DNA from: Candidatus Woesearchaeota archaeon
GTDB taxonomy: Archaea > Nanobdellota > Nanobdellia > Woesearchaeales > BM511
Direction of reading: 5' to 3'
NCBI GenBank assembly: GCA_002867475.1
Contig: PKTL01000069.1
Location: forward strand, 1 to 64,000
DNA length: 64,000 bases
The notes under the pieces were generated by a model. That model was not told where the DNA came from. It worked only from the letters and a program-made list of their open reading frames with translations, and made no database searches. Made by a program: the position numbers and the translations under genes. How positions within the stretch are numbered: the stretch's first letter is position 1; every line of letters starts with the position of its first letter. Positions 1-64,000 of the stretch are shown here, in pieces.

Positions 1-429
1 AACGTCTTCAAAGCAATCATATATTGTTTGGAATTCTCCAGAAACCTTTTGTTGAATCTCTTTTGCTAATGTTTTAGTTTCGGTTCCAAGTTTTTTTGCT
101 GCAAATTCTATGATCTTTTCAGCTTTTTGAGCAAGCTTTACACCTTCTTGCTTCAATCTTCTTTGGCTTTCACTAACTCTTCTAAGAGATAAGTCGATAT
201 GTCCTCTTTGTTCATTAACTTTTAGAACTTTACAGACTATAACTTTACCTTCTTTTACAAAGTCTCTTAAATTTCTGATCCTCCCAGGACTTATCTCACT
301 GATATGAATCATTCCTTGAAGATTCTTATATTCATCAAGTTTAGCAAATACAGAATTATATTGTATGTTAGTAACAGTACAGAGGATTAATTCGCCTTCC
401 TTTGGAAATCCTGTTTTTTTCTCTAACAT
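1..429 (-). CDS. Translation initiation factor aIF2 subunit alpha (N-terminal part, runs off window start)
   Basis: Reverse-strand translation MLEKKTGFPKEGELILCTVTNIQYNSVFAKLDEYKNLQGMIHISEISPGRIRNLRDFVKEGKVIVCKVLKVNEQRGHIDLSLRRVS: S1 domain typical of aIF2-alpha; followed by S27e/L44e as in many archaea. Confidence 0.93.
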   Translation of the reverse strand, partial: MLEKKTGFPKEGELILCTVTNIQYNSVFAKLDEYKNLQGMIHISEISPGRIRNLRDFVKEGKVIVCKVLKVNEQRGHIDLSLRRVSESQRRLKQEGVKLAQKAEKIIEFAAKKLGTETKTLAKEIQQKVSGEFQTIYDCFEDV

Positions 430-479
430 AGTTTGTTTTCTCCTATTTGATTATAAAAATGAAAAACGTTTTTAGACGT

Positions 480-665
480 TTATTCAAGCACTTCTAAGAT
501 TATTGCTTTAACTTTGCTTTTACCACCAGTTGGTTCAGCGATAACTTTTTCGCAAACTAAGCATTTCACTTCTGTACTTGTTTTTCCAAAGATTATCTGC
601 TCATTCTTGCATTTTGGGCATCTTACTTTGATAAATTTTGAAGTTGGTTCTTTTATGATTGTCAT
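480..665 (-). CDS. rps27e: 30S ribosomal protein S27e
   Basis: 61 aa zinc-ribbon protein (CPKC...CLVC) in S27e-L44e context. Confidence 0.93.
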   Translation of the reverse strand: MTIIKEPTSKFIKVRCPKCKNEQIIFGKTSTEVKCLVCEKVIAEPTGGKSKVKAIILEVLE

Positions 666-677
666 TTTATTATACCT

Positions 678-989
678 CTAGATGAATTCGACCTTCTTTG
701 CTCTTACGCCGCTTGATTGAACGCTTGATTTCTTACATGTTTTGCATTCATATCTTAGATCTAGTTTCTTTGTAGTTTTCGCACCAGTCATCTTGAATTT
801 ACCGATTGCTGGTTTAGAACCGTATTTTCCTAGGTTACCTGCTCCTTTACCAAAGCCAGTTCTTGATTTAGCTGACTTAGCAAGAGGATGTGCTGCTCCA
901 GGAGTTCTTCTTTTAGCTTGTTTTATATTATGCTCTGTATGAGTCTTACAGTTCTTGCATAATCTTTTTGTTGTTTTTGGTAGTTTCAT
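678..989 (-). CDS. rpl44e: 50S ribosomal protein L44e
   Basis: MKLPKTTKRLCKNCKTHTEH...YECKTCKKSSVQSSGVRAKKVEFI. Confidence 0.93.
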   Translation of the reverse strand: MKLPKTTKRLCKNCKTHTEHNIKQAKRRTPGAAHPLAKSAKSRTGFGKGAGNLGKYGSKPAIGKFKMTGAKTTKKLDLRYECKTCKKSSVQSSGVRAKKVEFI

Positions 990-1178
990 TTTTTAAACGA
1001 TTAATAAATGACTAACGACAATGTCTACGCACTTGACGCTGTCACATAGAATCGGAATTTAGGTTTCTTTATAAAAGTTTCCCTACAAATATTAAATTTA
1101 TATTGACAATGCTATTCATAACTTTTATAAATGATTAATCAGCTCTTCTAAAATATTAAACATCTAGGTGGAACATAA

Positions 1179-3035
1179 ATGGTAAAAAAGACTAAAACAC
1201 AAGAACATTACGACAAGAAAATCAAAGAAAATACTGAAAAAGCACTTGAACAGATGAAAAATCAAGGACCTCAACTTCCAAAAGAAGCACAAGAAAAGCT
1301 TGATGCAATAAAGAAGAAGATAGAAGGTTTTCAAAAAACCCTATTAAAAAAGTTTGATGAAGTTGTTCTAGGAATAAGTCTTTTGCCACCACAAAAAGAT
1401 GAGAAAGGAAATATAGTTCCTGATAAAATAAATGTTCTTGTTTTAATAGATGATACTGATCCAAAAAAGATAGCTAAATTGCAACTAAAAGAAAAATTAA
1501 GTGATTTCATTGCTAAAATGGCAAGTGACGCTGATAAAGATTTAATAGCCCAAACAGTGGTATTAAATGAGGTTTGGCAAAGTTGTTATGATGCAAAATA
1601 TGATTATCTTCAATTGATTGCTAGTGGTGCTCAAATATATGATAAAGGGATGCTTGCAGCAATCAAGATATCTGAAATACATAAGACTATGGTCTTGAAG
1701 AAGTTTGAAAAATATATTGTTTCTTATGTTTTGGCAGGAAGTTTTGTTCAAGGGAAAGCGACTGAGGAAAGTGATATTGATGTTTTCATAGTCATTGATG
1801 ATACAGATGTAAAGAAAATGACCAGAGCTGAACTTAAGGATAAATTACGAGCAATTATTCATGGTATGAGTTATGAAGCTCAAGCAATGACTGGAATTAA
1901 AAAACCATTCAACATCCAAACATATATACTTACTGATTTCTGGGAGAATATCAAGGAAGCAAATCCTGTAATATTCACATTTTTAAGAGATGGAATACCA
2001 TTCTATGACAGAGGAATTTTCATGCCTTGGAAACAGCTTCTTAGGATGGGGAAAGTAAAACCAAGTCCGGAAGCAATCGATATGATGATGAGTAGTGGCG
2101 AGCAGATGCTTAGCAGGATTGAAGCAAGGATTAAAGAGATAGGTATGGAAGACATATTTTACTCACTTCTTATGCCAAGTCAGGCTGCTATAATGCTTTA
2201 TGGAATACCTCCTCCAACACCAAAAGAGACACCTCAATTACTCAGAGAGATCTTTGTAAAAAAAGAAAAGATATTGGAAGAGAAATATGTTAAGACCTTA
2301 GAAGCTGTAATCCAGGTAAGAAAGGACTTAGAGCACGGTTCAAGGACTAAGTTTAGTGGAACAGAGCTAGACAAACACCTAACTGAGGCACATCAATTCC
2401 TTGAAAGATTAAACAAGCTTTTTAGCGAGATAGATATAAAGAAGGAATCAGAAACCGTCATAGAAACATATAATGATATAATAACAATGGTTAGAGACGC
2501 ACTTTCTTTTGAAGGTGTCGAAAAAATGCCAGAAAAAGATTTAGCAAAACTTTTCGATGAGCACATATTGCATAAAGGGTATATGCCTTCCAAATATAAG
2601 AAGGTCTTCGCTGATTTAGTCGAAGCTAAAAAAGATTATGATTCAAAGAAATTAACAAAAACTGAAGTTAATAAAGTGCAAAAAGAAAGTCGTGTATTCA
2701 TAAAAGAACTAGTTGAATATATCCAAAGAAAAAGAGGAAGAGAACTTGAAAGGACAAAAATAAGAGTTAAGCATGGAGACAAGTTTGGAGAGGTAATTCT
2801 TCTAGATAAAGATGCATTTGTAATCCATGACATTGACAATCCTGAAAAAGATGTCTCATTAGCAAAGATAGACTCAAAAGGAAGCCTTTCAGCATTGAAA
2901 AAATCCTCTTTGGTAGAGCTTGAAAAAGCACTAAGTAAGATTGCAATACCAAGCAAGGTATTTATCAAGCAACCAATCTTTAATAATATTAAAGAAATCT
3001 TTGGAGATGATGTTGAGATAATGCTCAATAATTAG
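1179..3035 (+). CDS. Large protein with tandem nucleotidyltransferase-fold domains (second with GSFVQGKATEESDIDVFIVID motif) and helical C-terminus
   Basis: GSxxxG-x-DxD motif in second domain; first domain is a diverged copy (shared DDTDxKK, YDKG/YDRG segments). Confidence 0.75.
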   Translation: MVKKTKTQEHYDKKIKENTEKALEQMKNQGPQLPKEAQEKLDAIKKKIEGFQKTLLKKFDEVVLGISLLPPQKDEKGNIVPDKINVLVLIDDTDPKKIAKLQLKEKLSDFIAKMASDADKDLIAQTVVLNEVWQSCYDAKYDYLQLIASGAQIYDKGMLAAIKISEIHKTMVLKKFEKYIVSYVLAGSFVQGKATEESDIDVFIVIDDTDVKKMTRAELKDKLRAIIHGMSYEAQAMTGIKKPFNIQTYILTDFWENIKEANPVIFTFLRDGIPFYDRGIFMPWKQLLRMGKVKPSPEAIDMMMSSGEQMLSRIEARIKEIGMEDIFYSLLMPSQAAIMLYGIPPPTPKETPQLLREIFVKKEKILEEKYVKTLEAVIQVRKDLEHGSRTKFSGTELDKHLTEAHQFLERLNKLFSEIDIKKESETVIETYNDIITMVRDALSFEGVEKMPEKDLAKLFDEHILHKGYMPSKYKKVFADLVEAKKDYDSKKLTKTEVNKVQKESRVFIKELVEYIQRKRGRELERTKIRVKHGDKFGEVILLDKDAFVIHDIDNPEKDVSLAKIDSKGSLSALKKSSLVELEKALSKIAIPSKVFIKQPIFNNIKEIFGDDVEIMLNN

Positions 3036-3517
3036 TTTATTTTATTTATTATTTCTCTTATTATATCTTCTTCTTTTTTATTTTCTGTATGAATTGGAAT
3101 GCCTATATCTACCTCATTCACTTTATTATATACTTCTTTTGTAGCCTTGGTTCCAAGAGAATTTTTCCTATTTTTATCACGCAAAATACAAGATTTAAGG
3201 CTTGCTTTTAGAGAGAATATAATTAATTTGGATCCAAATAATTTTTTTAATTGGTTAATTTGGTCAATATAATAAAAACATCCATCTATAATATAAGATT
3301 CTAGTTTATTTGAAGTTATATCATTAAGTATTATTTTATTAATTTTATTAAAATTTTTTAATGGAATAAATCCTTCTTTTTCATCTAGGTGGTCTAAATC
3401 ATTATCTTCTAATATTTTATCTATTAAATAATATCTCCCATCTATTATTTTTGTCAATTTTTTAGATATAGTTGTTTTTCCAACACCTAAAGGCCCTCTA
3501 ATTAATATCATTTTCAT
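3032..3517 (-). CDS. P-loop kinase / AAA-type nucleotide kinase
   Basis: Walker A GPLGVGKTT near N-terminus, about 160 aa kinase-like length. Confidence 0.7.
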   Translation of the reverse strand: MKMILIRGPLGVGKTTISKKLTKIIDGRYYLIDKILEDNDLDHLDEKEGFIPLKNFNKINKIILNDITSNKLESYIIDGCFYYIDQINQLKKLFGSKLIIFSLKASLKSCILRDKNRKNSLGTKATKEVYNKVNEVDIGIPIHTENKKEEDIIREIINKIN

Positions 3518-3606
3518 GAATTTTAGATATTTTTTACAAATTTTAATAGTTTCCTTTTATTTGATTTCAATAAGTTTAAATATATCTTACTCATCACAGT
3601 TTTTAG

Positions 3607-4158
3607 GTGGGTAATATGAATTATAAAGTATATGATGCAATGACAATCAGTCCAGTGACTGTCTCAAAAGAAGAAACTGTACAACACGCAGCACAAAAGA
3701 TGAAACAAAACCATGTAGCTAGTCTTGTAGTAAGAGATGGCGACAAATTTATTGCATTAGTCACTGAAAAAGATATTACTCGAAAGCTTGCAGCAAACGG
3801 CTTAAGCGCAAATGATACAAAAGTCTCACAGATCATGAGTTCGAGTGTTAGAACAACAAGCAGCACTGCAGATATAATAAAAACACTTTCTATAATGAGC
3901 AAGATAAACCAAAGGCAGATGCCAGTAGTTGATAATGGAAAACTAGTCGGATTATTAACTTTAAAAGATGTATTGAGAGTACAACCTCAACTTTTTGGGC
4001 TTGTCTATGAGAATATAAACCTTAAAGAAGAAGACCGAAAACCAATATATAAGTCAGGACATAGCGAAGGAGTTTGCGAATCTTGTGGGTTATATAGTCA
4101 GAGATTAGTTGAAGTTGACGGTGAAATGGTTTGCGCTGAATGTAAAGAAATGCTTTAG
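3607..4158 (+). CDS. CBS-domain pair protein with C-terminal zinc ribbon
   Basis: Two CBS repeats (VSKEETVQHAAQKM...LVTEKDITRKL; RQMPVVDNGKLVGLLTLKDVL) plus CESCGLY...CAECKEM. Confidence 0.85.
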   Translation: MGNMNYKVYDAMTISPVTVSKEETVQHAAQKMKQNHVASLVVRDGDKFIALVTEKDITRKLAANGLSANDTKVSQIMSSSVRTTSSTADIIKTLSIMSKINQRQMPVVDNGKLVGLLTLKDVLRVQPQLFGLVYENINLKEEDRKPIYKSGHSEGVCESCGLYSQRLVEVDGEMVCAECKEML

Positions 4159-4194
4159 AAACATTTAAAAAGCAAAATATCTCTATAAACTCTT

Positions 4195-4713
4195 ATGAGC
4201 GCAGGAGGAAATTTAAGCGATTTAAATTATGATTCTGATTTAAACTATAAAGGCTATTTTGATTTTCAAGAAATCCTTCGTTTTATGAAGAAATGGATGG
4301 AAGACAGAGATCTATCATTCTATGAAAGAAGAGTAAATGTCAAAGGAGATCTCAAAGGCAATAGATACAAGATTAAATTAGAAGGTGACAAAAGAATAAA
4401 TCCTTATGTTAAATGGTATTTGATTGTTGAGATATTTGGTTTCGACATAGATCAACGCGAAGTTGTTGAAAAAGGGAAAAAAGTAAAAAAAGATTATGGA
4501 AGGCTTAAATTCATATTCGACGGAAAAATAATCCTCGATCCAGACAATCAATGGGAAAGTTCGGAATTTATGGAAAAATTAAGAGATAAATTTTTTCATG
4601 GAAAAGTTGTCAAATGGGATAATGACATGGTTTGGAGTGATGAATTATATTACTTGATGTATGCTCTTAAAGAAGATTTTTCAAGATATTTGGGTATGTA
4701 TTGTCTTGGATAA
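4195..4713 (+). CDS. Conserved hypothetical protein (paralog of next ORF)
   Basis: Intact ORF; similar layout to 4747..5277 (N-terminal Y..F/L.E, late K.W.D/EW/NDM segment). Confidence 0.6.
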   Translation: MSAGGNLSDLNYDSDLNYKGYFDFQEILRFMKKWMEDRDLSFYERRVNVKGDLKGNRYKIKLEGDKRINPYVKWYLIVEIFGFDIDQREVVEKGKKVKKDYGRLKFIFDGKIILDPDNQWESSEFMEKLRDKFFHGKVVKWDNDMVWSDELYYLMYALKEDFSRYLGMYCLG

Positions 4714-4746
4714 TTTTAAAAAGAATAAAAAAAGAAATAGGATAAG

Positions 4747-5277
4747 ATGGCAGAAAAACACACGATAATAGCAGGTGACAAAGTTTCATACTATGGGCTT
4801 TTTGAACTAAAAGAATTGTTTTCGCTTATTAATTCATATTTCAAGCAAGTAGGTTATGATAAAAGAGTAATAACCAATTCTCAACAAGTTTTTGATAACC
4901 ATAAAAGTGTGTTTGTTGAATTTAGACCATGGAAGACATTGACCGATTATGTCCAGTTTGAAATAAAATTAAAAATTTCTGCAGAATTTGAAGATGTTGA
5001 GATAAGAGTTGATGATATTCCAAAAATAGTGCAGAAAGGAGAGGTTTCTTGTCAATTCTTTGCAGCAGTGAAAACAGATTATGAAAAAAGCTGGGAACAA
5101 AAAGCTGAATATTTCTTCTTAAGAACATTATTTAATAAATTTGTATATAAGACCAAGATGACTGAATGGGACGGAATGCTAAAACAACAAACAGCACACC
5201 TAAAAGCGGAAATAAGTAGTTTCTTGAACATGAACAGATTCACTGAGGAACATAAGCATAGAAATCTGATAAAATAA
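4747..5277 (+). CDS. Conserved hypothetical protein (paralog of preceding ORF)
   Basis: Intact ORF, adjacent, same domain layout. Confidence 0.6.
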   Translation: MAEKHTIIAGDKVSYYGLFELKELFSLINSYFKQVGYDKRVITNSQQVFDNHKSVFVEFRPWKTLTDYVQFEIKLKISAEFEDVEIRVDDIPKIVQKGEVSCQFFAAVKTDYEKSWEQKAEYFFLRTLFNKFVYKTKMTEWDGMLKQQTAHLKAEISSFLNMNRFTEEHKHRNLIK

Positions 5278-5303
5278 TTAATTTATAGAACTATATAATT
5301 TGC

Positions 5304-5615
5304 CTAAAAAATATCTGCTACGGATTCGATTGCTGTTTTAGTACCAAGTTTGATTATAGGAAAATAAGAATTATTAATTTTTTCTAATGAATTAACATAT
5401 TCTGTTATACTTGGTCTGAATTTATCTTTTTCATCATCTTCTAAATCTTTAAATTTTTTTGTAAACCCATCAGGCAATGTTATTTCAAGAGTTTCATTTT
5501 ATAGTTCACTGATCAATTTTTTACTCATAAAATTTCTTGAATATTCGCCCATTTTTTGAAAGGTTAAGGGAATCCCTATTGAAACTATTGTTGGGCCATA
5601 TAATAATATATTTTC
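5304..5615 (-). pseudogene. Hypothetical gene remnant with one in-frame TAA (5499-5501)
   Basis: Reverse frame reads ENILLYGPTIVSIGIPLTFQKMGEYSRNFMSKKLISEL*NETLEITLPDGFTKKFKDLEDDEKDKFRPSITEYVNSLEKINNSYFPIIKLGTKTAIESVADIF*. Confidence 0.5.
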
Positions 5616-5644
5616 AAGAATTTAAGATATATTGAGTTAAGGAA

Positions 5645-5813
5645 ACCTTTATAAAGCAAACAGGATTTCTACTTTTTATTCGAGAATACTATTCTCGAGA
5701 CCAATGATTAGATGAAAATAAGAACAAAGCAGATTCTTGTTGGATGAGAGGTCAAATCGACTTATTCTCAAAAAATAATCAAAAAATAAAATACCGAAGA
5801 CTCGGAGGAAAAA
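5645..5813 (+). promoter_or_regulatory. rpl7ae promoter/leader: TATA-like box, perfect hairpin CGAGAAT-ACT-ATTCTCG (5681-5697), candidate kink-turn (5699-5753), SD GGAGG
   Basis: TTTATAAAG about 5649; GACC-AAU-GA ... GA-GGUC arrangement matches K-turn geometry (C-stem, 3-nt loop, tandem G.A); SD just upstream of ATG 5814. Confidence 0.6.
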
Positions 5814-6134
5814 ATGGCAGACAATGAAAAAGTATACCAAGCAATCGAGCTTGCAAAATCAACAGGTAAAATAAGAAAAGGAACAAATGAAGTTACAAAA
5901 GCAATAGAAAAAGGACAAGCAAAACTAGTAGCAATCGCTTCAGACGTAAGTCCAAAAGAAATTGTAATGCACATGCCAATATTGGCAAAAGAAAAAGGAA
6001 TACCTTGTTTTGAAGTAGGCGTAAAAGAAGAATTAGGCGCTGCTGCAGGAATTCCAGTAGGAACAGCATCAGTTGTAGTGATTAAAGAAGGCGAAGCAAA
6101 AGACATAATTGCAGAACTAGCTAAGTCAGAGTAA
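5814..6134 (+). CDS. rpl7ae: 50S ribosomal protein L7Ae
   Basis: [50 protein letters not shown]. Confidence 0.97.
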
Positions 6135-6147
6135 GAAGGTTTCTAAA

Positions 6148-6414
6148 ATGGCTAAAAAAGATCAAGAACAACAAACAAAAGGAGGCGTCAATTTCACAAA
6201 CGCAGTTCCAGCAACCGTCGAAGAAATCGTCGGAAGAACAGGAACAAGAGGTGAAGCTATCCAAATAAGATGTAAAATCTTAGAAGGAAGAGATGCAAAC
6301 AAGATACTTCGAAGAAACGTTCGAGGACCTGTCCAAGTAGGTGATACCTTAATGCTTAGAGAAACTGAAATCGAAGCAAGACCTCTAAATAAGACAGGAA
6401 GAGGAAACGTATAG
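6148..6414 (+). CDS. rps28e: 30S ribosomal protein S28e
   Basis: [54 protein letters not shown]. Confidence 0.95.
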
Positions 6415-6424
6415 AGGGATTAAC

Positions 6425-6613
6425 ATGGCAGATTGTAGTTTTTGTGGAATAAAAATTGAAGTCGGAACAGGAAAAATCTATGTTAAGGCTGACGGAAGAG
6501 TATTCAATTTCTGCTCAAGCAAATGTGAAAAGAACTTTGTAGAGTTAAGAAGAAAACCAAGAAATACTCGATGGACAAAAGAATATCAAGATATAAAGAA
6601 ACAACAGAAATAA
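6425..6613 (+). CDS. rpl24e: 50S ribosomal protein L24e
   Basis: CSFCGIKIEVGTGKIYVKADGRVFNFCSSKCEKNF; L7Ae-S28e-L24e-Ndk gene order. Confidence 0.95.
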   Translation: MADCSFCGIKIEVGTGKIYVKADGRVFNFCSSKCEKNFVELRRKPRNTRWTKEYQDIKKQQK

Positions 6614-6622
6614 GGGTGAATT

Positions 6623-7108
6623 ATGATGATCGAAAGAACTTTAGTATTGATCAAACCAGATGGCGTACAAAGAGCTGTCGCGGGCAGAATAATCTCAAGA
6701 TTTGAAGATGTCGGCCTAAAGCTAGTAGCTATGAAAATGGTTTGGGTAGATGAGGACTTCTCAAAAAAGCACTATGCTGAACACATAGAAAAACCATTCT
6801 ATAAAGGACTAGAATCCATGATAACAATGGGTCCAGTTATAGCAATGACAATCGAAGGAGTCGAAGCAATAGCACTTGTGAGAAAAATGGTTGGCGCAAC
6901 AGAACCAAAATCAAGCGCACCAGGAACAATAAGAGGAGACTTTGCACATGTTAGCTATGGATACGCAGACGAAAAAGGAATCGGTGTAAAAAATCTCATA
7001 CATGCATCAGCAGATAAAAAAGATGCTGAAATAGAAGTTCCACTATGGTTCAACGACAAAGAGATTCATTCATATAAGACTGTGCACGATGCACACATAC
7101 TAGAATAG
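6623..7108 (+). CDS. ndk: Nucleoside diphosphate kinase
   Basis: ERTLVLIKPDGVQR...GATEPKSSAPGTIRGDF...NLIHASADKKDAE. Confidence 0.97.
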   Translation: MMIERTLVLIKPDGVQRAVAGRIISRFEDVGLKLVAMKMVWVDEDFSKKHYAEHIEKPFYKGLESMITMGPVIAMTIEGVEAIALVRKMVGATEPKSSAPGTIRGDFAHVSYGYADEKGIGVKNLIHASADKKDAEIEVPLWFNDKEIHSYKTVHDAHILE

Positions 7109-7114
7109 GTGAAA

Positions 7115-7149
7115 AACACGCGCAAAAGTATTTAACACTTTTGTGTGTT
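7115..7149 (+). other. Inverted repeat AACAC(GCG)CAAAAGT-atttaac-ACTTTTG(T)GTGTT between ndk and EF-2
   Basis: Near-complementary arms read directly in sequence. Confidence 0.5.
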
Positions 7150-7170
7150 AAAATTCGGAGGAATTTAAAC

Positions 7171-9345
7171 ATGGCAGAAAAAATGACAGACAAGGTCATA
7201 AGGATCAGTAAAAACCCTAAATCTATAAGGAATATTGCTATCTGTGCTCACATCGACCACGGAAAAACAACATTCTCAGACAACCTACTTGCAGGAGCAG
7301 GAATGATGAGTGAAGAACTTGCAGGTAAAGCAAGAGTAACAGATTTTAGGGAAGACGAACAGGAAAGAGGAATCACAATAGATTCAGCAAGTGTTTCCAT
7401 GGTTCAAGACTTTAAAGGTGAAGAATACTTAATAAACTTAATCGACACACCAGGTCACGTAGACTTTGGTGGTGACGTAACAAGAGCAATGAGAGCAGTC
7501 GATGGAGCAATAACACTAGTTTGCGCTTCAGAAGGAATAATGCCTCAAACAGAAACAGTTCTAAGACAAGCACTAAAAGAAAGAGTAAAACCAGTTTTAT
7601 TCATAAACAAAGTTGATAGGCTTATCAAAGAACTGCAATTGACTCCTGAAGCAATGCAGCAAAGATTCATGGAAATCATTGCAAACGTAAATAATTTCAT
7701 AAGAAAAAACGCTCCTGACGAGTTCAAGGAAAAATGGACAGTAAATGTGCAAGATGGAAGCGTAGCATTCGGTTCAGCATTCCATAATTGGGCATTAAGC
7801 GTTCCATACATGCAGGAAAAAGGTATGACTTTCAAAGACATAATAGAAGCTTATGAAAGTGGTGATGATGAACAACGAAAAGCTCTAGCTAAAAAAGCAC
7901 CACTTCATGAAGTAGTGTTAAGTATGAGCATCCAACACCACCCAAATCCAACAGATGCAGCTCCATACAGGATAAAAAAACTATGGCATGGGGACTATGA
8001 AACAACTGAAGGAAAATCATTGATGGCAAATGATACAAAAGGTCCATTAGTTCTTTGCGTTACAAAGATAATAGTTGACCCTCAAGCTGGAGAAATAGCT
8101 ACAGCAAGGGTGTTTTCAGGAACTGTAAAGAAAGGAACACAAGTAAATTTATCCTTTAGCCCAGGACAAAAACAAAGAATACAGCAAGTTTTCGTAATGA
8201 ATGGAGCAAAAAGAGAAATAGTTGAGAGTGTTCCATGTGGAAACATAGTTGGAATAGCAGGACTAAACTCTGTACCTGGAGAAACAATAATGGAAACAGA
8301 GATGGAACCATTCGAAAAACTGACACACATCTTTGATCCGGTAATAACTAAAGCAATTGAAGCTAAAAAACCAAGTGACCTTCCTAAACTAATAGAAGTA
8401 TTAAGAAAAGTTAGTAAGGAAGACCCAAGTATCAAGATAGAAATTAACGAAGAAACTGGAGAACACTTGATGAGTGGAATGGGAGAACTACATCTAGAAG
8501 TTATTGAAAATAGAATCAAAACAGAAAAAGGTGTAGATGTTTCAACTTCACCACCTATTGTTGTATACAGAGAAAGTATAACAAAGAAAAGTGAAGAAGC
8601 AGAAGGAAAATCCCCAAACAAACACAACAAGCTATACTTTACAGTAGAACCATTAAATGACGAAACATATGACGCAATCAAAAGTGGCGAGATTCCTGAA
8701 GGAAGAGTCAAAAGAAAAGATCTGGACTTCAGAAATAAGTTTACTGAAAGAGGCTGGGACACAAAAGAAGCAGATAGTATTAAAGGTGTTTACAATGGAA
8801 GTGTATTTGTTGATAAAACAAGAGGTATTGTTTATATCGGTGAAATAATGGAATTATTGCTTGACATGTTTGAAGAAGTAATGAGAGCAGGCCCAGTCGC
8901 AAGAGAACCATGTGATAAGGTAAAAGTTATACTTCATGACGCAAAACTGCACGAAGATGCAATCCACAGAGGACCAGCGCAAATGTATCCTGCTATCAGA
9001 GAAGGTATCAGAGATGCAATGAGAACTGGAAATCCAATCCTTCTAGAACCAATGCAAACACTAAGATTCGAAGCACCTGAAGAATACATGGGAGAAATAT
9101 CAAAGCTTATCTCAAACAAAAGAGGACAGCTTCTAGAGATGGAACAAGAAGGAGCACAAGTAGTAGTAAAAGGAAAGCTTCCAGTAGCAGAAATGTTTGG
9201 GATGAGTTCAGAATTACGAAGTGCGACAGGAGGACGAGGAACAAGTTCACTAATAGACCAAAACTTTGAAAGACTACCTATGGAACTACAAGATAAGGTT
9301 GTACATATAATCAAACAAAGAAAAGGTCTAAACAAGGAAGAGTAA
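7171..9345 (+). CDS. Translation elongation factor EF-2 (ORF track start 7141; ATG after GGAGG at 7171 preferred)
   Basis: IAICAHIDHGKTT, DTPGHVDF, NKVDRL; AIHRGPAQ diphthamide-loop sequence retained. Confidence 0.97.
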   Translation: MAEKMTDKVIRISKNPKSIRNIAICAHIDHGKTTFSDNLLAGAGMMSEELAGKARVTDFREDEQERGITIDSASVSMVQDFKGEEYLINLIDTPGHVDFGGDVTRAMRAVDGAITLVCASEGIMPQTETVLRQALKERVKPVLFINKVDRLIKELQLTPEAMQQRFMEIIANVNNFIRKNAPDEFKEKWTVNVQDGSVAFGSAFHNWALSVPYMQEKGMTFKDIIEAYESGDDEQRKALAKKAPLHEVVLSMSIQHHPNPTDAAPYRIKKLWHGDYETTEGKSLMANDTKGPLVLCVTKIIVDPQAGEIATARVFSGTVKKGTQVNLSFSPGQKQRIQQVFVMNGAKREIVESVPCGNIVGIAGLNSVPGETIMETEMEPFEKLTHIFDPVITKAIEAKKPSDLPKLIEVLRKVSKEDPSIKIEINEETGEHLMSGMGELHLEVIENRIKTEKGVDVSTSPPIVVYRESITKKSEEAEGKSPNKHNKLYFTVEPLNDETYDAIKSGEIPEGRVKRKDLDFRNKFTERGWDTKEADSIKGVYNGSVFVDKTRGIVYIGEIMELLLDMFEEVMRAGPVAREPCDKVKVILHDAKLHEDAIHRGPAQMYPAIREGIRDAMRTGNPILLEPMQTLRFEAPEEYMGEISKLISNKRGQLLEMEQEGAQVVVKGKLPVAEMFGMSSELRSATGGRGTSSLIDQNFERLPMELQDKVVHIIKQRKGLNKEE

Positions 9346-9375
9346 CAACATCAAGAACAACATATTTATAAATGA

Positions 9376-9394
9376 AGGGATTTTTCAAATCCCT
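9376..9394 (+). other. Perfect hairpin AGGGATTT-TTC-AAATCCCT upstream of EF-1A
   Basis: 8-bp perfect arms, 3-nt loop, just after TATA-like ATTTATAAA. Confidence 0.5.
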
Positions 9395-9441
9395 AATTTA
9401 TACTCAAAATAAAACAAGAAAAAAACATTTTGGAGGAAAAA

Positions 9442-10725
9442 ATGGCAGAAAAAACACATATAAACTTAGTATTCATCGGTCACGTTGACCACGGAAAATC
9501 AACATCTGTAGGACGACTTATGTTTGACGCTGGTAACATCGATGAACAGACAATGAGAAAACTAAAAGATAAAGCAGCTCAACTAGGAAAAGCAGGTTTC
9601 GAATTCGCATACGTTATGGATAACCTAAAAGAAGAGCAAGAAAGAGGAGTAACAATCGACCTAGCTCACAAAAAGTTCGAAACAGATAAGTATTATTTTA
9701 CAATAATCGACGCTCCAGGACACAAGGACTTTATCAAGAATATGATTACAGGAGCATCACAAGCTGACGCAGCAGTTCTAGTAGTAGCAGCAAACGATGG
9801 AATCAACGCACAAACAAAAGAACACGTATTCTTAAGTAAAACACTAGGTGTTGGACAAATGATTGTGGCTATCAACAAGATGGACTTACAAGACCACGCA
9901 GAAGCAAGATTCAATACAGTAAAAGACGAAGTTGGAAAACTACTAGCATCAGTAGGATTCAAAGTTGACGAAGTAACATTCATCCCAGTAGCGAGCCTAC
10001 ACGGAGAAAACATCGTAAATAAATCAGACAAGATGCCTTGGTACACAGGACCAGTTCTATTAGAAGCAATCAACGCTCTAAAAGAACCAGAAAAACCAAC
10101 AGACCTACCTCTAAGATTCCCAGTACAGGATGTATACAACATCACAGGAATTGGAGTAGTACCAGTAGGGAGAGTTGAAACAGGAGTTCTAAAACCAGGA
10201 GACAAGATTGTAGCAGTTCCAGGAAGAGAAGGAAAACAAATATCTGCAGAAGTAAAAACTGTAGAGATGCACCACGAACAGTTAAAACAAGCTATCCCTG
10301 GAGACAATGTAGGACTATCATGTAAAGGATTCGGTAAAAAAGACCTTGCAAGAGGAGATGTTATCGGACACCCAGACAGTGTACCTACAGTAGCTGACGA
10401 ATTCGAAGCACAAATCGTAGTATTGAACCACCCAAGTGTAATCACAGTTGGATACACACCTGTAGTTCACTTGCACACAGCTCAAGTAGCTATGAGTTTC
10501 ATAGAAATTGTTAAGAAGATGGATCCAAAATCAGGACAGGAAGTAACAGAAAACAAAGATATCTTAAGAAATGGAGATGCAGCAATTGTTAAACTAAAAC
10601 CTGTTCAACCAGTAGTAATTGAAGAAGTTGGGAAAATCCCACAAATGAGCCGATTCGCTATTAGAGATTCAGGTTCAACAGTTGCAGCTGGAATGGCTAA
10701 ATCAATTAAACCAAAACCAATGTAA
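9442..10725 (+). CDS. Translation elongation factor EF-1 alpha (ORF track start 9430 TTG; ATG 9442 after GGAGG preferred)
   Basis: [40 protein letters not shown]. Confidence 0.97.
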
Positions 10726-10823
10726 GTAGATTTTTCTACTTTCTTTTTTTATTATTAATTCTTCTTTAACATTCTTATATCAAAAGATTTATATAGCATT
10801 AGACATCATTTATATTAAAAAAG

Positions 10824-11141
10824 GTGACAATTATGGATAAAGAGGATTTAAGCATCATAATTCTAAATGAGAAGATAGATCTTATGAAAAGTGAGTTAGA
10901 AGAAAACAAGCTATATCTTGAGTTATGTTTTGTTGCTTTACTTATAATCATCTTTGGTTATTTCAAGACAGAACTTGGTCAACAAGCGATTTCTAGTGCA
11001 TCAACAGTTGGGCTTACTATGATAGTTATAGTTCTTGGATTATATGTTGGTATCGTATACTTTTTTTATTCAGTAATCATGATAAATAATAAGAATAAGA
11101 AATTGATAAATGAAAAGATTGATTTCTTATCAAAGAAATGA
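10824..11141 (+). CDS. Small two-TM membrane protein
   Basis: ORF with two hydrophobic segments; GGTGA RBS upstream. Confidence 0.65.
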   Translation: MTIMDKEDLSIIILNEKIDLMKSELEENKLYLELCFVALLIIIFGYFKTELGQQAISSASTVGLTMIVIVLGLYVGIVYFFYSVIMINNKNKKLINEKIDFLSKK

Positions 11142-11296
11142 AAAGAAAAGTAGCTATAATACTAATATTATTAGCTGTAGCAAACATGATTTTGTATGCT
11201 GCAAAAAAGATAAATGATCTTACTTTTTGGTTAATGATATTATTGTTATTTATAATAGCTAAATATTTTTACAATGACAAAAGAAGAAAGAGATGA
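11138..11296 (+). CDS. Very small (52 aa) membrane protein missed by ORF track
   Basis: ATG overlaps preceding TGA (ATGA); MKRKVAIILILLAVANMILYAAKKINDLTFWLMILLLFIIAKYFYNDKRRKR*; overlaps next ORF start. Confidence 0.6.
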   Translation: MKRKVAIILILLAVANMILYAAKKINDLTFWLMILLLFIIAKYFYNDKRRKR

Positions 11297-11585
11297 AATT
11301 GACGCGAAGCTTCAACTTTTAAACCATGAGTTATCTGAATCCAGGACTTATTTTAAAGTAGCTTTAGCAACATTATTACTTATACTTTTAGCTTTTTTTA
11401 CTGAGAAAAGTTTCTTATCATACCTTATGGAAAATAAGGTTTTTGCAGTATTTATACTTGTTGTAATCACTTTATTGGTTATGTCGCTTGTGTATTTATT
11501 GACAAACATATTTCTCTTCAACAAGCATGATAAAGATGAGCTTAATGAAGACGAGAAAGATTCCAATAGAGATTGGACAGAATAA
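11274..11585 (+). CDS. Small two-TM membrane protein, related in layout to 10824..11141
   Basis: Same layout (charged N-term coil, two TMs, charged tail). Confidence 0.65.
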   Translation: MTKEERDEIDAKLQLLNHELSESRTYFKVALATLLLILLAFFTEKSFLSYLMENKVFAVFILVVITLLVMSLVYLLTNIFLFNKHDKDELNEDEKDSNRDWTE

Positions 11586-11588
11586 TCC

Positions 11589-12089
11589 TTAATCTAATTC
11601 CATTAAAATTTCTGAAATATTTTTAGAATAATAGATCTTTTCTGCAAAAGCAGGGTCTAAATTAAGGAAACCATCAATTATCTGACTGCTTCCGTGAAGA
11701 TATAAAAGGGGTGTATTATAGTCATTAACAGCAACTATAGATTCTGTTAAAGTTCCTGTTCCTCCTGTCAATGCTAATATTTTATCTCCTTCTCTTAATT
11801 GAAGAATATTTCTTACAGGATAATCTTCATTTGTATAGATTGGTTTATCAGGTTCAACCAATACTTTTTCTCCTATTGATTCCATTTTATCAAGATCTGG
11901 GTAGAATCCTATGAATTGATTTCCTCCAGCTTCCTTGTAATGCTTTGCGACCAAGCCTTGAATACCTGAACTAGGTGAAGCAACAAGAGAATGTTTTCTT
12001 TTTGCAAGATATTTACCAACTATCTGAGCATCTAATTCAAACTGTTTGGAAATGGATTCATTCCAGGTACCTATAACTAGAACTTTCAT
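11589..12089 (-). CDS. SLOG/LOG-family (TIGR00725-like) nucleotide-binding protein
   Basis: GKYLAKRKHSLVASPSSGIQGLVAKHYKEAGG...ALTGGTGTLTE motif. Confidence 0.8.
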   Translation of the reverse strand: MKVLVIGTWNESISKQFELDAQIVGKYLAKRKHSLVASPSSGIQGLVAKHYKEAGGNQFIGFYPDLDKMESIGEKVLVEPDKPIYTNEDYPVRNILQLREGDKILALTGGTGTLTESIVAVNDYNTPLLYLHGSSQIIDGFLNLDPAFAEKIYYSKNISEILMELD

Positions 12090-12131
12090 TGTAAATAAAA
12101 AAATAAAAAGTTTAGAGAATTATTTCTCTAA

Positions 12132-13319
12132 TTATTCTTCTGTTTCTCCGTTGATGAATATTGGAGCTCTGTTCTTGTTCAATACTGTAACTTTTACATG
12201 TTGGAATGTGTTATGTGTTTCATCACTTACAGTTATTGTAACAATATATTCTCCTTCATCATCATAGGTTGTTGTGTATGTGCTTGAAGTCATCCAACCT
12301 GAATATCTAAGTGTGATGTCATCACCATCAGGGTCATATGCTATCGGAGTGAATCTTACTGTGTCTCCTTCTTCAACAACCATGTCTTCGACTTCTTCAA
12401 GAATTGGTGCTTTATTAGCCGGTAATACTTCAACTTCAAAGCTTGCAACGGTTTCATCAACACCATCATATGCTGTGACTGTGAATTCTGTAATTCCTTC
12501 ATCTCCAATCTCTGTCATCCATTCACCATTCTCATCTAGAGGTGCACCAAATTCAACTGTTACATCGTCACCGTCAGGATCATATGTTTCAATATCAACT
12601 GATAAGGTTTCACCTTCAACGAGAACTAAATCTGAAGTAATATTTACTGACGCAGGTCTGTTCACATTATTTATTATTACTGTAAATGTTTCAGAAACCT
12701 TCTCTTTTCCATCGTCTCCAGTTATTGTGACTTCATATATTCCTGCTGATTCATAGTCTAAAGGATATCTTGATCCATAATCCCATCCTTCGATGGTATA
12801 GACAACTTCGTCCCCATCTTCATCTGTGATGTTGAAAGGGAGTACCATGTTTGTTCCTTCATCAAAATGTGTTGGATCTTCCATCATAATTATAGGTAGT
12901 GCATTTCTTTGAAGAATCTGTATCACTATTTCTTTTGATACTGTTTCGAATCCGTCGCTTGCAAGAACTAAAGTTCTATAGAACCCGGCATCTCCATCTT
13001 CAGTTTGCCAAATCCCATCATCTGTAAAAGGTGATGAGAAATTATATGTTACTATATCTCCATCAGGATCTATTGCTGTGACATTAAGGTCTATAAGATC
13101 GCCTTCTGTGTATATCAAATTGACTTCAGACTCATTTATTGTCTCGTTCAAATCGACTTTTATTTCTTCAATCTGCTTTTGCATTTCCATTTCGCAGATG
13201 CTTGTAATGTTATCTTTTGGTATGCATATCACTTCACTGTCTTCATTAAAACTAACGTCTTTACATCCTGCAAAGAGCATAAGTGTGATTGCAATAAGAA
13301 TTAATGATATTTTCTTCAT
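12132..13319 (-). CDS. Predicted lipoprotein with tandem cadherin/Ig-like (DPDGDD) domains
   Basis: Lipobox LFAGC near N-terminus; repeated YDPDGDDVT / EGDTVRF / VTV(T/S) modules. Confidence 0.8.
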   Translation of the reverse strand: MKKISLILIAITLMLFAGCKDVSFNEDSEVICIPKDNITSICEMEMQKQIEEIKVDLNETINESEVNLIYTEGDLIDLNVTAIDPDGDIVTYNFSSPFTDDGIWQTEDGDAGFYRTLVLASDGFETVSKEIVIQILQRNALPIIMMEDPTHFDEGTNMVLPFNITDEDGDEVVYTIEGWDYGSRYPLDYESAGIYEVTITGDDGKEKVSETFTVIINNVNRPASVNITSDLVLVEGETLSVDIETYDPDGDDVTVEFGAPLDENGEWMTEIGDEGITEFTVTAYDGVDETVASFEVEVLPANKAPILEEVEDMVVEEGDTVRFTPIAYDPDGDDITLRYSGWMTSSTYTTTYDDEGEYIVTITVSDETHNTFQHVKVTVLNKNRAPIFINGETEE

Positions 13320-13514
13320 CTTTTTACCACCCTATATTGATTTTGTTTTTATTTTATAGTAATTAAACTTTGTTGTTATTTCATAATAATTAAATTATTT
13401 ATAAATCTTGCTATTAAATTTATCTTAATGTCAATAAAATAACTAATCTCATTTATTTCTAAAAGTTTATGAAAGCCTATCATATTTAAATATTGATGCA
13501 AATCCTTTAAATAT

Positions 13515-13895
13515 ATGAGAAGGGAAATGCCTCAATTAAATGAAGATGATATATCTTATGATTATGTTAATGAGTATGGGTATTTATATGGATTAATCAC
13601 ATTATTGAAAAAAGAAGATGTTGATAAATCCAAGATTTCAAGAATTTATGAGGTTTCTGAAGAGGAATATGTATTTAGTAAGGCTCCAATGTTTTTAACA
13701 TATACTGAAAGGTATGACACTGCAGATTTCTTTTTCACTATCAATGATAAAAATAGAGAAATAATTGAAAAATTAGATGATATAGCAATTAAAATAAGAA
13801 ACCATATTGGTGATAAAGGGACTGATTTGGATTATTTAGCAAATCTTTTGAATGAAAGTAATTATTTAATAAAAAAAGAATATTTAAGATTTTAG
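13515..13895 (+). CDS. Hypothetical protein
   Basis: Intact ORF. Confidence 0.5.
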   Translation: MRREMPQLNEDDISYDYVNEYGYLYGLITLLKKEDVDKSKISRIYEVSEEEYVFSKAPMFLTYTERYDTADFFFTINDKNREIIEKLDDIAIKIRNHIGDKGTDLDYLANLLNESNYLIKKEYLRF

Positions 13896-14260
13896 AAATC
13901 ATCATCGAAATCATCGATTTCTTTAAGAAGTCCTTTTTGTCTAAGGACATGAACCTGATTAGGCTTATACTTGAAGATTATATCTCCTTTCTCATCTCCT
14001 GAAAATTCCCAAGGTTCAATAAGAACAATATTTCCTTCTCTAACCCATAAACTTCTTTTTAGTCTTCCAGGGATTCGGCACACTCTAACTTTCCCATCAA
14101 AGCATCTAATTCGGCACCTTGACCCACCAAGCCTTTGTTCAAGAACACCAAGAACTTGATTATTCCTAGGAAGTCTTACCCTCCTTATATCTTCTTGTTC
14201 TCTTAGCCTTTTAGCTTCAAGTTCAGCCTTTTGTTTTTTTGTTAGATGTTCATCTGCCAT
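13892..14260 (-). CDS. Translation initiation factor aIF-1A
   Basis: RVRLPRNNQVLGVLEQRLGGSRCRIRCFDGKVRVCRIPGRLKRSLWVREGNIVLIEPWE. Confidence 0.96.
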   Translation of the reverse strand: MADEHLTKKQKAELEAKRLREQEDIRRVRLPRNNQVLGVLEQRLGGSRCRIRCFDGKVRVCRIPGRLKRSLWVREGNIVLIEPWEFSGDEKGDIIFKYKPNQVHVLRQKGLLKEIDDFDDDF

Positions 14261-14341
14261 TTAATAGTGGAGAAAAAGAGGATGTTTATAAAACCTTTGA
14301 TTTCAATAGATTTAAATAAAATTAGACTATAATATCTTTTT

Positions 14342-14683
14342 ATGGGAACCTTATTATTTATTATAATCTTGTTGATTGGTTTAGCTATTAGTGCTTTGCC
14401 ATTAAATATAGCTGTACATCTTCTTGGAGGAGATAGTAGCACCATAAAAGTTATAATTGTTAATATTTCTGTAGGTATAGTTGCTGCATTGATAAATGTG
14501 TATGTTAATGTTTATGCAGGCATCGTAGCTTTTATCGCAATGCTTTTCATATATAAGGTTGCTTTTGATCTAGGCTGGATAAGAGCATTTTTTGCATGGA
14601 TACTTCAAGGAATCATATTGGCGCTGTTAATATTAGGTCTTATTTTAGTATTTGGTGCAGGAGTATTGACAACATTATTATGA
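14342..14683 (+). CDS. Small multi-TM membrane protein
   Basis: Hydrophobic ORF. Confidence 0.6.
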   Translation: MGTLLFIIILLIGLAISALPLNIAVHLLGGDSSTIKVIIVNISVGIVAALINVYVNVYAGIVAFIAMLFIYKVAFDLGWIRAFFAWILQGIILALLILGLILVFGAGVLTTLL

Positions 14684-14721
14684 TATAACTTTTATTTAGA
14701 AGTAATTTATTGTTAATTTGA

Positions 14722-15261
14722 TTATTTAACTTTGATCTCTTTGACAAGTTCATCAATCCTAGTTTTTAAGAATTCAATAGTTCGAGAATTATCTTGTTGA
14801 TTCATCAGTTCTCCACATTCAGGACATTTAAATTCAAAGTCTACTGCTTTTTCAAACGGCATCCTAGTACATGCGTTCTTGCACATGAAAAATTGATTAT
14901 CTTCTTCTTTATGGAGCCTTTCATTAAGTTTTTCTAATTTCGCCTTTTTTTCTTTCATGTAGGCATGATTGATGTTTTCTGGGTGGTATGTCCAATAGCA
15001 AATGTACCAACCTTTGATCTTATCTTTTTTTCTTATGAATGTGGCTATATTGTTATCTAGGAGTCTATAAAGAAGTGTTCTTGTTTGGTGTATTTCAATA
15101 TTTAATTTTTCAGCGATTATAAATTCAGATATGTCTTTTTTGCCTTTTAGATATTCAATTATCTTAAGTCCTTCTTCGCCTGTTAGGTCACCTACAAGCT
15201 CTTCCTCTATCTGTTTTTCATCTTTCATTGTTGCTAAAATATTATCTGTTGATTTTTCCAT
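14722..15261 (-). CDS. tfe: Transcription initiation factor TFE (alpha)
   Basis: Winged-helix N-term, YRLLDNNIATFIRKKDKIKGWYICYWTYHP and CKNACTRM...CPECGELM zinc ribbon. Confidence 0.92.
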   Translation of the reverse strand: MEKSTDNILATMKDEKQIEEELVGDLTGEEGLKIIEYLKGKKDISEFIIAEKLNIEIHQTRTLLYRLLDNNIATFIRKKDKIKGWYICYWTYHPENINHAYMKEKKAKLEKLNERLHKEEDNQFFMCKNACTRMPFEKAVDFEFKCPECGELMNQQDNSRTIEFLKTRIDELVKEIKVK

Positions 15262-15530
15262 TTTTAAACATTTCCTTTATGTTCCAAAACAGGTTATTTT
15301 TTTGGGTATCTGGTCGAGAATACCTCTTTTTGTATTCCCAAAAACATCTTGCAAAGTTTTTTTTCTTTTGTTCTTTTTATAAACTTTGCTGAAATGTTGT
15401 TTATTACTGTATAATAGTAAATATATAAATCTATCGGTTTTTCAAATTAAAAGTGACAAAATCTTATTGATCACAATAATGTTTAAAATTATCTAAAGAT
15501 TTATAAATTCTTAATCGAAATATATCCTAT

Positions 15531-16466
15531 ATGGGGAAATTATTAAAGAAAGATGATTTGAACAGGTTCCTCTACAAATTGAAACAAAGAGGTGAACTTA
15601 TAGCTCCAACAAAAGAAAATTCTATTAGTTTTCAAACCATAAAAGACATAAAAAGAATATATTTAGAAGAAATTCCTAATTTTAGTGCAAAAAAATACTT
15701 TTTACCATCAAAATAAGAAATATTATCTTATGAATCACAAAAAGCTTCTCAAGGACCTAAACTTAAAGAAAGAATAATTTTCGGAATGAGATTATGTGAC
15801 CTCAACGCTGTTTTAAGGATGGATTCATTATTTCTAGATCCAAAAAATGAAGATTGTTTATATAAGGACAAAAGAAAAAACACAATAATGATTGGTTATA
15901 ACTGTAAAGAACCAGGACCTTACTGCTTTTGTGATTCTATGGGATTAGAAAATTATCATGATCTCTTTTTCTATGATATGGGTGAATTTTATTATATCGA
16001 TGTTGGAAGTGAAAGAGGTATGAAATTAGTGTCAAGACTAAAAGATTATGATTACAAACCTCCTCAAATAAAGTGCGAAAAGACATTAAATAAGAAATTA
16101 TTCCTTAAACACTTCAAAAATCCTATTTGGGAAAAATTATCAAAAAACTGCTTAAGTTGTGGAAGATGCAATCTTTTATGCCCAACTTGTTACTGTTTTA
16201 CAGTCGAAGATAAACCAGATATGACTCTTACAAAAGGCATAAGAACAAGGGAATGGGACAGTTGTCAATTCAAAGATTTTACAAAAGTAGCAGGGGGCTT
16301 TGTTTTTAGGGACAAAAGAACTGAAAGACTAAAGCATAGAATATATCATAAATTATTATATTATAGACAAAGATTCAATAAAGATATGTGTGTCGGATGT
16401 GGAAAATGCATCGAACACTGTCCAACAAAGATAGATTTCGTTGAAGCGATAAACAAGATCAAATAA
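15531..16466 (+). pseudogene. Sulfhydrogenase/3b-type [NiFe] hydrogenase beta (Fe-S) subunit, interrupted by one in-frame TAA (15714-15716)
   Basis: ORF 15531..15716 and ORF 15786..16466 are in the same frame; readthrough gives ...KKYFLPSK*EILSYESQKASQGPKLKERIIFGMRLCDLNAVLRMDSLF...; two 4Fe-4S motifs CLSCGRCNLLCP and CVGCGKCIEHCP. Confidence 0.8.
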
Positions 16467-16467
16467 A

Positions 16468-17295
16468 ATGCCACATACAAAATTAAATAAGCTATTAAAA
16501 CCTGTAAAAAATCTTTATCTTCCAAAAGAAGCAAAGATAGAAAGTGTAGAGAAATTCACAAAAGATACATATCTATTCAAAGTAAAAAATGTATTAGACC
16601 AAAAGATACTTCCCGGCCAATTTATAGAAGTCAGCATATTTGGAATGGGTGAATCTCCAATTAGCGTATGTAGTTATAATGATAATCAAATAGAGCTTTT
16701 AGTAAGGGATGTTGGAAATGTAACAAGCCATATTTGTAGGTTAAAAGCAAAAGAAAAGATGATGCTAAGAGGTCCGTATGGTAGAGGATATCCTATGGAC
16801 GAATTGAAAAATGCCAATATTGTAGTTATTTCGGGAGGGACCGGCACTGCGCCTCCTAGAAGTGTTATCCAATACATTCAAAAACATAGAAATGACTATA
16901 AAGACCTAAACATTTTTTTAGGATTTAGATCGCCAGAAGACATTCTTTTTTCAAAGGATCTATCTAAATGGGAAAAGGAATTCAAGACAAAAGTAATAGT
17001 CGATAAAGGGAATCCGTCTTGGCAAGGAGAAACAGGTATGATAACTGACCTGTTAGATAAATATAAATTTCCTAAAAAACCAAAATTTGTGTTATGTGGT
17101 CCGCCCATAATGATAAAATTCGTCACTGAAAAGCTTATAAAACATAATTATCCAGAAACAGATATTTATGTAAGTTTTGAAAGAAATATGAAATGTGGTG
17201 TTGGAAAATGCGGACATTGTATGATACATGGGAGATATGTGTGTACTGATGGGCCAGTATTTAGATATGATCTAGCAAAAAAATTCACTGAATAA
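16468..17295 (+). CDS. Sulfhydrogenase gamma subunit (FAD/NAD(P)-binding oxidoreductase, 2Fe-2S)
   Basis: MLRGPYGRGYPMDE, SGGTGTAPPRS, FERNMKCGVGKCGHCMIHGRYVCTDGPVF. Confidence 0.92.
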   Translation: MPHTKLNKLLKPVKNLYLPKEAKIESVEKFTKDTYLFKVKNVLDQKILPGQFIEVSIFGMGESPISVCSYNDNQIELLVRDVGNVTSHICRLKAKEKMMLRGPYGRGYPMDELKNANIVVISGGTGTAPPRSVIQYIQKHRNDYKDLNIFLGFRSPEDILFSKDLSKWEKEFKTKVIVDKGNPSWQGETGMITDLLDKYKFPKKPKFVLCGPPIMIKFVTEKLIKHNYPETDIYVSFERNMKCGVGKCGHCMIHGRYVCTDGPVFRYDLAKKFTE

Positions 17296-17323
17296 AAATC
17301 AATAAATAATAATTTGAAGAAAA

Positions 17324-18076
17324 ATGAAACCAAAAGTTGCAATACATAGCATAACCGGATGTGCAGGATGCCAATTGACAATTTATTTTTTGCAAGACCA
17401 TTTACTTGACCTACTTTCTAAAATTGACCTTGTTGCTGCACCAATGATTCAATCAAAAAACAGCAAAGGTCCTTATGATATCTGTTTTTTAGAAGGAAGT
17501 GTTTCCTCCGAAGAAGATCTTGAAAAAGCAAAAGAATATAGGGAAAAGTCAACAGTACTTATAGCATTTGGAACTTGTGCAGCGTTTGGAAACATGCAAA
17601 GTAGTCTAAAATATCATCCTAAAAAGAAAGATATACCTAAAAAAATATATAAAAATGTGGACCATTTAAAGATTGTTGAATCTACAAGATTATGTGATCA
17701 TATAGATATAGATTATACAATTCCTGGATGTCCACCTGATAAAAATGAAGTTTTTAAGTTCATCAAAGACCTTTTGCTTGAAAAAAAACCATCATTAACA
17801 ACAAATCCTGTATGTTATTATTGCACGTTGAATGAAAATAATTGCTTGATAGAACAAGGAGTGCCTTGTCTTGGACCTATTACCAATGGGGGTTGCAAAG
17901 CACTATGCCCTACTAATAATCATGGATGTACTGGTTGTAGAGGACCCATAGATGATATGAATTACACTGCACAAAAAGCTCTTTTGAAACGAATAGGTGT
18001 GAGTGAAGAAGTATTTATACAGAAAGTACAAAAGTTTGCACCGAAAAGATTCGATGAACTTATAAAACGGTTTTAA
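17324..18076 (+). CDS. [NiFe]-hydrogenase small subunit (delta), copy 1
   Basis: GCAGCQLTIYFLQ, GTCAAFGNM, IPGCPPDKNEVF, multiple Fe-S cysteines. Confidence 0.92.
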   Translation: MKPKVAIHSITGCAGCQLTIYFLQDHLLDLLSKIDLVAAPMIQSKNSKGPYDICFLEGSVSSEEDLEKAKEYREKSTVLIAFGTCAAFGNMQSSLKYHPKKKDIPKKIYKNVDHLKIVESTRLCDHIDIDYTIPGCPPDKNEVFKFIKDLLLEKKPSLTTNPVCYYCTLNENNCLIEQGVPCLGPITNGGCKALCPTNNHGCTGCRGPIDDMNYTAQKALLKRIGVSEEVFIQKVQKFAPKRFDELIKRF

Positions 18077-18100
18077 CATATAGAAATCAAACTAAATAAA

Positions 18101-19381
18101 ATGAGTAAAATAAAGCTAAACCACATATGCAAAATTGAAGGCCATGCCAATCTTGAATTAGAGATAGAAGGTAACACCATAAAAAAATGCCATTTAGAAG
18201 CGGCAGAAGGTGCAAGATTTTTCGAAGGAATAATTATTGGGAAAAAATATGATGAGATCACAGAAATAGTAAGTAGGATCTGTGGCATATGTAGTGTGGG
18301 ACACACAGTAACAAGCCTAAAAACTATAGAGACAGCATTTGGGATAAATGTGACAAGACAAACCGAAGTTTTAAGAGAATTATTAACTATGGGTGAAAGG
18401 ATTAGAAGCCACGCAACACACCTATATTTTCTATGTTTGCCAGATTATACGGGGCATAGCAGTGCCATCGAAATGGCATCAAAATATAAAAAAGAAATAA
18501 CTAGAGCCTTGAACTTAATAAAAACAGGCAATAAATTGGTTGAGATAATAGGTGGAAGAGAGATGCATCCGTTCACATCAGTCGTTGGAGGATTTACACG
18601 TTCAATTTCGGGTGAAGAAAAAAATAAATTACTGACAATGCTAAAACAAGCATCGTTAGATGCAGCAAAAACTTATGAATTATTCTCTAAAATTGTATAT
18701 CCTTCTTTTGAAAGATACAGAGAAAACATATCTTTAAAGCAATTTGATGGATTTCCATTATTAGAAGGAACTATAATATCTGATAAAGGAGTTTCTTTAC
18801 AACCTGATAAGTATCAGGAATTCTTAAAGGAATCTTTCAATATATATTCAACAAGCAAATTTGCGCTGCGAGAAGGTAAGGAATTTATGGTTGGTGCACT
18901 TCCAAGAGTGAATAATAATTTTAAACTTTTATCAGGAAACTGTGAAAGGCTCATAAAGAAAAGTAGGATAAGATTCCCTAGCAAGAACCCTTTCCACAAT
19001 CTTATTGCACAAAGTCTCGAATTGGTACATTGGATAGAACATGCTATAGATCTATTAAGCAGAACTGAGTTTTTCAATGAAGTCCCTGTGGAATTTAAAC
19101 CTAAGAAATGCAAAGGGATAGCTGCTACGGAAGTTCCAAGAGGCATATTATATCACCATTATGAATTTGACAATAAAGGTTTTGTCACTAAATCAAATAT
19201 AATAACTCCAACGGTTCAAAATCTTAAAACCATGGAAAAGGACATAAAAGAATTTGTTCCAAGCTTACTACATAAGAAAAAAGAAGAAATAATATTGGAT
19301 ATAGAAAAATTGATACGGGCATATGACCCTTGTTTTAGTTGTAGCACGCATTTTCTAAATGTAAATTGGAAAAGGAGTTAA
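18101..19381 (+). CDS. [NiFe]-hydrogenase large subunit (alpha), copy 1
   Basis: RICGICSVGHT (L1) and DPCFSCSTHF (L2) Ni-binding motifs; IEGHA N-terminus. Confidence 0.95.
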   Translation: MSKIKLNHICKIEGHANLELEIEGNTIKKCHLEAAEGARFFEGIIIGKKYDEITEIVSRICGICSVGHTVTSLKTIETAFGINVTRQTEVLRELLTMGERIRSHATHLYFLCLPDYTGHSSAIEMASKYKKEITRALNLIKTGNKLVEIIGGREMHPFTSVVGGFTRSISGEEKNKLLTMLKQASLDAAKTYELFSKIVYPSFERYRENISLKQFDGFPLLEGTIISDKGVSLQPDKYQEFLKESFNIYSTSKFALREGKEFMVGALPRVNNNFKLLSGNCERLIKKSRIRFPSKNPFHNLIAQSLELVHWIEHAIDLLSRTEFFNEVPVEFKPKKCKGIAATEVPRGILYHHYEFDNKGFVTKSNIITPTVQNLKTMEKDIKEFVPSLLHKKKEEIILDIEKLIRAYDPCFSCSTHFLNVNWKRS

Positions 19382-19387
19382 AATATT

Positions 19388-20158
19388 ATGGGTAAGCAAA
19401 AAAAGAGGTTAGGGATATTTTCTCTCACATCTTGTGATGGTTGTCAGATAACTTTTCTTGATATGGATGAAGATTTTTTAGATCTACTTGATAATTATGA
19501 AGTTATTGATTTTCCTCTTATAAAAGATGGAACTAATCTTTTTGAAGAAGTTGATATAGCTTTTGTAGAGGGAACTCCTGTAAACGATGAAGAAATAAAA
19601 ACATTGCAGAAAATAAGAAAACTTTCAAAAAAATTAGTAGCTTTTGGTACTTGCGCAACTTTTGGTGGCGTCACAGCAATAAAAGATTTTAGTGATGATA
19701 AAATAAAAAAAGAAATAAAAAAAGATAATGAGTATCTAAATCTTCATGATAATATAAAAGGAATAGGTGACATTGTCAAAGTAGATGCATACATAAGAGG
19801 ATGCCCACCAACAAAATTTGAGATAAAAAACTTGCTTCAAACCTTTTTAGATGGTAAAGAGATTGAACATAGAAAAAGTCCGGTATGTATCGAATGTAGA
19901 AAAAATGGAAATCCTTGCTTTTTGAAAGAAGGAATTGCTTGTATGGGAAGCATAACTTATAGTGGGTGTGATTCCATATGTATTAATAATAAATTTCCTT
20001 GCTATGGGTGTAGGGGTCCAGTAGAGAAAGCAAACGCAGACAGCTTATTTCTAGTCCTAAAAAACAAGATAGGTATGAATGATAAAGAAGTAAAAAATAT
20101 GTTTATGCTTTATGCAGGAACCAATAAAAGATATTCAAATTTAATAAAAAATGGTTAA
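19388..20158 (+). CDS. [NiFe]-hydrogenase small subunit (delta), copy 2
   Basis: SCDGCQITFLDM, GTCATFGGV, IRGCPPTKFEI; paralog of 17324..18076. Confidence 0.92.
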   Translation: MGKQKKRLGIFSLTSCDGCQITFLDMDEDFLDLLDNYEVIDFPLIKDGTNLFEEVDIAFVEGTPVNDEEIKTLQKIRKLSKKLVAFGTCATFGGVTAIKDFSDDKIKKEIKKDNEYLNLHDNIKGIGDIVKVDAYIRGCPPTKFEIKNLLQTFLDGKEIEHRKSPVCIECRKNGNPCFLKEGIACMGSITYSGCDSICINNKFPCYGCRGPVEKANADSLFLVLKNKIGMNDKEVKNMFMLYAGTNKRYSNLIKNG

Positions 20159-21419
20159 AAAAATTCAAATAGATTATATAACAAAAATAGAAGGCCACGC
20201 AAAATTATATGTAAAAATAGATGAGGGTATAGTAAAAGATGTTCGTATGGAAGTTTTTGAAGGTGCAAGACTTTTTGAAAGCCTTCTCATTGGTAAAAAA
20301 TATGACGAAGTCCCTATAATAACTTCAAGGATCTGCGGGGTTTGTCCTCAAGCACACAGCATAGCATCAATTGACGCAATCGAAAAAGCATTTGGTCATG
20401 TACCTAATAAATCAATTGAGACACTCAGGGAATTATTATTGATTGGTCAAATAATTAAAAGCCACACATTACATCTTTATTTTTTAGCTTTACCTGATTT
20501 TTTCAATAAGAGAAGTGTAATAGAACTTGCTAAAGAACAAAAAGAAGTGTTGAATCTTGGCATAAGATTGAAGAAATTAAGTAATGAGATTACAACAATC
20601 ATTGGTGGAAGAGAGATACATTCAATAACAAATATTCCTGGAGGATTCACAAAAGCGCCAACTGATGAAGAATTGACCACTCTTCAAAAAAATATAAAAT
20701 CTTCTTTGGAAGATTCACTTGAAGGAATAAAGCTTTTTTCATCATTTAGCGTTCCTGACTACTCCAATAAAACAGAATATCTTTATTTGAAAAAAGATGA
20801 AAATCCAAATGTTAAAGGGACTGTGATCTGCAGCGATAATATATGTAATTCTGTTGAGAAATATGCTGATTTGATGAATGAGTTTGTCGAAGAATATAGT
20901 AGTGCAAAACATGTCACTATTGGAGAAAAAAGCTTTTTTGTTGGAGCACTTTCAAGAATAAATCAAACACTTATCCCTGATGATATTAAAAAAATTCTAG
21001 ATAAAAATAGTATACTGTTTCCAAGTTATAACCCTTATTACAATAACCTTGCACAATGTATCGAAATCCATATATTACTTCAAAAAGCTAAAGATCTCAT
21101 CAAAAAAATTGATGTTGGAGAAGTATTTCATCATAAGATCACTCCAAAGAAAGGAAAGGCAGTAAGTGCATTAGAAGCGCCAAGAGGGATATTATTTCAT
21201 GAATATTCATTTGATGATAAGGGTTATGTGACAAAAGCAAATATAATAACTCCAACAACTCAAAATTTAAAGAACATGGAAAATGACATCATGAAAATAT
21301 TGCCTTCTCTGCTCGATAAACCTGAAGAAAAGATAAAGTTTGAACTGGAAAAGCTGATTAGAGCATATGATCCTTGTATCAGTTGCTCAACTCATTTCTT
21401 AGATGTCATTTGGGAATGA
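20151..21419 (+). CDS. [NiFe]-hydrogenase large subunit (alpha), copy 2
   Basis: RICGVCPQAHS and DPCISCSTHF motifs; paralog of 18101..19381. Confidence 0.95.
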   Translation: MVKKIQIDYITKIEGHAKLYVKIDEGIVKDVRMEVFEGARLFESLLIGKKYDEVPIITSRICGVCPQAHSIASIDAIEKAFGHVPNKSIETLRELLLIGQIIKSHTLHLYFLALPDFFNKRSVIELAKEQKEVLNLGIRLKKLSNEITTIIGGREIHSITNIPGGFTKAPTDEELTTLQKNIKSSLEDSLEGIKLFSSFSVPDYSNKTEYLYLKKDENPNVKGTVICSDNICNSVEKYADLMNEFVEEYSSAKHVTIGEKSFFVGALSRINQTLIPDDIKKILDKNSILFPSYNPYYNNLAQCIEIHILLQKAKDLIKKIDVGEVFHHKITPKKGKAVSALEAPRGILFHEYSFDDKGYVTKANIITPTTQNLKNMENDIMKILPSLLDKPEEKIKFELEKLIRAYDPCISCSTHFLDVIWE

Positions 21420-21599
21420 TTCTAAAATAATTAAAAGAGAAGATCTGCGATGGATTATGAAAATTCATACATATTTTCCATTTTTTCAAAATGAAAAACT
21501 ACAATAAATTCATTTATTGATGAATTTAAGCATCTTTCTCTAAAAGAGAAAGATATATAAATCTAATACTCTATAAAACTATTAAAAATAGGTGATTTT

Positions 21600-22256
21600 A
21601 TGGCTAATGATTATGCAATTGTTCCTGAAGAAGATTTCTCAAAATTAAAAAATAAGGTTGATAAGATAGAAAGTAACCCCTTTGGGGAAAGCAAAGAAGG
21701 AAAAGAATTAGTAACAACTCTAAAAGACTTAAACTCCTCAATGAGCGGTCTTGTAAACCTTTTCAATACGGCAACTGAAGAATTAAAGATTGAAGAACAT
21801 GATTCGTCTTTAATTGCTGAAAAAGTAGGGCCTTTGTTTGAAAAAATTGAAACTTTGGAATCACAAAATGAAAAGATTGCAAAAGGAATTGTTGCTGTTG
21901 CAGATATGGTAAAAGAATTGAAGATGGAAATCGAAGATGTTAAAAGTCAGATAAAACTAGGGTTTGAATCTAAAACTGAAACTCCAAAACCGAAAACTGA
22001 ATCTTTCAAAACGGAAACAACACAAACTCCTAATTTTCCAGATTCAGGAAACATGAATTTTAATCAACCAAATCAACCAGTACCTAACAATAATACTGGG
22101 ATGAATACAGGTTTTCAAACAAATAATAGCTTAAATGACTCATTTAGTGGACAAAACGGGCAAGGAATGAAACCTTTACCTATGGATCCAGCACCAATGC
22201 CTCAAATGGGTGAAGAAAAAAATAAGGATTCTAAAAAAGGAATGTTTCATTTTTAA
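21600..22256 (+). CDS. Coiled-coil protein with disordered Gln/Asn/Pro-rich C-terminus
   Basis: Heptad-like N-terminal half, NFNQPNQPVPNNNTG tail. Confidence 0.55.
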   Translation: MANDYAIVPEEDFSKLKNKVDKIESNPFGESKEGKELVTTLKDLNSSMSGLVNLFNTATEELKIEEHDSSLIAEKVGPLFEKIETLESQNEKIAKGIVAVADMVKELKMEIEDVKSQIKLGFESKTETPKPKTESFKTETTQTPNFPDSGNMNFNQPNQPVPNNNTGMNTGFQTNNSLNDSFSGQNGQGMKPLPMDPAPMPQMGEEKNKDSKKGMFHF

Positions 22257-22259
22257 AAA

Positions 22260-22910
22260 ATGAGTGTTGATAGTGCACCATCAAATCAAAACAAACCATT
22301 ACCAGATAATAATCTTTATGGTTCTGTTTTTGAAGGTCAATCACCAAATAATGTAAATTCACAGCCTCATTTATCAAAAAATTCTATGAAACGTCTTGTA
22401 AAACTGATTTTGAGAACTTATTCGAAGATGAGCAAACAAAAAAAGATAGGTCCTAAAAGAAAAATTAAAGTAGGTAAACCTTCTGCAGATTCAGAACATC
22501 AAAATCTCCATGAAGAGATAACTGCTATAAAAAATAAGCTTAAGCAAAGAGCAGATATAAATAAATTGATTCAAGAACAGAAAAAAAAAGAATTCTTCGA
22601 TAAAAAACAAGCTGAAAAAATAGTCGATGAATATCTCGAAAAAGAAGAAGAGAATAAAAAATCACCAGAGCCACAAAAAGAGATAGAAAAAACTGATACA
22701 ATTAGCGATGATCTAGTTATCGAAAAGAAAAAGATAGAGTTAGTAGATAAGAAGAAAAAAGAGCTCGAAGAGATAAAAATCGTACTTAAATCTCTGGAAG
22801 AAAAACATAACGAACTAGTTAAAAAGAAACATGATCCTGTAATACTAGTAAGACTTGATGAAAAGATAAACCTTCTTAAACGAAGAATAAACCATATTGA
22901 AAATGAATAA
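22260..22910 (+). CDS. Coiled-coil/charged hypothetical protein
   Basis: Lys/Glu-rich ORF immediately downstream. Confidence 0.55.
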   Translation: MSVDSAPSNQNKPLPDNNLYGSVFEGQSPNNVNSQPHLSKNSMKRLVKLILRTYSKMSKQKKIGPKRKIKVGKPSADSEHQNLHEEITAIKNKLKQRADINKLIQEQKKKEFFDKKQAEKIVDEYLEKEEENKKSPEPQKEIEKTDTISDDLVIEKKKIELVDKKKKELEEIKIVLKSLEEKHNELVKKKHDPVILVRLDEKINLLKRRINHIENE

Positions 22911-23232
22911 GAAACTTATTCGAATTAATTTTGGTGCCAAAATGAATAATGAAGTAACAACCGAAAAACTTGATAATTATTTCGATGTTAGCAATAGGGC
23001 TATAAAAATGGTTGAAGAGAAAGGTTTTGATAAATCTAGAATCGATCAAGCTAAAGATTTTCTTGACATGGCTAAACGTTACAATTCAGATGCATATCAT
23101 TTTAGGGAAAAAGGAGATTATGTATTAGCATTCGCTGCATTGAACTATGCCCATGGGTGGCTTGATGCAGGTGCAAGAATCGGTTTATTTTTGGTTAAGG
23201 ATTCAACTCTTTTCACGGTCGATGATGAATGA
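22897..23232 (+). CDS. DUF357-like small helical protein
   Basis: ARRYNSDAYHF-like: KRYNSDAYHFREKGDYVLAFAALNYAHGWLDAGARIG. Confidence 0.7.
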   Translation: MKMNKKLIRINFGAKMNNEVTTEKLDNYFDVSNRAIKMVEEKGFDKSRIDQAKDFLDMAKRYNSDAYHFREKGDYVLAFAALNYAHGWLDAGARIGLFLVKDSTLFTVDDE

Positions 23233-23660
23233 TATTAGTTAATAATTTGATGAATGGAATTCTTTTAGATACTTGCTATTTGATACATTTAATAAAAAAT
23301 AACCAATTATACACATTAGAAAAAAAGAAGGCTGATTTTAATATTGGAATAACAAGCTTTAACTTCCACGAATTAGAACGTAAAACTAAAGAATTATACC
23401 TTCATTATGAATTGCCTGAACTTTTCATGGTAAATATCCCTTTTTATCCGGGACACATGATTAACGAAAAAATGTTTGTCAATGATGTAGAACCTGAATT
23501 ATTAGAGGTCATAGACGACCCTTCTAATGCAGTGCTTGCAGCAGCAGCAATCAAGTTTGGTGCAAAAAAGATAATAACTAGAGATAAACAGCACTTATTA
23601 AACAACCATGCTAAGCATTTGATGGAAAAATATAGTATAGAAATAAGCTCAGACCTCTAA
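23229..23660 (+). CDS. PIN-domain-like protein
   Basis: GILLDTCYLIHLIKN N-term Asp motif; DDPSNAVLAAAAIKFGAKKIITRD. Confidence 0.65.
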   Translation: MILVNNLMNGILLDTCYLIHLIKNNQLYTLEKKKADFNIGITSFNFHELERKTKELYLHYELPELFMVNIPFYPGHMINEKMFVNDVEPELLEVIDDPSNAVLAAAAIKFGAKKIITRDKQHLLNNHAKHLMEKYSIEISSDL

Positions 23661-24733
23661 TCGATTCTTGGATAAGTTCCTGGTTCCATAAAGACTCTAT
23701 CGACTTCTACAGCGATTCCTTTACTGTTTTTAATTATGTCTTTAGGAAGGATTTTTAACTTTCCTATTGCTACTAATTCATTTTTCAAAGTCATTATAGC
23801 AACATCTTCATCAATTTGTATCTCTGTCTCGACCTTGCTAACTCCAGGTATTTTAAGGTTTGACCCATGACAAAGGCTGTTAACAGTTGAATCAAGAACC
23901 CAAATTTTAGGGATGTGACTAACTGCAAACTCGATAGGGAATATATTTTTTCTTATAGCTTTCTCATCTCCATATTCCTTATAATAATGAAGGTTATCAG
24001 TCAAGGTTTGTAAAGAACATAAAGTTTCTTCATTAAAAGGGCCAACTTTTGTACGTCTAAGTTCAGCCATGTGAGCACCACAACCAAATTTTTCACCCAT
24101 ATCATGACATAGTTTTCTTATGTAGGTTCCTGCTTGAGTACCAACTCTAAATAATACATCTTGTCCTTTGACCTCTAAAATGTCTATGTAATAGACTTTT
24201 CTGTATCTCCATTCACGTTTAATCGCTGACTTGATTGGAGGTAATTGTTTTAATTTGCCAACGAAACCCATCATCACATTCTTGATTTCATCTTCAGGTA
24301 GTTCTTTGTGAATATGTATTAAGCAAACATATTCTTTTCCTGCGCTAAGAAGAGTTTGTACAACTCTTGTGCCTTTTGCTAATGCAGTTGGAAGAAGTCC
24401 TGTAACTCCTGGATCAAGTGTTCCACTATGTCCTGCTTTGTCAACTCCGAGAATCTCTTTAGTGTAAGCACTAACTTGGTGGCTTGTAGGCCCAGCAGGC
24501 TTATCAATATTGACAATGCCAAAATCAATCAGTTCATCAACAGTCCTGTTCTCTGGCTTTTTACCATATTTTGGGTCTGTATCTGCATTTCTTTTGATCA
24601 ATATTTCTCTTTTGATCTTCTCAAAAGGCAATTGATTCAATGAAGAATTATTTTCTTCATGCTCAAAGACTTTATTTTCAGAATAGGTTTTGGCATGTTT
24701 TTCTCCATTAAGTCTTTGATTCTTTTCTTCCAT
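23657..24733 (-). CDS. cbf5: Cbf5, H/ACA RNP pseudouridine synthase
   Basis: GIVNIDKPAGPTSHQVSAYTKEILGVDKAGHSGTLDPGVTGLLPTALAKGTR, PUA-like C-term. Confidence 0.95.
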   Translation of the reverse strand: MEEKNQRLNGEKHAKTYSENKVFEHEENNSSLNQLPFEKIKREILIKRNADTDPKYGKKPENRTVDELIDFGIVNIDKPAGPTSHQVSAYTKEILGVDKAGHSGTLDPGVTGLLPTALAKGTRVVQTLLSAGKEYVCLIHIHKELPEDEIKNVMMGFVGKLKQLPPIKSAIKREWRYRKVYYIDILEVKGQDVLFRVGTQAGTYIRKLCHDMGEKFGCGAHMAELRRTKVGPFNEETLCSLQTLTDNLHYYKEYGDEKAIRKNIFPIEFAVSHIPKIWVLDSTVNSLCHGSNLKIPGVSKVETEIQIDEDVAIMTLKNELVAIGKLKILPKDIIKNSKGIAVEVDRVFMEPGTYPRID

Positions 24734-24787
24734 GAGATTCTAGAAATTTTGTCTGATTAATAAATGTTTTTAACTTTTAGAAGCAAA

Positions 24788-24848
24788 AACTGAATTGTGC
24801 ACCTGGAAAGAGGCGCGTAATATAAACCAAGCACACATTAGTTCAGTT
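24788..24848. other. Imperfect inverted repeat AACTGAATTGTGC...GCACACATTAGTTCAGTT, possible small structured RNA or terminator
   Basis: Complementary arms in the intergenic region next to cbf5. Confidence 0.3.
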
Positions 24849-24953
24849 TAATCATATGAGTTATTCCCCCTTTATAAATTTGATATTGAAGTAAAAAATG
24901 AAGGTTTAATCATAGAAGTTTTTTTAAAGAGAAAAATAAAGAAATCTCCTAGG

Positions 24954-25538
24954 GTGATATCTTTTAATATTAATAGTTTGGTAATACAATTAAAACCTTT
25001 ATTTTATTTCATATTAGGTATCGTCTTCTATTCAATATTCATATTCAAGTTCTATAGATTTCTTGCAACTAAAGATCTGTTGAAGCTTGATCTTGATAGA
25101 TATAATAATGTTGAACATTCAGGACTCAAGAAATTTATCAAAGCAATACTTTATCCTTTTGAATACATGATAGTGATTCCAGTATTCATATTTTTTTGGT
25201 TCATGGTACTGACAACGCTTTTAGTTTTCCTTGCAAAAAACCCTGTCATAGAAAACATTCTTTTGATATCATTATCTCTTGTTGCATCTGTGAGAATCAC
25301 TTCTTATTACGATGAAGATCTCTCTAAAGACCTTGCTAAAATGCTACCTTTCGCGCTTTTAGGTGTCTTCTTGGTTGACGCGTCTTATTTTTCCTTTTCT
25401 GAATCAATAATATTGTTGAAATCTATACCTTCTCACTGGGTTTTATTATTAACATACTTGATGTTTATAGTCATTTTAGAGTTCATATTAAGAATTATAA
25501 TCGGCACCTATAATCTCATAGTAGAACGATGGTTTTGA
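24954..25538 (+). CDS. Multi-TM membrane protein (ion channel-like topology)
   Basis: Hydrophobic segments; GGTGATAT start context. Confidence 0.55.
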   Translation: MISFNINSLVIQLKPLFYFILGIVFYSIFIFKFYRFLATKDLLKLDLDRYNNVEHSGLKKFIKAILYPFEYMIVIPVFIFFWFMVLTTLLVFLAKNPVIENILLISLSLVASVRITSYYDEDLSKDLAKMLPFALLGVFLVDASYFSFSESIILLKSIPSHWVLLLTYLMFIVILEFILRIIIGTYNLIVERWF

Positions 25539-25566
25539 GAAAATTTTAAGAATAAGTATAAGAAAA

Positions 25567-25678
25567 TAGCGGGGAGAGGATTTGAACCTCCGACCTCCGG
25601 GTTTCTTGATCTCTGATCGAGAATTCGACCTTGGAGATATATGAGCCCGACGGGCACTCCTAGCTGCCCTACCCCGCT
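25567..25678 (-). tRNA. Initiator tRNA-Met (CAT) with intron at 37/38 (intron about 25603..25639)
   Basis: AGCGGGGTAGGGCAGCTAGGAGTGCCCGTCGGGCTCATA[37-nt intron]ACCCGGAGGTCGGAGGTTCAAATCCTCTCCCCGCTA; A1:U72 and three G:C pairs in anticodon stem = initiator hallmarks; no encoded CCA. Confidence 0.9.
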
Positions 25679-25784
25679 TTATGTAATAAAGAGAAAAAGG
25701 TGCCAGTTTATAAACTTTATCCTAAGAAAATACTGAATTCTTAAAAAATATGTACTTTAGATTCATAAATTTTTTAAAGGATGC

Positions 25785-26801
25785 ATGTTCCATCAATCTT
25801 GGTGGGTACACATGAATGCAGAAATAAAAAAATTAACAGAAAAATCAGTTAAATATTCTGAGAAAATCAACACTGTAATAAAAGAGATAGAAAAAGTTAT
25901 AGTAGGTCAAGAGGACATTATTGAAAAAGTTATGATCTCTTTGATAGCGAAAGGTCACGTGCTTTTAGAAGGTGCACCAGGATTAGCAAAGACACTTCTT
26001 GTGAAGACCTTGTCAGACACCACAAATCTTGCATTTAAGCGTATACAGTTCACACCAGACTTGCTTCCTGCAGATATTTTAGGAACAAGAATATATAATC
26101 ACAAGGAAGCGTCATTTACAACCCAAAAAGGACCTATCTTTGCAAATCTAGTTTTGGCAGATGAGATCAATAGAGCTCCACCAAAAGTGCAATCAGCACT
26201 ACTTGAAAGCATGCAGGAAAAGCAAGTAACAATAGGTAAGGAATCATTCAATCTTGATGAGCCCTTCTTTGTTCTCGCAACGCAAAACCCTATCGAGACT
26301 GAAGGAACATACAGGCTTCCAGAAGCACAAGTTGATAGGTTCATGTTCAAGTTAATAGTTGATTATCCTAATATAAAAAACAGTGTTGAGATCATTGATA
26401 GGATGACAAAAAATCATGTTCCCTCCGTGAAAAAGATAATTTCTGATAAAGACTTGACTTCCATCCAATTATTTGCTAAAGAAATATATGTGGATGAAAA
26501 AGTCACAGATTATGTTGCTAGAATAGTTGATGCGACAAGAAACCCTAAAGAATATGATCTGGAAGAGCTAGAAGAACAAATAGATTATGGTGCAAGTCCA
26601 AGAGCATTGATCTGGTTAATACTTGGTGCTAAAGCTAATGCTCTTTTGAATTCAAGAGGTTTTGTAAAGCCAGAAGACGTGCTTCACATAGCAAAGGATG
26701 TGCTTAGACACAGGATACTAATAAGCTATGAGGCTGAAGCTGAAGATATAACAAGCGATATGATAATTGATAAGATTCTTTCAAAGGTGAAAATGCCATA
26801 A
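25785..26801 (+). CDS. MoxR-family AAA+ ATPase (start may be ATG at 25812)
   Basis: LEGAPGLAKTLLVK, ADEINRAPPKVQSALLESMQEKQVT, ATQNPIETEGTYRLPEAQVDRF. Confidence 0.95.
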   Translation: MFHQSWWVHMNAEIKKLTEKSVKYSEKINTVIKEIEKVIVGQEDIIEKVMISLIAKGHVLLEGAPGLAKTLLVKTLSDTTNLAFKRIQFTPDLLPADILGTRIYNHKEASFTTQKGPIFANLVLADEINRAPPKVQSALLESMQEKQVTIGKESFNLDEPFFVLATQNPIETEGTYRLPEAQVDRFMFKLIVDYPNIKNSVEIIDRMTKNHVPSVKKIISDKDLTSIQLFAKEIYVDEKVTDYVARIVDATRNPKEYDLEELEEQIDYGASPRALIWLILGAKANALLNSRGFVKPEDVLHIAKDVLRHRILISYEAEAEDITSDMIIDKILSKVKMP

Positions 26802-26803
26802 AA

Positions 26804-27670
26804 ATGAAGGAGATAATCAAAAAAGTAAAAAAGATAGAAATATCTACAAGAAACCTTGTTGAAGGACTTCTTCAAGGTGCTTACCACTCAGTCTTTAAAG
26901 GAAGAGGTATAGAGTTTTCTGACGTTCGTGAGTATTCTTATGGTGACGCTATAAAAACAATCGATTGGAATGTTACTGCAAGGATGGACACTCCTTTTGT
27001 CAAAGAATTTGTTGAAGAGCGTGACTTGACAGCGTACATCGTTTTTGATGGGAGTGCCAGTGAATCTTTTGGTTATGAGAAAGAAAAACGTATGTCTAAT
27101 ATTGAAATAGCAGCATCCATGGTATTTGCAGCGCAAAAAAACAATGACAACATAGGGCTTTTCATATTTACTGATAAGATAGAAAAATTTATTCCTGCAA
27201 GGAAAGGGAAAAGACACGCATTGAAGATCATAAGTGAGCTTGTAAGATTCAAGCCAGAAAGCAAGAAAACAGATGTTTATGAAGCTTTAAGGAAGATAAA
27301 TAAAGTTGTTAAACGAAAAAGTATCTTTTTCATAGTTAGTGATTTTGATTCTAATGATTTTGAAAAACCATTTAAGATACTTAGAAGAAAGCATGAAATC
27401 ATACCTATTAACGTGTTTGATACGAGAGAGAATCATATTCCTGAAATTGGTTATGTTGAGTTTGAGGATGCTGAGACTGGTGAGACCTTCTTGATAGATA
27501 CTAGCGATAAAGATATTATGAAAGCATATTATAAACTTGTTAAGGAAGATAATAAAAAAATAGAAGGATTTTTTAAGAAAAATAAGATTGATCAAATAAG
27601 GATAAAAACTGATGAGGATTTCTCGATTCCAATAAGGATATTTTTCAAACGAAGGGGGGCAAGAAGATAA
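26804..27670 (+). CDS. DUF58-family protein
   Basis: GRGIEFSDVREYSYGDAIKTIDWNVTARMDTPFVKEF. Confidence 0.93.
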   Translation: MKEIIKKVKKIEISTRNLVEGLLQGAYHSVFKGRGIEFSDVREYSYGDAIKTIDWNVTARMDTPFVKEFVEERDLTAYIVFDGSASESFGYEKEKRMSNIEIAASMVFAAQKNNDNIGLFIFTDKIEKFIPARKGKRHALKIISELVRFKPESKKTDVYEALRKINKVVKRKSIFFIVSDFDSNDFEKPFKILRRKHEIIPINVFDTRENHIPEIGYVEFEDAETGETFLIDTSDKDIMKAYYKLVKEDNKKIEGFFKKNKIDQIRIKTDEDFSIPIRIFFKRRGARR

Positions 27671-28635
27671 TGAGATTGACTTTTCTAAAACCTTTATGGT
27701 TACTTGGATTATTATTTGTTCCTTTGGTTTGGTATTGGTATAAGAAAAGATTAGAAGAAAATAAAAATAGAACTTTAGTCTTTTCAAAACTTGCATTGTT
27801 GAAGAAAGCAGCTGAAAATAAGCAGCCTAAATGGAGAAAGAACTTATCTATGATATTGATGCTTATAATATTTTCATCTTCAATAATTGCTCTTGCAGAT
27901 CCATATTTTCCATTGAAAAACACGAAGAAAGGTGTAAATGTGATTTTAGCGCTTGATGTTAGTGGGAGTATGCAGGAAACTGATTTTAGCCCTAATAGGC
28001 TTGAAGCAGCAAAAAGAAATACTTTGAATCTTATAGATCAATTGAATCCTAATGATTTAGTTGGTGTAATCACTTTTGGTCAAGGAGCGACCACTACAAG
28101 TTATCTTACCAATATGAAAGAAAGAGCAATTGAAAAAGTTAAAGCTATCAAGATACAAGCGACTCAAAGCTTTTTTGGAGGTTGTACAGGTCTTGGTTGT
28201 GAAACACATATAGGTGTAGGGCTTGCTAGCGCAGTTGACATGGCAACAAGCATTCCAAACAAGAAAAAAGTGATAATTTTTTTGTCTGACGGCGCAAATA
28301 ACGGAGGTGTTATAACTCCTGATGAATCAATTGCTTATGCTAAAAGCAATGATATTCAAGTTTTTACTATCGGTATGGGTAGCAAAAAAACTGATGCATA
28401 TGGACGAGTTCTTCTCGATGAAGCACTTTTGAAAAAAATAGCAAGTAATACAGATGGTGAATATTTCAATGCAGTTAATGATGATACTTTAAAAGATATA
28501 TATGATAGTCTCAGCGATAAGATAAAAAGAGAAAAAGAAGATGTATCTATCAAGGATCTTTTCATATTTATCTCGCTTATATCCTCATTATCCTGGATTT
28601 ATTTCAATTATGGGAAGCGTTCAATATTAAGGTGA
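27670..28635 (+). CDS. VWA-domain membrane protein (BatA/BatB-like)
   Basis: LALDVSGSMQETDFSPNRLEAAK MIDAS; N-term and C-term TMs. Confidence 0.93.
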   Translation: MRLTFLKPLWLLGLLFVPLVWYWYKKRLEENKNRTLVFSKLALLKKAAENKQPKWRKNLSMILMLIIFSSSIIALADPYFPLKNTKKGVNVILALDVSGSMQETDFSPNRLEAAKRNTLNLIDQLNPNDLVGVITFGQGATTTSYLTNMKERAIEKVKAIKIQATQSFFGGCTGLGCETHIGVGLASAVDMATSIPNKKKVIIFLSDGANNGGVITPDESIAYAKSNDIQVFTIGMGSKKTDAYGRVLLDEALLKKIASNTDGEYFNAVNDDTLKDIYDSLSDKIKREKEDVSIKDLFIFISLISSLSWIYFNYGKRSILR

Positions 28636-28639
28636 TCTA

Positions 28640-30115
28640 ATGAAAAAAAACATTTTTTTCACAATATTGATTCTTCTGATGATCCAAATAGTTTATGCTG
28701 AAGATTTAGTTTTTACTGTGAACAGTACAGATTATTATTTTAATGTTGGTCAAGAAGCTATAATTCCCGTATATGTTGAAAATGATTATGGTTCTGCTAT
28801 ATCGGGTCAATTGACTTATACCATAACTGAAACTGTGAGTTCTTCAGGTTCATACTATAGTTCCTCAAACACACAAACCCAAGGCTTTACCATATTAGAA
28901 GAGCAAGAAGAACCTATAGCATTTGGAATAGGTACTAGTGATAAAGAATTAGTAAGGGAGTTTGCTTCAAGCTTCAAGTACACTAATGAAGCTGGCGATC
29001 AAGTAATTGTAACACTTCCAAAAATAAATATTCATTTCGTTGAAAATAAGGACGAACAAAGTCAAAGCCAAGAAGAACAGCAACAATCATCTTCAAGCGA
29101 TGAAGAAGAGCAACAAACTCAAAGCACAAGTGAGACTCAAGAAAATACTGAGCCTTTGAAGTCAGAAGATCAAATGCAGCAAGATTTGCAGAATAACCAA
29201 GCAAGTCAGGATTCAAGCGCTTTAAAGAATCAGATGAATCAAGAAGTGCAAGATAGCCAGCAAAGAGAACAAGAGCAAAAAGAACAGCTTGAACAAAATA
29301 GTGAATATCAAGACATGAAAGAACAGCTTGAAGAGCAAGGATTCAACCAAGAAAATGAGCCTAATTTCGGTTCTGACGAATTCTCTCAAGAGTTTACCAA
29401 TCCTGAAACGGGAGAAAAAGCTTCCCTTTCTGGAAGTATGGATAATAATACTTTTGATGATTTGAAGTCTGAGTTTGAAAGTGAAAGCTTAGAAAATGAT
29501 ATCTTAAATAATCAGAATAAAACAAATCAAAATTTGAAAAAAGCAATTGAAGACTTAAAAGAAAAGGGTTTTAATGAGTCTCCGATGAAATTTTCAACAA
29601 GCAATAATATGACAACTTTTCAAAAAGAATTTGTTGACGAAAAGAATAACACTGTTGTGATTAAAGGAACACTTGATGATGAAGAAGTTTTGGAGTTTGA
29701 TGAAGATAAAGACAGAAATCTATTATTATGGATAATACTAATCATTTTTGCTGTTGCCACTTATTATTTTTATTCTAAATATTATAAAAAGGAAAATGCG
29801 GTTGAAGAGCCTAAAAAGACACTAAAACCTCTTGATTATAGAAAAGAAGCATTGAAAATATTGAAAGATGCTGAGAAAACTTATTCAATTGATAAAAAAA
29901 CTGCTTATGAGCTTTTAGCATACTCTGTTCGATACTTTTATTCTCATAAGAATAAGCTTTCTAAAGAGTTATCTAATGACGAGTTTAGAAAACAAGTGAA
30001 AGATAAAGATTTGAATAGTTTAATACTTGCGTCAGAAATGATCGAGTTCGCTAAAGGAAAAGATAAAGGAGAATTCAATAGGTTTGTTGACTTTGCTAGA
30101 AGATTCATAAAGTAA
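28640..30115 (+). CDS. BatD-like membrane protein with Gln/Glu-rich coil
   Basis: Signal peptide, long Q/E/S-rich region, TM near C-term, operonic with MoxR/DUF58/VWA. Confidence 0.65.
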   Translation: MKKNIFFTILILLMIQIVYAEDLVFTVNSTDYYFNVGQEAIIPVYVENDYGSAISGQLTYTITETVSSSGSYYSSSNTQTQGFTILEEQEEPIAFGIGTSDKELVREFASSFKYTNEAGDQVIVTLPKINIHFVENKDEQSQSQEEQQQSSSSDEEEQQTQSTSETQENTEPLKSEDQMQQDLQNNQASQDSSALKNQMNQEVQDSQQREQEQKEQLEQNSEYQDMKEQLEEQGFNQENEPNFGSDEFSQEFTNPETGEKASLSGSMDNNTFDDLKSEFESESLENDILNNQNKTNQNLKKAIEDLKEKGFNESPMKFSTSNNMTTFQKEFVDEKNNTVVIKGTLDDEEVLEFDEDKDRNLLLWIILIIFAVATYYFYSKYYKKENAVEEPKKTLKPLDYRKEALKILKDAEKTYSIDKKTAYELLAYSVRYFYSHKNKLSKELSNDEFRKQVKDKDLNSLILASEMIEFAKGKDKGEFNRFVDFARRFIK

Positions 30116-30161
30116 AACTTTATAAATTGATTAAATAGATTCTTTAACGGGTGATATTAAA

Positions 30162-30899
30162 ATGGTATTAATTACATATATAGCTATATTTGTTCTAGTC
30201 TTTATCCTTTCAGGCATAAAGGTAGTGAACCAATATGAAAGAGGAGTTAAATTTACATTAGGTAAATATAGCGGACTTATGGATCCAGGATTAAGAATAG
30301 TTATCCCCTTAATCCAATCATGGCAAAGAATAGATATAAGGGTTAAAGCTGTTGATGTTCCTGATCAAGATTGTATAACAAAAGATAACATTTCTGTAAA
30401 TGTGAATGCTATAATATACTATAAGGTTAGTGCTGCAGATAAAGCATTTATCGAAGTTGAAAATTATAGGTTTGCAGTAAGTCAACTGGCACAAACCACT
30501 ATGAGAAACATGGTTGGAGAGGTTGATCTTGATGAACTATTGCAACAAAGAGATGAGATTTCAAATAGGATACAAACAATCATAGACAAAGCAACAGATC
30601 CTTGGGGAATAAAAGTTGATAGCGTAGACTTGAAAGACATCACTTTACCACAAGATATGAAGAGAGTTATTGGTAAGCAAGCCGAAGCTGAAAGAGAAAA
30701 AAGAGCAGTTATCATCAAGGCTGAAGGAGAGGTTGTAGCAGCAAATAATATGGCAAAGGCAGCAAAAACTTTAGCATCTGCTGATGGAGCACTTCATCTT
30801 AGAACTCTTCAAAGCATAAATGATATGAGTAGTGATCAATCGAACACTATTGTTTTCACTATTCCTTTAGAGATCTTAAGGGCATTCGGCAAGAAATAA
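30162..30899 (+). CDS. SPFH/band 7 (stomatin-like) protein
   Basis: VNQYERGVKFTLGKYSGLMDPGLRIVIPLIQ...VDVPDQDCITKDNISVNVNAIIYYKV. Confidence 0.95.
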   Translation: MVLITYIAIFVLVFILSGIKVVNQYERGVKFTLGKYSGLMDPGLRIVIPLIQSWQRIDIRVKAVDVPDQDCITKDNISVNVNAIIYYKVSAADKAFIEVENYRFAVSQLAQTTMRNMVGEVDLDELLQQRDEISNRIQTIIDKATDPWGIKVDSVDLKDITLPQDMKRVIGKQAEAEREKRAVIIKAEGEVVAANNMAKAAKTLASADGALHLRTLQSINDMSSDQSNTIVFTIPLEILRAFGKK

Positions 30900-30984
30900 T
30901 CTCGCTTAATTTTCTTTTATTTTTTATCTTTTTCTACTTTAAAATAACAAACTATTTAAACCTATTAATCCAGAAAGTTATTGG

Positions 30985-32127
30985 ATGGGTGCAGGGACTA
31001 GTATAATTGAAATGTTTCCTTTGACTAAAGAGGAAATAATAATAACCTTATCAGATACATATTCTACTTTTGAAGAACATGATTTTGATATATATGAATA
31101 TCCTTACATAGTTGAAATGTTAAAGAATAGATCTAAAACACAGACATTTGAACTGGATAAAAGATCTATGTTGGATGATATTGGTATGTTCGCAAATTAC
31201 TTGCTTGATGCCCCAAAAAATTATTCCGAAATAATTTCTGATTACTTGAAAAAAGACCATCCTGATTTTGTTCTTAGAAAAGCGTTAGCTCACATGTTTG
31301 CCGCTTCTCTTTACATACAAGATATAAGTAATGAACCTATTCAAGCAGTTGAATTTACACAATTTAATAATCCTGATGATTTTGATGAAAGATTGCTTGA
31401 GGCAAAAATAGTGATTGGAAATCTTGATCGATTTGAAAATGAAAAAAAATTACCTTTTTCCAATTATATTCAAACACTTAACACCATACTTGAAAATGAA
31501 CTTTATCTGCTAACTGGAAGTGATGCAAGAGAATTCTACCTTAGAAAAGCAGAAAGATTGAAAGAAAAAGGGATCTGTACATTGTTTGATAAAGAGTTGG
31601 AATCTGAAAGCTATCATGAATTCAAGAATGGTGAAATCATTAGAAATGGAAACGATTTTCTCAAACGATATGCTTCAGAGGATAGTTGGAATATAAAATC
31701 TGAAAATGAGGATGTGGTGCCGCGATTGAAAGAATTATTATTTTCACATTATGAAAACATGGGATGTAACCTTGATAGATTGGATGATGAAGAAGTTTTT
31801 GAATATTATTCTAATTCTGCAAAAGCTTTCTTATTTTTATCAGGATTTGAAAAACGATCAAGTATTGATTCTTATGTTAAAAGCGCTGAAAAAGCATTGG
31901 ATGCTATAACTGAAGGGATAAGGTTCAATCCGTTAAGAATGGAATTTTATGATATATTTATCAAGTATAATAAGCTAGGTTTGCCTATTCCTTATGAGGT
32001 TTTGCATGAAGTTGTAGATTCATATGAAGAAGAATTCTCCAATTATGGTTATATGATAACTGATAACAGATCAGCTGATGAATTGAAGGATATAGATGAA
32101 GGCATAAGATTATTAAAAGAGGCTTAA
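30985..32127 (+). CDS. Hypothetical helical protein
   Basis: Intact 380 aa ORF. Confidence 0.5.
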   Translation: MGAGTSIIEMFPLTKEEIIITLSDTYSTFEEHDFDIYEYPYIVEMLKNRSKTQTFELDKRSMLDDIGMFANYLLDAPKNYSEIISDYLKKDHPDFVLRKALAHMFAASLYIQDISNEPIQAVEFTQFNNPDDFDERLLEAKIVIGNLDRFENEKKLPFSNYIQTLNTILENELYLLTGSDAREFYLRKAERLKEKGICTLFDKELESESYHEFKNGEIIRNGNDFLKRYASEDSWNIKSENEDVVPRLKELLFSHYENMGCNLDRLDDEEVFEYYSNSAKAFLFLSGFEKRSSIDSYVKSAEKALDAITEGIRFNPLRMEFYDIFIKYNKLGLPIPYEVLHEVVDSYEEEFSNYGYMITDNRSADELKDIDEGIRLLKEA

Positions 32128-32709
32128 TAAAGTCAATATCACGCCGCTAATTAAAGGTATACTGAGGTTATCATCTATCCTGTATTTGAATTCTACAGCT
32201 TCTAGAACCATTGCAAATAGGCTTGCTATAAATGCGTGAATCATTGGCACAACAACGCTTGCAGCAAGGGTTGAAAATATGATTCCAGCAATTGTTCCTT
32301 CAATCAATTTTTTCTCATTGAATATCTTTATTGAAGTCTTTCCATATTTCAATCCTATCAATGGACTTATAGAATCTCCAACTGAAAGTATTAGGATGCT
32401 TGCAGTAACTATATCTTTATTGAAACCAAATATTATCATCGTCAAAAAGCTGCCGATTAAGAAATTTAAAGCACCAAGGCCTTCATATTTAATATCTGGT
32501 CTTTCAAAATGCCTTATAAAAAAATTGATATATTTGATTTTCTTTTTCTTATGTATAAGTATAACTATTGATGCTGCAATTATTGCAAAAAATATGTCTC
32601 TTGGCCCGATATGCTCAAAATAATATAAAACTGCCAAGACCAATCCAAACAATAGGTGGAAAATTTGTCTTTTTATTTCCAGATGTATTTTTCCAGATAT
32701 TTGAACCAC
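32113..32709 (-). CDS. Dolichol kinase/phosphatidate cytidylyltransferase-like membrane protein
   Basis: EIKRQIFHLLFGL..., LSVGDSISPLIGLKYGKT...KLIEGTIAGI. Confidence 0.75.
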   Translation of the reverse strand: MVQISGKIHLEIKRQIFHLLFGLVLAVLYYFEHIGPRDIFFAIIAASIVILIHKKKKIKYINFFIRHFERPDIKYEGLGALNFLIGSFLTMIIFGFNKDIVTASILILSVGDSISPLIGLKYGKTSIKIFNEKKLIEGTIAGIIFSTLAASVVVPMIHAFIASLFAMVLEAVEFKYRIDDNLSIPLISGVILTLLSLF

Positions 32710-33278
32710 CCATATCTTTTTTCTAGTAATAATATTCCTTCTCCTATAACAAGACCTATAAGAACTCCATATATCACATCACTAAAATAATGCACACCTA
32801 AATACAATCTTGATAATCCAACCATGACACCAATAAAAATCCATAGACGCTTATGATGTGAAAATGTATTATCAAGTATAGGTATCATAGCAAATATTAT
32901 TGCTGTGTGAAGTGAAGGAAAACTATAATCTATAAGATTGAAAAATATGACTAATTCGATCCCGTTTGGTCTAGGTCTCATAACAAGAAATTTGAAATAA
33001 TAAACAACAAGTAACGTCAATATCAATGAAGTTAGTATTGCTATTGACCATTTGTGATCTTTTTTTATCGCAAGCATTGATATAGTCACTACTAATATAA
33101 AACCAACAATTATTGAGATATTACTAAAAAAAGAGAATATTATATCAAATAAAGAATTGTGTGTCTTTAGCATTAACTCACTTACAACACCATCAAATAA
33201 GAATGATAAAGGCGTTAATAATATCGTTGCTAGATAGAAATATTGCTTGTTTTCATTCCTTAAAATGGTTGCGTTCAT
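32673..33278 (-). CDS. PAP2-family phosphatase
   Basis: KFLVMRPRPNG, SFPSLHTAIIFA, LYLGVHYFSDVIYG. Confidence 0.9.
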   Translation of the reverse strand: MNATILRNENKQYFYLATILLTPLSFLFDGVVSELMLKTHNSLFDIIFSFFSNISIIVGFILVVTISMLAIKKDHKWSIAILTSLILTLLVVYYFKFLVMRPRPNGIELVIFFNLIDYSFPSLHTAIIFAMIPILDNTFSHHKRLWIFIGVMVGLSRLYLGVHYFSDVIYGVLIGLVIGEGILLLEKRYGWFKYLEKYIWK

Positions 33279-33850
33279 TTTTCCCTCTTATTATATATGA
33301 AATAAACTATTGCGAGTATAATTATTGCTATTATGCTTATGATATTGAAATATTTATCTATGAAATTTTGTATGGCAACGCCATAAAGCATCAATAGTGT
33401 TGCTACTATAAAAAACCTCGCACCTCTGCTGATTGAGCTTACAATGATGAATTTTTTAAAATCTATATAGAAAACCCCTGCCGAAACAGCAAATAGCTTG
33501 TAAGGAAGAGGTGTGAATCCCCCTATAGCCACAGCCAAGGTTTCATATTTCTCATAATAATCATGAACTATATCTATCTTCTTTTTTGAAAACATCTTTT
33601 TTAGTATCGGAAGACCCAAATATTCACCAAGCTTATATCCAACAGCCCCACCTAAAATAGACCCTAGCAAGGTTATGAATGCAAAAAACAAAGCCATTTC
33701 TGGGTTTGCTAAGCAAAGAACTATGAGAAGAAAATCTACAGGAATCGGGAAAAATATTGATTCTATAAATGCCAATATAAATAATCCTACAGGACCTAAT
33801 GGAGCAAATGTATCTTTTGTCCAATCAAGTAAACCATTGACAAATCCCAT
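33275..33850 (-). CDS. DedA/SNARE-associated (VTT) family membrane protein
   Basis: GPVGLFILAFIESIFFPIPVDFLLI...GSILGGAVGYKLGEYLG. Confidence 0.85.
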   Translation of the reverse strand: MGFVNGLLDWTKDTFAPLGPVGLFILAFIESIFFPIPVDFLLIVLCLANPEMALFFAFITLLGSILGGAVGYKLGEYLGLPILKKMFSKKKIDIVHDYYEKYETLAVAIGGFTPLPYKLFAVSAGVFYIDFKKFIIVSSISRGARFFIVATLLMLYGVAIQNFIDKYFNIISIIAIIILAIVYFIYNKREK

Positions 33851-35110
33851 TTATAATACCTCTTTTTTTATTGCTTTAACCCTTTCTTTTACATATGTTT
33901 CTTTTATCAAAAAATTTGCTATCTGAAGAGGTTTAATGAATTTCCTTTCAACCTTTGCATAAAATCTTCCATTTCTTACATAAACATTGTCATGCTTTGC
34001 TCTAAACCTTGTTGAATCTTCAAGTATCTTTGTTGGTGGACCTCTTTTTTCTAATTCTTTTTCTAATTCTTTTCCATCAATAAAAAAATAGAAACATACA
34101 TCTTTTTCTTTATCCCAATTCCAACCTTTCCTTTTGGTCTTGAAATCGTTTCTTTTTAATTCTTTAGCTAGATATTCATATACTTTGACAAGCTTTGCAC
34201 CGACAACATCAGTTTTTCCAGGTAAAGCCTTTGCATAAAATATTATTATTTTTTCATCGTTAGCTTTCTCTTTTTTTATCTTATTAAGGTCAAACTTCTT
34301 TTTCTTGAAGAATTCTTTACTTGGATTCTTTAGGAACTCTTTTGCTTTTTCCTTGAAAAGATCAAACTTTTCTTCTGAAAGTGCAGCTGCTGCATTTCTA
34401 TCTGGTTGTACAGGATCAACAATTATCAAAGGAGATAAAACTTTAGAACTATTAAGATCATTGAAAGGATCATCCAAATGATGTTCTATATCTATTATTT
34501 CTTTGTCTTTCCAATCTTGAGAAGCATTAAGAACATCTAAAAATGAGCCATAATGGATTGTCATTATATCAATTATGTGTCCAGAAAAACCACCTATATA
34601 GCTTTCAGCACCATAAAGATCATTTGCTTTACAGAATTGTTTTAGAAGTCTTATTTCGGATAAAAGTTTATTATTGCTATTCTTTTTTACCCACTCTACA
34701 TGAAAAGGGCTCATATCTGTGACATTTTTTGCCATCTTATAATTATCTATATATAATACTGGCACTAATTCGAATACTAATTTTTTATCAGTGATCTGGA
34801 AATAATCTCTGCTTCCATGAACTTTTTCATAATCAAAATTTCCTTTGAGCGCTTTTTCAAGCTCTTTACTAATATCTTTATTTTCATATTTTTCAAAATT
34901 GAACCGTACAAAAAGATCAACATCATGATCATCTTTGATCAAGGTTCCTTTAGCAACGCTTCCACCAGGAACGCAGATTGCATCGATTTTTTTTGATGAT
35001 AATAATTCGTTTAGATCTTTGATGAAAACATTTACCTTCTCAATAAATTTCTTATTGGGTTCAAGTGTTTTCGAAACCTCTTTCAACATCCCTGCTAGTC
35101 CCATAGACAT
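33851..35110 (-). CDS. cca: Archaeal (class I) CCA-adding enzyme
   Basis: PGGSVAKGTLIKDDHDVDLFVRF, DMSPFHVEWVKK, C-terminal ILEDSTRFRAKHDNVYVRNGRFYAKVERKF. Confidence 0.92.
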   Translation of the reverse strand: MSMGLAGMLKEVSKTLEPNKKFIEKVNVFIKDLNELLSSKKIDAICVPGGSVAKGTLIKDDHDVDLFVRFNFEKYENKDISKELEKALKGNFDYEKVHGSRDYFQITDKKLVFELVPVLYIDNYKMAKNVTDMSPFHVEWVKKNSNNKLLSEIRLLKQFCKANDLYGAESYIGGFSGHIIDIMTIHYGSFLDVLNASQDWKDKEIIDIEHHLDDPFNDLNSSKVLSPLIIVDPVQPDRNAAAALSEEKFDLFKEKAKEFLKNPSKEFFKKKKFDLNKIKKEKANDEKIIIFYAKALPGKTDVVGAKLVKVYEYLAKELKRNDFKTKRKGWNWDKEKDVCFYFFIDGKELEKELEKRGPPTKILEDSTRFRAKHDNVYVRNGRFYAKVERKFIKPLQIANFLIKETYVKERVKAIKKEVL

Positions 35111-35220
35111 TTTTGTTAGTGCATCTATTTATATAGTCTTTGAAAATGAACTTATTTCCCTCTTTGCTCCACCAAAAGCTTTATAAACCAGTAATCATCA
35201 AAAATAATCTAGGTGGGAAC

Positions 35221-36633
35221 ATGATAAAAAAGAGCATTCCTTTAATGATATTCTTTCTTTTAATTATGAGTATCTCTTTTGCAGATGTAAATGTAGAGAT
35301 AACTCCAATAACTGATGTGATATTTGAAGATGAAGTTGCATTATTTGAGCTTAAGATCATAAATACTGATTCTTTTGAGCACTATTTTGAGCGACCTTCA
35401 ACATATCAAGTCGATTGGGTCACTTACACATCTCCAGGTTCCATAGTTGTTCCTGCAAATAGCATTCAAATATTTAATCTTACACTAGATCCTAAAATCA
35501 CAGTGAGGCCAGGTCAACAAGAAGTCCTTGTGTCATTCAAGTCTCCAAATCTTGATGACTCAATTGATGAGAACATTCTTGTCCTTGTTAAATCCTTGAA
35601 TCAAATAGCTCCTGAGTATAAGATATCTATTGCTCTTGGTGCTGATGCCCCTTATGATGTTGATCCTAGAGAAAAGCTTCCAGTGACTGTTTATTTAAGA
35701 AATAGGAATCCCATCAATATAGCTAATCTAACAATCTCTATAAAAAGTGATCTCATTGAGAGAGAAGTAAGTTTTCCATTTGAACCTATGGAAGAAAAGA
35801 CTGAGAAGATAATGTTTGATCTTGATAGATATCAAGTGCCTACTGAAGATGAGATTTCTGTTGAAGTTGTCATTAACAATAAAACTTTCAACCAGAAAAC
35901 TTTACCTATAAGAGTGATTGAATATTCTGATCTTGAAGAAAAAGTTATTATGAAGGAGTCTTTGTTGAAGACCACTTGGGCTATAGAATTGACAAATGAA
36001 GGTAATGTTGTAAATAATGGAGGGTATCTTTTCCCTGTTACTAAATTAAGTAACCTTTTCACTTCAACAGAGCCTGAGACTGAACTTATTAAAGGTGATG
36101 AGCAATATAGAAATTTTAATCTTGTCTTTGAACCTTTAGACACTCAAACAATATATGTTGAGACTAATTATAGAAGTATACTTTATACTCTTATTATTAT
36201 AATATTGTCTGTGACAGCTTATTACTTGTATAGAAGTCCAATAGTCTTAAAGAAAAGAATCATACCTATACATGGAGAAGATGGCGCTGTTAATGAGTTC
36301 CACATAAGGCTTCTTGTAATGAACAGGACAAAACAACCTGTTGAGAATATCAGCATTACGGAGATTGTACCAAAGATTGTTAGTGTGGTAAAAGAGCATG
36401 ATATCGGAACAATTGAGCCTTCTAAAGTTATCAAGCATGATAAGAAAGGGACATTACTTAAATGGGAGATAAATTATCTTGAACCTTTTGAAGAAAGGAT
36501 AATTACTTTCAAGATTATTTCAAAGCTAGGTATTGTTGGAAGTATGGTTCTTCCTAAGACAAAAGCTAAGTTTGAGACAAGCAAAGGACATCATAGGATA
36601 ACTTATTCTGGAAAAGAATCATTAAAGATTTAA
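35221..36633 (+). CDS. Secreted/membrane-anchored protein with Ig-like repeats (ORF track start 35140)
   Basis: Signal peptide from ATG 35221 after GGTGG; C-terminal TM then cytosolic domain. Confidence 0.7.
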   Translation: MIKKSIPLMIFFLLIMSISFADVNVEITPITDVIFEDEVALFELKIINTDSFEHYFERPSTYQVDWVTYTSPGSIVVPANSIQIFNLTLDPKITVRPGQQEVLVSFKSPNLDDSIDENILVLVKSLNQIAPEYKISIALGADAPYDVDPREKLPVTVYLRNRNPINIANLTISIKSDLIEREVSFPFEPMEEKTEKIMFDLDRYQVPTEDEISVEVVINNKTFNQKTLPIRVIEYSDLEEKVIMKESLLKTTWAIELTNEGNVVNNGGYLFPVTKLSNLFTSTEPETELIKGDEQYRNFNLVFEPLDTQTIYVETNYRSILYTLIIIILSVTAYYLYRSPIVLKKRIIPIHGEDGAVNEFHIRLLVMNRTKQPVENISITEIVPKIVSVVKEHDIGTIEPSKVIKHDKKGTLLKWEINYLEPFEERIITFKIISKLGIVGSMVLPKTKAKFETSKGHHRITYSGKESLKI

Positions 36634-36683
36634 TGATACTTTTTTACATAAATTTTTTAAATAGTTCATGTTGAGTAAATCAT

Positions 36684-37319
36684 ATGGAAAAAATAAAATC
36701 ATATTATAAAAAAAATAAAGGAAAATCTTTATTGATTGGTCTTTTCATAGTTATTGTTAGCCTTATATTGATCAATAACCTTGTTAAACCAGCATATCCT
36801 GATGTTTATGTACCAAGGCCTGTTGAAGGTAATGCTGACGCGAAAGTTACACTGACAGAATTTAGCGATTATGAATGTCCTGCGTGTAAAGTTGCTTATT
36901 TTGATGTTCAAAGACTTCTTGATGAATATTCTGATGATATCAAGATAGAATACAAGCATCTTCCATTAAGATCGATTCACCCTTATGCTCAAAAAGCTGC
37001 TGAAGCTGCTGAATGCGCTAATGATCAAGGCAAGTTTTGGGAATATACAGACTTATTATTTAAGAATAGTCCTGAGCTTTCCAAGACACACCTAAAGGTC
37101 TATGCTGAAGAGACAGGCTTGAATAAGAGCTTTGAAGCATGTCTTGAGAGTGGTTCGAAGGAAAAGGTTGTAGAAACTGATTTTAGGGAAGCTTTACGTC
37201 TTGGAATACAAGGAACGCCGACATTCTTTGTGAATGGGGAGCAGATGACTTATGTTAATGGAATGACAAGATATGACATCTTAAAGAAAATGATCGAGGA
37301 TGAATTATCTTCATCTTGA
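36684..37319 (+). CDS. DsbA-like thioredoxin-fold protein
   Basis: N-terminal TM, DYECPACKVAYFDV active site, GIQGTPTFFVNGEQM. Confidence 0.92.
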   Translation: MEKIKSYYKKNKGKSLLIGLFIVIVSLILINNLVKPAYPDVYVPRPVEGNADAKVTLTEFSDYECPACKVAYFDVQRLLDEYSDDIKIEYKHLPLRSIHPYAQKAAEAAECANDQGKFWEYTDLLFKNSPELSKTHLKVYAEETGLNKSFEACLESGSKEKVVETDFREALRLGIQGTPTFFVNGEQMTYVNGMTRYDILKKMIEDELSSS

Positions 37320-37390
37320 TTTATTTTTTGACACTTCTTTAAAGTAGTATAAATAAAAAGATTTATATTAAAGTTATAACTTGATTACTT

Positions 37391-38395
37391 ATGCAACCAA
37401 TAACTCAACTAATAGAAACAGCAAAACATTTGTTCGGATCAGGACATGATTCAAAAGAAATACTCCAACTTGAAGATGATATTGCTCACATGAAGTCAGC
37501 ATATGAAAAGACTAATTCTCATGAAGCTAGACGTGCTCAAGCATTAGTACAGATAGCTGAAGATGAACTTATATTCAAGAAAAGAAATTTTCTTGCATCA
37601 AAAGGAAAAAAATATAATGGTCTCGAAACAGTCCTTAAGATGTATGACTTGGGAAACCTTCGAGGCGTGCAAGACCTATTATCCATAAATCCTGAAGTTT
37701 TTCATTTAGGAACTCGTAGAAATTTTGATCTATATTCAATAGTTGCTAAAGAAAGCCCTCATTTTTTAGAAAACCTTGCAAAGATGGCAAGTGTTGAAGA
37801 TTCAGCATTAATAATGGGTATAGATACGGGTTTTGGAAATAGAAAAGAAGAAATCGAAAATGAAGGTTATGAAATTTCTGCAAGAGATGAAATTTTTCTA
37901 TCAAGTAGAGAATATGAAAATGTTGATAACTCTCTAGGTTACGCTTTTTGCAGTTTGAAAAAAGTTAAAGGAACTTTTGACTATAACAGTAATTCATTAG
38001 TGCTTTTAGGAAAGAAAGAAGATCTTACTGACGAACTTTTGTCAGATCACATAGCATTAAGATGGACTGATAAAGAAATTGAAAATGTTTCTTTCGACAG
38101 ATTTTTAGGTGAAGAAAAATGGATAACTCCTCCTTCTATAGAAGAAGAAAAAGCGATAATTCAGATGACTGAAGCTTACACAGTACATCTTCTACAAAAC
38201 GGGTATAAAGGAGAAAGAAGAGATCCATTCCAATCAATGATGGATGGAGCTTTTGGAATTAGAAAATACAATCCTCCTAGCGTTTCAAAAGAAGGAACAT
38301 ATGGCATTAGACTTGATGACGTTAAAGATTTTATAGAAACTATTCATTTGACAAACAAGGTAGTTGACCATCTTAAAAGATATGACGCTATCTAA
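37391..38395 (+). CDS. Hypothetical protein
   Basis: Intact ORF. Confidence 0.5.
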   Translation: MQPITQLIETAKHLFGSGHDSKEILQLEDDIAHMKSAYEKTNSHEARRAQALVQIAEDELIFKKRNFLASKGKKYNGLETVLKMYDLGNLRGVQDLLSINPEVFHLGTRRNFDLYSIVAKESPHFLENLAKMASVEDSALIMGIDTGFGNRKEEIENEGYEISARDEIFLSSREYENVDNSLGYAFCSLKKVKGTFDYNSNSLVLLGKKEDLTDELLSDHIALRWTDKEIENVSFDRFLGEEKWITPPSIEEEKAIIQMTEAYTVHLLQNGYKGERRDPFQSMMDGAFGIRKYNPPSVSKEGTYGIRLDDVKDFIETIHLTNKVVDHLKRYDAI

Positions 38396-38472
38396 TTTTT
38401 ATTTTTTTTATTAAACTTAATTCTCAGTAAATTTTATAAAGGAGATAAATTTCCAAATATTAACATTCACAT

Positions 38473-38582
38473 GCTGCGATGGGACAATCTGGTACTCCAC
38501 CGGCCTTGAGATTAAAAACAAGGTTTTTATACGAGTTAGCCGGCTTGCTTTGCATATCCCGGTTCAAATCCGGGTCGCAGCG
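38473..38582 (+). tRNA. tRNA-Ser (TGA) with intron at 37/38 (about 38511..38537)
   Basis: Acceptor GCTGCGA/TCGCAGC, anticodon arm CCGGC-CTTGAG[intron]A-GCCGG, long variable arm, T arm CCCGGTTCAAATCCGGG, G73. Confidence 0.85.
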
Positions 38583-38642
38583 CATTTTTTCTAATAATTT
38601 AAAATAGAATTTTTTATTAATAACTTAAATAAATTGTATATT

Positions 38643-39101
38643 ATGATTAAGATCAAATATGAAAACATTCTTGTTCCGATCCTTGTTGGAATTGTAATGA
38701 ATTTGGTCAATTCAAACTTTTTGAAATTATTGTTTCATTATTTTCCCATAACTTTGGTCTGGACCTTTGGAAAGGGTGCTTGGTGGCTTTATGTGCCTTG
38801 GTACATCCAAATTTTATATGTGGGTATCGCAGCACCCGTGTTTGAAGAGTTGATATTTAGAAATCTTATTTTCAATTGGTTCTTGAAAAAGAAATATTTC
38901 ACTTATGGCCTTATTATTTCAAGTGTATTATTTGGCTTTTGGCATATGGTTTCAGGCTGGGGAATCCTTAAAGCTATAGATATGATCTTTGTGGGGATAA
39001 TATTTGCTTTAATATATAATAAATATGGATTTAAAGGATCTCTAATAGCTCACCTTTCAAATAATTGGTTATCCTTGTTTTTTTTACTTGTCTTAAATTA
39101 G
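38643..39101 (+). CDS. CPBP-family intramembrane metalloprotease
   Basis: FEELIFRNLIFN, FGFWHM, HLSNNW motifs (ORF track start 38634). Confidence 0.85.
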   Translation: MIKIKYENILVPILVGIVMNLVNSNFLKLLFHYFPITLVWTFGKGAWWLYVPWYIQILYVGIAAPVFEELIFRNLIFNWFLKKKYFTYGLIISSVLFGFWHMVSGWGILKAIDMIFVGIIFALIYNKYGFKGSLIAHLSNNWLSLFFLLVLN

Positions 39102-39265
39102 CGAGCCTAACCGAAAAAATTGCAAAAATACGTTTTTAAAAGTTACGCAATGTTTATAAATAAACTTATAAAAAACAGAAACCTTTATAAATAATGACAT
39201 AACTTTCTTTTTAAAAGTTAGGGTTTATAGAGATATAACTCTCTATATTGCAGGGGGTAGCAACC

Positions 39266-40207
39266 ATGTCAAGAGATGATCATTACGTAAAAAAATGCCC
39301 AGAATGTGGCGGTATAAACTTATTCTGGAACAAAGATAAAGGAGAAATAATCTGTCGAGACTGCGGACTAGTCGTAGAAGAGAAAATGGTTGAATTCGGC
39401 CAGGAATGGAGAGAATTCGACGGAGACGACGCAGACAAGAGAAGAAGAACAGGAGCTCCAATAACATACACTCAATACGATAAAGGTTTAGGTACTGAAA
39501 TAGGAAGAAAAGCAGACCTATATGGCCTAGATGGAAAAGGCAAATCAAAATTCTTTAGATTAAGAAAATGGCAATACAGGATAAGTACTGCAATTGAAAG
39601 AAATCTAAAACTAGCACTTGCTGAACTAAAAAGAGTCAGTTCATTCTTGAAGATTCCTAAAAGCGTTGAAGAAGAAGCTGCAAGGATATATACATTAGCT
39701 GTTCAAAGAGGACTTGTTAGAGGAAGAAGTATGGAATCTGTTGTTGCAGGAGCACTTTACGCGGCTTGTAGAAGACATGAAGTTCCAAGAACTCTTGATG
39801 AACTAAGCGAATCAAGTGGTATAGAGAAAAAAGAAGTTGGAAGAACATATAGGTTTATCACAAGAGAACTTCAAATCTCAATAATGCCAAGTAATCCAGC
39901 TGATTACATTCCAAGATTTTCAAGCGCTTTAAAACTTACACCTGAGACTCAAAGTAAATCTATTGAAATTATTGAACAAGCTCAGATCAAGGAGCTTACT
40001 AGCGGTAGAGGTCCAACAGGAATCGCTGCTGCAGGTCTTTACGTTGCAGCTTTGATCAATGGTGAGAAGCGAACACAAAGAGAAGTTGCTGATGTTGCTG
40101 GTGTGACAGAAGTTACTATCAGGAACAGGTATAAGGAACTTCTTGATAAGTTAGATCTTGAGAAAGAGATCAAAAAGACTAAAAAGCGTAAGAAAGGCGA
40201 AGAATAA
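39266..40207 (+). CDS. tfb: Transcription initiation factor TFB
   Basis: CPECGGINLFWNKDKGEIICRDCGLVVEE zinc ribbon, B-finger, two cyclin repeats; ATG 39266. Confidence 0.97.
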   Translation: MSRDDHYVKKCPECGGINLFWNKDKGEIICRDCGLVVEEKMVEFGQEWREFDGDDADKRRRTGAPITYTQYDKGLGTEIGRKADLYGLDGKGKSKFFRLRKWQYRISTAIERNLKLALAELKRVSSFLKIPKSVEEEAARIYTLAVQRGLVRGRSMESVVAGALYAACRRHEVPRTLDELSESSGIEKKEVGRTYRFITRELQISIMPSNPADYIPRFSSALKLTPETQSKSIEIIEQAQIKELTSGRGPTGIAAAGLYVAALINGEKRTQREVADVAGVTEVTIRNRYKELLDKLDLEKEIKKTKKRKKGEE

Positions 40208-40216
40208 GCAAGTAAA

Positions 40217-40639
40217 ATGCTGAAAGTCATTCTTGATACTAATTTTCTTTTTATTCCTTTTCAGTTCAATGTCGATATATTTATTGAGATCGATAGGATT
40301 ATTGAAGAAAAATATGAATTATTCATATTAAAAGAAACTCTTGATGAGCTTGATTTCTTGATAGAAAAAGAAAAGGGTAAAAACAAGCAAAATGCGGTGC
40401 TTGCAAAGAAACTTGCCATGAGTAAAAACATACCTGTTCTTGACGTGTCAAAACAAAAAGACTTATATATTACTGACATTTCCAAAAACAATAAAGTAGA
40501 TGACTTGCTGGTCGCGTTATCCGACAAGGACCACTTGGTGGCTACACTTGATTTAGAACTCAAAAAGAGGATAAGAAAAAAGGGTTCAAAGATTTTATAT
40601 TTAAGATCAAAAGATCATCTCGAGATAGGAGGATTATAA
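40217..40639 (+). CDS. PIN-domain protein (FCF1/Nob1-like)
   Basis: LKVILDTNFLFIPFQFNVDIFIEID...DDLLVALSDKDHLVATLDLELKKRIR. Confidence 0.85.
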   Translation: MLKVILDTNFLFIPFQFNVDIFIEIDRIIEEKYELFILKETLDELDFLIEKEKGKNKQNAVLAKKLAMSKNIPVLDVSKQKDLYITDISKNNKVDDLLVALSDKDHLVATLDLELKKRIRKKGSKILYLRSKDHLEIGGL

Positions 40640-41197
40640 ATGTTTTACAAAACTTTAGTAAAGGATCATATAAGGGTTTCACCTGAATTGTTTGCAAAAC
40701 CTACAAAGGATGCAATCACAGAAGAGATCAAAAAACAATATGAAGGTTTCATCAATAAGGACATGGGAGTCGTAATTGATGTATATGATATCAGCAAGAT
40801 CGATGAAGGCGTTGTCATCCCAGGTGATGGTGCTGCTTATTTTGATACAGAATTTACACTTATTACTTATAAACCTGAACTTCAGGAAGTGATTCCTGGA
40901 CAGATAAAGGATATCGCTGACTTTGGTGCTTTCATAACAATGGGTCCTCTCGATGGTATGATTCATATATCTCAGACAATGGATGACTTCGTATCATTTA
41001 GCAAGGACAAAGTACTTCTTGGTAAAGAATCAAAAAGAAACCTAAAAGTTAATGATAAATGTAAAGCTAGAATAATCGCAGTTAGCTATAAAGACATAGC
41101 AAATCCAAAAATAGGACTTACTATGAGACAAGAGCAACTTGGAAAGCTTGAATGGATTGAAGAGACAAACCAAAAGAAAGCTGCTAAAAAAGAATAG
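40640..41197 (+). CDS. rpoE: DNA-directed RNA polymerase subunit E' (Rpo7)
   Basis: MFYKTLVKDHIRVSPELF...GQIKDIADFGAFITMGPLDGMIHISQ. Confidence 0.95.
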   Translation: MFYKTLVKDHIRVSPELFAKPTKDAITEEIKKQYEGFINKDMGVVIDVYDISKIDEGVVIPGDGAAYFDTEFTLITYKPELQEVIPGQIKDIADFGAFITMGPLDGMIHISQTMDDFVSFSKDKVLLGKESKRNLKVNDKCKARIIAVSYKDIANPKIGLTMRQEQLGKLEWIEETNQKKAAKKE

Positions 41198-41206
41198 GTG
41201 ATCATT

Positions 41207-41392
41207 ATGAAGAAAAAAGCATGTAAGAAATGCAAAATCTTAGTTGAAGGTAATGAATGTCCAATCTGTAAGAAAAATCAATTCTCAACAAACTGGCAAG
41301 GACAGATTGTAGTGATAGACACTGTAAAAAGTGAGATTGCTAAAGTTATGGGTTATGAGCATAAAGGAGATTATGCCATTAAAGTTAGGTAA
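41207..41392 (+). CDS. spt4: RpoE''/Spt4
   Basis: KKACKKCKILVEGNECPICKKNQFSTNWQGQIVVID. Confidence 0.95.
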   Translation: MKKKACKKCKILVEGNECPICKKNQFSTNWQGQIVVIDTVKSEIAKVMGYEHKGDYAIKVR

Positions 41393-41440
41393 TTAATCAT
41401 ATTAACCAATTTTTAATTTAAAAAAACGGTGAAGCAAAAA

Positions 41441-41839
41441 ATGGAATTAAACATATTAAAAGAAAAGGAAATACCTCTTCTTGAGCGAAAAAGAGTTACA
41501 GCAACAATCGCTTCGCAGGAAGGAAAAACGCCTTCTAGAGTTGATGTAATAAAAGCAGTAGCAAAAAAGCTTAAGACTAAAGAGGAAAATATTGTAGTTA
41601 GGCACATATATTCAAAGTTTGGTAGTGGCATAGCTAAAGCTATCATGCATGTATACAATGATGCGAAAACAAAAGTGAAGTTTGAAAGGAAAGGTCTTCT
41701 TGAGAAGCATGTGATTCCTGTAGAAGCTCCAAAGGAAGAAGAAAAAGCGCCTGAAGCTGCACCAGTAGAAGAAGCTCCTATAGAGGAAGCAGAACCTGTT
41801 GCTACTGAAGAAAAAGCTGAAGAACCTAAGGAGGAATGA
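41441..41839 (+). CDS. rps24e: 30S ribosomal protein S24e (ORF track start 41429)
   Basis: [59 protein letters not shown]. Confidence 0.93.
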
Positions 41840-41841
41840 AG

Positions 41842-41997
41842 ATGGGAAAAAAATCATTCGCAAATAAAGCACATACCATGTATGAAGATGGTAAAGCTAA
41901 AAATAAGCCATGCCCTAAATGTGGTGATGGAATATTCTTAAGCGAACATAAGGACCGAAGGACTTGTGGTAAGTGCAAATATATGGAAAAGAAGTAA
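41842..41997 (+). CDS. rps27ae: 30S ribosomal protein S27ae (51 aa; missed by ORF track)
   Basis: [51 protein letters not shown]; directly after S24e. Confidence 0.93.
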
Positions 41998-42015
41998 ATA
42001 TTTTTTCTATTTTAA

Positions 42016-42330
42016 TTATTTTTCTTTATAATTTTCTTTGATTATTTCTGCAATAGAATCTATAAAACTTCTATATCCAACATCAGTTATATCTTTTCTG
42101 TTTTGATTATCCAAAAACCATTTTTCTTTTTTATCATTTAATTTAGAATATAATTCACTTAAGACATCTTTTCTTTTTTCACCATCTTTAATCTGCCACT
42201 TATAATCTTGATACATCGGCTTTATCTTGAAGAATTCAAAATGAGATTTTGAAGTTTTAGCACCATATGCAGCCGCAGCAGTCAATCCGACTGAAAAAGA
42301 AGCGATCTCAATCATAGTTTCTAAAACCAT
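42016..42330 (-). CDS. Hypothetical protein with N-terminal TM
   Basis: Intact ORF. Confidence 0.45.
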   Translation of the reverse strand: MVLETMIEIASFSVGLTAAAAYGAKTSKSHFEFFKIKPMYQDYKWQIKDGEKRKDVLSELYSKLNDKKEKWFLDNQNRKDITDVGYRSFIDSIAEIIKENYKEK

Positions 42331-42349
42331 ATGTGAGAATATCTTATTT

Positions 42350-42973
42350 CTATATATTAATCTTTTGGAGTCTCCAGCAACCGACTCTTATTCTTTGGAT
42401 TTTTTTCTTGTGATAATCCATTGTTTGTTTTAGTGGAAAATCAAACTCGAAAAGATTTGTGACTTCAAAACCTTCATCTTCACTTAATGCATTTATAAAG
42501 CCTTTTGATTCAAGCTTGTGAAATGAATATATAACTTTTCCTGTCTTGAATGCTTTGAGTAAAAATCTTCTGTCAGCATGATCATCCTTAACACCGAAAG
42601 GAGGGTTTTGAAGAACAATATCTGCTGATAACTCGAGATCTTCAATATTTGAATTTATGAACTCATATTCTCCAACTACATACTCTTCTTCTACTTTTTT
42701 TAGGTTCTCTTTCGCAATATTTATTGCTGAACTATCTATATCTATAAAATAAACTTTCTTTGCACCTGCTATCAATGCACCTATACCTAGGATTCCTGTG
42801 CCACAACCTAAGTCAGCAATTATCTTATCTTTGAAATCACCGACTATGTTTGCGTGCCAGATTATATCTGCAGCTATTTCACTGTCCGTTGGGTATTGTT
42901 CAAGCTTCCATTTAGGATTTTCAAAGACTTTTAAATGGCTTAAGTATACACCTAATTCTTTTTTTGTACGCAT
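42350..42973 (-). CDS. SAM-dependent RNA methyltransferase (METTL5-like)
   Basis: [27 protein letters not shown]...[25 protein letters not shown]. Confidence 0.9.
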
Positions 42974-43072
42974 AGATATTAGTTACTATAAATAGTATAA
43001 AAAATATACTATTACTAGAATATAGAAAAGTATATAAACACATTTTTGATTTTAATTTTTAGGGGTTGAAAA

Positions 43073-43609
43073 TTGATGTTTGATATTCAAAGCAAGACAG
43101 TTAAAAAAATTGAAAATGGACTGAAAGATTCTTTTTCTAAAATTCGTGAAGAGATGGATATCCACTTAGACACCATCAATGAAAACACCAATGAACTTGC
43201 TGCAAATTATGATTATATGATGAAGCTTGAAGGAAAGATAGACAAGCTAAATGAAAGAATTGATGAACTCACTATAATGATGGAAGAGTTTGTAGGTATG
43301 CCTAAAAAGATTGGTTACAAAGAGCAGTTTGAAAACATAGTTCTTAGCAATAGAGAACAAGAAGTTTTTTTAGTATTATATTCTTCACAAACAGACCTTT
43401 CCCATAATGAGATTGCGAGAAAATTAGGACTTACTATCCAATTGGTCGATCAGAACATTGATGGGATGATCTCAAAAGGAGTTCCTATAATAAAAAGATA
43501 TAATGAAGGTAAAGTCACTTTAAAAGTTGATGATGACTTCAAGAGTCTTCAGGCAAAAGAGAACATACTTAATATTAACGAAGCAATTGTTACGAGCATC
43601 ATGCAATAA
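43073..43609 (+). CDS. Coiled-coil protein with C-terminal HTH
   Basis: LSNREQEVFLVLYSSQTDLSHNEIARKLGLTIQLVDQNIDGMISKGV. Confidence 0.7.
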   Translation: MMFDIQSKTVKKIENGLKDSFSKIREEMDIHLDTINENTNELAANYDYMMKLEGKIDKLNERIDELTIMMEEFVGMPKKIGYKEQFENIVLSNREQEVFLVLYSSQTDLSHNEIARKLGLTIQLVDQNIDGMISKGVPIIKRYNEGKVTLKVDDDFKSLQAKENILNINEAIVTSIMQ

Positions 43610-43619
43610 ATTTTTCTTT

Positions 43620-43788
43620 GGACTTGTAGCTCAGCCTGGTATGAGCGCTCGGTTGGCATATGAAAAGTCAAGCTTTTCGAGTTTGGTTTGAAATCCGAAA
43701 ATCGAAAGGCCATGGGTTCACACTAAAATTCTTCTAGAATTTTGTGCACAAAAGAGCTTGACTTTTTTAGTGAATTCCACAGAGTCCA
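43620..43788 (+). tRNA. tRNA-like gene, anticodon GGC if canonical, with two putative introns (about 43659..43700 anticodon loop; about 43721..43772 T-loop)
   Basis: GGACTTGTAGCTCAGCCTGGTATGAGCGCTCGGTTGGCA...; D arm intact; removing both segments gives 75 nt with TTCAAAT T-loop and AGAGTCCA 3' end, but stem mismatches remain. Confidence 0.55.
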
Positions 43789-43824
43789 TAAAATATAAAA
43801 AGGATGTATTAATAAGGATTTATT

Positions 43825-44304
43825 ATGAGAATAGCTATAATTTCAGACACTCATGAAAATGAAGCAGCATTATTGAAAGCTGTAAGCATGATAAAAAAAG
43901 AAGGGATAAAGACAGTCCTTCATTGTGGTGATCTGATAAGTCCCCCTATGCTTGATTACTTTAAAGGTTTTGATTTCAGGTTTGTTTTTGGTAATAATGA
44001 TGGAGAACATAATGGATTAGTTAATACTTGTAAAAAGTTAGGTTTTGAAAAACCAGAAATTGCAAAATCTTTAATCCTTGAAGGTAAGAATATATTCATG
44101 TGTCATGAAAAGCCGGATTGTGAGGAAGCTATAAATTCACAAAAGTTTGATTATATATTTTTTGGCCATAGTCATTCTACTTACGATGAAAAAATAGGGA
44201 ACACAAGAGTTATTAATCCTGGTGCATTATTTAGGGCTTCTATCTATACTTTCGCAATCCTTGACCTAAAAACAGATAGTCTAGAATTCCTTAGAGTTTT
44301 TTAA
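43825..44304 (+). CDS. YfcE/MJ0936-type metallophosphoesterase
   Basis: IISDTHENEAALLKAV...HCGDLI...FGNNDGE...HEKP...FGHSH...NPGAL. Confidence 0.93.
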   Translation: MRIAIISDTHENEAALLKAVSMIKKEGIKTVLHCGDLISPPMLDYFKGFDFRFVFGNNDGEHNGLVNTCKKLGFEKPEIAKSLILEGKNIFMCHEKPDCEEAINSQKFDYIFFGHSHSTYDEKIGNTRVINPGALFRASIYTFAILDLKTDSLEFLRVF

Positions 44305-44348
44305 CTAAGGTACTGGAATAGTTTAACTCTTCAAAGATTATAGAGTTC

Positions 44349-45119
44349 TTATCTAGATAAGTGCTTACTGCTTATTGTTGAAAGATCAGTAGTCTTATCT
44401 ATTTCAAGTATTGCGTTTGCTAGTTGCTTTCCACCAACCACTTCTGGCATCACAACTATTTGCGCACCAACTTTATGAAGTCTTCCAACACTTTCTTCAT
44501 CGCTTGCTTTTGCAGCAATTATCAAATTAGGATTCAGCTCTGATGCTGTCATGACCACATAGATATTATCGCTATTTTCCCTTAAAGTTGAAACTAAAAC
44601 TTTCGCTTGTTTAATATTTGCTTTCTCCAATATGTGTGGATCCATAGCATTTCCTTGGATAACTTGTTCTCCTTTATCAAGAAGTCTTTGTACAACGTCT
44701 GGATCTTTTTCTATTATGATATATTTTTTTGTGTCTTTCTTTAAGTTTTCAAGAGTGTATTTTCCTATCATCCCATAACCGCACACAATGATATGATTCT
44801 TTTCTTTTTTCATTCTGATGATTCCTCCTTTGAGCCCTTTAATGAGTAAATTTGTTTGAGTTTCTATTACCATGCTTGCAAAAGCTGTTGCCGTATATAA
44901 CACGGCACCCATACCTAGATATATTGATATGACTGCAATCAATTTTCCAAAGGGTGTTTCTGGTTTGAAAAGTATATCTACTGTCAAAAACATTAGAAAT
45001 GTGGAGTAGATAGCATCATAGAAGGGGATTCCTTCTACCATTGTCAGAAGCGATGCGCTAAAACTCGCAACTGATATAAAAAATAACACTCCAAAAAAAA
45101 TACTTTTTTTATGTACCAA
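44349..45119 (-). CDS. Potassium channel protein with TrkA-N (RCK) domain
   Basis: TM region then IIVCGYGMIGKYTLENLKK...VIQGNAMDPHILEKANI. Confidence 0.9.
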   Translation of the reverse strand: MVHKKSIFFGVLFFISVASFSASLLTMVEGIPFYDAIYSTFLMFLTVDILFKPETPFGKLIAVISIYLGMGAVLYTATAFASMVIETQTNLLIKGLKGGIIRMKKEKNHIIVCGYGMIGKYTLENLKKDTKKYIIIEKDPDVVQRLLDKGEQVIQGNAMDPHILEKANIKQAKVLVSTLRENSDNIYVVMTASELNPNLIIAAKASDEESVGRLHKVGAQIVVMPEVVGGKQLANAILEIDKTTDLSTISSKHLSR

Positions 45120-45245
45120 TAACCCACCTCTTTTAGTCTATAAATTGGTCTTTTCTTATTTAAAGGTTTTTATTTTTTTAATGATTAAATAAGATTTATA
45201 CTATTAAACCATGTTTTTATAAAATATATTTTTTTATCAAATCCT

Positions 45246-45650
45246 ATGGAAGAGGTTAATTTAGCACATGTTCTTATCTGTAACAATCGTTATGAAGTCA
45301 TTGCTGGACTGCATAAAAGTAGGAATGATCTGACACTGCCTGGCGGAAAAGTGGAAGAATATGAAAGTTTTACAGATGCTGCCAAAAGAGAAACCAAGGA
45401 AGAAACTGGAATAATCTTAAATTCCTTAGAGATCTTGCTTTATGAAGCTAGAATACCTAAAGAAGATAAAATATTCAATGTGAAAACTTTTTTTGCAACA
45501 ACAGACAAAAAACCTCGTAACCTCTTAAAAGATGAACATGGGTTCATGAAATTTTTACCATATGAAACCCTTTTTAAGTATCCTAGAGCATTTTATATAG
45601 AGCAACCAATAATAGATTTCTATAATATTAACAATGTATCAAATTTTTAA
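45246..45650 (+). CDS. Nudix hydrolase
   Basis: LPGGKVEEYESFTDAAKRETKEETGI Nudix box. Confidence 0.95.
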   Translation: MEEVNLAHVLICNNRYEVIAGLHKSRNDLTLPGGKVEEYESFTDAAKRETKEETGIILNSLEILLYEARIPKEDKIFNVKTFFATTDKKPRNLLKDEHGFMKFLPYETLFKYPRAFYIEQPIIDFYNINNVSNF

Positions 45651-46604
45651 GAACTTAAAATCTTTCAATTCTTCAAAATTCAAGAAATTGTAGTTCTTGT
45701 TTTCTTTTATGAATTCTTCAATCTCTTCTTTTTCGAGAATATCCTGTTTTGACAAGTATACATGAATCGGTTTATGAAGCTTTTTTACGTTATCATAAAG
45801 CTTTTTTTGCTTCTCAATAGGATAAGTTTCTGTAAGATCAATAATAAAAAGTATGGAGTCTGCAACGTAACGCATAGCTAGATATGCTTGGATCTCTACA
45901 GAATTCATCTTTTCTACTCTGTTTAGAGTTCCAGGAGTATCTATTAATTGTATCTTGTTATATGATTTTTTCATATATCCAACATTAAGTTTTTTTGTTG
46001 TGAAAGCATAACTGTTTATCTCTGGAGTGCTTGTTGTAAGTTTTGATAAAAGCGTGCTTTTTCCCACGTTTGGAAAACCTGCTATAGCGACAGTTTTTAA
46101 TCCTGTTTTAATACTTGGATAGTTCTTCATTGTTATTCTTGCTTGTTCTAAGTATTTCAACTCGTTTCTTATTTGTTTTGGAACACTGCTTATTCTTCCT
46201 AAAAATTCCCTTACAAGCTTATTTATTAGTATAAGCTCTTTTGCTGATTTTATCTTTTTCACATAATCATTTGTAAGTTTTGATGTCTGTTTAGTTGCCC
46301 AATTCAAAGATGCGAGACTTTTTTTCAATAAGTCGATTTCTAAAGTAAGATTTAGTAATTGTTTGTAAAACTCGCTCAATTCATCGAAACTTGGATAGGA
46401 TTTGATAATCTTACCATACTGACTATTTATGGATTTTTCAATAACTCTTATCTTTTCTATCTCGATAGTTTTACTCTTTTGCATCCTTGTCAATTTGCTT
46501 GAAAGACTGCTTCTTATCTCTGTAGCGTGCTTTTTTCCTCTTTTTATAGCTACATCTAGATAAAAGTCAGGTGTTTCAATCTTCTGCAATCCTTGAAAGT
46601 TCAT
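45639..46604 (-). CDS. NOG1-like GTPase
   Basis: VAIAGFPNVGKSTLLSKLTTSTPEINSYAFTTKKLNVGYM...LIDTPGTLNR. Confidence 0.93.
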   Translation of the reverse strand: MNFQGLQKIETPDFYLDVAIKRGKKHATEIRSSLSSKLTRMQKSKTIEIEKIRVIEKSINSQYGKIIKSYPSFDELSEFYKQLLNLTLEIDLLKKSLASLNWATKQTSKLTNDYVKKIKSAKELILINKLVREFLGRISSVPKQIRNELKYLEQARITMKNYPSIKTGLKTVAIAGFPNVGKSTLLSKLTTSTPEINSYAFTTKKLNVGYMKKSYNKIQLIDTPGTLNRVEKMNSVEIQAYLAMRYVADSILFIIDLTETYPIEKQKKLYDNVKKLHKPIHVYLSKQDILEKEEIEEFIKENKNYNFLNFEELKDFKFLKI

Positions 46605-46641
46605 AGATATTTAGAAATGGTTGCTTCTTTTTAAATAGATA

Positions 46642-47424
46642 CTATTTATTAAACCATTCTTGCATTTTGATTGCATCGTTTAATGGTTCAGGAGATTCAT
46701 TGATTATTGTAATATTGTAACCTTTATCTCCATATTCTTGTAGCTTTTTTATTAATGGTTCTGCGAATTCCTTGCTTGTTAGAATATGGTTTCTTTCTCC
46801 TTTATCTGTGTATTCAATGCCTGAGAAATGTGCGTGGAAAGTTTTTGGAAGTTTCTTAAATACTTCACCATAATCAATCTTTCCTATATTTCTAGCATAG
46901 ATATGGCTAAAATCGACAGTTATTGAGATTCCCAATTCTTCTCTTAATCTCAATAGTTCGTCTAAATCTCCAAACTGACTTGCCTTCCCAGTAGTTTCAG
47001 GTGCTAAAATCTTCTTATCCCAACAATTTTCTTCCATTATTTGGATTATATCTTCTATTTCTTCTTTAATTATTTCATAGACTTCTTCTTTGTCCTGTTT
47101 TTGGTAGAATCCTGGGTGAAAGACAACATACTTCGCGTTTAAATGAATTGCTCGTTCAACAGAGTCTAATATTCTTTTTTTGCTTGCTTCTCTCTTTATT
47201 TTTTCTGGACTTGCAAGGTTTATGAAATAAGGCGCGTGAATAGTTAAAATTACACCTTGTTCTTTTGCTAATTCGCCCAGTATTTTTGCTTTCTCATTTG
47301 ATACATTTACACCATGGGTGAATGGCATCTCTAGAATCTTCAAACCATTGTTTTTTACATTAGGTATTCCTTTCTCGTAGCCTAAACCATCTGTTCCTGC
47401 CGGACCTATAATTACATTATCCAT
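46642..47424 (-). CDS. AP endonuclease family 2 / endonuclease IV-like TIM barrel
   Basis: IHAPYFINLASPEKIKREASKKRILDSVERAIHLNAKYVVFHPG...APETTGK...VDFSHIYAR. Confidence 0.85.
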   Translation of the reverse strand: MDNVIIGPAGTDGLGYEKGIPNVKNNGLKILEMPFTHGVNVSNEKAKILGELAKEQGVILTIHAPYFINLASPEKIKREASKKRILDSVERAIHLNAKYVVFHPGFYQKQDKEEVYEIIKEEIEDIIQIMEENCWDKKILAPETTGKASQFGDLDELLRLREELGISITVDFSHIYARNIGKIDYGEVFKKLPKTFHAHFSGIEYTDKGERNHILTSKEFAEPLIKKLQEYGDKGYNITIINESPEPLNDAIKMQEWFNK

Positions 47425-47488
47425 AATAAGAAAATTAAAAGTTCCTTTTTTTAAGGGTTTTGTTTAAAAAAAAAAGAAAAAGAAGAAT

Positions 47489-47734
47489 TTATTCATCTCC
47501 AGACCAATCAGGCCTTTCATCACAGATAGGACCTCTACATGTTGGTCTTACTGGTTCATTAGGTCTTTCCATTAATGTTAATGGGTCATCTATATCTGAA
47601 TTTTCTGTTGGTGGTTCGAAAGATGGATCGAATCCCCACTCATTATAAACATTGTCAGCAAATACACTGACACTCCCAATTATTGTTAAAACTAAAATCG
47701 AAGTCAACAATAAAATTTTTATTTTTCTTTTCAT
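47489..47734 (-). CDS. Small secreted protein
   Basis: MKRKIKILLLTSILVLTIIGSVSVFA signal peptide. Confidence 0.6.
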   Translation of the reverse strand: MKRKIKILLLTSILVLTIIGSVSVFADNVYNEWGFDPSFEPPTENSDIDDPLTLMERPNEPVRPTCRGPICDERPDWSGDE

Positions 47735-47746
47735 CTTATTCCACCT

Positions 47747-48010
47747 CTATTCATCCATTGAATTTCTTATAGTGTTATTTATTCTTGAGCCTGTTTCATC
47801 AGGATATCCTGAGTAATCAACTAAACTATCTGCACCATATTCTGGTTCAAATTCTGTTCCTTCTCCACTATGGACTCTTTCTTCATTTCCGGGCCACGTT
47901 TCCGGGTCATACATCGGATTTAAATGGTGTGCGCTAACACTCGCAACTAACATTGTCATTAATGCTAGTACCATCAAAATACTCATTGTTTTTCTTTTCA
48001 TACATACCAC
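47747..48010 (-). CDS. Small secreted protein
   Basis: Signal peptide MKRKTMSILMVLALMTMLVASVSA (start likely M5). Confidence 0.6.
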   Translation of the reverse strand: MVCMKRKTMSILMVLALMTMLVASVSAHHLNPMYDPETWPGNEERVHSGEGTEFEPEYGADSLVDYSGYPDETGSRINNTIRNSMDE

Positions 48011-48027
48011 CTTTTATTTTTTATTTT

Positions 48028-48222
48028 TTATATCATCTCACCGATCTCAACATATTCATCTTCTAGGAATCCATCTTCTAGATCGCTGATTACTTTTTCA
48101 TCCTCAAATACTGCGTTACCTGTTGTTACTGAAATATCTTTTTCTTCGTTTGTTGAAACTTCTGTATTAGTACATGCAGTAAAAGCTAAAGCAAGAACCA
48201 ATAAAACCATTAAATATTTCAT
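48028..48222 (-). CDS. Small lipoprotein
   Basis: LALAFTACTN lipobox. Confidence 0.65.
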   Translation of the reverse strand: MKYLMVLLVLALAFTACTNTEVSTNEEKDISVTTGNAVFEDEKVISDLEDGFLEDEYVEIGEMI

Positions 48223-49214
48223 CAGTAAACACCTCCTTTAACACCTGTTTCTTCGCTGCTAGCTGAAGGTTCTTTAGGTGCTGTAGTTGCACTTTCAGTT
48301 GGTGCTTCATCACTGTTTGAATCTTCTGAATTATCGCTTGATTGCTCTCCAGTTACGGTTACTGAATTACTATCTTCATTGCTTGGTGCTGAATCAAAAT
48401 TTGGTTCTTCATTCTTGTTTTCGAATGTTGATTCCACTTGCACTTTCAGTTCTGTCTCTGCTGCTTTGTTCTGTATGCTTGTGCTTACCGCTTCTTCTAT
48501 CACTCTTTTTGCTGCAGTTTCTTTTTCTTCACCGCTCATCTTTGAATAAACATCACTTAAGAATGTTTTTGCTCCATCAACTGTTGCAGAACCACTTTTT
48601 ATTTGTTGTACTGCTTCAGGATTTTCTAATCCTAATAATGCGAGCTTACTTTGAAATTGTAAAGCGTTGTACTCATTCTTTTTCTTTTGAATCTCTGTTT
48701 CAAGTGCTTTTACCTGTTCTTTTTCCTGATTTTTTATCTGTTCTTTTATACTATTTTTTACTGCTTCCTCTGTTACGACTTCGCTTACTGTTTGTCTGAA
48801 TTCAGTTATGAGATCTCTTGATTCTGCTTTTATTGAAAGATAAACTTCACTTAGATAAGTTGTGTTTGAATCTAAATTAATATTTTGTAGTTCTTCTAGT
48901 AAAACTTCGAGTTCGGATAAAATTTCACCCATTCTTGTTGTGTTAAAAGCTGGATACTCCTTATTTATCTCTTCAATTATCAGGTTTCCATCAATTATTT
49001 TGTCTGTAAGATCTTGCTCTAACTCTAAGAATCTTACTTCTCCACCATATTCATTATTGAATGCTGAGACTTCTGATAAGTCTTCAACTAGTACTTCTGG
49101 CTCTGCAAAACCTATACCCATTAGGAATATTGCAAAGATTGCCAAAAACATTATTTTTTTTGTTTTCATATTATTGCCTCCCAGTTTTTTGTAAATAGTA
49201 TTAAGATGGAACAA
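48222..49214 (-). CDS. Secreted coiled-coil protein with Ser/Glu-rich C-terminus
   Basis: Signal peptide IMFLAIFAIFLMGIGFAEP; heptad-rich middle. Confidence 0.6.
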   Translation of the reverse strand: MFHLNTIYKKLGGNNMKTKKIMFLAIFAIFLMGIGFAEPEVLVEDLSEVSAFNNEYGGEVRFLELEQDLTDKIIDGNLIIEEINKEYPAFNTTRMGEILSELEVLLEELQNINLDSNTTYLSEVYLSIKAESRDLITEFRQTVSEVVTEEAVKNSIKEQIKNQEKEQVKALETEIQKKKNEYNALQFQSKLALLGLENPEAVQQIKSGSATVDGAKTFLSDVYSKMSGEEKETAAKRVIEEAVSTSIQNKAAETELKVQVESTFENKNEEPNFDSAPSNEDSNSVTVTGEQSSDNSEDSNSDEAPTESATTAPKEPSASSEETGVKGGVY

Positions 49215-49258
49215 GATATTAATTTTTACCGGAACTAAGCGGAACTACCGGTGAGAAA

Positions 49259-49957
49259 TCAGTTTTTTAAGGTTAATCTGTTACTCATCCCGACCTTTTC
49301 TTTTGAGATGATGTCTTTTCTTACCATTGACTCAATGTTTCTTGAAACACTGCTTTTTGGAAGGTTTGTCTTTTCTTCTATATATTTTTGAGTTAATGGT
49401 TTTTTGCTCTTTTTTAGAATATCATAAATTATCTTTTGCCTTTCAGTTAGAAAAGCTGGGTCTATTCTTTTTGTTTTCTTTTTCTTATGAAAAAAGAAGA
49501 AATATGCTGCAAGTAAAATCAAGATTATAATTGATAAGAAAATAGAGATTAAGTAATTATTGTTTTCAAGCCTGTTTATTGAGTATTGAACTAGGATAAC
49601 CAAACTTTCATCTCTTCCAGTACCAATAACTGTTATTGAATCATCTTGATCTATTCTTGAGAGATGTCTTGTTTTTAGATAATTGATGTCCAAATCCTTT
49701 GGCATGTGAAGCCTGTATATGAACTCATCAAACGTTTCATCCATTGTCATATTGAAAAGCCAATATTTGCCTTTTTTAGAAGTGTAATTAGGGTTTGGTT
49801 GTTCAGTTAATAAATTTGGATAATTCGAGATTCCTTCAATTATCACATTGCCATCATCTTCTAAGAATATATCAATATCTGCATAATATCCAGCAAATAC
49901 AGAGTTTATCATAAGAATAAATACTGTTAAACATAAGAATATGTTCTTAGATCTCAT
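49259..49957 (-). CDS. Membrane-anchored wHTH regulator-like protein
   Basis: Signal peptide + extracellular domain + TM + LTERQKIIYDILKKSKKPLTQKYIEEKTNLPKSSVSRNIESMVRKDII. Confidence 0.75.
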   Translation of the reverse strand: MRSKNIFLCLTVFILMINSVFAGYYADIDIFLEDDGNVIIEGISNYPNLLTEQPNPNYTSKKGKYWLFNMTMDETFDEFIYRLHMPKDLDINYLKTRHLSRIDQDDSITVIGTGRDESLVILVQYSINRLENNNYLISIFLSIIILILLAAYFFFFHKKKKTKRIDPAFLTERQKIIYDILKKSKKPLTQKYIEEKTNLPKSSVSRNIESMVRKDIISKEKVGMSNRLTLKN

Positions 49958-50110
49958 AATTATACTAAGTTCTGGTTAAATAAAAAGCTTTTGTCTTTGA
50001 AAACTTTTTTATAATATTGTTTTCATATAATCATTTATGGATAGCTATTATTTAAATCTTTCGATTATTTTGTCTTTCATTAGTAGTAACATAAAAGACT
50101 TGATTTCGAA

Positions 50111-50216
50111 TTGTAACTAACATCGCTGTTACATACCCCGAAACAAAGTTTATGATTGACTTTAGTCCAATCAATAAACGACTTGAGAGTGCAACGAGGT
50201 CGACTGAAGGGAGAAG
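50111..50216 (+). repeat. Structured inter-cassette element S1
   Basis: TTGTAACTAACATCGCTGTTACATACCCCGAAACAAAG[hairpin]CGACTTGAGAGTGCAACGAGGTCGA...GAGAAG. Confidence 0.75.
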
Positions 50217-50698
50217 TTTTAGAGCCCGAAAAAGAGTTAGTTTTTCAAAGTAGTGACAAACCGTAAGATTTATATTTAATTTAATCGTGCTTTTTATTAT
50301 GTCAAAAAATAACGAAAAAAATTTATCAACTATAATGTATCTTGCAGAACAACTTGGTATTAATCTTGATGATAAAAGAACTGCTATTGCTACACCTGAA
50401 GAAATGAGCACAGCAAGAATGTATGATGGTTCTTTAGAAGCTAGAGTAATTCCTAATTCTAGACCTGCTGTTGAAATTGAAACTCCAAGAGGTCCAGGAA
50501 TTTGGATAGAATTAGTTGACCACACTAGAGATTTAGCTCCAGAAGGAGCAATATATCAAATAAGAACTTACGTACCTAAAGAAGATCATAAAGAAGGTTT
50601 AACTGGAGATGTTTATTCTGTTTATGTTGGGAAAACTGGAATTATGCTTGATTTGCCAAAATAAGTTGATAATTCTGCATTGAAATAGGGCTCTAAAA
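50217..50698 (+). repeat. Cassette 1, bounded by TTTTAGAGCCC / GGGCTCTAAAA
   Basis: 11-bp perfect IR at 50217-50227 and 50688-50698. Confidence 0.8.
50287..50664 (+). CDS. Cassette 1 hypothetical protein (start may be ATG 50299)
   Basis: Intact ORF inside IR pair. Confidence 0.6.
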   Translation: MLFIMSKNNEKNLSTIMYLAEQLGINLDDKRTAIATPEEMSTARMYDGSLEARVIPNSRPAVEIETPRGPGIWIELVDHTRDLAPEGAIYQIRTYVPKEDHKEGLTGDVYSVYVGKTGIMLDLPK

Positions 50699-50811
50699 TT
50701 GTATGTAACATCGCTGTTAAATACTCCGAGTCCGAGTTTAACTTGAACTTTAGTTCTAAGATTAAACGAAACGAGAGCGCAACGGGACAAGGAGCGACTA
50801 GCGACGCAGAG
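50699..50811 (+). repeat. Structured inter-cassette element S2
   Basis: TTGTATGTAACATCGCTGTTAAATACTCCG...GTTTAACTTGAACTTTAGTTCTAAGATTAAAC...GCAGAG. Confidence 0.75.
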
Positions 50812-50878
50812 TAAATTAGAGTCTTATTCTTCAAAAGAGTGAAACGATGCATTGAAGCTAACTTAAAAGGGCAATTTT

Positions 50879-51181
50879 TTATTCAAATTTGATATTTTCA
50901 TATTTTTTAAGATGTTTAGAACTATGCTTATATACAACATCATGATGTTCATAATCAACAAAAAATACGGTTCCGTCATCTCCAAAAAATAAAATTACAT
51001 AAGAATTATTCACATGAACACGTTTAAATTTCTTTAAATCTTATGAAAGATTTTTATAATGATATAAATTATCTGAATTTAGAATTTCATCTCTTTTATT
51101 AAGAATATTTTGAAGCTCTTTTCCTTTAAGCTTCTTAAGAGCTTTCTTGAAAAGATTGCCATATTTTCTTTTTCTCATCAT
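50879..51181 (-). pseudogene. RelE/ParE-family toxin with one in-frame TAA (51041-51043)
   Basis: MMRKRKYGNLFKKALKKLKGKELQNILNKRDEILNSDNLYHYKNLS*DLKKFKRVHVNNSYVILFFGDDGTVFFVDYEHHDVVYKHSSKHLKKYENIKFE*. Confidence 0.75.
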
Positions 51182-51426
51182 AAATTAGCTCTATCTTTAA
51201 GTTCCTTTTCAAAGATATCAGCTTCTTCGTCTGATAAAAAAGAATTAGCATCTTTACTATTCAATCTTTCTAAATATTCTTCTCTTACTTTGAAATTATC
51301 AAAGATTTTTTCACGTGCAGCTTCACGCATGAATTCTTGAACATTCAAAAAACCATGATTTTTAGCATATTCTTTAGCTTGTTCTAAAAAATCTTCAGAT
51401 AATCTTAGATTTATTTGCGTAGTCAT
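51178..51426 (-). CDS. Antitoxin (RHH-like) of cassette 2 (ORF track start 51492)
   Basis: MTTQINLRLSEDFLEQAKEYAKNHGFLNVQEFMREAAREKIF; stop overlaps toxin start. Confidence 0.75.
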   Translation of the reverse strand: MTTQINLRLSEDFLEQAKEYAKNHGFLNVQEFMREAAREKIFDNFKVREEYLERLNSKDANSFLSDEEADIFEKELKDRANL

Positions 51427-51510
51427 AATATTATATGATATTACATAATATTTAAAACTATCGCTTAATCTTAAAAAATTGCCCATTTTCAAAAAAAAGA
51501 CTCTAATTTA

Positions 51511-51594
51511 TTGTATTTAACATCAGGATCGTTGTTAGTCAGTGAGTCTGCAAGACGAACGAAGGAGCGAATAGCGACTGACAGTATGACGCAG
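51511..51594 (+). repeat. Structured inter-cassette element S3 (shorter variant)
   Basis: TTGTATTTAACATCAGGATCGTTGTTAGTCAGT...GTCTGCAAGAC...ACTGAC...GACGCAG. Confidence 0.65.
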
Positions 51595-51641
51595 AGAGCC
51601 GAACGGGCTTAAACGTAAAATTTATATATGATTAAATAACA

Positions 51642-51659
51642 TTAAATAATATTATTTAA
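51642..51659 (+). promoter_or_regulatory. 18-bp perfect palindrome TTAAATAATATTATTTAA, probable antitoxin operator
   Basis: Directly upstream of the RBS of the cassette 3 antitoxin. Confidence 0.6.
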
Positions 51660-51668
51660 GGTGATAAA

Positions 51669-51896
51669 ATGAGTATAAAATCTTTTAACGTCGATGAAGA
51701 CACATATGGGAAATTTTCCTCTTATTGTAAAGAAAATGGGATAAGTATGAGTAAACAAGTGGAAACCTTCATGAAATCAATGATTGAAGAAGATCCACAA
51801 GTGAAACAAGAATACCTAGAAAAATTAGAAAGAATAAGAAAAGGAAAATTCGTAAAAGTAAACAACTTTGCTGAGAGATATGGATTAAAAGAATGA
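51669..51896 (+). CDS. Antitoxin of cassette 3
   Basis: Short RHH-like ORF with AAGGTGATAAAATG start, overlaps toxin start. Confidence 0.75.
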   Translation: MSIKSFNVDEDTYGKFSSYCKENGISMSKQVETFMKSMIEEDPQVKQEYLEKLERIRKGKFVKVNNFAERYGLKE

Positions 51897-52156
51897 GTTA
51901 TGAACTTGAAATCCATGAAGATTTAGATAGAACTTTTTCTAAACTTTCAAAGAAAAATAAGAAACAATTAGAAATAATCTTCAAAAAAGTTGATGAAATT
52001 CTAAAAAATCCATATCATTACAAACCTCTTCGTGGAGACATGAAAGGTTCAAGAAGAGTTCATATCGATAAACACTTCGTTCTAATATATGAAATTCTTA
52101 AAGAATCAAAAGTTGTTCGATTACTAGACTATAATCATCACGACAAAGTTTACTAG
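51893..52156 (+). CDS. RelE/ParE-family toxin of cassette 3
   Basis: YHYKPLRGDMKGSRRVHIDKHFVLIYEILKESKVVRLLDYNHHDKVY. Confidence 0.9.
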   Translation: MSYELEIHEDLDRTFSKLSKKNKKQLEIIFKKVDEILKNPYHYKPLRGDMKGSRRVHIDKHFVLIYEILKESKVVRLLDYNHHDKVY

Positions 52157-52165
52157 TTCGGCTCT

Positions 52166-52333
52166 TGAGTAATATTGTAACTAACATCGCTGTTAAATGA
52201 GGTTTTCTGATAAGAAAATCTGGAAGAGCGCCGAGCCGAGGCGCGAATCATTTAATCGCTGTTAGACGACCCGAACCATACAAAGTGAAGGTGAGAGCGC
52301 AGCGTGGCAAGAAAATCTATGATTTTCGCAGAG
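52166..52333 (+). repeat. Structured inter-cassette element S4
   Basis: TTGTAACTAACATCGC-tg-TTAAATGA[two hairpins]TCATTTAA-tcGCTGTTAGACGACCCG...GAAAATCTATGATTTTC-GCAGAG. Confidence 0.75.
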
Positions 52334-53221
52334 TTCTTTTGTTTGCCCGTACATAAATTTAAATAGTTACTTTGAATTAATAATTATAATGGTTTCACTT
52401 AATAAATATCTTAATATTCTTCAAAGAGGAATTGATAACTTTATTAGTTTTGAATCTAATTCAATTTTAGAGAAAAAACAATTCCAAGCTAATTTTAATA
52501 GTGATGAAATTGAAAAAATCATCGAAGTAATTGAAAATCAAATCAAAATCATAAAAAAAGCGATTAAGCATGCAGATTTTTATCGAATTCATCTTGAAGT
52601 TATGAATAATAAAGAACTTGTTGCATACATGGAAATTAACAAGAGAGTTCCATATTTTGAGTTCCGTTATAATCAAGTTTTTTCTCAACAAAAAAAAGTG
52701 ATGGAGAAAAGATTAAAAGAATTAAGTAAAGAACAATCTAAAGCAATCAGTTCATGGAATTCAATAATAGGAATCTTTAATATATTCTGCAACGAATCAT
52801 TACATTTACTAAAAAAACAAAGAAGATATTTAGAAAAATATGAAAAAAATCCTGCAAAATATACAAAGAAAAGTTTGGGAAATAAAATGAGGAAATTTCT
52901 TAAAAATGACTTTGAAGGATTATTAAAAATTGAGGAAAAATTATTTTTAACTGTTCTTTATTCAAGTAAAAAAGAATCAGAGAATTTGAGAGAATTTGGT
53001 AAGGAAATTGAAAAATTATTACATTTAGAGGAATTCAAAATGTATCCTCATATCCCTGGTTTAGTCCTAAACATTTTTCCTGAGGCAGGTTTATCAGATA
53101 TAGCATCTGCACCATTTCATGCAGCAGGATTTTTTCTTAGTATAATTCAAAGAACCAACAAATATTACAAAGAGTGGAACGAATTCATTAAAGATAATGC
53201 TTTAAAGAGCAAACAAAAGAA
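52334..53221 (+). repeat. Cassette 4, bounded by TTCTTTTGTTTGC / GCAAACAAAAGAA
   Basis: 13-bp perfect IR at 52334-52346 and 53209-53221. Confidence 0.8.
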
Positions 53222-53231
53222 TTTTGTCTAA
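52389..53231 (+). CDS. Cassette 4 hypothetical helical protein; stop codon lies in the conserved TAAC core of the next element
   Basis: Intact ORF ending ...AGC AAA CAA AAG AAT TTT GTC TAA|CATCG. Confidence 0.65.
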   Translation: MVSLNKYLNILQRGIDNFISFESNSILEKKQFQANFNSDEIEKIIEVIENQIKIIKKAIKHADFYRIHLEVMNNKELVAYMEINKRVPYFEFRYNQVFSQQKKVMEKRLKELSKEQSKAISSWNSIIGIFNIFCNESLHLLKKQRRYLEKYEKNPAKYTKKSLGNKMRKFLKNDFEGLLKIEEKLFLTVLYSSKKESENLREFGKEIEKLLHLEEFKMYPHIPGLVLNIFPEAGLSDIASAPFHAAGFFLSIIQRTNKYYKEWNEFIKDNALKSKQKNFV

Positions 53232-53406
53232 CATCGCGATTAAGAGAAGTTATTTTGCAAAAATAATTTGGATGAGGGCGCTGCAAGGCCCGAATCTCTT
53301 AATCGCTGTTACATACCCCGAAACAAAGCTTAACTTGTCGAAGACTAAGATTAAGCGACTTGAGAGTGCAACGAGGTCGAGAATTTATGAAATAAATTCG
53401 AAGAAG
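53222..53406 (+). repeat. Structured inter-cassette element S5
   Basis: TTTTGTCTAACATCGCGATTAAGAGA[two hairpins]TCTCTTAATCGCTGTTACATACCCCGAAACAAAG[GCTTAACTTGTCGAAGACTAAGATTAAGC]GACTTGAGAGTGCAACGAGGTCGA[GAATTTATGAAATAAATTC]GAAGAAG. Confidence 0.8.
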
Positions 53407-53424
53407 TTTTGTTTTTAGCGCCGT

Positions 53425-53679
53425 TTACAATTTCTTGTAAACCTTGCTTCGATGATCTGCATGAATGACATATATAATCAATTTATTATCTTCAATGTCA
53501 GCGATTACTCTGTAATCTCCAACTCTTAATTTATATTCAGAACGACTTGATAATTTTACAAAGTAATGATGAGGGTTTTCTTTTGTTTCTTGAAGCTTCT
53601 TAAAAATTCTTTGAGAAATGTCTTTAGGTAATTTTTCTAAATATGTTGATACTTTTTCATCGAAAACTAATTCATACAT
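53425..53679 (-). CDS. RelE-family toxin
   Basis: MYELVFDEKVSTYLEKLPKDISQRIFKKLQETKENPHHYFVKLSSRSEYKLRVGDYRVIADIEDNKLIIYVIHADHRSKVYKKL. Confidence 0.92.
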   Translation of the reverse strand: MYELVFDEKVSTYLEKLPKDISQRIFKKLQETKENPHHYFVKLSSRSEYKLRVGDYRVIADIEDNKLIIYVIHADHRSKVYKKL

Positions 53680-53680
53680 T

Positions 53681-53920
53681 TTACAATCCTAATCTTTTAG
53701 ACATTTCTGCTTCAGAAACTAAATTTCCTTGTTTGATACGTGCTCTTGCTGCTTCAATAGCTTCAATAGTTTCTTTACTAAGCTCAGGTTCATCTTTAAC
53801 ATGTTTTACAATATGAACTAGTTTAGTAATCACTTCATCATAACTTTCATTACGATATTCTCTAAATTTATCAAGTTCGGACTTTGTCCCGTCATGAATT
53901 TTAATAGTTGTCGCAGTCAT
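53681..53920 (-). CDS. RelB-like antitoxin
   Basis: Small ORF abutting RelE; IR AGTTTACT...AGTAAACT upstream (53936-53963). Confidence 0.8.
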   Translation of the reverse strand: MTATTIKIHDGTKSELDKFREYRNESYDEVITKLVHIVKHVKDEPELSKETIEAIEAARARIKQGNLVSEAEMSKRLGL

Positions 53921-54003
53921 TTTATATCACCTTTGAGTTTACTTCAGTATACCATAGTAAACTAAAGTATATAAATGTATGCTTTAAGGCGCTAAAAACA
54001 AAA

Positions 54004-54096
54004 TTGTATGTAACTTCGGGTTTTGACGAAGTTTTTCGTCAGAAAAATTTTGTTTAAACCCTGTTACGCGAACCGAAAGCCTTTTGCTGAGGGAAG
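54004..54096 (+). repeat. Structured inter-cassette element S6a
   Basis: TTGTATGTAACTTCGGGTTT-TGACGAAGTTTTTCGTCA-...AAACCCTGTTACGCGAACCG...GGGAAG. Confidence 0.65.
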
Positions 54097-54339
54097 TTTT
54101 TGCTCGTGCTAATCTTAGTCAGACATACAATAATATATTATTATACTATGTATAATATATTATGTATGGTCTAGACTATCAAGATTAGTAGCACAGGAGT
54201 CAAACCTCCTTAGCACACAAAAAGTCTTAGTTCGAGCTCCACAGGGCTTGAATTTCGTAAAAAACTTTTTACGATGACTATTTGCTTCTGAAATCGAAGC
54301 AGGCAAAAGCTATGCTGCTATTTTGTGCTAGAGCAAAAA
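54097..54339 (+). repeat. Apparently non-coding cassette, bounded by TTTTTGCTC / GAGCAAAAA, containing a long hairpin (54106-54194)
   Basis: 9-bp IR; no ORF in track; arms GTGCTAATCTTAGTCAGACATACAATAATATATTAT / ATAATATATTATGTATGGTCTAGACTATCAAGATTAGTAGCAC. Confidence 0.6.
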
Positions 54340-54501
54340 TTTTGCGTAACATCGCGATTAAGAGAAGTTATTTTGGAACAAAATAATTTGGATGGAAAAG
54401 TCTGCAAGACTTTGGAATCTCTTAATCGCTGTTAGTTTCTTCTGATAAGAACGAGGAATAACTGCAAGTGGTTTTTGACGAAGTCAAAAAATTCCGAAGA
54501 G
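54340..54501 (+). repeat. Structured inter-cassette element S6b
   Basis: TTTTGCGTAACATCGCGATTAAGAGA[TTATTTTGGAACAAAATAA][AAAGTCTGCAAGACTTT]TCTCTTAATCGCTGTTAG...TTTTTGACGAAGTCAAAAA...GAAGAG. Confidence 0.75.
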
Positions 54502-54999
54502 TAATTTTTAGCCCCCATTCAATATCTTTTAGTAATATAAAGAGTAGCTTTAAAATTATCAATATCTCCAGTTGAAAGAAATCTACTTTCTAAACTTGGA
54601 CCTAAGTATAAATTAGAAGTTTTATCAGCAGTAAAATTAGGCACTGGCATAATTCCTGCACACCCCATATACCCATCTTTTAGCTTTAATAATAAATCTT
54701 CTTCAGGTTCATCAAATTCAACCCCTGTTTGACTTAACATAAAATCAACTGGCGTAGAATAATTTTCTGCAAGTGAATATAATCCTCTTCCAACAATAAA
54801 AATTGGACCTGTCATCACGATATGTTGAGGATTAAAAGGCATATCCTCTCCAGACATCATTCTTTGTGAGATTTCATTTCTCATAGATTCAATTGCAGCT
54901 TCAACAAAACCCATATGAATTGCGTTATTATCTTTCATAAAAAGTGTAACTACTAAATAGTTTATATACTTTTCTTTTTTTAAAGGGGGCTAAAAATTA
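54502..54999 (-). repeat. Cassette 6, bounded by TAATTTTTAGCCCCC / GGGGGCTAAAAATTA
   Basis: 15-bp perfect IR at 54502-54516 and 54985-54999. Confidence 0.85.
54519..54938 (-). CDS. Cassette 6 hypothetical protein
   Basis: Intact ORF inside IR pair. Confidence 0.6.
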   Translation of the reverse strand: MKDNNAIHMGFVEAAIESMRNEISQRMMSGEDMPFNPQHIVMTGPIFIVGRGLYSLAENYSTPVDFMLSQTGVEFDEPEEDLLLKLKDGYMGCAGIMPVPNFTADKTSNLYLGPSLESRFLSTGDIDNFKATLYITKRY

Positions 55000-55167
55000 T
55001 TGTAACTAACATCGGAATTTAACGAAGTCGCCGAAGGCGATTTGGGAAAAATGCGAGCCGAGCATTTTTCCGTTAAATTCCTGTTAGCCGACCCGCAGCT
55101 ACGAGCGATGTTTTGAGCGGAGTGGCAAGGGCAAGGTTTAACTTGCTTGCAAGATTAAACCGCAGAG
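55000..55167 (+). repeat. Structured inter-cassette element S7
   Basis: TTGTAACTAACATCGGAATTTAACG[TCGCC-GAA-GGCGA][GAAAAATGC-GAGCCGA-GCATTTTTC]CGTTAAATTCCTGTTAGCCGACCCG...GGTTTAACTTGCTTGCAAGATTAAACC-GCAGAG. Confidence 0.8.
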
Positions 55168-55322
55168 TTTTCTTACTGCCGAGAACTAGATAGGTGCCGT
55201 AGTTTTAACTTACTTTAGAAAAATCCTATACATAACGAGTGAAACGAGACAAATTAGTTCGCTAGAACTGGGGGCGTTCTTAAAAAAAATATTTTATGTT
55301 TAATAATTCATGAATTATTTTA

Positions 55323-56783
55323 TTAACATTTAATTGTGAATTTAATATTTATTGTTGAAGGGATATCTATTTCTATAAAATCTGCTCGTAAAATTCCATT
55401 TTCTTCTATTCGAAATTGTGCATTAATTATATCATCATACTTATTTTGACCTAATTCAATACCACATTCTTTATCATCGCACCATGAAGTATCTCTTTGA
55501 ATATTTGTTGTGGTGTTTAAAGCATTTAATTCCATAAAACATTTTGATAAATTGTATTTATTTTCTTCCAATCTATATATGTATTCCCTATAATGTCCTA
55601 CTGAATAATTTAATTTATTATTAATATAAATGCTTACTTTACAAGTATTATTTTCACAAGTTGTTAAATCATCATATTCATATCTTTTATTTCTATCTTC
55701 TTTAACAAAACCTTTAAGGATTAATTTTGAAATATTTTGATCTTTAATTTTAAATTTATTAAATTTTAATAGAATCATACCTTTATTTTCATTTAGCAAA
55801 ATTTTTTCAAATCCGAATCTATCGAAAGAATCTTTTAAATTATTGTTTGAAATATCATAAAACCCATCAATTATTTTATTATTTTTATCTGTTAATAATT
55901 CAAATTTATCATCATGATCCGCACTAGTATCTATATTATATTTTCCATAATTTATAGGTATTAGAGGTATAGTACTTGTCATTAATCCAAAATTATTTTT
56001 GATTTTAATGGGGACTTCAATATTTCTATAAATATATTCACTATTGCCATGGTCAATATAATAATTTACTAATTTTTCATCACCATATGAAAAAAATGGA
56101 ATAGATATTATTGTTGATATTATACCTAATAAAATTATAATAGGAATTGCATAAATAATAAATTTTTTAGTATTAAAATTTTTTGCTAATTTTTCATTTT
56201 TATCCTTTTTTAGAAATTCCTTGATTGATTTATCAAAATTATTAAATATTGATTTGAAATAAACATTATAAATAATAAAACAAATCATCAAAAGCATTAA
56301 AAAGAGTATAAATAATATGATTCCCTCAGCCAAAAATTCATGTAAATAAGGAATTAATGCAATAATAATAATATTTTTGATGAGAATTATTAGAAAAAAT
56401 AATTGGATAAATAATAAAGATATAAACCAATTTCCTAAATCTTTTTTTGAACATTTATGTTTGTTACGATAAATTATAAAAAAAATAAAAATAAAACCTA
56501 TTCCTGCAAAAATAATCCCTAATTGTGTGATTTCCCAAGACTTAGAAATGTCAAAATCTAAATTAAACCTATTGCTAAAATAAGTTCCTAAAAAGAAAGT
56601 AAATAAAGCAGTTATAAATAAAAAAAGCCAAATAACTATTAAATCAATTACAGAATTAGAATTATTCAATTTGAATTTTCCTTTATTTTGGAATTTTGAC
56701 CATAGTAAAAAAGTTAATAATATTGAAACTACTAAATACCCAGGCATATTAACCAAAAGATCAAATAGATTTTCCCAACCCAT
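55323..56783 (-). CDS. Cassette 7 multi-TM membrane protein
   Basis: Intact 486 aa hydrophobic ORF. Confidence 0.65.
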   Translation of the reverse strand: MGWENLFDLLVNMPGYLVVSILLTFLLWSKFQNKGKFKLNNSNSVIDLIVIWLFLFITALFTFFLGTYFSNRFNLDFDISKSWEITQLGIIFAGIGFIFIFFIIYRNKHKCSKKDLGNWFISLLFIQLFFLIILIKNIIIIALIPYLHEFLAEGIILFILFLMLLMICFIIYNVYFKSIFNNFDKSIKEFLKKDKNEKLAKNFNTKKFIIYAIPIIILLGIISTIISIPFFSYGDEKLVNYYIDHGNSEYIYRNIEVPIKIKNNFGLMTSTIPLIPINYGKYNIDTSADHDDKFELLTDKNNKIIDGFYDISNNNLKDSFDRFGFEKILLNENKGMILLKFNKFKIKDQNISKLILKGFVKEDRNKRYEYDDLTTCENNTCKVSIYINNKLNYSVGHYREYIYRLEENKYNLSKCFMELNALNTTTNIQRDTSWCDDKECGIELGQNKYDDIINAQFRIEENGILRADFIEIDIPSTINIKFTIKC

Positions 56784-56920
56784 AAAATTATTTATTAAAT
56801 CTTTTATTTAAAAAGCTTTCTTGTGAGTTTGCAAAGATTGGGATAAATTTCTCAATTATTTATCCCAAGACAGCGTTTAAAAAAGAAAGAGTTATATAAT
56901 TAAATAATAAATTGAAATAG

Positions 56921-57586
56921 ATGTCAGAAAAATTAACAGGTTCAGAAATTGAAAAAAAAGTATATGAACACATTATAAAAAGTGTTGGTATGGGTTATAC
57001 TACTGACTTTAATCCTTTAAATTTATCTACAGAAGGGATTGCTGATTGTCTTGGTTTATCAATGGAAGAAGTTGAAGAAGCAATCAACAAACTAAAAGGT
57101 GAAGGTGAATCAACCAATATTGAGAGAATAGAATCTGTGAAACCTAAATTTGAAATTTGGTTACCTAAAACTAAAAAAGGTAAAGAAGTTTTAGATGAAT
57201 TATGTAATTCAGGCGTTGCTATTAAAGGTTCAATGCAATGGTTTTACACTTTTTTACTTTTGGCAGCTTCATATATTTTCACATTTGAAAAACCATACTT
57301 AGCAAATGTGTTAGAATTAAAATCATTTAATGAGTATTTTGTATGGGCTGTTATTTTTACAGGGATTTCATCATACTTTGGAAGTTATTTGGCTCATAAA
57401 TGGCATCAAATAAATTATGAAATGGAAAGAATAAAAGGCGGCAAATATTACATTTATGCATTTATATTATTGATTTCAGGAATAATATATAGTTGGATGA
57501 AAGAAATAGATGTTGCACTTATCATTACAAGTGTAGGAACAATAGCAAATTTGGTATTAGTAATATATCAAATCATAAAAAAATAA
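56921..57586 (+). CDS. Cassette 7 wHTH-like + TM protein
   Basis: LSTEGIADCLGLSMEEVEEAINKLKGEGE then four hydrophobic segments. Confidence 0.6.
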   Translation: MSEKLTGSEIEKKVYEHIIKSVGMGYTTDFNPLNLSTEGIADCLGLSMEEVEEAINKLKGEGESTNIERIESVKPKFEIWLPKTKKGKEVLDELCNSGVAIKGSMQWFYTFLLLAASYIFTFEKPYLANVLELKSFNEYFVWAVIFTGISSYFGSYLAHKWHQINYEMERIKGGKYYIYAFILLISGIIYSWMKEIDVALIITSVGTIANLVLVIYQIIKK

Positions 57587-57587
57587 A

Positions 57588-58298
57588 ATGGCAAAGAAAA
57601 AATCATATGAAGAAGGGAGTATTGCAGATTTTGCAGCTCAGGGATTAAAAAATATTAAGAAATTATCAGGAAGTTCTTTAATGAGTGAAAAATTAGTTGG
57701 TTTAAGCACATTTTTATTTTCATTGGTATTTACCTTTAGTTTCGGTAAATGGTTAATACAACCCGAACAGTTATATGAAATAAGTTCAGTAGTTATTTTA
57801 ATTTTAGGATTAATGATTGGTCTAGGATTATCTTCAGGTTATTCATTTATATTGTTAGCAATTTCAGACTTTGCAAAAGATAAAATTCAAAGTTTAAGAT
57901 TAGGAATTGTTTTCTTATTTATTTCAATTCCTTTGTCAATAGCGGGATTAGCATTAAATTCAAACTTTTTCATAGCTTCTAGTTGGATATTAATTGTTGT
58001 TCAACTTGCATTAATCTTGTTAAGTTTCTTTTTTAGCTTTTCATCTCAGAGCATTCCAGATATTAAAGTAAATGCTTCAGGTATATGGAAATCTATAGGT
58101 AGAGCTGGGTCAATTGCAAGTATATTAGGTTTAGTATTGGCTGTTTTAGTAATACTCGCACCACAATATTTCGGACAAACATTATACCAATGTATTGATG
58201 GAACTGTTCAAAAAAGTTTAGAAGCATGTCCAAATATAAAAGAATATTTAGTCACATTTGCTAAAGAACAAGGATATAATTTAACTAATATTAACTAA
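57588..58298 (+). CDS. Cassette 7 multi-TM protein
   Basis: Hydrophobic ORF abutting the previous gene. Confidence 0.6.
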   Translation: MAKKKSYEEGSIADFAAQGLKNIKKLSGSSLMSEKLVGLSTFLFSLVFTFSFGKWLIQPEQLYEISSVVILILGLMIGLGLSSGYSFILLAISDFAKDKIQSLRLGIVFLFISIPLSIAGLALNSNFFIASSWILIVVQLALILLSFFFSFSSQSIPDIKVNASGIWKSIGRAGSIASILGLVLAVLVILAPQYFGQTLYQCIDGTVQKSLEACPNIKEYLVTFAKEQGYNLTNIN

Positions 58299-58325
58299 AT
58301 TAAAAAATATGGGGAAAAAATAAAA

Positions 58326-58631
58326 ATGGAAAATAAAGAAATATTTATTCAAGCTATAAATGAAAAAAAGAAAGTGAAAGTGAAAATCAATACTGATGAA
58401 AAAGGAATTATTATAAGAGATTGTATTCCTTTTGATTTCGGAACTGGTAAATTGCCAGGAATCAGATATCATTTTCTCGATTTAACTAGTCCTGATGGAC
58501 CTCACAATTTATCTGTTTTACCTAATAAATTATTAGAAATTGAAATTTTAGATGAAACATTTAATCCTGCTGATTACATTAAATGGAAACCTAATTGGAA
58601 ATTAGCAAGAGATTGGGGAGAATTTTCTTAG
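58326..58631 (+). CDS. Cassette 7 small protein
   Basis: Intact 101 aa ORF. Confidence 0.55.
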   Translation: MENKEIFIQAINEKKKVKVKINTDEKGIIIRDCIPFDFGTGKLPGIRYHFLDLTSPDGPHNLSVLPNKLLEIEILDETFNPADYIKWKPNWKLARDWGEFS

Positions 58632-58873
58632 ATTTTAAGAACGCCCCTTTTTATTTTCTTTTTTTTCTAAAGTAAGTTAAAATTTGGGTGGAGTGCGAGG
58701 TTTTCTCGTGCGTAACCGTTAAACATTTGTTAGATACAATCTTTCCAATGTATATTATACGAAGTTTTTTCTAAGCCTTCTCCTCTATGAGAAGAGCTTT
58801 CCCTTTTAACGAAGGCACCTACCTTTTTAGATTCCCGGGCACGTTTTGTCGTCTACAAAAGGCAGTAAGAAAA

Positions 58874-58940
58874 TTTTGGCTAACATCTTTTAGGTGAATT
58901 TTTATGAGAATAAAAGATGTCTTTTATTTTTAAGTTAAAA
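58874..58940 (+). repeat. Terminal structured element S8 (truncated or divergent)
   Basis: TTTTGGCTAACATCTTTTA...TAAAAGATGT. Confidence 0.55.
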
Positions 58941-58977
58941 CCCAGTTTTAGGTTTTGATATGTTTTTTGCTAAAGAC

Positions 58978-59178
58978 TTATTTGTCTTTAGCGTGGCTGA
59001 GAAGCTCTTCATGGAGAAGCTCAAGCTTTTCAATTGTTCTTATGTGCATGTCTTTCATGACTGCGAACTGATATTTTTTACTATTGTCTTTTTTTAGTAG
59101 CCAGTTCAACTTATTTGATAATCCTATTATTAGATCTTCATATTGTGTTAAGAGTTCGATTGCTTGTTTTTTATTCAT
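58978..59178 (-). CDS. Small hypothetical protein
   Basis: 66 aa ORF with GAGGTGATATAAA RBS context. Confidence 0.5.
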   Translation of the reverse strand: MNKKQAIELLTQYEDLIIGLSNKLNWLLKKDNSKKYQFAVMKDMHIRTIEKLELLHEELLSHAKDK

Positions 59179-59203
59179 TTTATATCACCTCGATATGGCT
59201 AAA

Positions 59204-59331
59204 TTCACTGGACAAGACAGCTCATGTAACCTTCGATTATGAAATAATCGATTGGTTCAATGAATGTTGTTGCAGTCCTGCTTTGTTATCGAGGTGAATT
59301 GAATAAAAATAGAGGCAGTGGACACTGGACA
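59204..59331 (+). promoter_or_regulatory. Origin-recognition-box-like repeats, left cluster (TTCACTGGAC 59204-59213; CAGTGGACACTGGACA 59316-59331)
   Basis: Matches to the core TCCA(C/G)TGGA of archaeal ORB/mini-ORB. Confidence 0.5.
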
Positions 59332-59374
59332 TAGTCAAATGAGATTTAAAAATCATAGATAACATTTAAATAAT

Positions 59375-59614
59375 ATGAGTGGCTATAAATTGAATATGAC
59401 AAAATACACGGCATTTATACAAAAAGATGAAGATATGTATGTTGCTACATGTGTAGAACTTGGCACGGTTAGTCAAGGATACACGGTTGAAGAAGCATTA
59501 GATAATCTAAAAGAAGCAACCGAACTTTACCTTGAAGAAATGCCAGGAGAAGAAGTTTCTGATTATTCTTTTACTACCACTTTTGAAGTTGGTGGTAAAA
59601 GTGTTAAAGCTTAA
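59375..59614 (+). CDS. hicB: HicB-family antitoxin
   Basis: KYTAFIQKDEDMYVATCVELGTVSQGYTVEEALDNLKEATELYLEE. Confidence 0.9.
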   Translation: MSGYKLNMTKYTAFIQKDEDMYVATCVELGTVSQGYTVEEALDNLKEATELYLEEMPGEEVSDYSFTTTFEVGGKSVKA

Positions 59615-59831
59615 AAAAATTTCTGGAAAAAACTGTGTTAAACTAATTTGTAATAAGTTCAGTTTTAAATATGTTAGGCAATCTGGAAGTCATATAATTC
59701 TTAAAAAAATAAGTGGAGATACCACAATTACTTGTGTTGTTCCTAATCATTCTGAAATTAAAATTAACACTCTGAAAGGATTATTAAAACAAGCAAAAAT
59801 TAGACAAGAGGATTTTATAAAATATCAATAG
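59601..59831 (+). CDS. hicA: HicA-family toxin (likely GTG start; ORF track start 59532)
   Basis: LKKISGKNCVKLICNKFSFKYVRQSGSHIILKK...VVPNHSEIKINTLKGLLKQAKI. Confidence 0.9.
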   Translation: MLKLKKISGKNCVKLICNKFSFKYVRQSGSHIILKKISGDTTITCVVPNHSEIKINTLKGLLKQAKIRQEDFIKYQ

Positions 59832-59841
59832 AGGTGATAAA

Positions 59842-60618
59842 ATGAATGTGTCAAAAATAATATTTGATAAATTGTTTATTCAAGGTTGTAGTATGAAAAC
59901 CATAACTGCTTATGAATTGCAGCTAGAAAAGTTTCTTGAGTGGGTTGATAAGCCTCCATTAAAAGTCAAACAAAAAGATATTGAAGAGTATACCAAATAT
60001 CTAAGAAGAAATGATTATGCCCATTCAAGTATTAGGCTTTCCCTTAATGCTATCAAATATTATTTTGTGAAAATAATGAAGAGAAGGTTTGAGATTTCCA
60101 TGCCTAAAAAACATGAGAAACACACAGGCGTTTGTGATAGAAATGAGATTGTTGAAGCAATTGATAATTTAAGAAATCCAAAGCACAAATTACTTCTTGC
60201 ATTGCTATATGGTTCTGGTGTTCGTGTTAGTGAAGCTGTAAAGATTAGGCATGATGATATTTTTGATGATTATGCAGTTATCAGGCAAGGTAAAGGAAGT
60301 AAAGATAGAAAGATAATAGTTTCTGATATTTTTCTAGAATTATATGAACCTTTTAAAAAAAGAAAAGGTTTTGTTTTTAATGGTAGAAATTCTCATTTGA
60401 CTGTTAGAAGTGTTCAAGAGATAGTTAAAAAAGCGTTTAAGGATAGACATGTTCATCCTCATATGTTAAGAGCAAGTTTTGCAACGCACCTTTACGAGTC
60501 AAGTGTTGATAAGCATAAGATCCAAAGATTACTTGGTCATAAGGATGTGAGAACTGTTGAAGTTTATACTAAGTATTCAAAGTTCGATCCAGAAGTTAAA
60601 AGCCCTTTAGATATTTAA
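59842..60618 (+). CDS. XerA/XerC-D-like tyrosine recombinase
   Basis: GSGVRVSEAVKIRHDDI, GKGSKDRKI, HPHMLRASFATHL, LLGHKDVRTVEVYTKYSKF; C-term VKSPLDI. Confidence 0.93.
   Translation: MNVSKIIFDKLFIQGCSMKTITAYELQLEKFLEWVDKPPLKVKQKDIEEYTKYLRRNDYAHSSIRLSLNAIKYYFVKIMKRRFEISMPKKHEKHTGVCDRNEIVEAIDNLRNPKHKLLLALLYGSGVRVSEAVKIRHDDIFDDYAVIRQGKGSKDRKIIVSDIFLELYEPFKKRKGFVFNGRNSHLTVRSVQEIVKKAFKDRHVHPHMLRASFATHLYESSVDKHKIQRLLGHKDVRTVEVYTKYSKFDPEVKSPLDI
60603..60618 (+). repeat. 16-bp direct repeat CCCTTTAGATATTTAA, copy 1 (3' end of recombinase gene)
   Basis: Identical to 61337-61352. Confidence 0.85.
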
Positions 60619-60646
60619 AACATTTAAAAAAACAATAAATTTAAAT

Positions 60647-60663
60647 ATTTAGATTATCTAAAT
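60647..60663 (+). promoter_or_regulatory. Palindrome ATTTAGAT-T-ATCTAAAT, probable vapBC operator
   Basis: 8-bp arms overlapping the antitoxin start region. Confidence 0.5.
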
Positions 60664-60670
60664 GTTTGCT

Positions 60671-60934
60671 ATGGGAACTATAACTGTAAATGTATCGGAC
60701 GAGACTGAAAAAATGTTTAGAGAAGCTGTAAAACAAAATATTGGAATAGGAAAGGGGGTCCTCGGAAAAGCTATAGGCGAAGCTATGAATATGTGGGCTG
60801 AAGAAAAAGAAAGAGAAGAAAGAAGAAGAAAAGCTATTGAAAGACTTGAGAAAGGATTTGATTTAGGGAATTTTTCTTATAAGAATAGAGAGGAATTATA
60901 TGGAGATAGATTTAAAAAGTGGGATAAAAAATAA
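60671..60934 (+). CDS. VapB-like antitoxin (ORF track start 60662)
   Basis: Short charged ORF overlapping a PIN toxin gene. Confidence 0.7.
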   Translation: MGTITVNVSDETEKMFREAVKQNIGIGKGVLGKAIGEAMNMWAEEKEREERRRKAIERLEKGFDLGNFSYKNREELYGDRFKKWDKK

Positions 60935-61352
60935 TATTGAGAAAAAAGTTTTTATTGACACTAATATTTTTATTTATGCTTATAATAATGAGAATTCTAA
61001 AAGAAATATTTGCTTGCAGATTGTTAAAAACTTATTTAAAAATAAAATTTCATATATAAGTATTCAAACATTAAGTGAACTTTCTAATGTTCTATTACAC
61101 AAAATGAAATTATCCAACTTGGATTTAAATGAAGTTATATATGAATTGGTCGAATTTGGAAATCTTTGTGAAATTAAATCAAGCACAATTATTAAAGCAA
61201 TAGATATACATAAAAAATTTAAGATTCATTTTTTCGATGCACAGATTGTTGCTACTATGATTCAAAATGGTGTTGATACAATATATACTGAAAATGTGAA
61301 GGATTTTTCTAAAGTTCCTTTTATTAAAGCTATTAACCCTTTAGATATTTAA
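60900..61352 (+). CDS. PIN-domain toxin (VapC-like)
   Basis: KKVFIDTNIFIYAYNNENSKRN...LSELSNVL...IHFFDAQIVATMIQNGVDTIYTENVKDF. Confidence 0.9.
   Translation: MEIDLKSGIKNNIEKKVFIDTNIFIYAYNNENSKRNICLQIVKNLFKNKISYISIQTLSELSNVLLHKMKLSNLDLNEVIYELVEFGNLCEIKSSTIIKAIDIHKKFKIHFFDAQIVATMIQNGVDTIYTENVKDFSKVPFIKAINPLDI
61337..61352 (+). repeat. 16-bp direct repeat CCCTTTAGATATTTAA, copy 2 (3' end of vapC)
   Basis: Identical to 60603-60618. Confidence 0.85.
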
Positions 61353-61353
61353 G

Positions 61354-61425
61354 CCACTGGACACTGGACACAACGAAGAAATTGTTTCTTCGAGCATCCA
61401 CTGGACAAAAAGTCCACTGGACATT
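61354..61425 (+). promoter_or_regulatory. Candidate replication origin core: ORB-like repeats CCACTGGACACTGGACA (61354-61370), TCCACTGGACA (61397-61407), GTCCACTGGACATT (61412-61425) around hairpin CGAAGAAA-TTG-TTTCTTCG (61374-61392)
   Basis: Repeated TCCACTGGA core directly upstream of orc1/cdc6. Confidence 0.7.
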
Positions 61426-61523
61426 CACGCTTAAGCCTTTTAAACTGTTTTTCCCATAAATGAAATTATGATTAAAAATTTCAATCAATTATTAAAGCAA
61501 ATTTTATATATGAGGCGATAAAA

Positions 61524-62603
61524 ATGAAAACTATGGGAATGTTTGATGACATGTTAAAGCAAGGAGAATCCTTGTTCAAGGACGCAGTAGCATTAGATTA
61601 TGATTATATTCCCAAACTTGTTCCTTTCAGAGAGACTCAACAAAGGTTTGTTGCTGAAAGCATTAAACCATTATTTAGTCAGAGAAACGGCAAGAACATG
61701 CTTATTCATGGACCGCCAGGAATCGGTAAGACTGTTGCTGTAAGACATCTTCTAAAAGAGTTAGAAGAAAAAACTGATGAAATAGTTCCAATTTATGTTA
61801 ATTGTTGGCAGAAAAATACCACTTTCAAGATACTGATGGAGATCTGTGACCAGTTAGGATACAAGTTCACACATAATAAGAAAACGGATGATCTTTTCAA
61901 GATAATTGAAGACTACTTAAACAAAGATAGTGTTGTTTTCGTCTTTGATGAAGTTGATAAGCTTGAAGATGAAGATTTCTTATATATGATATTAGAAAAG
62001 ATTTACAGAAAAACAATATTGTTGATTACGAATTATCAAGAATGGCTTGTGAATCTTGATGAGAGAATCAGAAGCAGACTTACTCCTGAACTTTTAGAGT
62101 TCAAGAAGTATAATGGTAACGAGATAAAAGGAATACTTAAACAAAGATTAAATTATGCTTTTGTCGATGGAGCACTCCAAGATGATGCTTTTAATGAGAT
62201 TGCTAAAAAAACTATTGAGATGAGTGATATAAGACAAGGTCTTTACATGCTAAAAGAAGCTGGAAATATTGCTGAAAGCAAGTCTAGTAAATCTATTTGT
62301 TTAGAACACGCAACTGAAGCTATTAAGAAATTAGAAGAATTTACGATAAAGAAAACCGATGATTTGGAGACTGAAGAAAGAGTTATATTAAACATTGTGA
62401 AAACTAATCCTGGTAAAAAGATTGGTGAGCTTTTTGAGATCTATCAATCTAATGGAGGAGTTGGAGTGTATAAGACTTTTCAAAGGAAGATAAAAAAGCT
62501 TGCCGATAACAGATTCTTACATGTGAAAAAGGTTACTGGTGGAAAGGATGGCACAACAACTATTGTGAATACTCCCCAAAGTACTAAATTAACTGATTTT
62601 TAA
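61524..62603 (+). CDS. Orc1/Cdc6 replication initiator
   Basis: HGPPGIGKTVAVRHLLKELEE, FVFDEVDKLEDED, IRSRLTPELLEFKKYNGNEIKGILKQRL, C-terminal wHTH. Confidence 0.92.
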   Translation: MKTMGMFDDMLKQGESLFKDAVALDYDYIPKLVPFRETQQRFVAESIKPLFSQRNGKNMLIHGPPGIGKTVAVRHLLKELEEKTDEIVPIYVNCWQKNTTFKILMEICDQLGYKFTHNKKTDDLFKIIEDYLNKDSVVFVFDEVDKLEDEDFLYMILEKIYRKTILLITNYQEWLVNLDERIRSRLTPELLEFKKYNGNEIKGILKQRLNYAFVDGALQDDAFNEIAKKTIEMSDIRQGLYMLKEAGNIAESKSSKSICLEHATEAIKKLEEFTIKKTDDLETEERVILNIVKTNPGKKIGELFEIYQSNGGVGVYKTFQRKIKKLADNRFLHVKKVTGGKDGTTTIVNTPQSTKLTDF

Positions 62604-62624
62604 AAAAATAAGAAAAGAAAAAAA

Positions 62625-62891
62625 TTATTCTTTAGTTTCTTCTAAAGCTTCTTCTGCTTGTTCAGCTCCTTCTTCAGCGTTTTCTGTTTGAGTTTCTTCT
62701 TTAGCTACCTCTTTCTCTGCTTCTTTAGCAGCTTGCTTAGCTCTAGTTTTCCCAGCTTCAAACTTCTTCTTCAACGCTTCTTCTTTTATCTTAACACCTG
62801 CACTAGACCTATTACAATCTCTACACATACGAGTATAGTTCAAGAATTTTGTTGCACCACATAATTTGCATTTATCATATATTTTAGCCAT
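62625..62891 (-). CDS. Small zinc-finger protein with acidic/alanine tail
   Basis: YDKCKLCGATKFLNYTRMCRDCNRSSAG. Confidence 0.65.
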   Translation of the reverse strand: MAKIYDKCKLCGATKFLNYTRMCRDCNRSSAGVKIKEEALKKKFEAGKTRAKQAAKEAEKEVAKEETQTENAEEGAEQAEEALEETKE

Positions 62892-62946
62892 TTTAATCCT
62901 CCAAAAAAGGGTTCTAACCTATACTTAATTGGTTTGATGTTTATAT

Positions 62947-63495
62947 ATGTTTAGGACAAAGTTAATAAAGGACCAATACCAAGATTTCGTGATGATAGAA
63001 ATAGATAAAAAAGATGTTTTCAAAATGATAAGACCTTACCCTCTAGTTTTTGTCATGACTATTGATGGTGAAGGCAAACCTACAGGCATGGCTTGCGGGT
63101 GGCATATGAAATGCAGTTTGAATCCTCCTCTTTACGCTGTCGCGTTGAAAAAAGGAAAATATACTCATGAAATGATTAAGAATTCTAAAGAGTTTGTTGT
63201 TGCTTTTCCAAGTCATGAACTCGAAAAAGAGATTGAATATTTTGGAACCCGTAGCGGAAAAGAGTTCGATAAATTTAAAAAAACAGATATAAAAACTAGA
63301 GAATCAACATATCTTCGTGTGCCTCTTGTAGAAAAAGCAAGTATCAACATGGAATGTTTTCTTCAGGATACTTTTGAGACAAGCGATCATACAGTCTTTG
63401 TGGGAAAGGTTGTCTCAGCACATTATAAGCCAGGACAAAAATTGCTTTTTTATCTTGGTCAAAAAGAAGGTGTAAGAGAATTCAAAGAACTGTGA
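62947..63495 (+). CDS. Flavin reductase-like (DIM6/NTAB) protein
   Basis: PYPLVFVMTIDGEGKPTGMACGWHMKCSLNPPLYAVALKKGKYTHEMIKNSKEFVVAFPS. Confidence 0.88.
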   Translation: MFRTKLIKDQYQDFVMIEIDKKDVFKMIRPYPLVFVMTIDGEGKPTGMACGWHMKCSLNPPLYAVALKKGKYTHEMIKNSKEFVVAFPSHELEKEIEYFGTRSGKEFDKFKKTDIKTRESTYLRVPLVEKASINMECFLQDTFETSDHTVFVGKVVSAHYKPGQKLLFYLGQKEGVREFKEL

Positions 63496-63537
63496 CTATT
63501 CAAAAGTTATAAAAATAAAGACATTTTTCTTTTTCAT

Positions 63538-64000
63538 ATGAAATTTAGAAGTACTCCAAGTGGAAGAAAATCCCCAGTGAGAAGAGTGTATGGCGGTTGG
63601 GATGAAAAAGGTAGTGAAAAACCTTTAAGACAGATCATAGAAGAATCAAGTGGAACATCCAGTAATAACCCCTCAAATATTAAAATTGATGAAAATAATA
63701 GACCCTATAAAAAAATATTAGAAGAAGTATCAAAAAGATTAAAAGTACCTTATAATGGTATACTTGTTAATTATTCTGATGATCAAATATATTTTAGAGC
63801 AAAAGTAAGAAGAGATAGTGAGACTAGCAAATTAGTTTTCACATATATTTGGGAATCAGTTGAAAGCAATACTCAAAATCAAGATTTAACTTATTTAAAC
63901 AATGCGATCTTAAAAATAACCCCTAATGAAGAAACATCTCTTTTAAATTCAACACATTATTATGAAGAAAAAGCAAATACATTAACAGAGGATAACTTTT
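63538..64000 (+). CDS. Hypothetical protein, partial at window end
   Basis: Open frame from ATG 63538 (MKFRSTPSGRKSPVRRVYGGWDEKG...) to window end. Confidence 0.6.
   Translation, partial: MKFRSTPSGRKSPVRRVYGGWDEKGSEKPLRQIIEESSGTSSNNPSNIKIDENNRPYKKILEEVSKRLKVPYNGILVNYSDDQIYFRAKVRRDSETSKLVFTYIWESVESNTQNQDLTYLNNAILKITPNEETSLLNSTHYYEEKANTLTEDNF

Follow-up and report, generated by a model that had tools for sequence, protein, structure and literature searches.

An integron-like gene-cassette array with branched, attC-like hairpin sites and a proposed XerA-type integrase in a woesearchaeal contig

The window studied here, i.e., the whole 64,000-nucleotide stretch of contig PKTL01000069.1 from a Candidatus Woesearchaeota archaeon, contains a row of similar hairpins with different genes between them, which raises the question of what these hairpins are and what acts on them. 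We consider the region to be an integron-like gene-cassette array, with the hairpins as attC-like sites and a neighboring XerA-type recombinase as the proposed integrase, a reading to which we assign a probability of roughly 85%. The attC-like reading was preferred because core bases match within cassettes, cassettes present in more than one genome have their breakpoint at TAA^C, and the sites lie on one strand with the recombinase at a fixed end.

The array spans 50.1-58.9 kb and comprises eight hairpin sites and one half-site (58881), on the + strand throughout (Table 1). In the four insert-bearing sites, TAACA is followed by a TC bulge, a stem of 11 bp (less in the 52182 site) and two hairpins joined by TTGG or CTGG. 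An initial annotation of this DNA had described such an insert in four sites, and it is indeed found at 52182-52264, 53229-53311, 54347-54434 and 55007-55086, although the last of these falls outside the range then given; this site is also the source of TCGCC-GAA-GGCGA and of the second GAGCCGA loop. All the sequences quoted at the time are present in the window, yet two hairpins that had been placed inside the TAACA/TGTTA stem, GAC-GAA-GTC (~54477) and GAATTTAT-GAA-ATAAATTC (~53382), are both located in the structured arm 3' of that stem. The two sites reported to lack the insert, at 50118-50131 and 50706-50719, are indeed truncated; that at 51518-51537 is nearly so, and that at 54011-54066 has a shorter, variant insert. 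The truncated sites occupy the end far from the integrase, which is where the older cassettes would be expected to lie.

In an alignment of 28 sites, from which a covariance model of the site was built, 99.1% of cells pair and 12 pairs present changes on both sides (0 of 500 shuffles). The L stem is fully paired in the consensus, and the 2-nt TC bulge beside the R pair is the sole bulge. The annotation's view of the insert as a variable terminal structure with GNA mini-hairpins agrees with the homologues, but “variable” was an overstatement, as AAGTT...ATTTGG in the insert is more conserved. This conservation is partly due to selection by the search pattern in the loci found with it; AAGYY...ATTTGG is kept in 41 of 56 sites that do not match the pattern. 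In the inserts of four loci (L038, L105, L118 and L151), long alternative hairpin modules, e.g., GGGAAATCGCTTGGCGATTTAGCGTAAGCGACC and TTTTGAGGCAACCCACAAAA, recur across different genomes and look as if they had been exchanged between sites.

Table 1. Positions of the sites, inter-site stretches and proposed integrase in the window.
Feature	Positions	Strand	Details
Truncated attC-like site, integrase-distal array end	50118-50131	+	TAACATCGCTGTTA
Cassette 1 inter-site stretch	50132-50708		ORF 50287-50664(+); private repeat 50217-50227 / 50688-50698
Truncated attC-like site	50706-50719	+	TAACATCGCTGTTA
Cassette 2 inter-site stretch	50720-51520		CopG/RelB-like ORF 51178-51492(-); private repeat 50812-50825 / 51497-51510
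Truncated attC-like site	51518-51537	+	TAACATCAGGATCGTTGTTA
Cassette 3 inter-site stretch	51538-52184		Antitoxin-like ORF 51669-51896(+), ParE/YafQ-like toxin 51893-52156(+); private repeat 51595-51604 / 52156-52165
attC-like site with insert, GAGCCGA loop, first hairpin loop not GNA	52182-52264	+	Model R1 58.1 bits
Cassette 4 inter-site stretch	52265-53231		ORF 52389-53231(+); private repeat 52334-52346 / 53209-53221
attC-like site, intact, insert with GCA loops	53229-53311	+	Model R1 78.2 bits
Cassette 5 inter-site stretch	53312-54013		ParE-like toxin 53425-53679(-), antitoxin-like ORF 53681-53920(-); private repeat 53407-53422 / 53988-54003
Variant attC-like site, short insert	54011-54066	+	Model R1 31.5 bits
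Cassette 6 inter-site stretch	54067-54349		No evident ORF, large hairpins; private repeat 54097-54105 / 54331-54339
attC-like site, intact, insert with GAA and GCA loops	54347-54434	+	Model R1 75.6 bits
Cassette 7 inter-site stretch	54435-55009		ORF 54519-54938(-); private repeat 54502-54516 / 54985-54999
attC-like site, intact, three-way-junction insert, GAA and GAGCCGA loops	55007-55086	+	Model R1 71.9 bits
Cassette 8 inter-site stretch (integrase-proximal)	55087-58883		ORFs 55323-56783(-), 56921-57586(+), 57588-58298(+), 58326-58631(+); private repeat 55168-55180 / 58861-58873
attI-like half-site	58870-58921	+	...GGCTAA^CATCTTTTAGGTGAAT...; short inverted repeat, without TGTTA
XerA-type tyrosine recombinase, proposed integrase, 258 aa	59842-60618	+	Pfam PF00589, 7e-30

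The units between the window sites measure 0.3-3.8 kb, and in most of them there is one small gene or a few. Cassette 6 contains large imperfect palindromes (~54105-54200) with neither an Rfam nor a tRNA match, and is possibly a non-coding cassette. For attC-like sites, one expects the 4 nt flanking TAAC/GTTA on the outside to agree between the two ends of a cassette, but not between the two sides of one site. The within-cassette match averaged 3.24 of 4 and was perfect in 55 of 88 cassettes, compared with 1.77 within sites and 1.58 for random pairs. Every cassette in the window shows the match, with runs of 2-5 bases beyond TTA (within-site runs are of 0-1), as do 4/4 cassettes of a class 1 integron taken as positive control.

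The unit of inheritance can be read from cassettes common to different genomes at 85-96% identity (the locus pairs L038/L098, L109/L122, L037/L093 and L038/L051), which extend from the left hairpin edge, or from inside the hairpin, to the TAAC of the next site. Since these shared cassettes end at TAA^C, the hairpin and the unit on its right move together. A cassette boundary placed solely at G^TTA (window + strand) was also considered and dropped, because shared cassettes put the hairpin with the downstream unit. On sequence grounds, the unit is the canonical integron unit reversed, i.e., G^TTA...gene...TAAC-hairpin-G. No case was found in which one of two related genomes carries an insertion that the other lacks.

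Regarding the enzyme, the window recombinase has the R, K, HxxR, GH and Y residues, and its best PDB match is the P. abyssi XerC-like structure 4a8e. It obtained 171.8 bits against NF040815, below the cut-off of 220, and 132 bits against TIGR02249, in two stretches. It and nine other array-linked proteins all remain below the TIGR02249 cut-off, mostly matching in two stretches around a gap, and residues 196-225 and 237-247 of IntI1 are missing in more than 80% of array-linked integrases. These proteins match XerA over their own full length, with the catalytic residues present. In the tree, ten host XerA formed a moderately supported group (91/53) that includes no array-linked protein, and the array-linked proteins fall into several other groups rather than one clade. 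In all 27 loci that hold both an array and a XerA-like recombinase, the latter lies at one fixed array end and on one fixed strand; in canonical orientation it is upstream and divergent, as in the intI1 layout.

Two genomes of the same family as the window genome (G001 and G002) encode relatives of the integrase (L231 and L232) with no detectable sites on their contigs; the array may have been lost or may lie on another contig, or the proteins may have a different role. Given that these sister integrases lack sites and that the window genome contains no better XerA match than the window recombinase, the latter might also serve as host XerA.

Toxin-antitoxin genes flank the window integrase on both sides: HicB/HicA-like ORFs directly before it (59375-59831) and a VapB/VapC-like pair after it (60662-61352), both identified by eye from translations. 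A short repeat, CACTGGACA, clusters around it (59206, 59323, 61355, 61362, 61399 and 61415). Copies of this repeat, of which there are 58 in 1.45 Mb of loci, also lie close to where related integrases begin (e.g., L043, L052, L179, L201, L203, L204 and L214), and could be binding sites for the integrase or a regulator.

The boundary between the array and the integrase side lies at 58883/58884 in the window. Half-sites of the attI-like kind found there, i.e., TAAC and a short inverted repeat without TGTTA, are located 58-211 nt before the integrase start in 12 loci, in two of which (L197 and L201) the fetched stretch contains no site, and no half-site was equally close to host XerA at the six genes checked. 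The window half-site resembles the attI-like CATCTATTAGACGAAG of L043 and shows complementarity with the beginning of the same cassette. It is 937 nt from the integrase, with the HicAB-like genes between them.

The most serious competing explanation is that of an ordinary archaeal CALIN mobilized in trans by a canonical IntI, in which case the XerA-like neighbor would be coincidental. Most archaeal integrons reported so far are attC clusters that lack an integrase (CALINs), with six IntI only (Ghaly et al. 2022, PMC9668308), and many of the present arrays have no recombinase on the same contig, both of which fit this explanation. Nevertheless, we deem it unlikely: no IntI was matched in 288 genomes of the order, a search whose control genomes had no integrons and whose sensitivity rests on IntI1 scoring 508 bits on the model. 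In addition, the recombinase has a fixed position and strand in 27/27 loci, half-sites lie beside XerA-like genes in 12 loci, the present sites do not have the second extrahelical base contacted by the I2 helix of IntI, and the site model yielded no match in class 1 integron regions.

The loops were compared across 181 related sites. Among 95 unique triloop hairpins in the insert, 66 are GNA, against 11.7% expected (binomial p ~2e-39), and one is TNC. Sites outside the search pattern present GNA in 34 of 54 cases and TNC in none, and the arms 3' of the site present GNA in 36 of 67 and TNC in one. The GNA loops are closed by C-G in 34 cases and by T-A in 31. The 7-nt insert loops (n = 38) include GAGCCGA twelve times and GAGCTGA four times. 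The annotation's remark that loops are non-random is thus confirmed across homologues, and the GAGCCGA loop it noticed in two window sites is a recurrent feature of the family; in it, sheared GA/GA pairs might enclose a GCC loop.

In single-stranded DNA, GNA mini-hairpins have exceptional stability (GCGAAGC; PMC4686876), so the + strand is the one that gains from such caps. G.T exceeds A.C on this strand by 32:7 (p = 7e-5) when pattern-free positions and unique stems are considered; the ratio over all positions, 75:15, is inflated by the stem letters that are fixed in the search pattern and by related stems that are counted more than once. One strand alone has the GNA caps and the wobble pairs, which mark it as the folded strand. 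The folded window + strand corresponds to the canonical attC bottom strand, which is the strand used in known integrons (PMC3053210). Since some GNA hairpins sit outside the site, the GNA bias may reflect general hairpin stability in single-stranded DNA.

Strong covariation and wobble pairs on one strand would also be expected from structured RNAs between genes, such as leaders, terminators or small RNAs. We regard this as very improbable, because the loops are DNA-type GNA triloops and not GNRA tetraloops, core bases match across the gene and not within the element, and genes are found on either strand, mostly antisense to the folded strand. The site lies at the 3' end of the ORF in 52 of 76 decided cases (52:24), which fits integrons and not RNA leaders. 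Furthermore, Rfam yielded no RNA family in the array region with curated or relaxed thresholds (to E 0.5), and ARAGORN no tRNA. Elsewhere in the window, a tRNA with a long insertion was found by Rfam and not by ARAGORN (25567-25678, - strand; 112 nt for a 71-position model), and probably contains an intron.

Each window cassette also contains, further in than the core match, a second, private perfect repeat of 9-16 nt (Table 1). In other genomes, a private repeat of at least 10 nt is present in 48 of 84 cassettes, against 13 of 336 mismatched pairs; in the four class 1 integron cassettes, such a repeat reaches at most 9 nt. In the array, the two arms are a gene's length apart, and they adjoin a single site only in the excised circle.

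The site model matches 108 of 288 genomes of the order (37%), and a blastn search found the element in 17 of 60, some of these matches being short and weak. A pattern scan of public genomes yielded 113 stretches in archaeal bins (Woesearchaeota, Pacearchaeota, Aenigmatarchaeota, Nanohaloarchaeota, methanogen/ANME and Lokiarchaeia) and bacterial bins, the latter including Patescibacteria (e.g., Falkowbacteria, Dojkabacteria and Parcubacteria), where labels are bin assignments. The window genome belongs to the same family as genome G003, and clear element matches within the window genome are confined to the window contig. A plasmid collection contained no similar site, and the single pattern match in a viral collection was rejected as chance, with 10 bits by the model.

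Repeated insertion of a non-autonomous transposon (MITE/REP or IS200/IS605 type) with the hairpins as its ends would account for repeated hairpins and for private inverted repeats around each gene, yet this is the least probable explanation of all, as sites are in one orientation (on one strand in 60/60 multi-site loci) and, in the window genome, on one contig, different genes lie between identical boundaries, shared units end at TAA^C, and the gene in the fixed position encodes a tyrosine recombinase instead of an HUH or DDE transposase.

Under the preferred integron-like reading, the window + strand folds as single-stranded DNA into the TAACA/TGTTA R pair, the fixed 2-nt TC bulge, the 11-bp L stem and a three-way junction, whose two hairpins are capped by GNA or GAGCCGA loops. 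These caps would aid folding of the + strand and fix which strand folds, and the insert may likewise assist folding or recognition. The XerA-type recombinase would then cut the + strand at TAA^C, and cassettes would be joined at the attI-like half-site, at 58883/58884.

A broader proposal, for and against which we see the odds as roughly balanced, is that of a separate integron lineage, widespread in DPANN archaea and shared with Patescibacteria and methanogens. In it, a XerA-type recombinase without the I2 helix would recognize single-stranded attC through the bulge and the three-way junction; the private outer repeats could pair across the site in the excised circle alone, giving the circle a better fold than the arrayed sites and favoring capture over excision. 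If true, structure-specific single-strand recombination would be possible without the I2 helix. A XerA-type enzyme having an attI of its own would account for the movement of integrase-less attC clusters, and such integrases would be missed by searches requiring the IntI-specific domain. Considering that 37% of the sampled genomes of the order were matched, the system could be a major gene-exchange route in DPANN archaea, and the private repeats bear on the open question of cassette origin.

In comparison with d(GNA) mini-hairpins (PMC4686876), the folded strand of the present sites has the same C-GNA-G loops, and C-GAA-G is also present in the aadA1 attC bottom strand; however, T-A is the closing pair in about half of the present GNA loops, and GAGCCGA occurs as a second recurrent loop. 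In comparison with XerA (P. abyssi 4a8e, T. acidophilum 5hxy), the array-linked enzyme is alike in overall length, domains and catalytic residues, but the array-linked proteins are outside the main host group of ten and beside cassette arrays.

With known integrons (IntI/attI/attC), the present system shares cassette arrays, the G^TTA boundary, cassette-wise core complementarity, R and L pairs on a folded bottom strand (which the enzyme would use here as well), an upstream and divergent integrase, an attI-like site and several toxin-antitoxin cassettes. Some of the Nanoarchaeota attCs of Ghaly et al. 2022 (PMC9668308) are possibly the same as the present sites. Unlike in known integrons, each site ends in a conserved three-way junction, and cassettes contain a private inverted repeat in addition. 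In the R' core, GTTA is nearly fixed, and the full GTTRRRY fits 55 of 179 sites. Integron attC sites have two extrahelical bases on one side (T12'' and G20''; PMC3053210), whereas the present L stem is without the second, which would fit the absence from the array-linked integrases of the IntI-specific (I2) region that known integrons have. Judged from sequence comparisons, the system is an integron by its architecture and cassette behavior, not by the integrase criterion, and the structure of its sites is distinct.

Follow-up and report, generated by a model that had tools for sequence, protein, structure and literature searches.

Self-complementary cassette ends in an integron-like array next to an XerA-like recombinase in a Woesearchaeota genome

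Bacterial chromosomal integrons (VchIntIA with VCR) are built of tandem cassettes and carry an attI site by the gene of a divergent tyrosine recombinase; their attC sites fold as R''-L''-L'-R', the crossover lies at G|TT, R' and R'' are specific to each cassette, and toxin-antitoxin (TA) cassettes are found among them. The archaeal locus described here shares all of these properties. Archaeal XerA resolves chromosome dimers at dif; it can be aligned end to end (4a8e, 5hxy) with the recombinase of our locus, but in the same order the recombinases linked to arrays do not belong to the XerA-type clade. In bacterial attC sites, extrahelical bases on the R''-L'' arm are bound by IntI and are required for attC x attC recombination (PMC2727003). 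The I2 of IntI and these bases are held to have co-evolved, which has been called a chicken-and-egg problem (PMC4792948). Archaeal attC arrays as such are already known from archaeal MAGs, Nanoarchaeota included (Ghaly et al., 2022; PMC9668308), with 539 attC sites against 6 IntIs, most archaeal arrays being left without an integrase. These IntIs are reported there with the IntI-specific domain, which the linked recombinase of our locus lacks, and the sections consulted make no mention of extended cassette-specific ends (PMC9668308). In the integration of CTXphi by XerCD, too, an Xer-type enzyme without I2 acts on a single-strand site that is folded and has no extrahelical bases (PMC4792948), but CTXphi is a phage using the host Xer, with no cassette array, dedicated integrase or attI platform. 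By its layout and sites, the system described here appears to work like an integron. We did not file it as a plain integron because I2 and the extrahelical bases, which are usually counted as defining, were both looked for and not found.

The window, a stretch of 64,000 nucleotides from a Candidatus Woesearchaeota archaeon (contig PKTL01000069.1), contains an array of eight cassettes at positions 50121-58883, of which the eighth, at 55010-58883, adjoins an attI-like site. The features of the array and its surroundings are as follows (models R1 and R2 are described below).

50121-55009, minus strand: the seven other cassettes, with attC sites S1-S8; two carry ParE-type TA pairs (Pfam)
55010-58883, minus strand: the eighth cassette, 3,874 bp, with G|TTA at both boundaries and a TTAGCC/GGCTAA R'/R'' match
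55010-55089, minus strand: attC of this cassette, 89.1 bits (R1) and 82.3 bits (R2), with attC fold and covariation over 11 sites
55323-56783, minus strand: 486-aa multi-transmembrane (TM) protein, same direction as the cassette, no family match
56921-57586, plus strand: 221-aa protein, N-terminal HTH-like segment (sub-threshold) followed by TM segments, in 1/240 genomes
57588-58298, plus strand: 236-aa multi-TM protein, in 5/240 genomes of the order (its own and four others)
58326-58631, plus strand: 101-aa soluble protein, in 1/240 genomes of the order (its own)
58878-58883, minus strand: R' core TTAGCC, pairing with R'' at 55084-55089; the same rule holds in other cassettes
58881-58919, minus strand: attI, TAA|CATCTTTTA-N18-TAAAAGATG, putative insertion point beside the recombinase
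58978-59178, minus strand: 66-aa helical protein between attI and the recombinase, kept in some relatives only
59842-60618, plus strand: XerA-like tyrosine recombinase without I2 insert, divergent from the array (Pfam Phage_integrase, 6.9e-30)

Read in its own (minus-strand) direction, the eighth cassette opens at 58883 with TTAGCC and closes with its own attC, and the boundaries among the seven other cassettes lie at 50708/09, 51520/21, 52184/85, 53231/32, 54013/14 and 54349/50. The motif TAACATC (plus strand) flanks the nested repeats of the eighth cassette on both outer edges and recurs along the array (50118, 50706, 51518, 52182, 53229, 54011 as TAACTTC, 54347, 55007 and 58881). On the minus strand, the full sites read nnnnnTAACA-G...(stem-loop)...C-GA-TG|TTAnnnnnAAT, and each cassette opens with TTAn5 and closes with n5TAA, the two being reverse complements. 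Because TTAGCC/GGCTAA fits this R'/R'' rule of integron cassettes, we define the unit as an integron-like cassette at 55010-58883. The parts follow one another as array, attI and recombinase gene, the latter transcribed away from the array; this arrangement and its polarity match an integron, in which a divergent tyrosine recombinase stands beside the array with attI between them. The original prediction, made from the letters of this DNA, of a mobile-type cassette within an array and with real paired flanks is borne out. An Rfam search of the region from 49 to 60 kb gave no match. TFB, EF-2 and Orc1/Cdc6 are among the genes recognised in the translations and, with the small size of the genome, suggest a DPANN archaeon.

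The attC of the eighth cassette is composed of R'' (GGCTAACA), an 11-bp L stem (GGAATTTAACG/CGTTAAATTCC), a branched loop, a GA bulge and the TG| crossover. Five full and three short attC sites were recognised in the window, giving attC-like hairpins on folding, and at least two foldable R''-L''-L'-R' sites lie less than 4 kb apart, as is asked of an integron. Model R1, which was built from the five window attC sites, found matches in two further genera (L046, L047), where they lie next to homologous recombinases, always on the strand of integron polarity. Over 11 sites from three genera, the 17-bp stem had 96% paired cells and two-sided changes in 10/17 pairs, as against 33-44% paired cells and at most 2 two-sided pairs in slid controls. 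With model R2 (E<=0.001), 102 of the 244 genomes of the order had attC sites, and a phylum-wide sample added 29 genomes from other orders of the class. The genome of the window itself has a single strong array and one weak match on another contig (E 0.03). We compared the arms of 123 sites directly, since our folding script for extrahelical bases had left 57 of 129 sites as 'other fold', probably from its strict boundary rule. At least 9 of the 12 pairs of the L stem were formed in 104 of these 123 sites (median 12), corresponding to an uninterrupted 12-bp stem, and one arm was longer by 2 or 3 nt, which lie on the R' side and separate L' from the crossover. The L stem of the archaeal sites compared thus lacks the extrahelical bases of bacterial attC sites, and its place as the source of asymmetry is taken by a bulge of 2-3 nt next to the crossover. 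A stretch at 58702-58735 (GTAACCGTTAAACATTTGTTAG), attC-like by eye and considered as the site of an inner cassette, had zero model matches and no cassette-specific partner, and was discarded.

The genes of the eighth cassette had drawn attention through four perfect, strictly nested inverted-repeat pairs, and all four were confirmed. In the outermost of them (block 1), TTTTCTTACTGCC at 55168-55180 pairs with GGCAGTAAGAAAA at 58861-58873; in the direction of the cassette, the latter is the start-side arm, 10 nt from the crossover, and the former the end-side arm. Block 2 joins TAGGTGCC (55191-55198) to GGCACCTA (58814-58821), block 3 joins TTTTAACTTACTTTAGAAAAA (55203-55223) to its complement at 58662-58682 over 21 bp with 100% identity, and block 4 joins GGGGCGTTCTTAAAA (55271-55285) to TTTTAAGAACGCCCC (58633-58647). 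Together they form the best collinear chain between the flanks, with 57 nt paired, a value reached in 0 of 600 dinucleotide shuffles of the flanks (mean 10.6, sd 6.7, maximum 35). The repeats are thus as real as the original prediction had them, but their limits at 55168-58873 are not those of the unit, which runs from crossover to crossover (55010-58883). A fifth, outermost pair had been overlooked, namely the recombination cores R' (TTAGCC, 58883-58878, minus strand) and R'' (GGCTAA, 55089-55084, minus strand). Nor do the flanks make up one long imperfect inverted repeat, as had been proposed; they consist of separate perfect blocks, and the spacers between the blocks differ in length from one side to the other. 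The nested repeats at 55168-58873 are blocks 1 to 4 of a general scheme of cassette-end pairing. The idea of a cassette inserted within a cassette is wrong or at least unsupported: in this array, as in those of other genera, each cassette comes with nested self-complementary ends whose distances from the G|TTA crossover are set, and with attC, attI and recombinase.

Base pairing between the two ends of a cassette is cassette-specific and of general occurrence in this family of arrays. When the first 60 nt of 87 cassettes were compared with the ends of the same and of all other cassettes, own ends were exactly complementary over a run of 10 nt or more in 61/87 cassettes, whereas swapped ends were so in 3.9% of cases (2.8% within one locus). 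The 8-nt R'/R'' cores match in most of the 87 cassettes, in keeping with the cassette-specific R'/R'' at G|TT that integrons have. In a set of 83 cassettes with longer ends, in which the short-site cassettes of the window were included, collinear chaining of blocks of 8 nt or more gave a median of 39 nt for own ends versus 9 nt for swapped ends (the totals of 87, 83 and, below, 79 cassettes differ through different length filters). For 56 of the 83, the own-end chain exceeded the 99th percentile of swapped ends, and four blocks were typical. The R core, at offset 0, counts as block 0. The next one, block 1, is usually 13-14 nt long and starts 10 nt after the crossover in 53/83 cassettes, its partner lying on the other side at a median of 65 nt before R'', and further blocks follow at offsets of about 30-45 and beyond. 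Around one-third of the cassettes have no outer box under the strict exact-match test. Compared with bacterial integrons, for which the published self-pairing amounts to 9-11 consecutive nt (PMC2727003), the archaeal ends pair in several blocks and over up to tens of bp.

We consider it likely that the unit at 55010-58883 is a cassette of an archaeal integron-like system, in which an XerA-like recombinase and folded attC sites are combined with self-complementary ends that aid recombination. The recombinase at 59842-60618 would act on these attC and attI sites and probably joins cassettes at G|TTA, recombining a double-stranded attI with an attC folded from a single strand. In a circular or single-stranded cassette, the ends may pair block by block, from the 8-nt R core to the 13-14 bp box and the further blocks, and paired in this way they would lengthen the attC stem far past that of bacterial integrons. 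When a cassette start was folded with its own attC, as in a circle junction, the mean energy was -39.3 kcal/mol, versus -29.7 kcal/mol with the array neighbour, and the circle junction was the more stable in 73 of 79 cassettes (P 3e-14). The attC of a free circle could then be much more stable than that of the array, which would likely favour insertion. In single-stranded DNA, the cassette would close into a loop, and the two crossover points would likely meet for excision; the outer blocks may thus have a part in recombination. What speaks against this reading is that neither a cassette circle nor a recombination product was seen and that both extrahelical bases and I2 are absent, and bacterial IntI needs those bases for attC x attC recombination (PMC2727003); another enzyme may be at work.

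The outer blocks could also serve at the level of RNA or transcription in what would still be an integron cassette, as paired transcript ends, as terminators or as insulation of neighbours. In the eighth cassette, the inner blocks adjoin the two outward-facing gene ends and a T-rich stretch follows the block-4 arm at 58633-58647, as such a role would have it. We nevertheless regard it as unlikely, given that the 10-nt offset from the crossover is fixed in most cassettes regardless of gene direction, that one-gene cassettes also have blocks and that the blocks run on directly from the R'/R'' cores.

The window recombinase aligns end to end with XerA 4a8e, and NCBIfam models gave 2e-50 for XerA_Arch and 2.6e-38 for integron integrase, both under the curated cut-offs. 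Residues 180-246 of IntI4 (2a3v) and positions 169-241 of TIGR02249, which correspond to the I2 insert of bacterial integron integrases, have no counterpart in the window recombinase, and the K-to-H spacing is 56-67 aa in all array-linked recombinases in which both motifs were recognised, compared with about 107 in IntI4. The absence of I2 fits the absence of extrahelical bases, as these two are described as co-evolved (PMC4792948). The resemblance of the window recombinase to XerA, together with the IntI domain that known archaeal IntIs have (PMC9668308), would agree with an I2-bearing IntI serving the array in trans, the adjacent gene being a housekeeping XerA by chance. This we judge very unlikely on several grounds. 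The polarity was canonical in 18/18 loci with recombinase and attC, the window included, with a divergent recombinase and attC on the canonical strand, although the analysis took the best model matches, which favours canonical sites. An attI consensus, TTCRYCTAATAGRTG|TTAnnnnnAAT, is attached to the recombinase, lying upstream of it in 11 loci. In a tree, seven recombinases around which the fetched stretch showed no array group together in a separate clade (support 97), which is what housekeeping XerA would be expected to do; the window recombinase, with its array, lies outside this clade, and both kinds of recombinase are carried by G030 and G039. In addition, no integrase above the TIGR02249 cut-off was found in the window's own genome, which is 95% complete. 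Because the XerA-type clade is separate, the K-to-H spacing is short and I2 has no match, the enzymes linked to arrays have the appearance of dedicated integrases that lack I2. The 66-aa protein encoded between attI and the recombinase is 68% identical in G001, and similar small ORFs occur in L046, L047 and L049.

As to the origin of the ends, they could be a functionless scar of cassette formation, left by fold-back copying of one end, which would account for ends that match their own cassette and nobody else's. Decay of such a copy predicts scattered mismatches at equal spacing, but we found perfect blocks of set length at fixed offsets, with unequal and unrelated spacers. Moreover, related cassettes (the S5-S6 unit of the window and its G173 homologue) have boxes that have diverged and yet still match internally in each, which leaves the scar highly improbable. 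The last alternative, a single fold-back or MITE-like transposon that has entered the array and is bounded by long terminal inverted repeats (the 'fold-back transposon-like carrier' of the original prediction), has in its favour the genes flanked by nested perfect inverted repeats, but it can practically be dismissed since each cassette has a different repeat sequence that matches within that cassette only and keeps fixed offsets from G|TTA, the boundaries are G|TTA in attC/attI rather than target duplications, the same architecture is seen in array cassettes across the order, and attC, attI and a recombinase are present with no transposase.

If the integron-like reading is right, a widespread folded-attC array without I2 or extrahelical bases would be a missing intermediate or an independent solution. 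It is possible, though in our estimation somewhat short of probable, that this is an integron that arose from, or was kept with, an XerA-like recombinase without I2, and in which multi-block ends take over the choice of strand fold and the one-way drive. Arrays of this kind are common in the archaeal class concerned and may tell us how an integron can function, or could have begun, in the absence of the I2 domain. The linked recombinase would also be a candidate dedicated integrase for the archaeal attC arrays that seemed to be without one (6 IntI for 539 attC; PMC9668308), and the paired ends represent a cassette-encoded structure outside the scope of present attC models.

Several observations bear on the mobility of the cassettes. 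Contig ends coincide with a predicted crossover to within 3 nt at attI in G001 and G034 and at attC in one contig of G030; those of L081 (both ends), L102, L110 and L117 do so to within about 10 nt. These ends are suggestive of heterogeneous cassettes; the attC repeats could also cause them. Tail modules of about 70-140 nt with 85-97% identity are common to cassettes of different families with unrelated genes, and an array of another family holds a homologue (59% over 96 aa) of a ParE-type toxin cassette of the window (53425-53920). For the 236-aa protein of the eighth cassette, no attC was detectable on the stretches fetched around its homologues in four other genomes, and these homologues do not show movement of this cassette.

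The four ORFs inside the repeats are those that the original prediction gave. Since the 101-, 221- and 236-aa proteins were found in one, one and five of 240 genomes, respectively, the cargo genes are accessory and not core. Searching for the flanks with other cargo, as had been proposed, revealed the same architecture carrying other genes in many genomes; flanks restricted to this locus around genes conserved as core would have spoken against a mobile unit, and we found the flanks to be widespread in architecture and the genes rare in the order. None of the four cargo proteins had a significant match in PADLOC, PHROG, NCBIfam or Pfam, the 221-aa protein reaching 0.0057 with MCM_WH_arc, below the cut-off, and the structure of the 101-aa protein, predicted without homologues, had a pLDDT of 33. 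The role in defence or addiction that had been suggested for this cassette is accordingly unsupported, with no PADLOC match to place any of the four among anti-phage defence proteins. Elsewhere in the array, ParE-type toxin genes or TA pairs are present in other cassettes (Pfam).

Two of the eight attC sites of the integron-like array (50121-58883), S1 and S2, are reduced, and two of its cassettes carry toxin genes. Further genes lie between attI (58881-58919) and the recombinase (59842-60618, + strand).

50118-50131, read on the minus strand: reduced attC site S1
50706-50719, read on the minus strand: reduced attC site S2
51669-52156: ParE-type toxin cassette gene (4.7e-8)
53425-53920: ParE-type toxin cassette gene (1.1e-9)
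58978-59178: helical protein of 66 aa, encoded between attI and the recombinase
59375-59831: HicB-like/HicA pair (1.8e-13 for HicA), located between the recombinase and the gene of the 66-aa protein

S1 and S2, which are distant from attI, are shortened to TAACAGCGATGTTA (minus strand). This is the exact product expected if the L hairpin were deleted between the GCGAT copies that stand on its two sides, a pattern resembling hairpin loss via slippage on single-stranded DNA. The oldest cassettes of the array may therefore be locked.

A small antitoxin-like gene adjoins each ParE-type toxin. The 336-bp cassette 54014-54349 has no convincing gene and contains a long AT-rich palindrome around 54110-54190.

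Between block 1, the outermost of the four nested inverted-repeat pairs of the note in cassette 55010-58883, and the recombination core R'' lies a tail that is rich in GC and roughly 40-70 nt long (55090-55167 here), also seen at the ends of other cassettes. These tails share recurring motifs such as CCACGCTGCGCTCTC, and across different families near-identical ones follow genes that are unrelated.

The 66-aa protein, possibly a factor that assists the recombinase, is 68% identical to its counterpart in genome G001; small ORFs resembling it occur in G036, G003, and G018 and are absent from most other arrays. No HicB-like/HicA pair was found at the corresponding place in the relatives examined.

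Elsewhere in the window, 43622-43790 resembles a tRNA gene split by a long intron (GGACTTGTAGCTCAGCCTGG...), one that is not among the calls of ARAGORN. Outside the window, the same genome gave one weak match to R1, the attC model built from five window sites (G000:C27:33919-34009, L066; E 0.03), perhaps an isolated site or one that has decayed.
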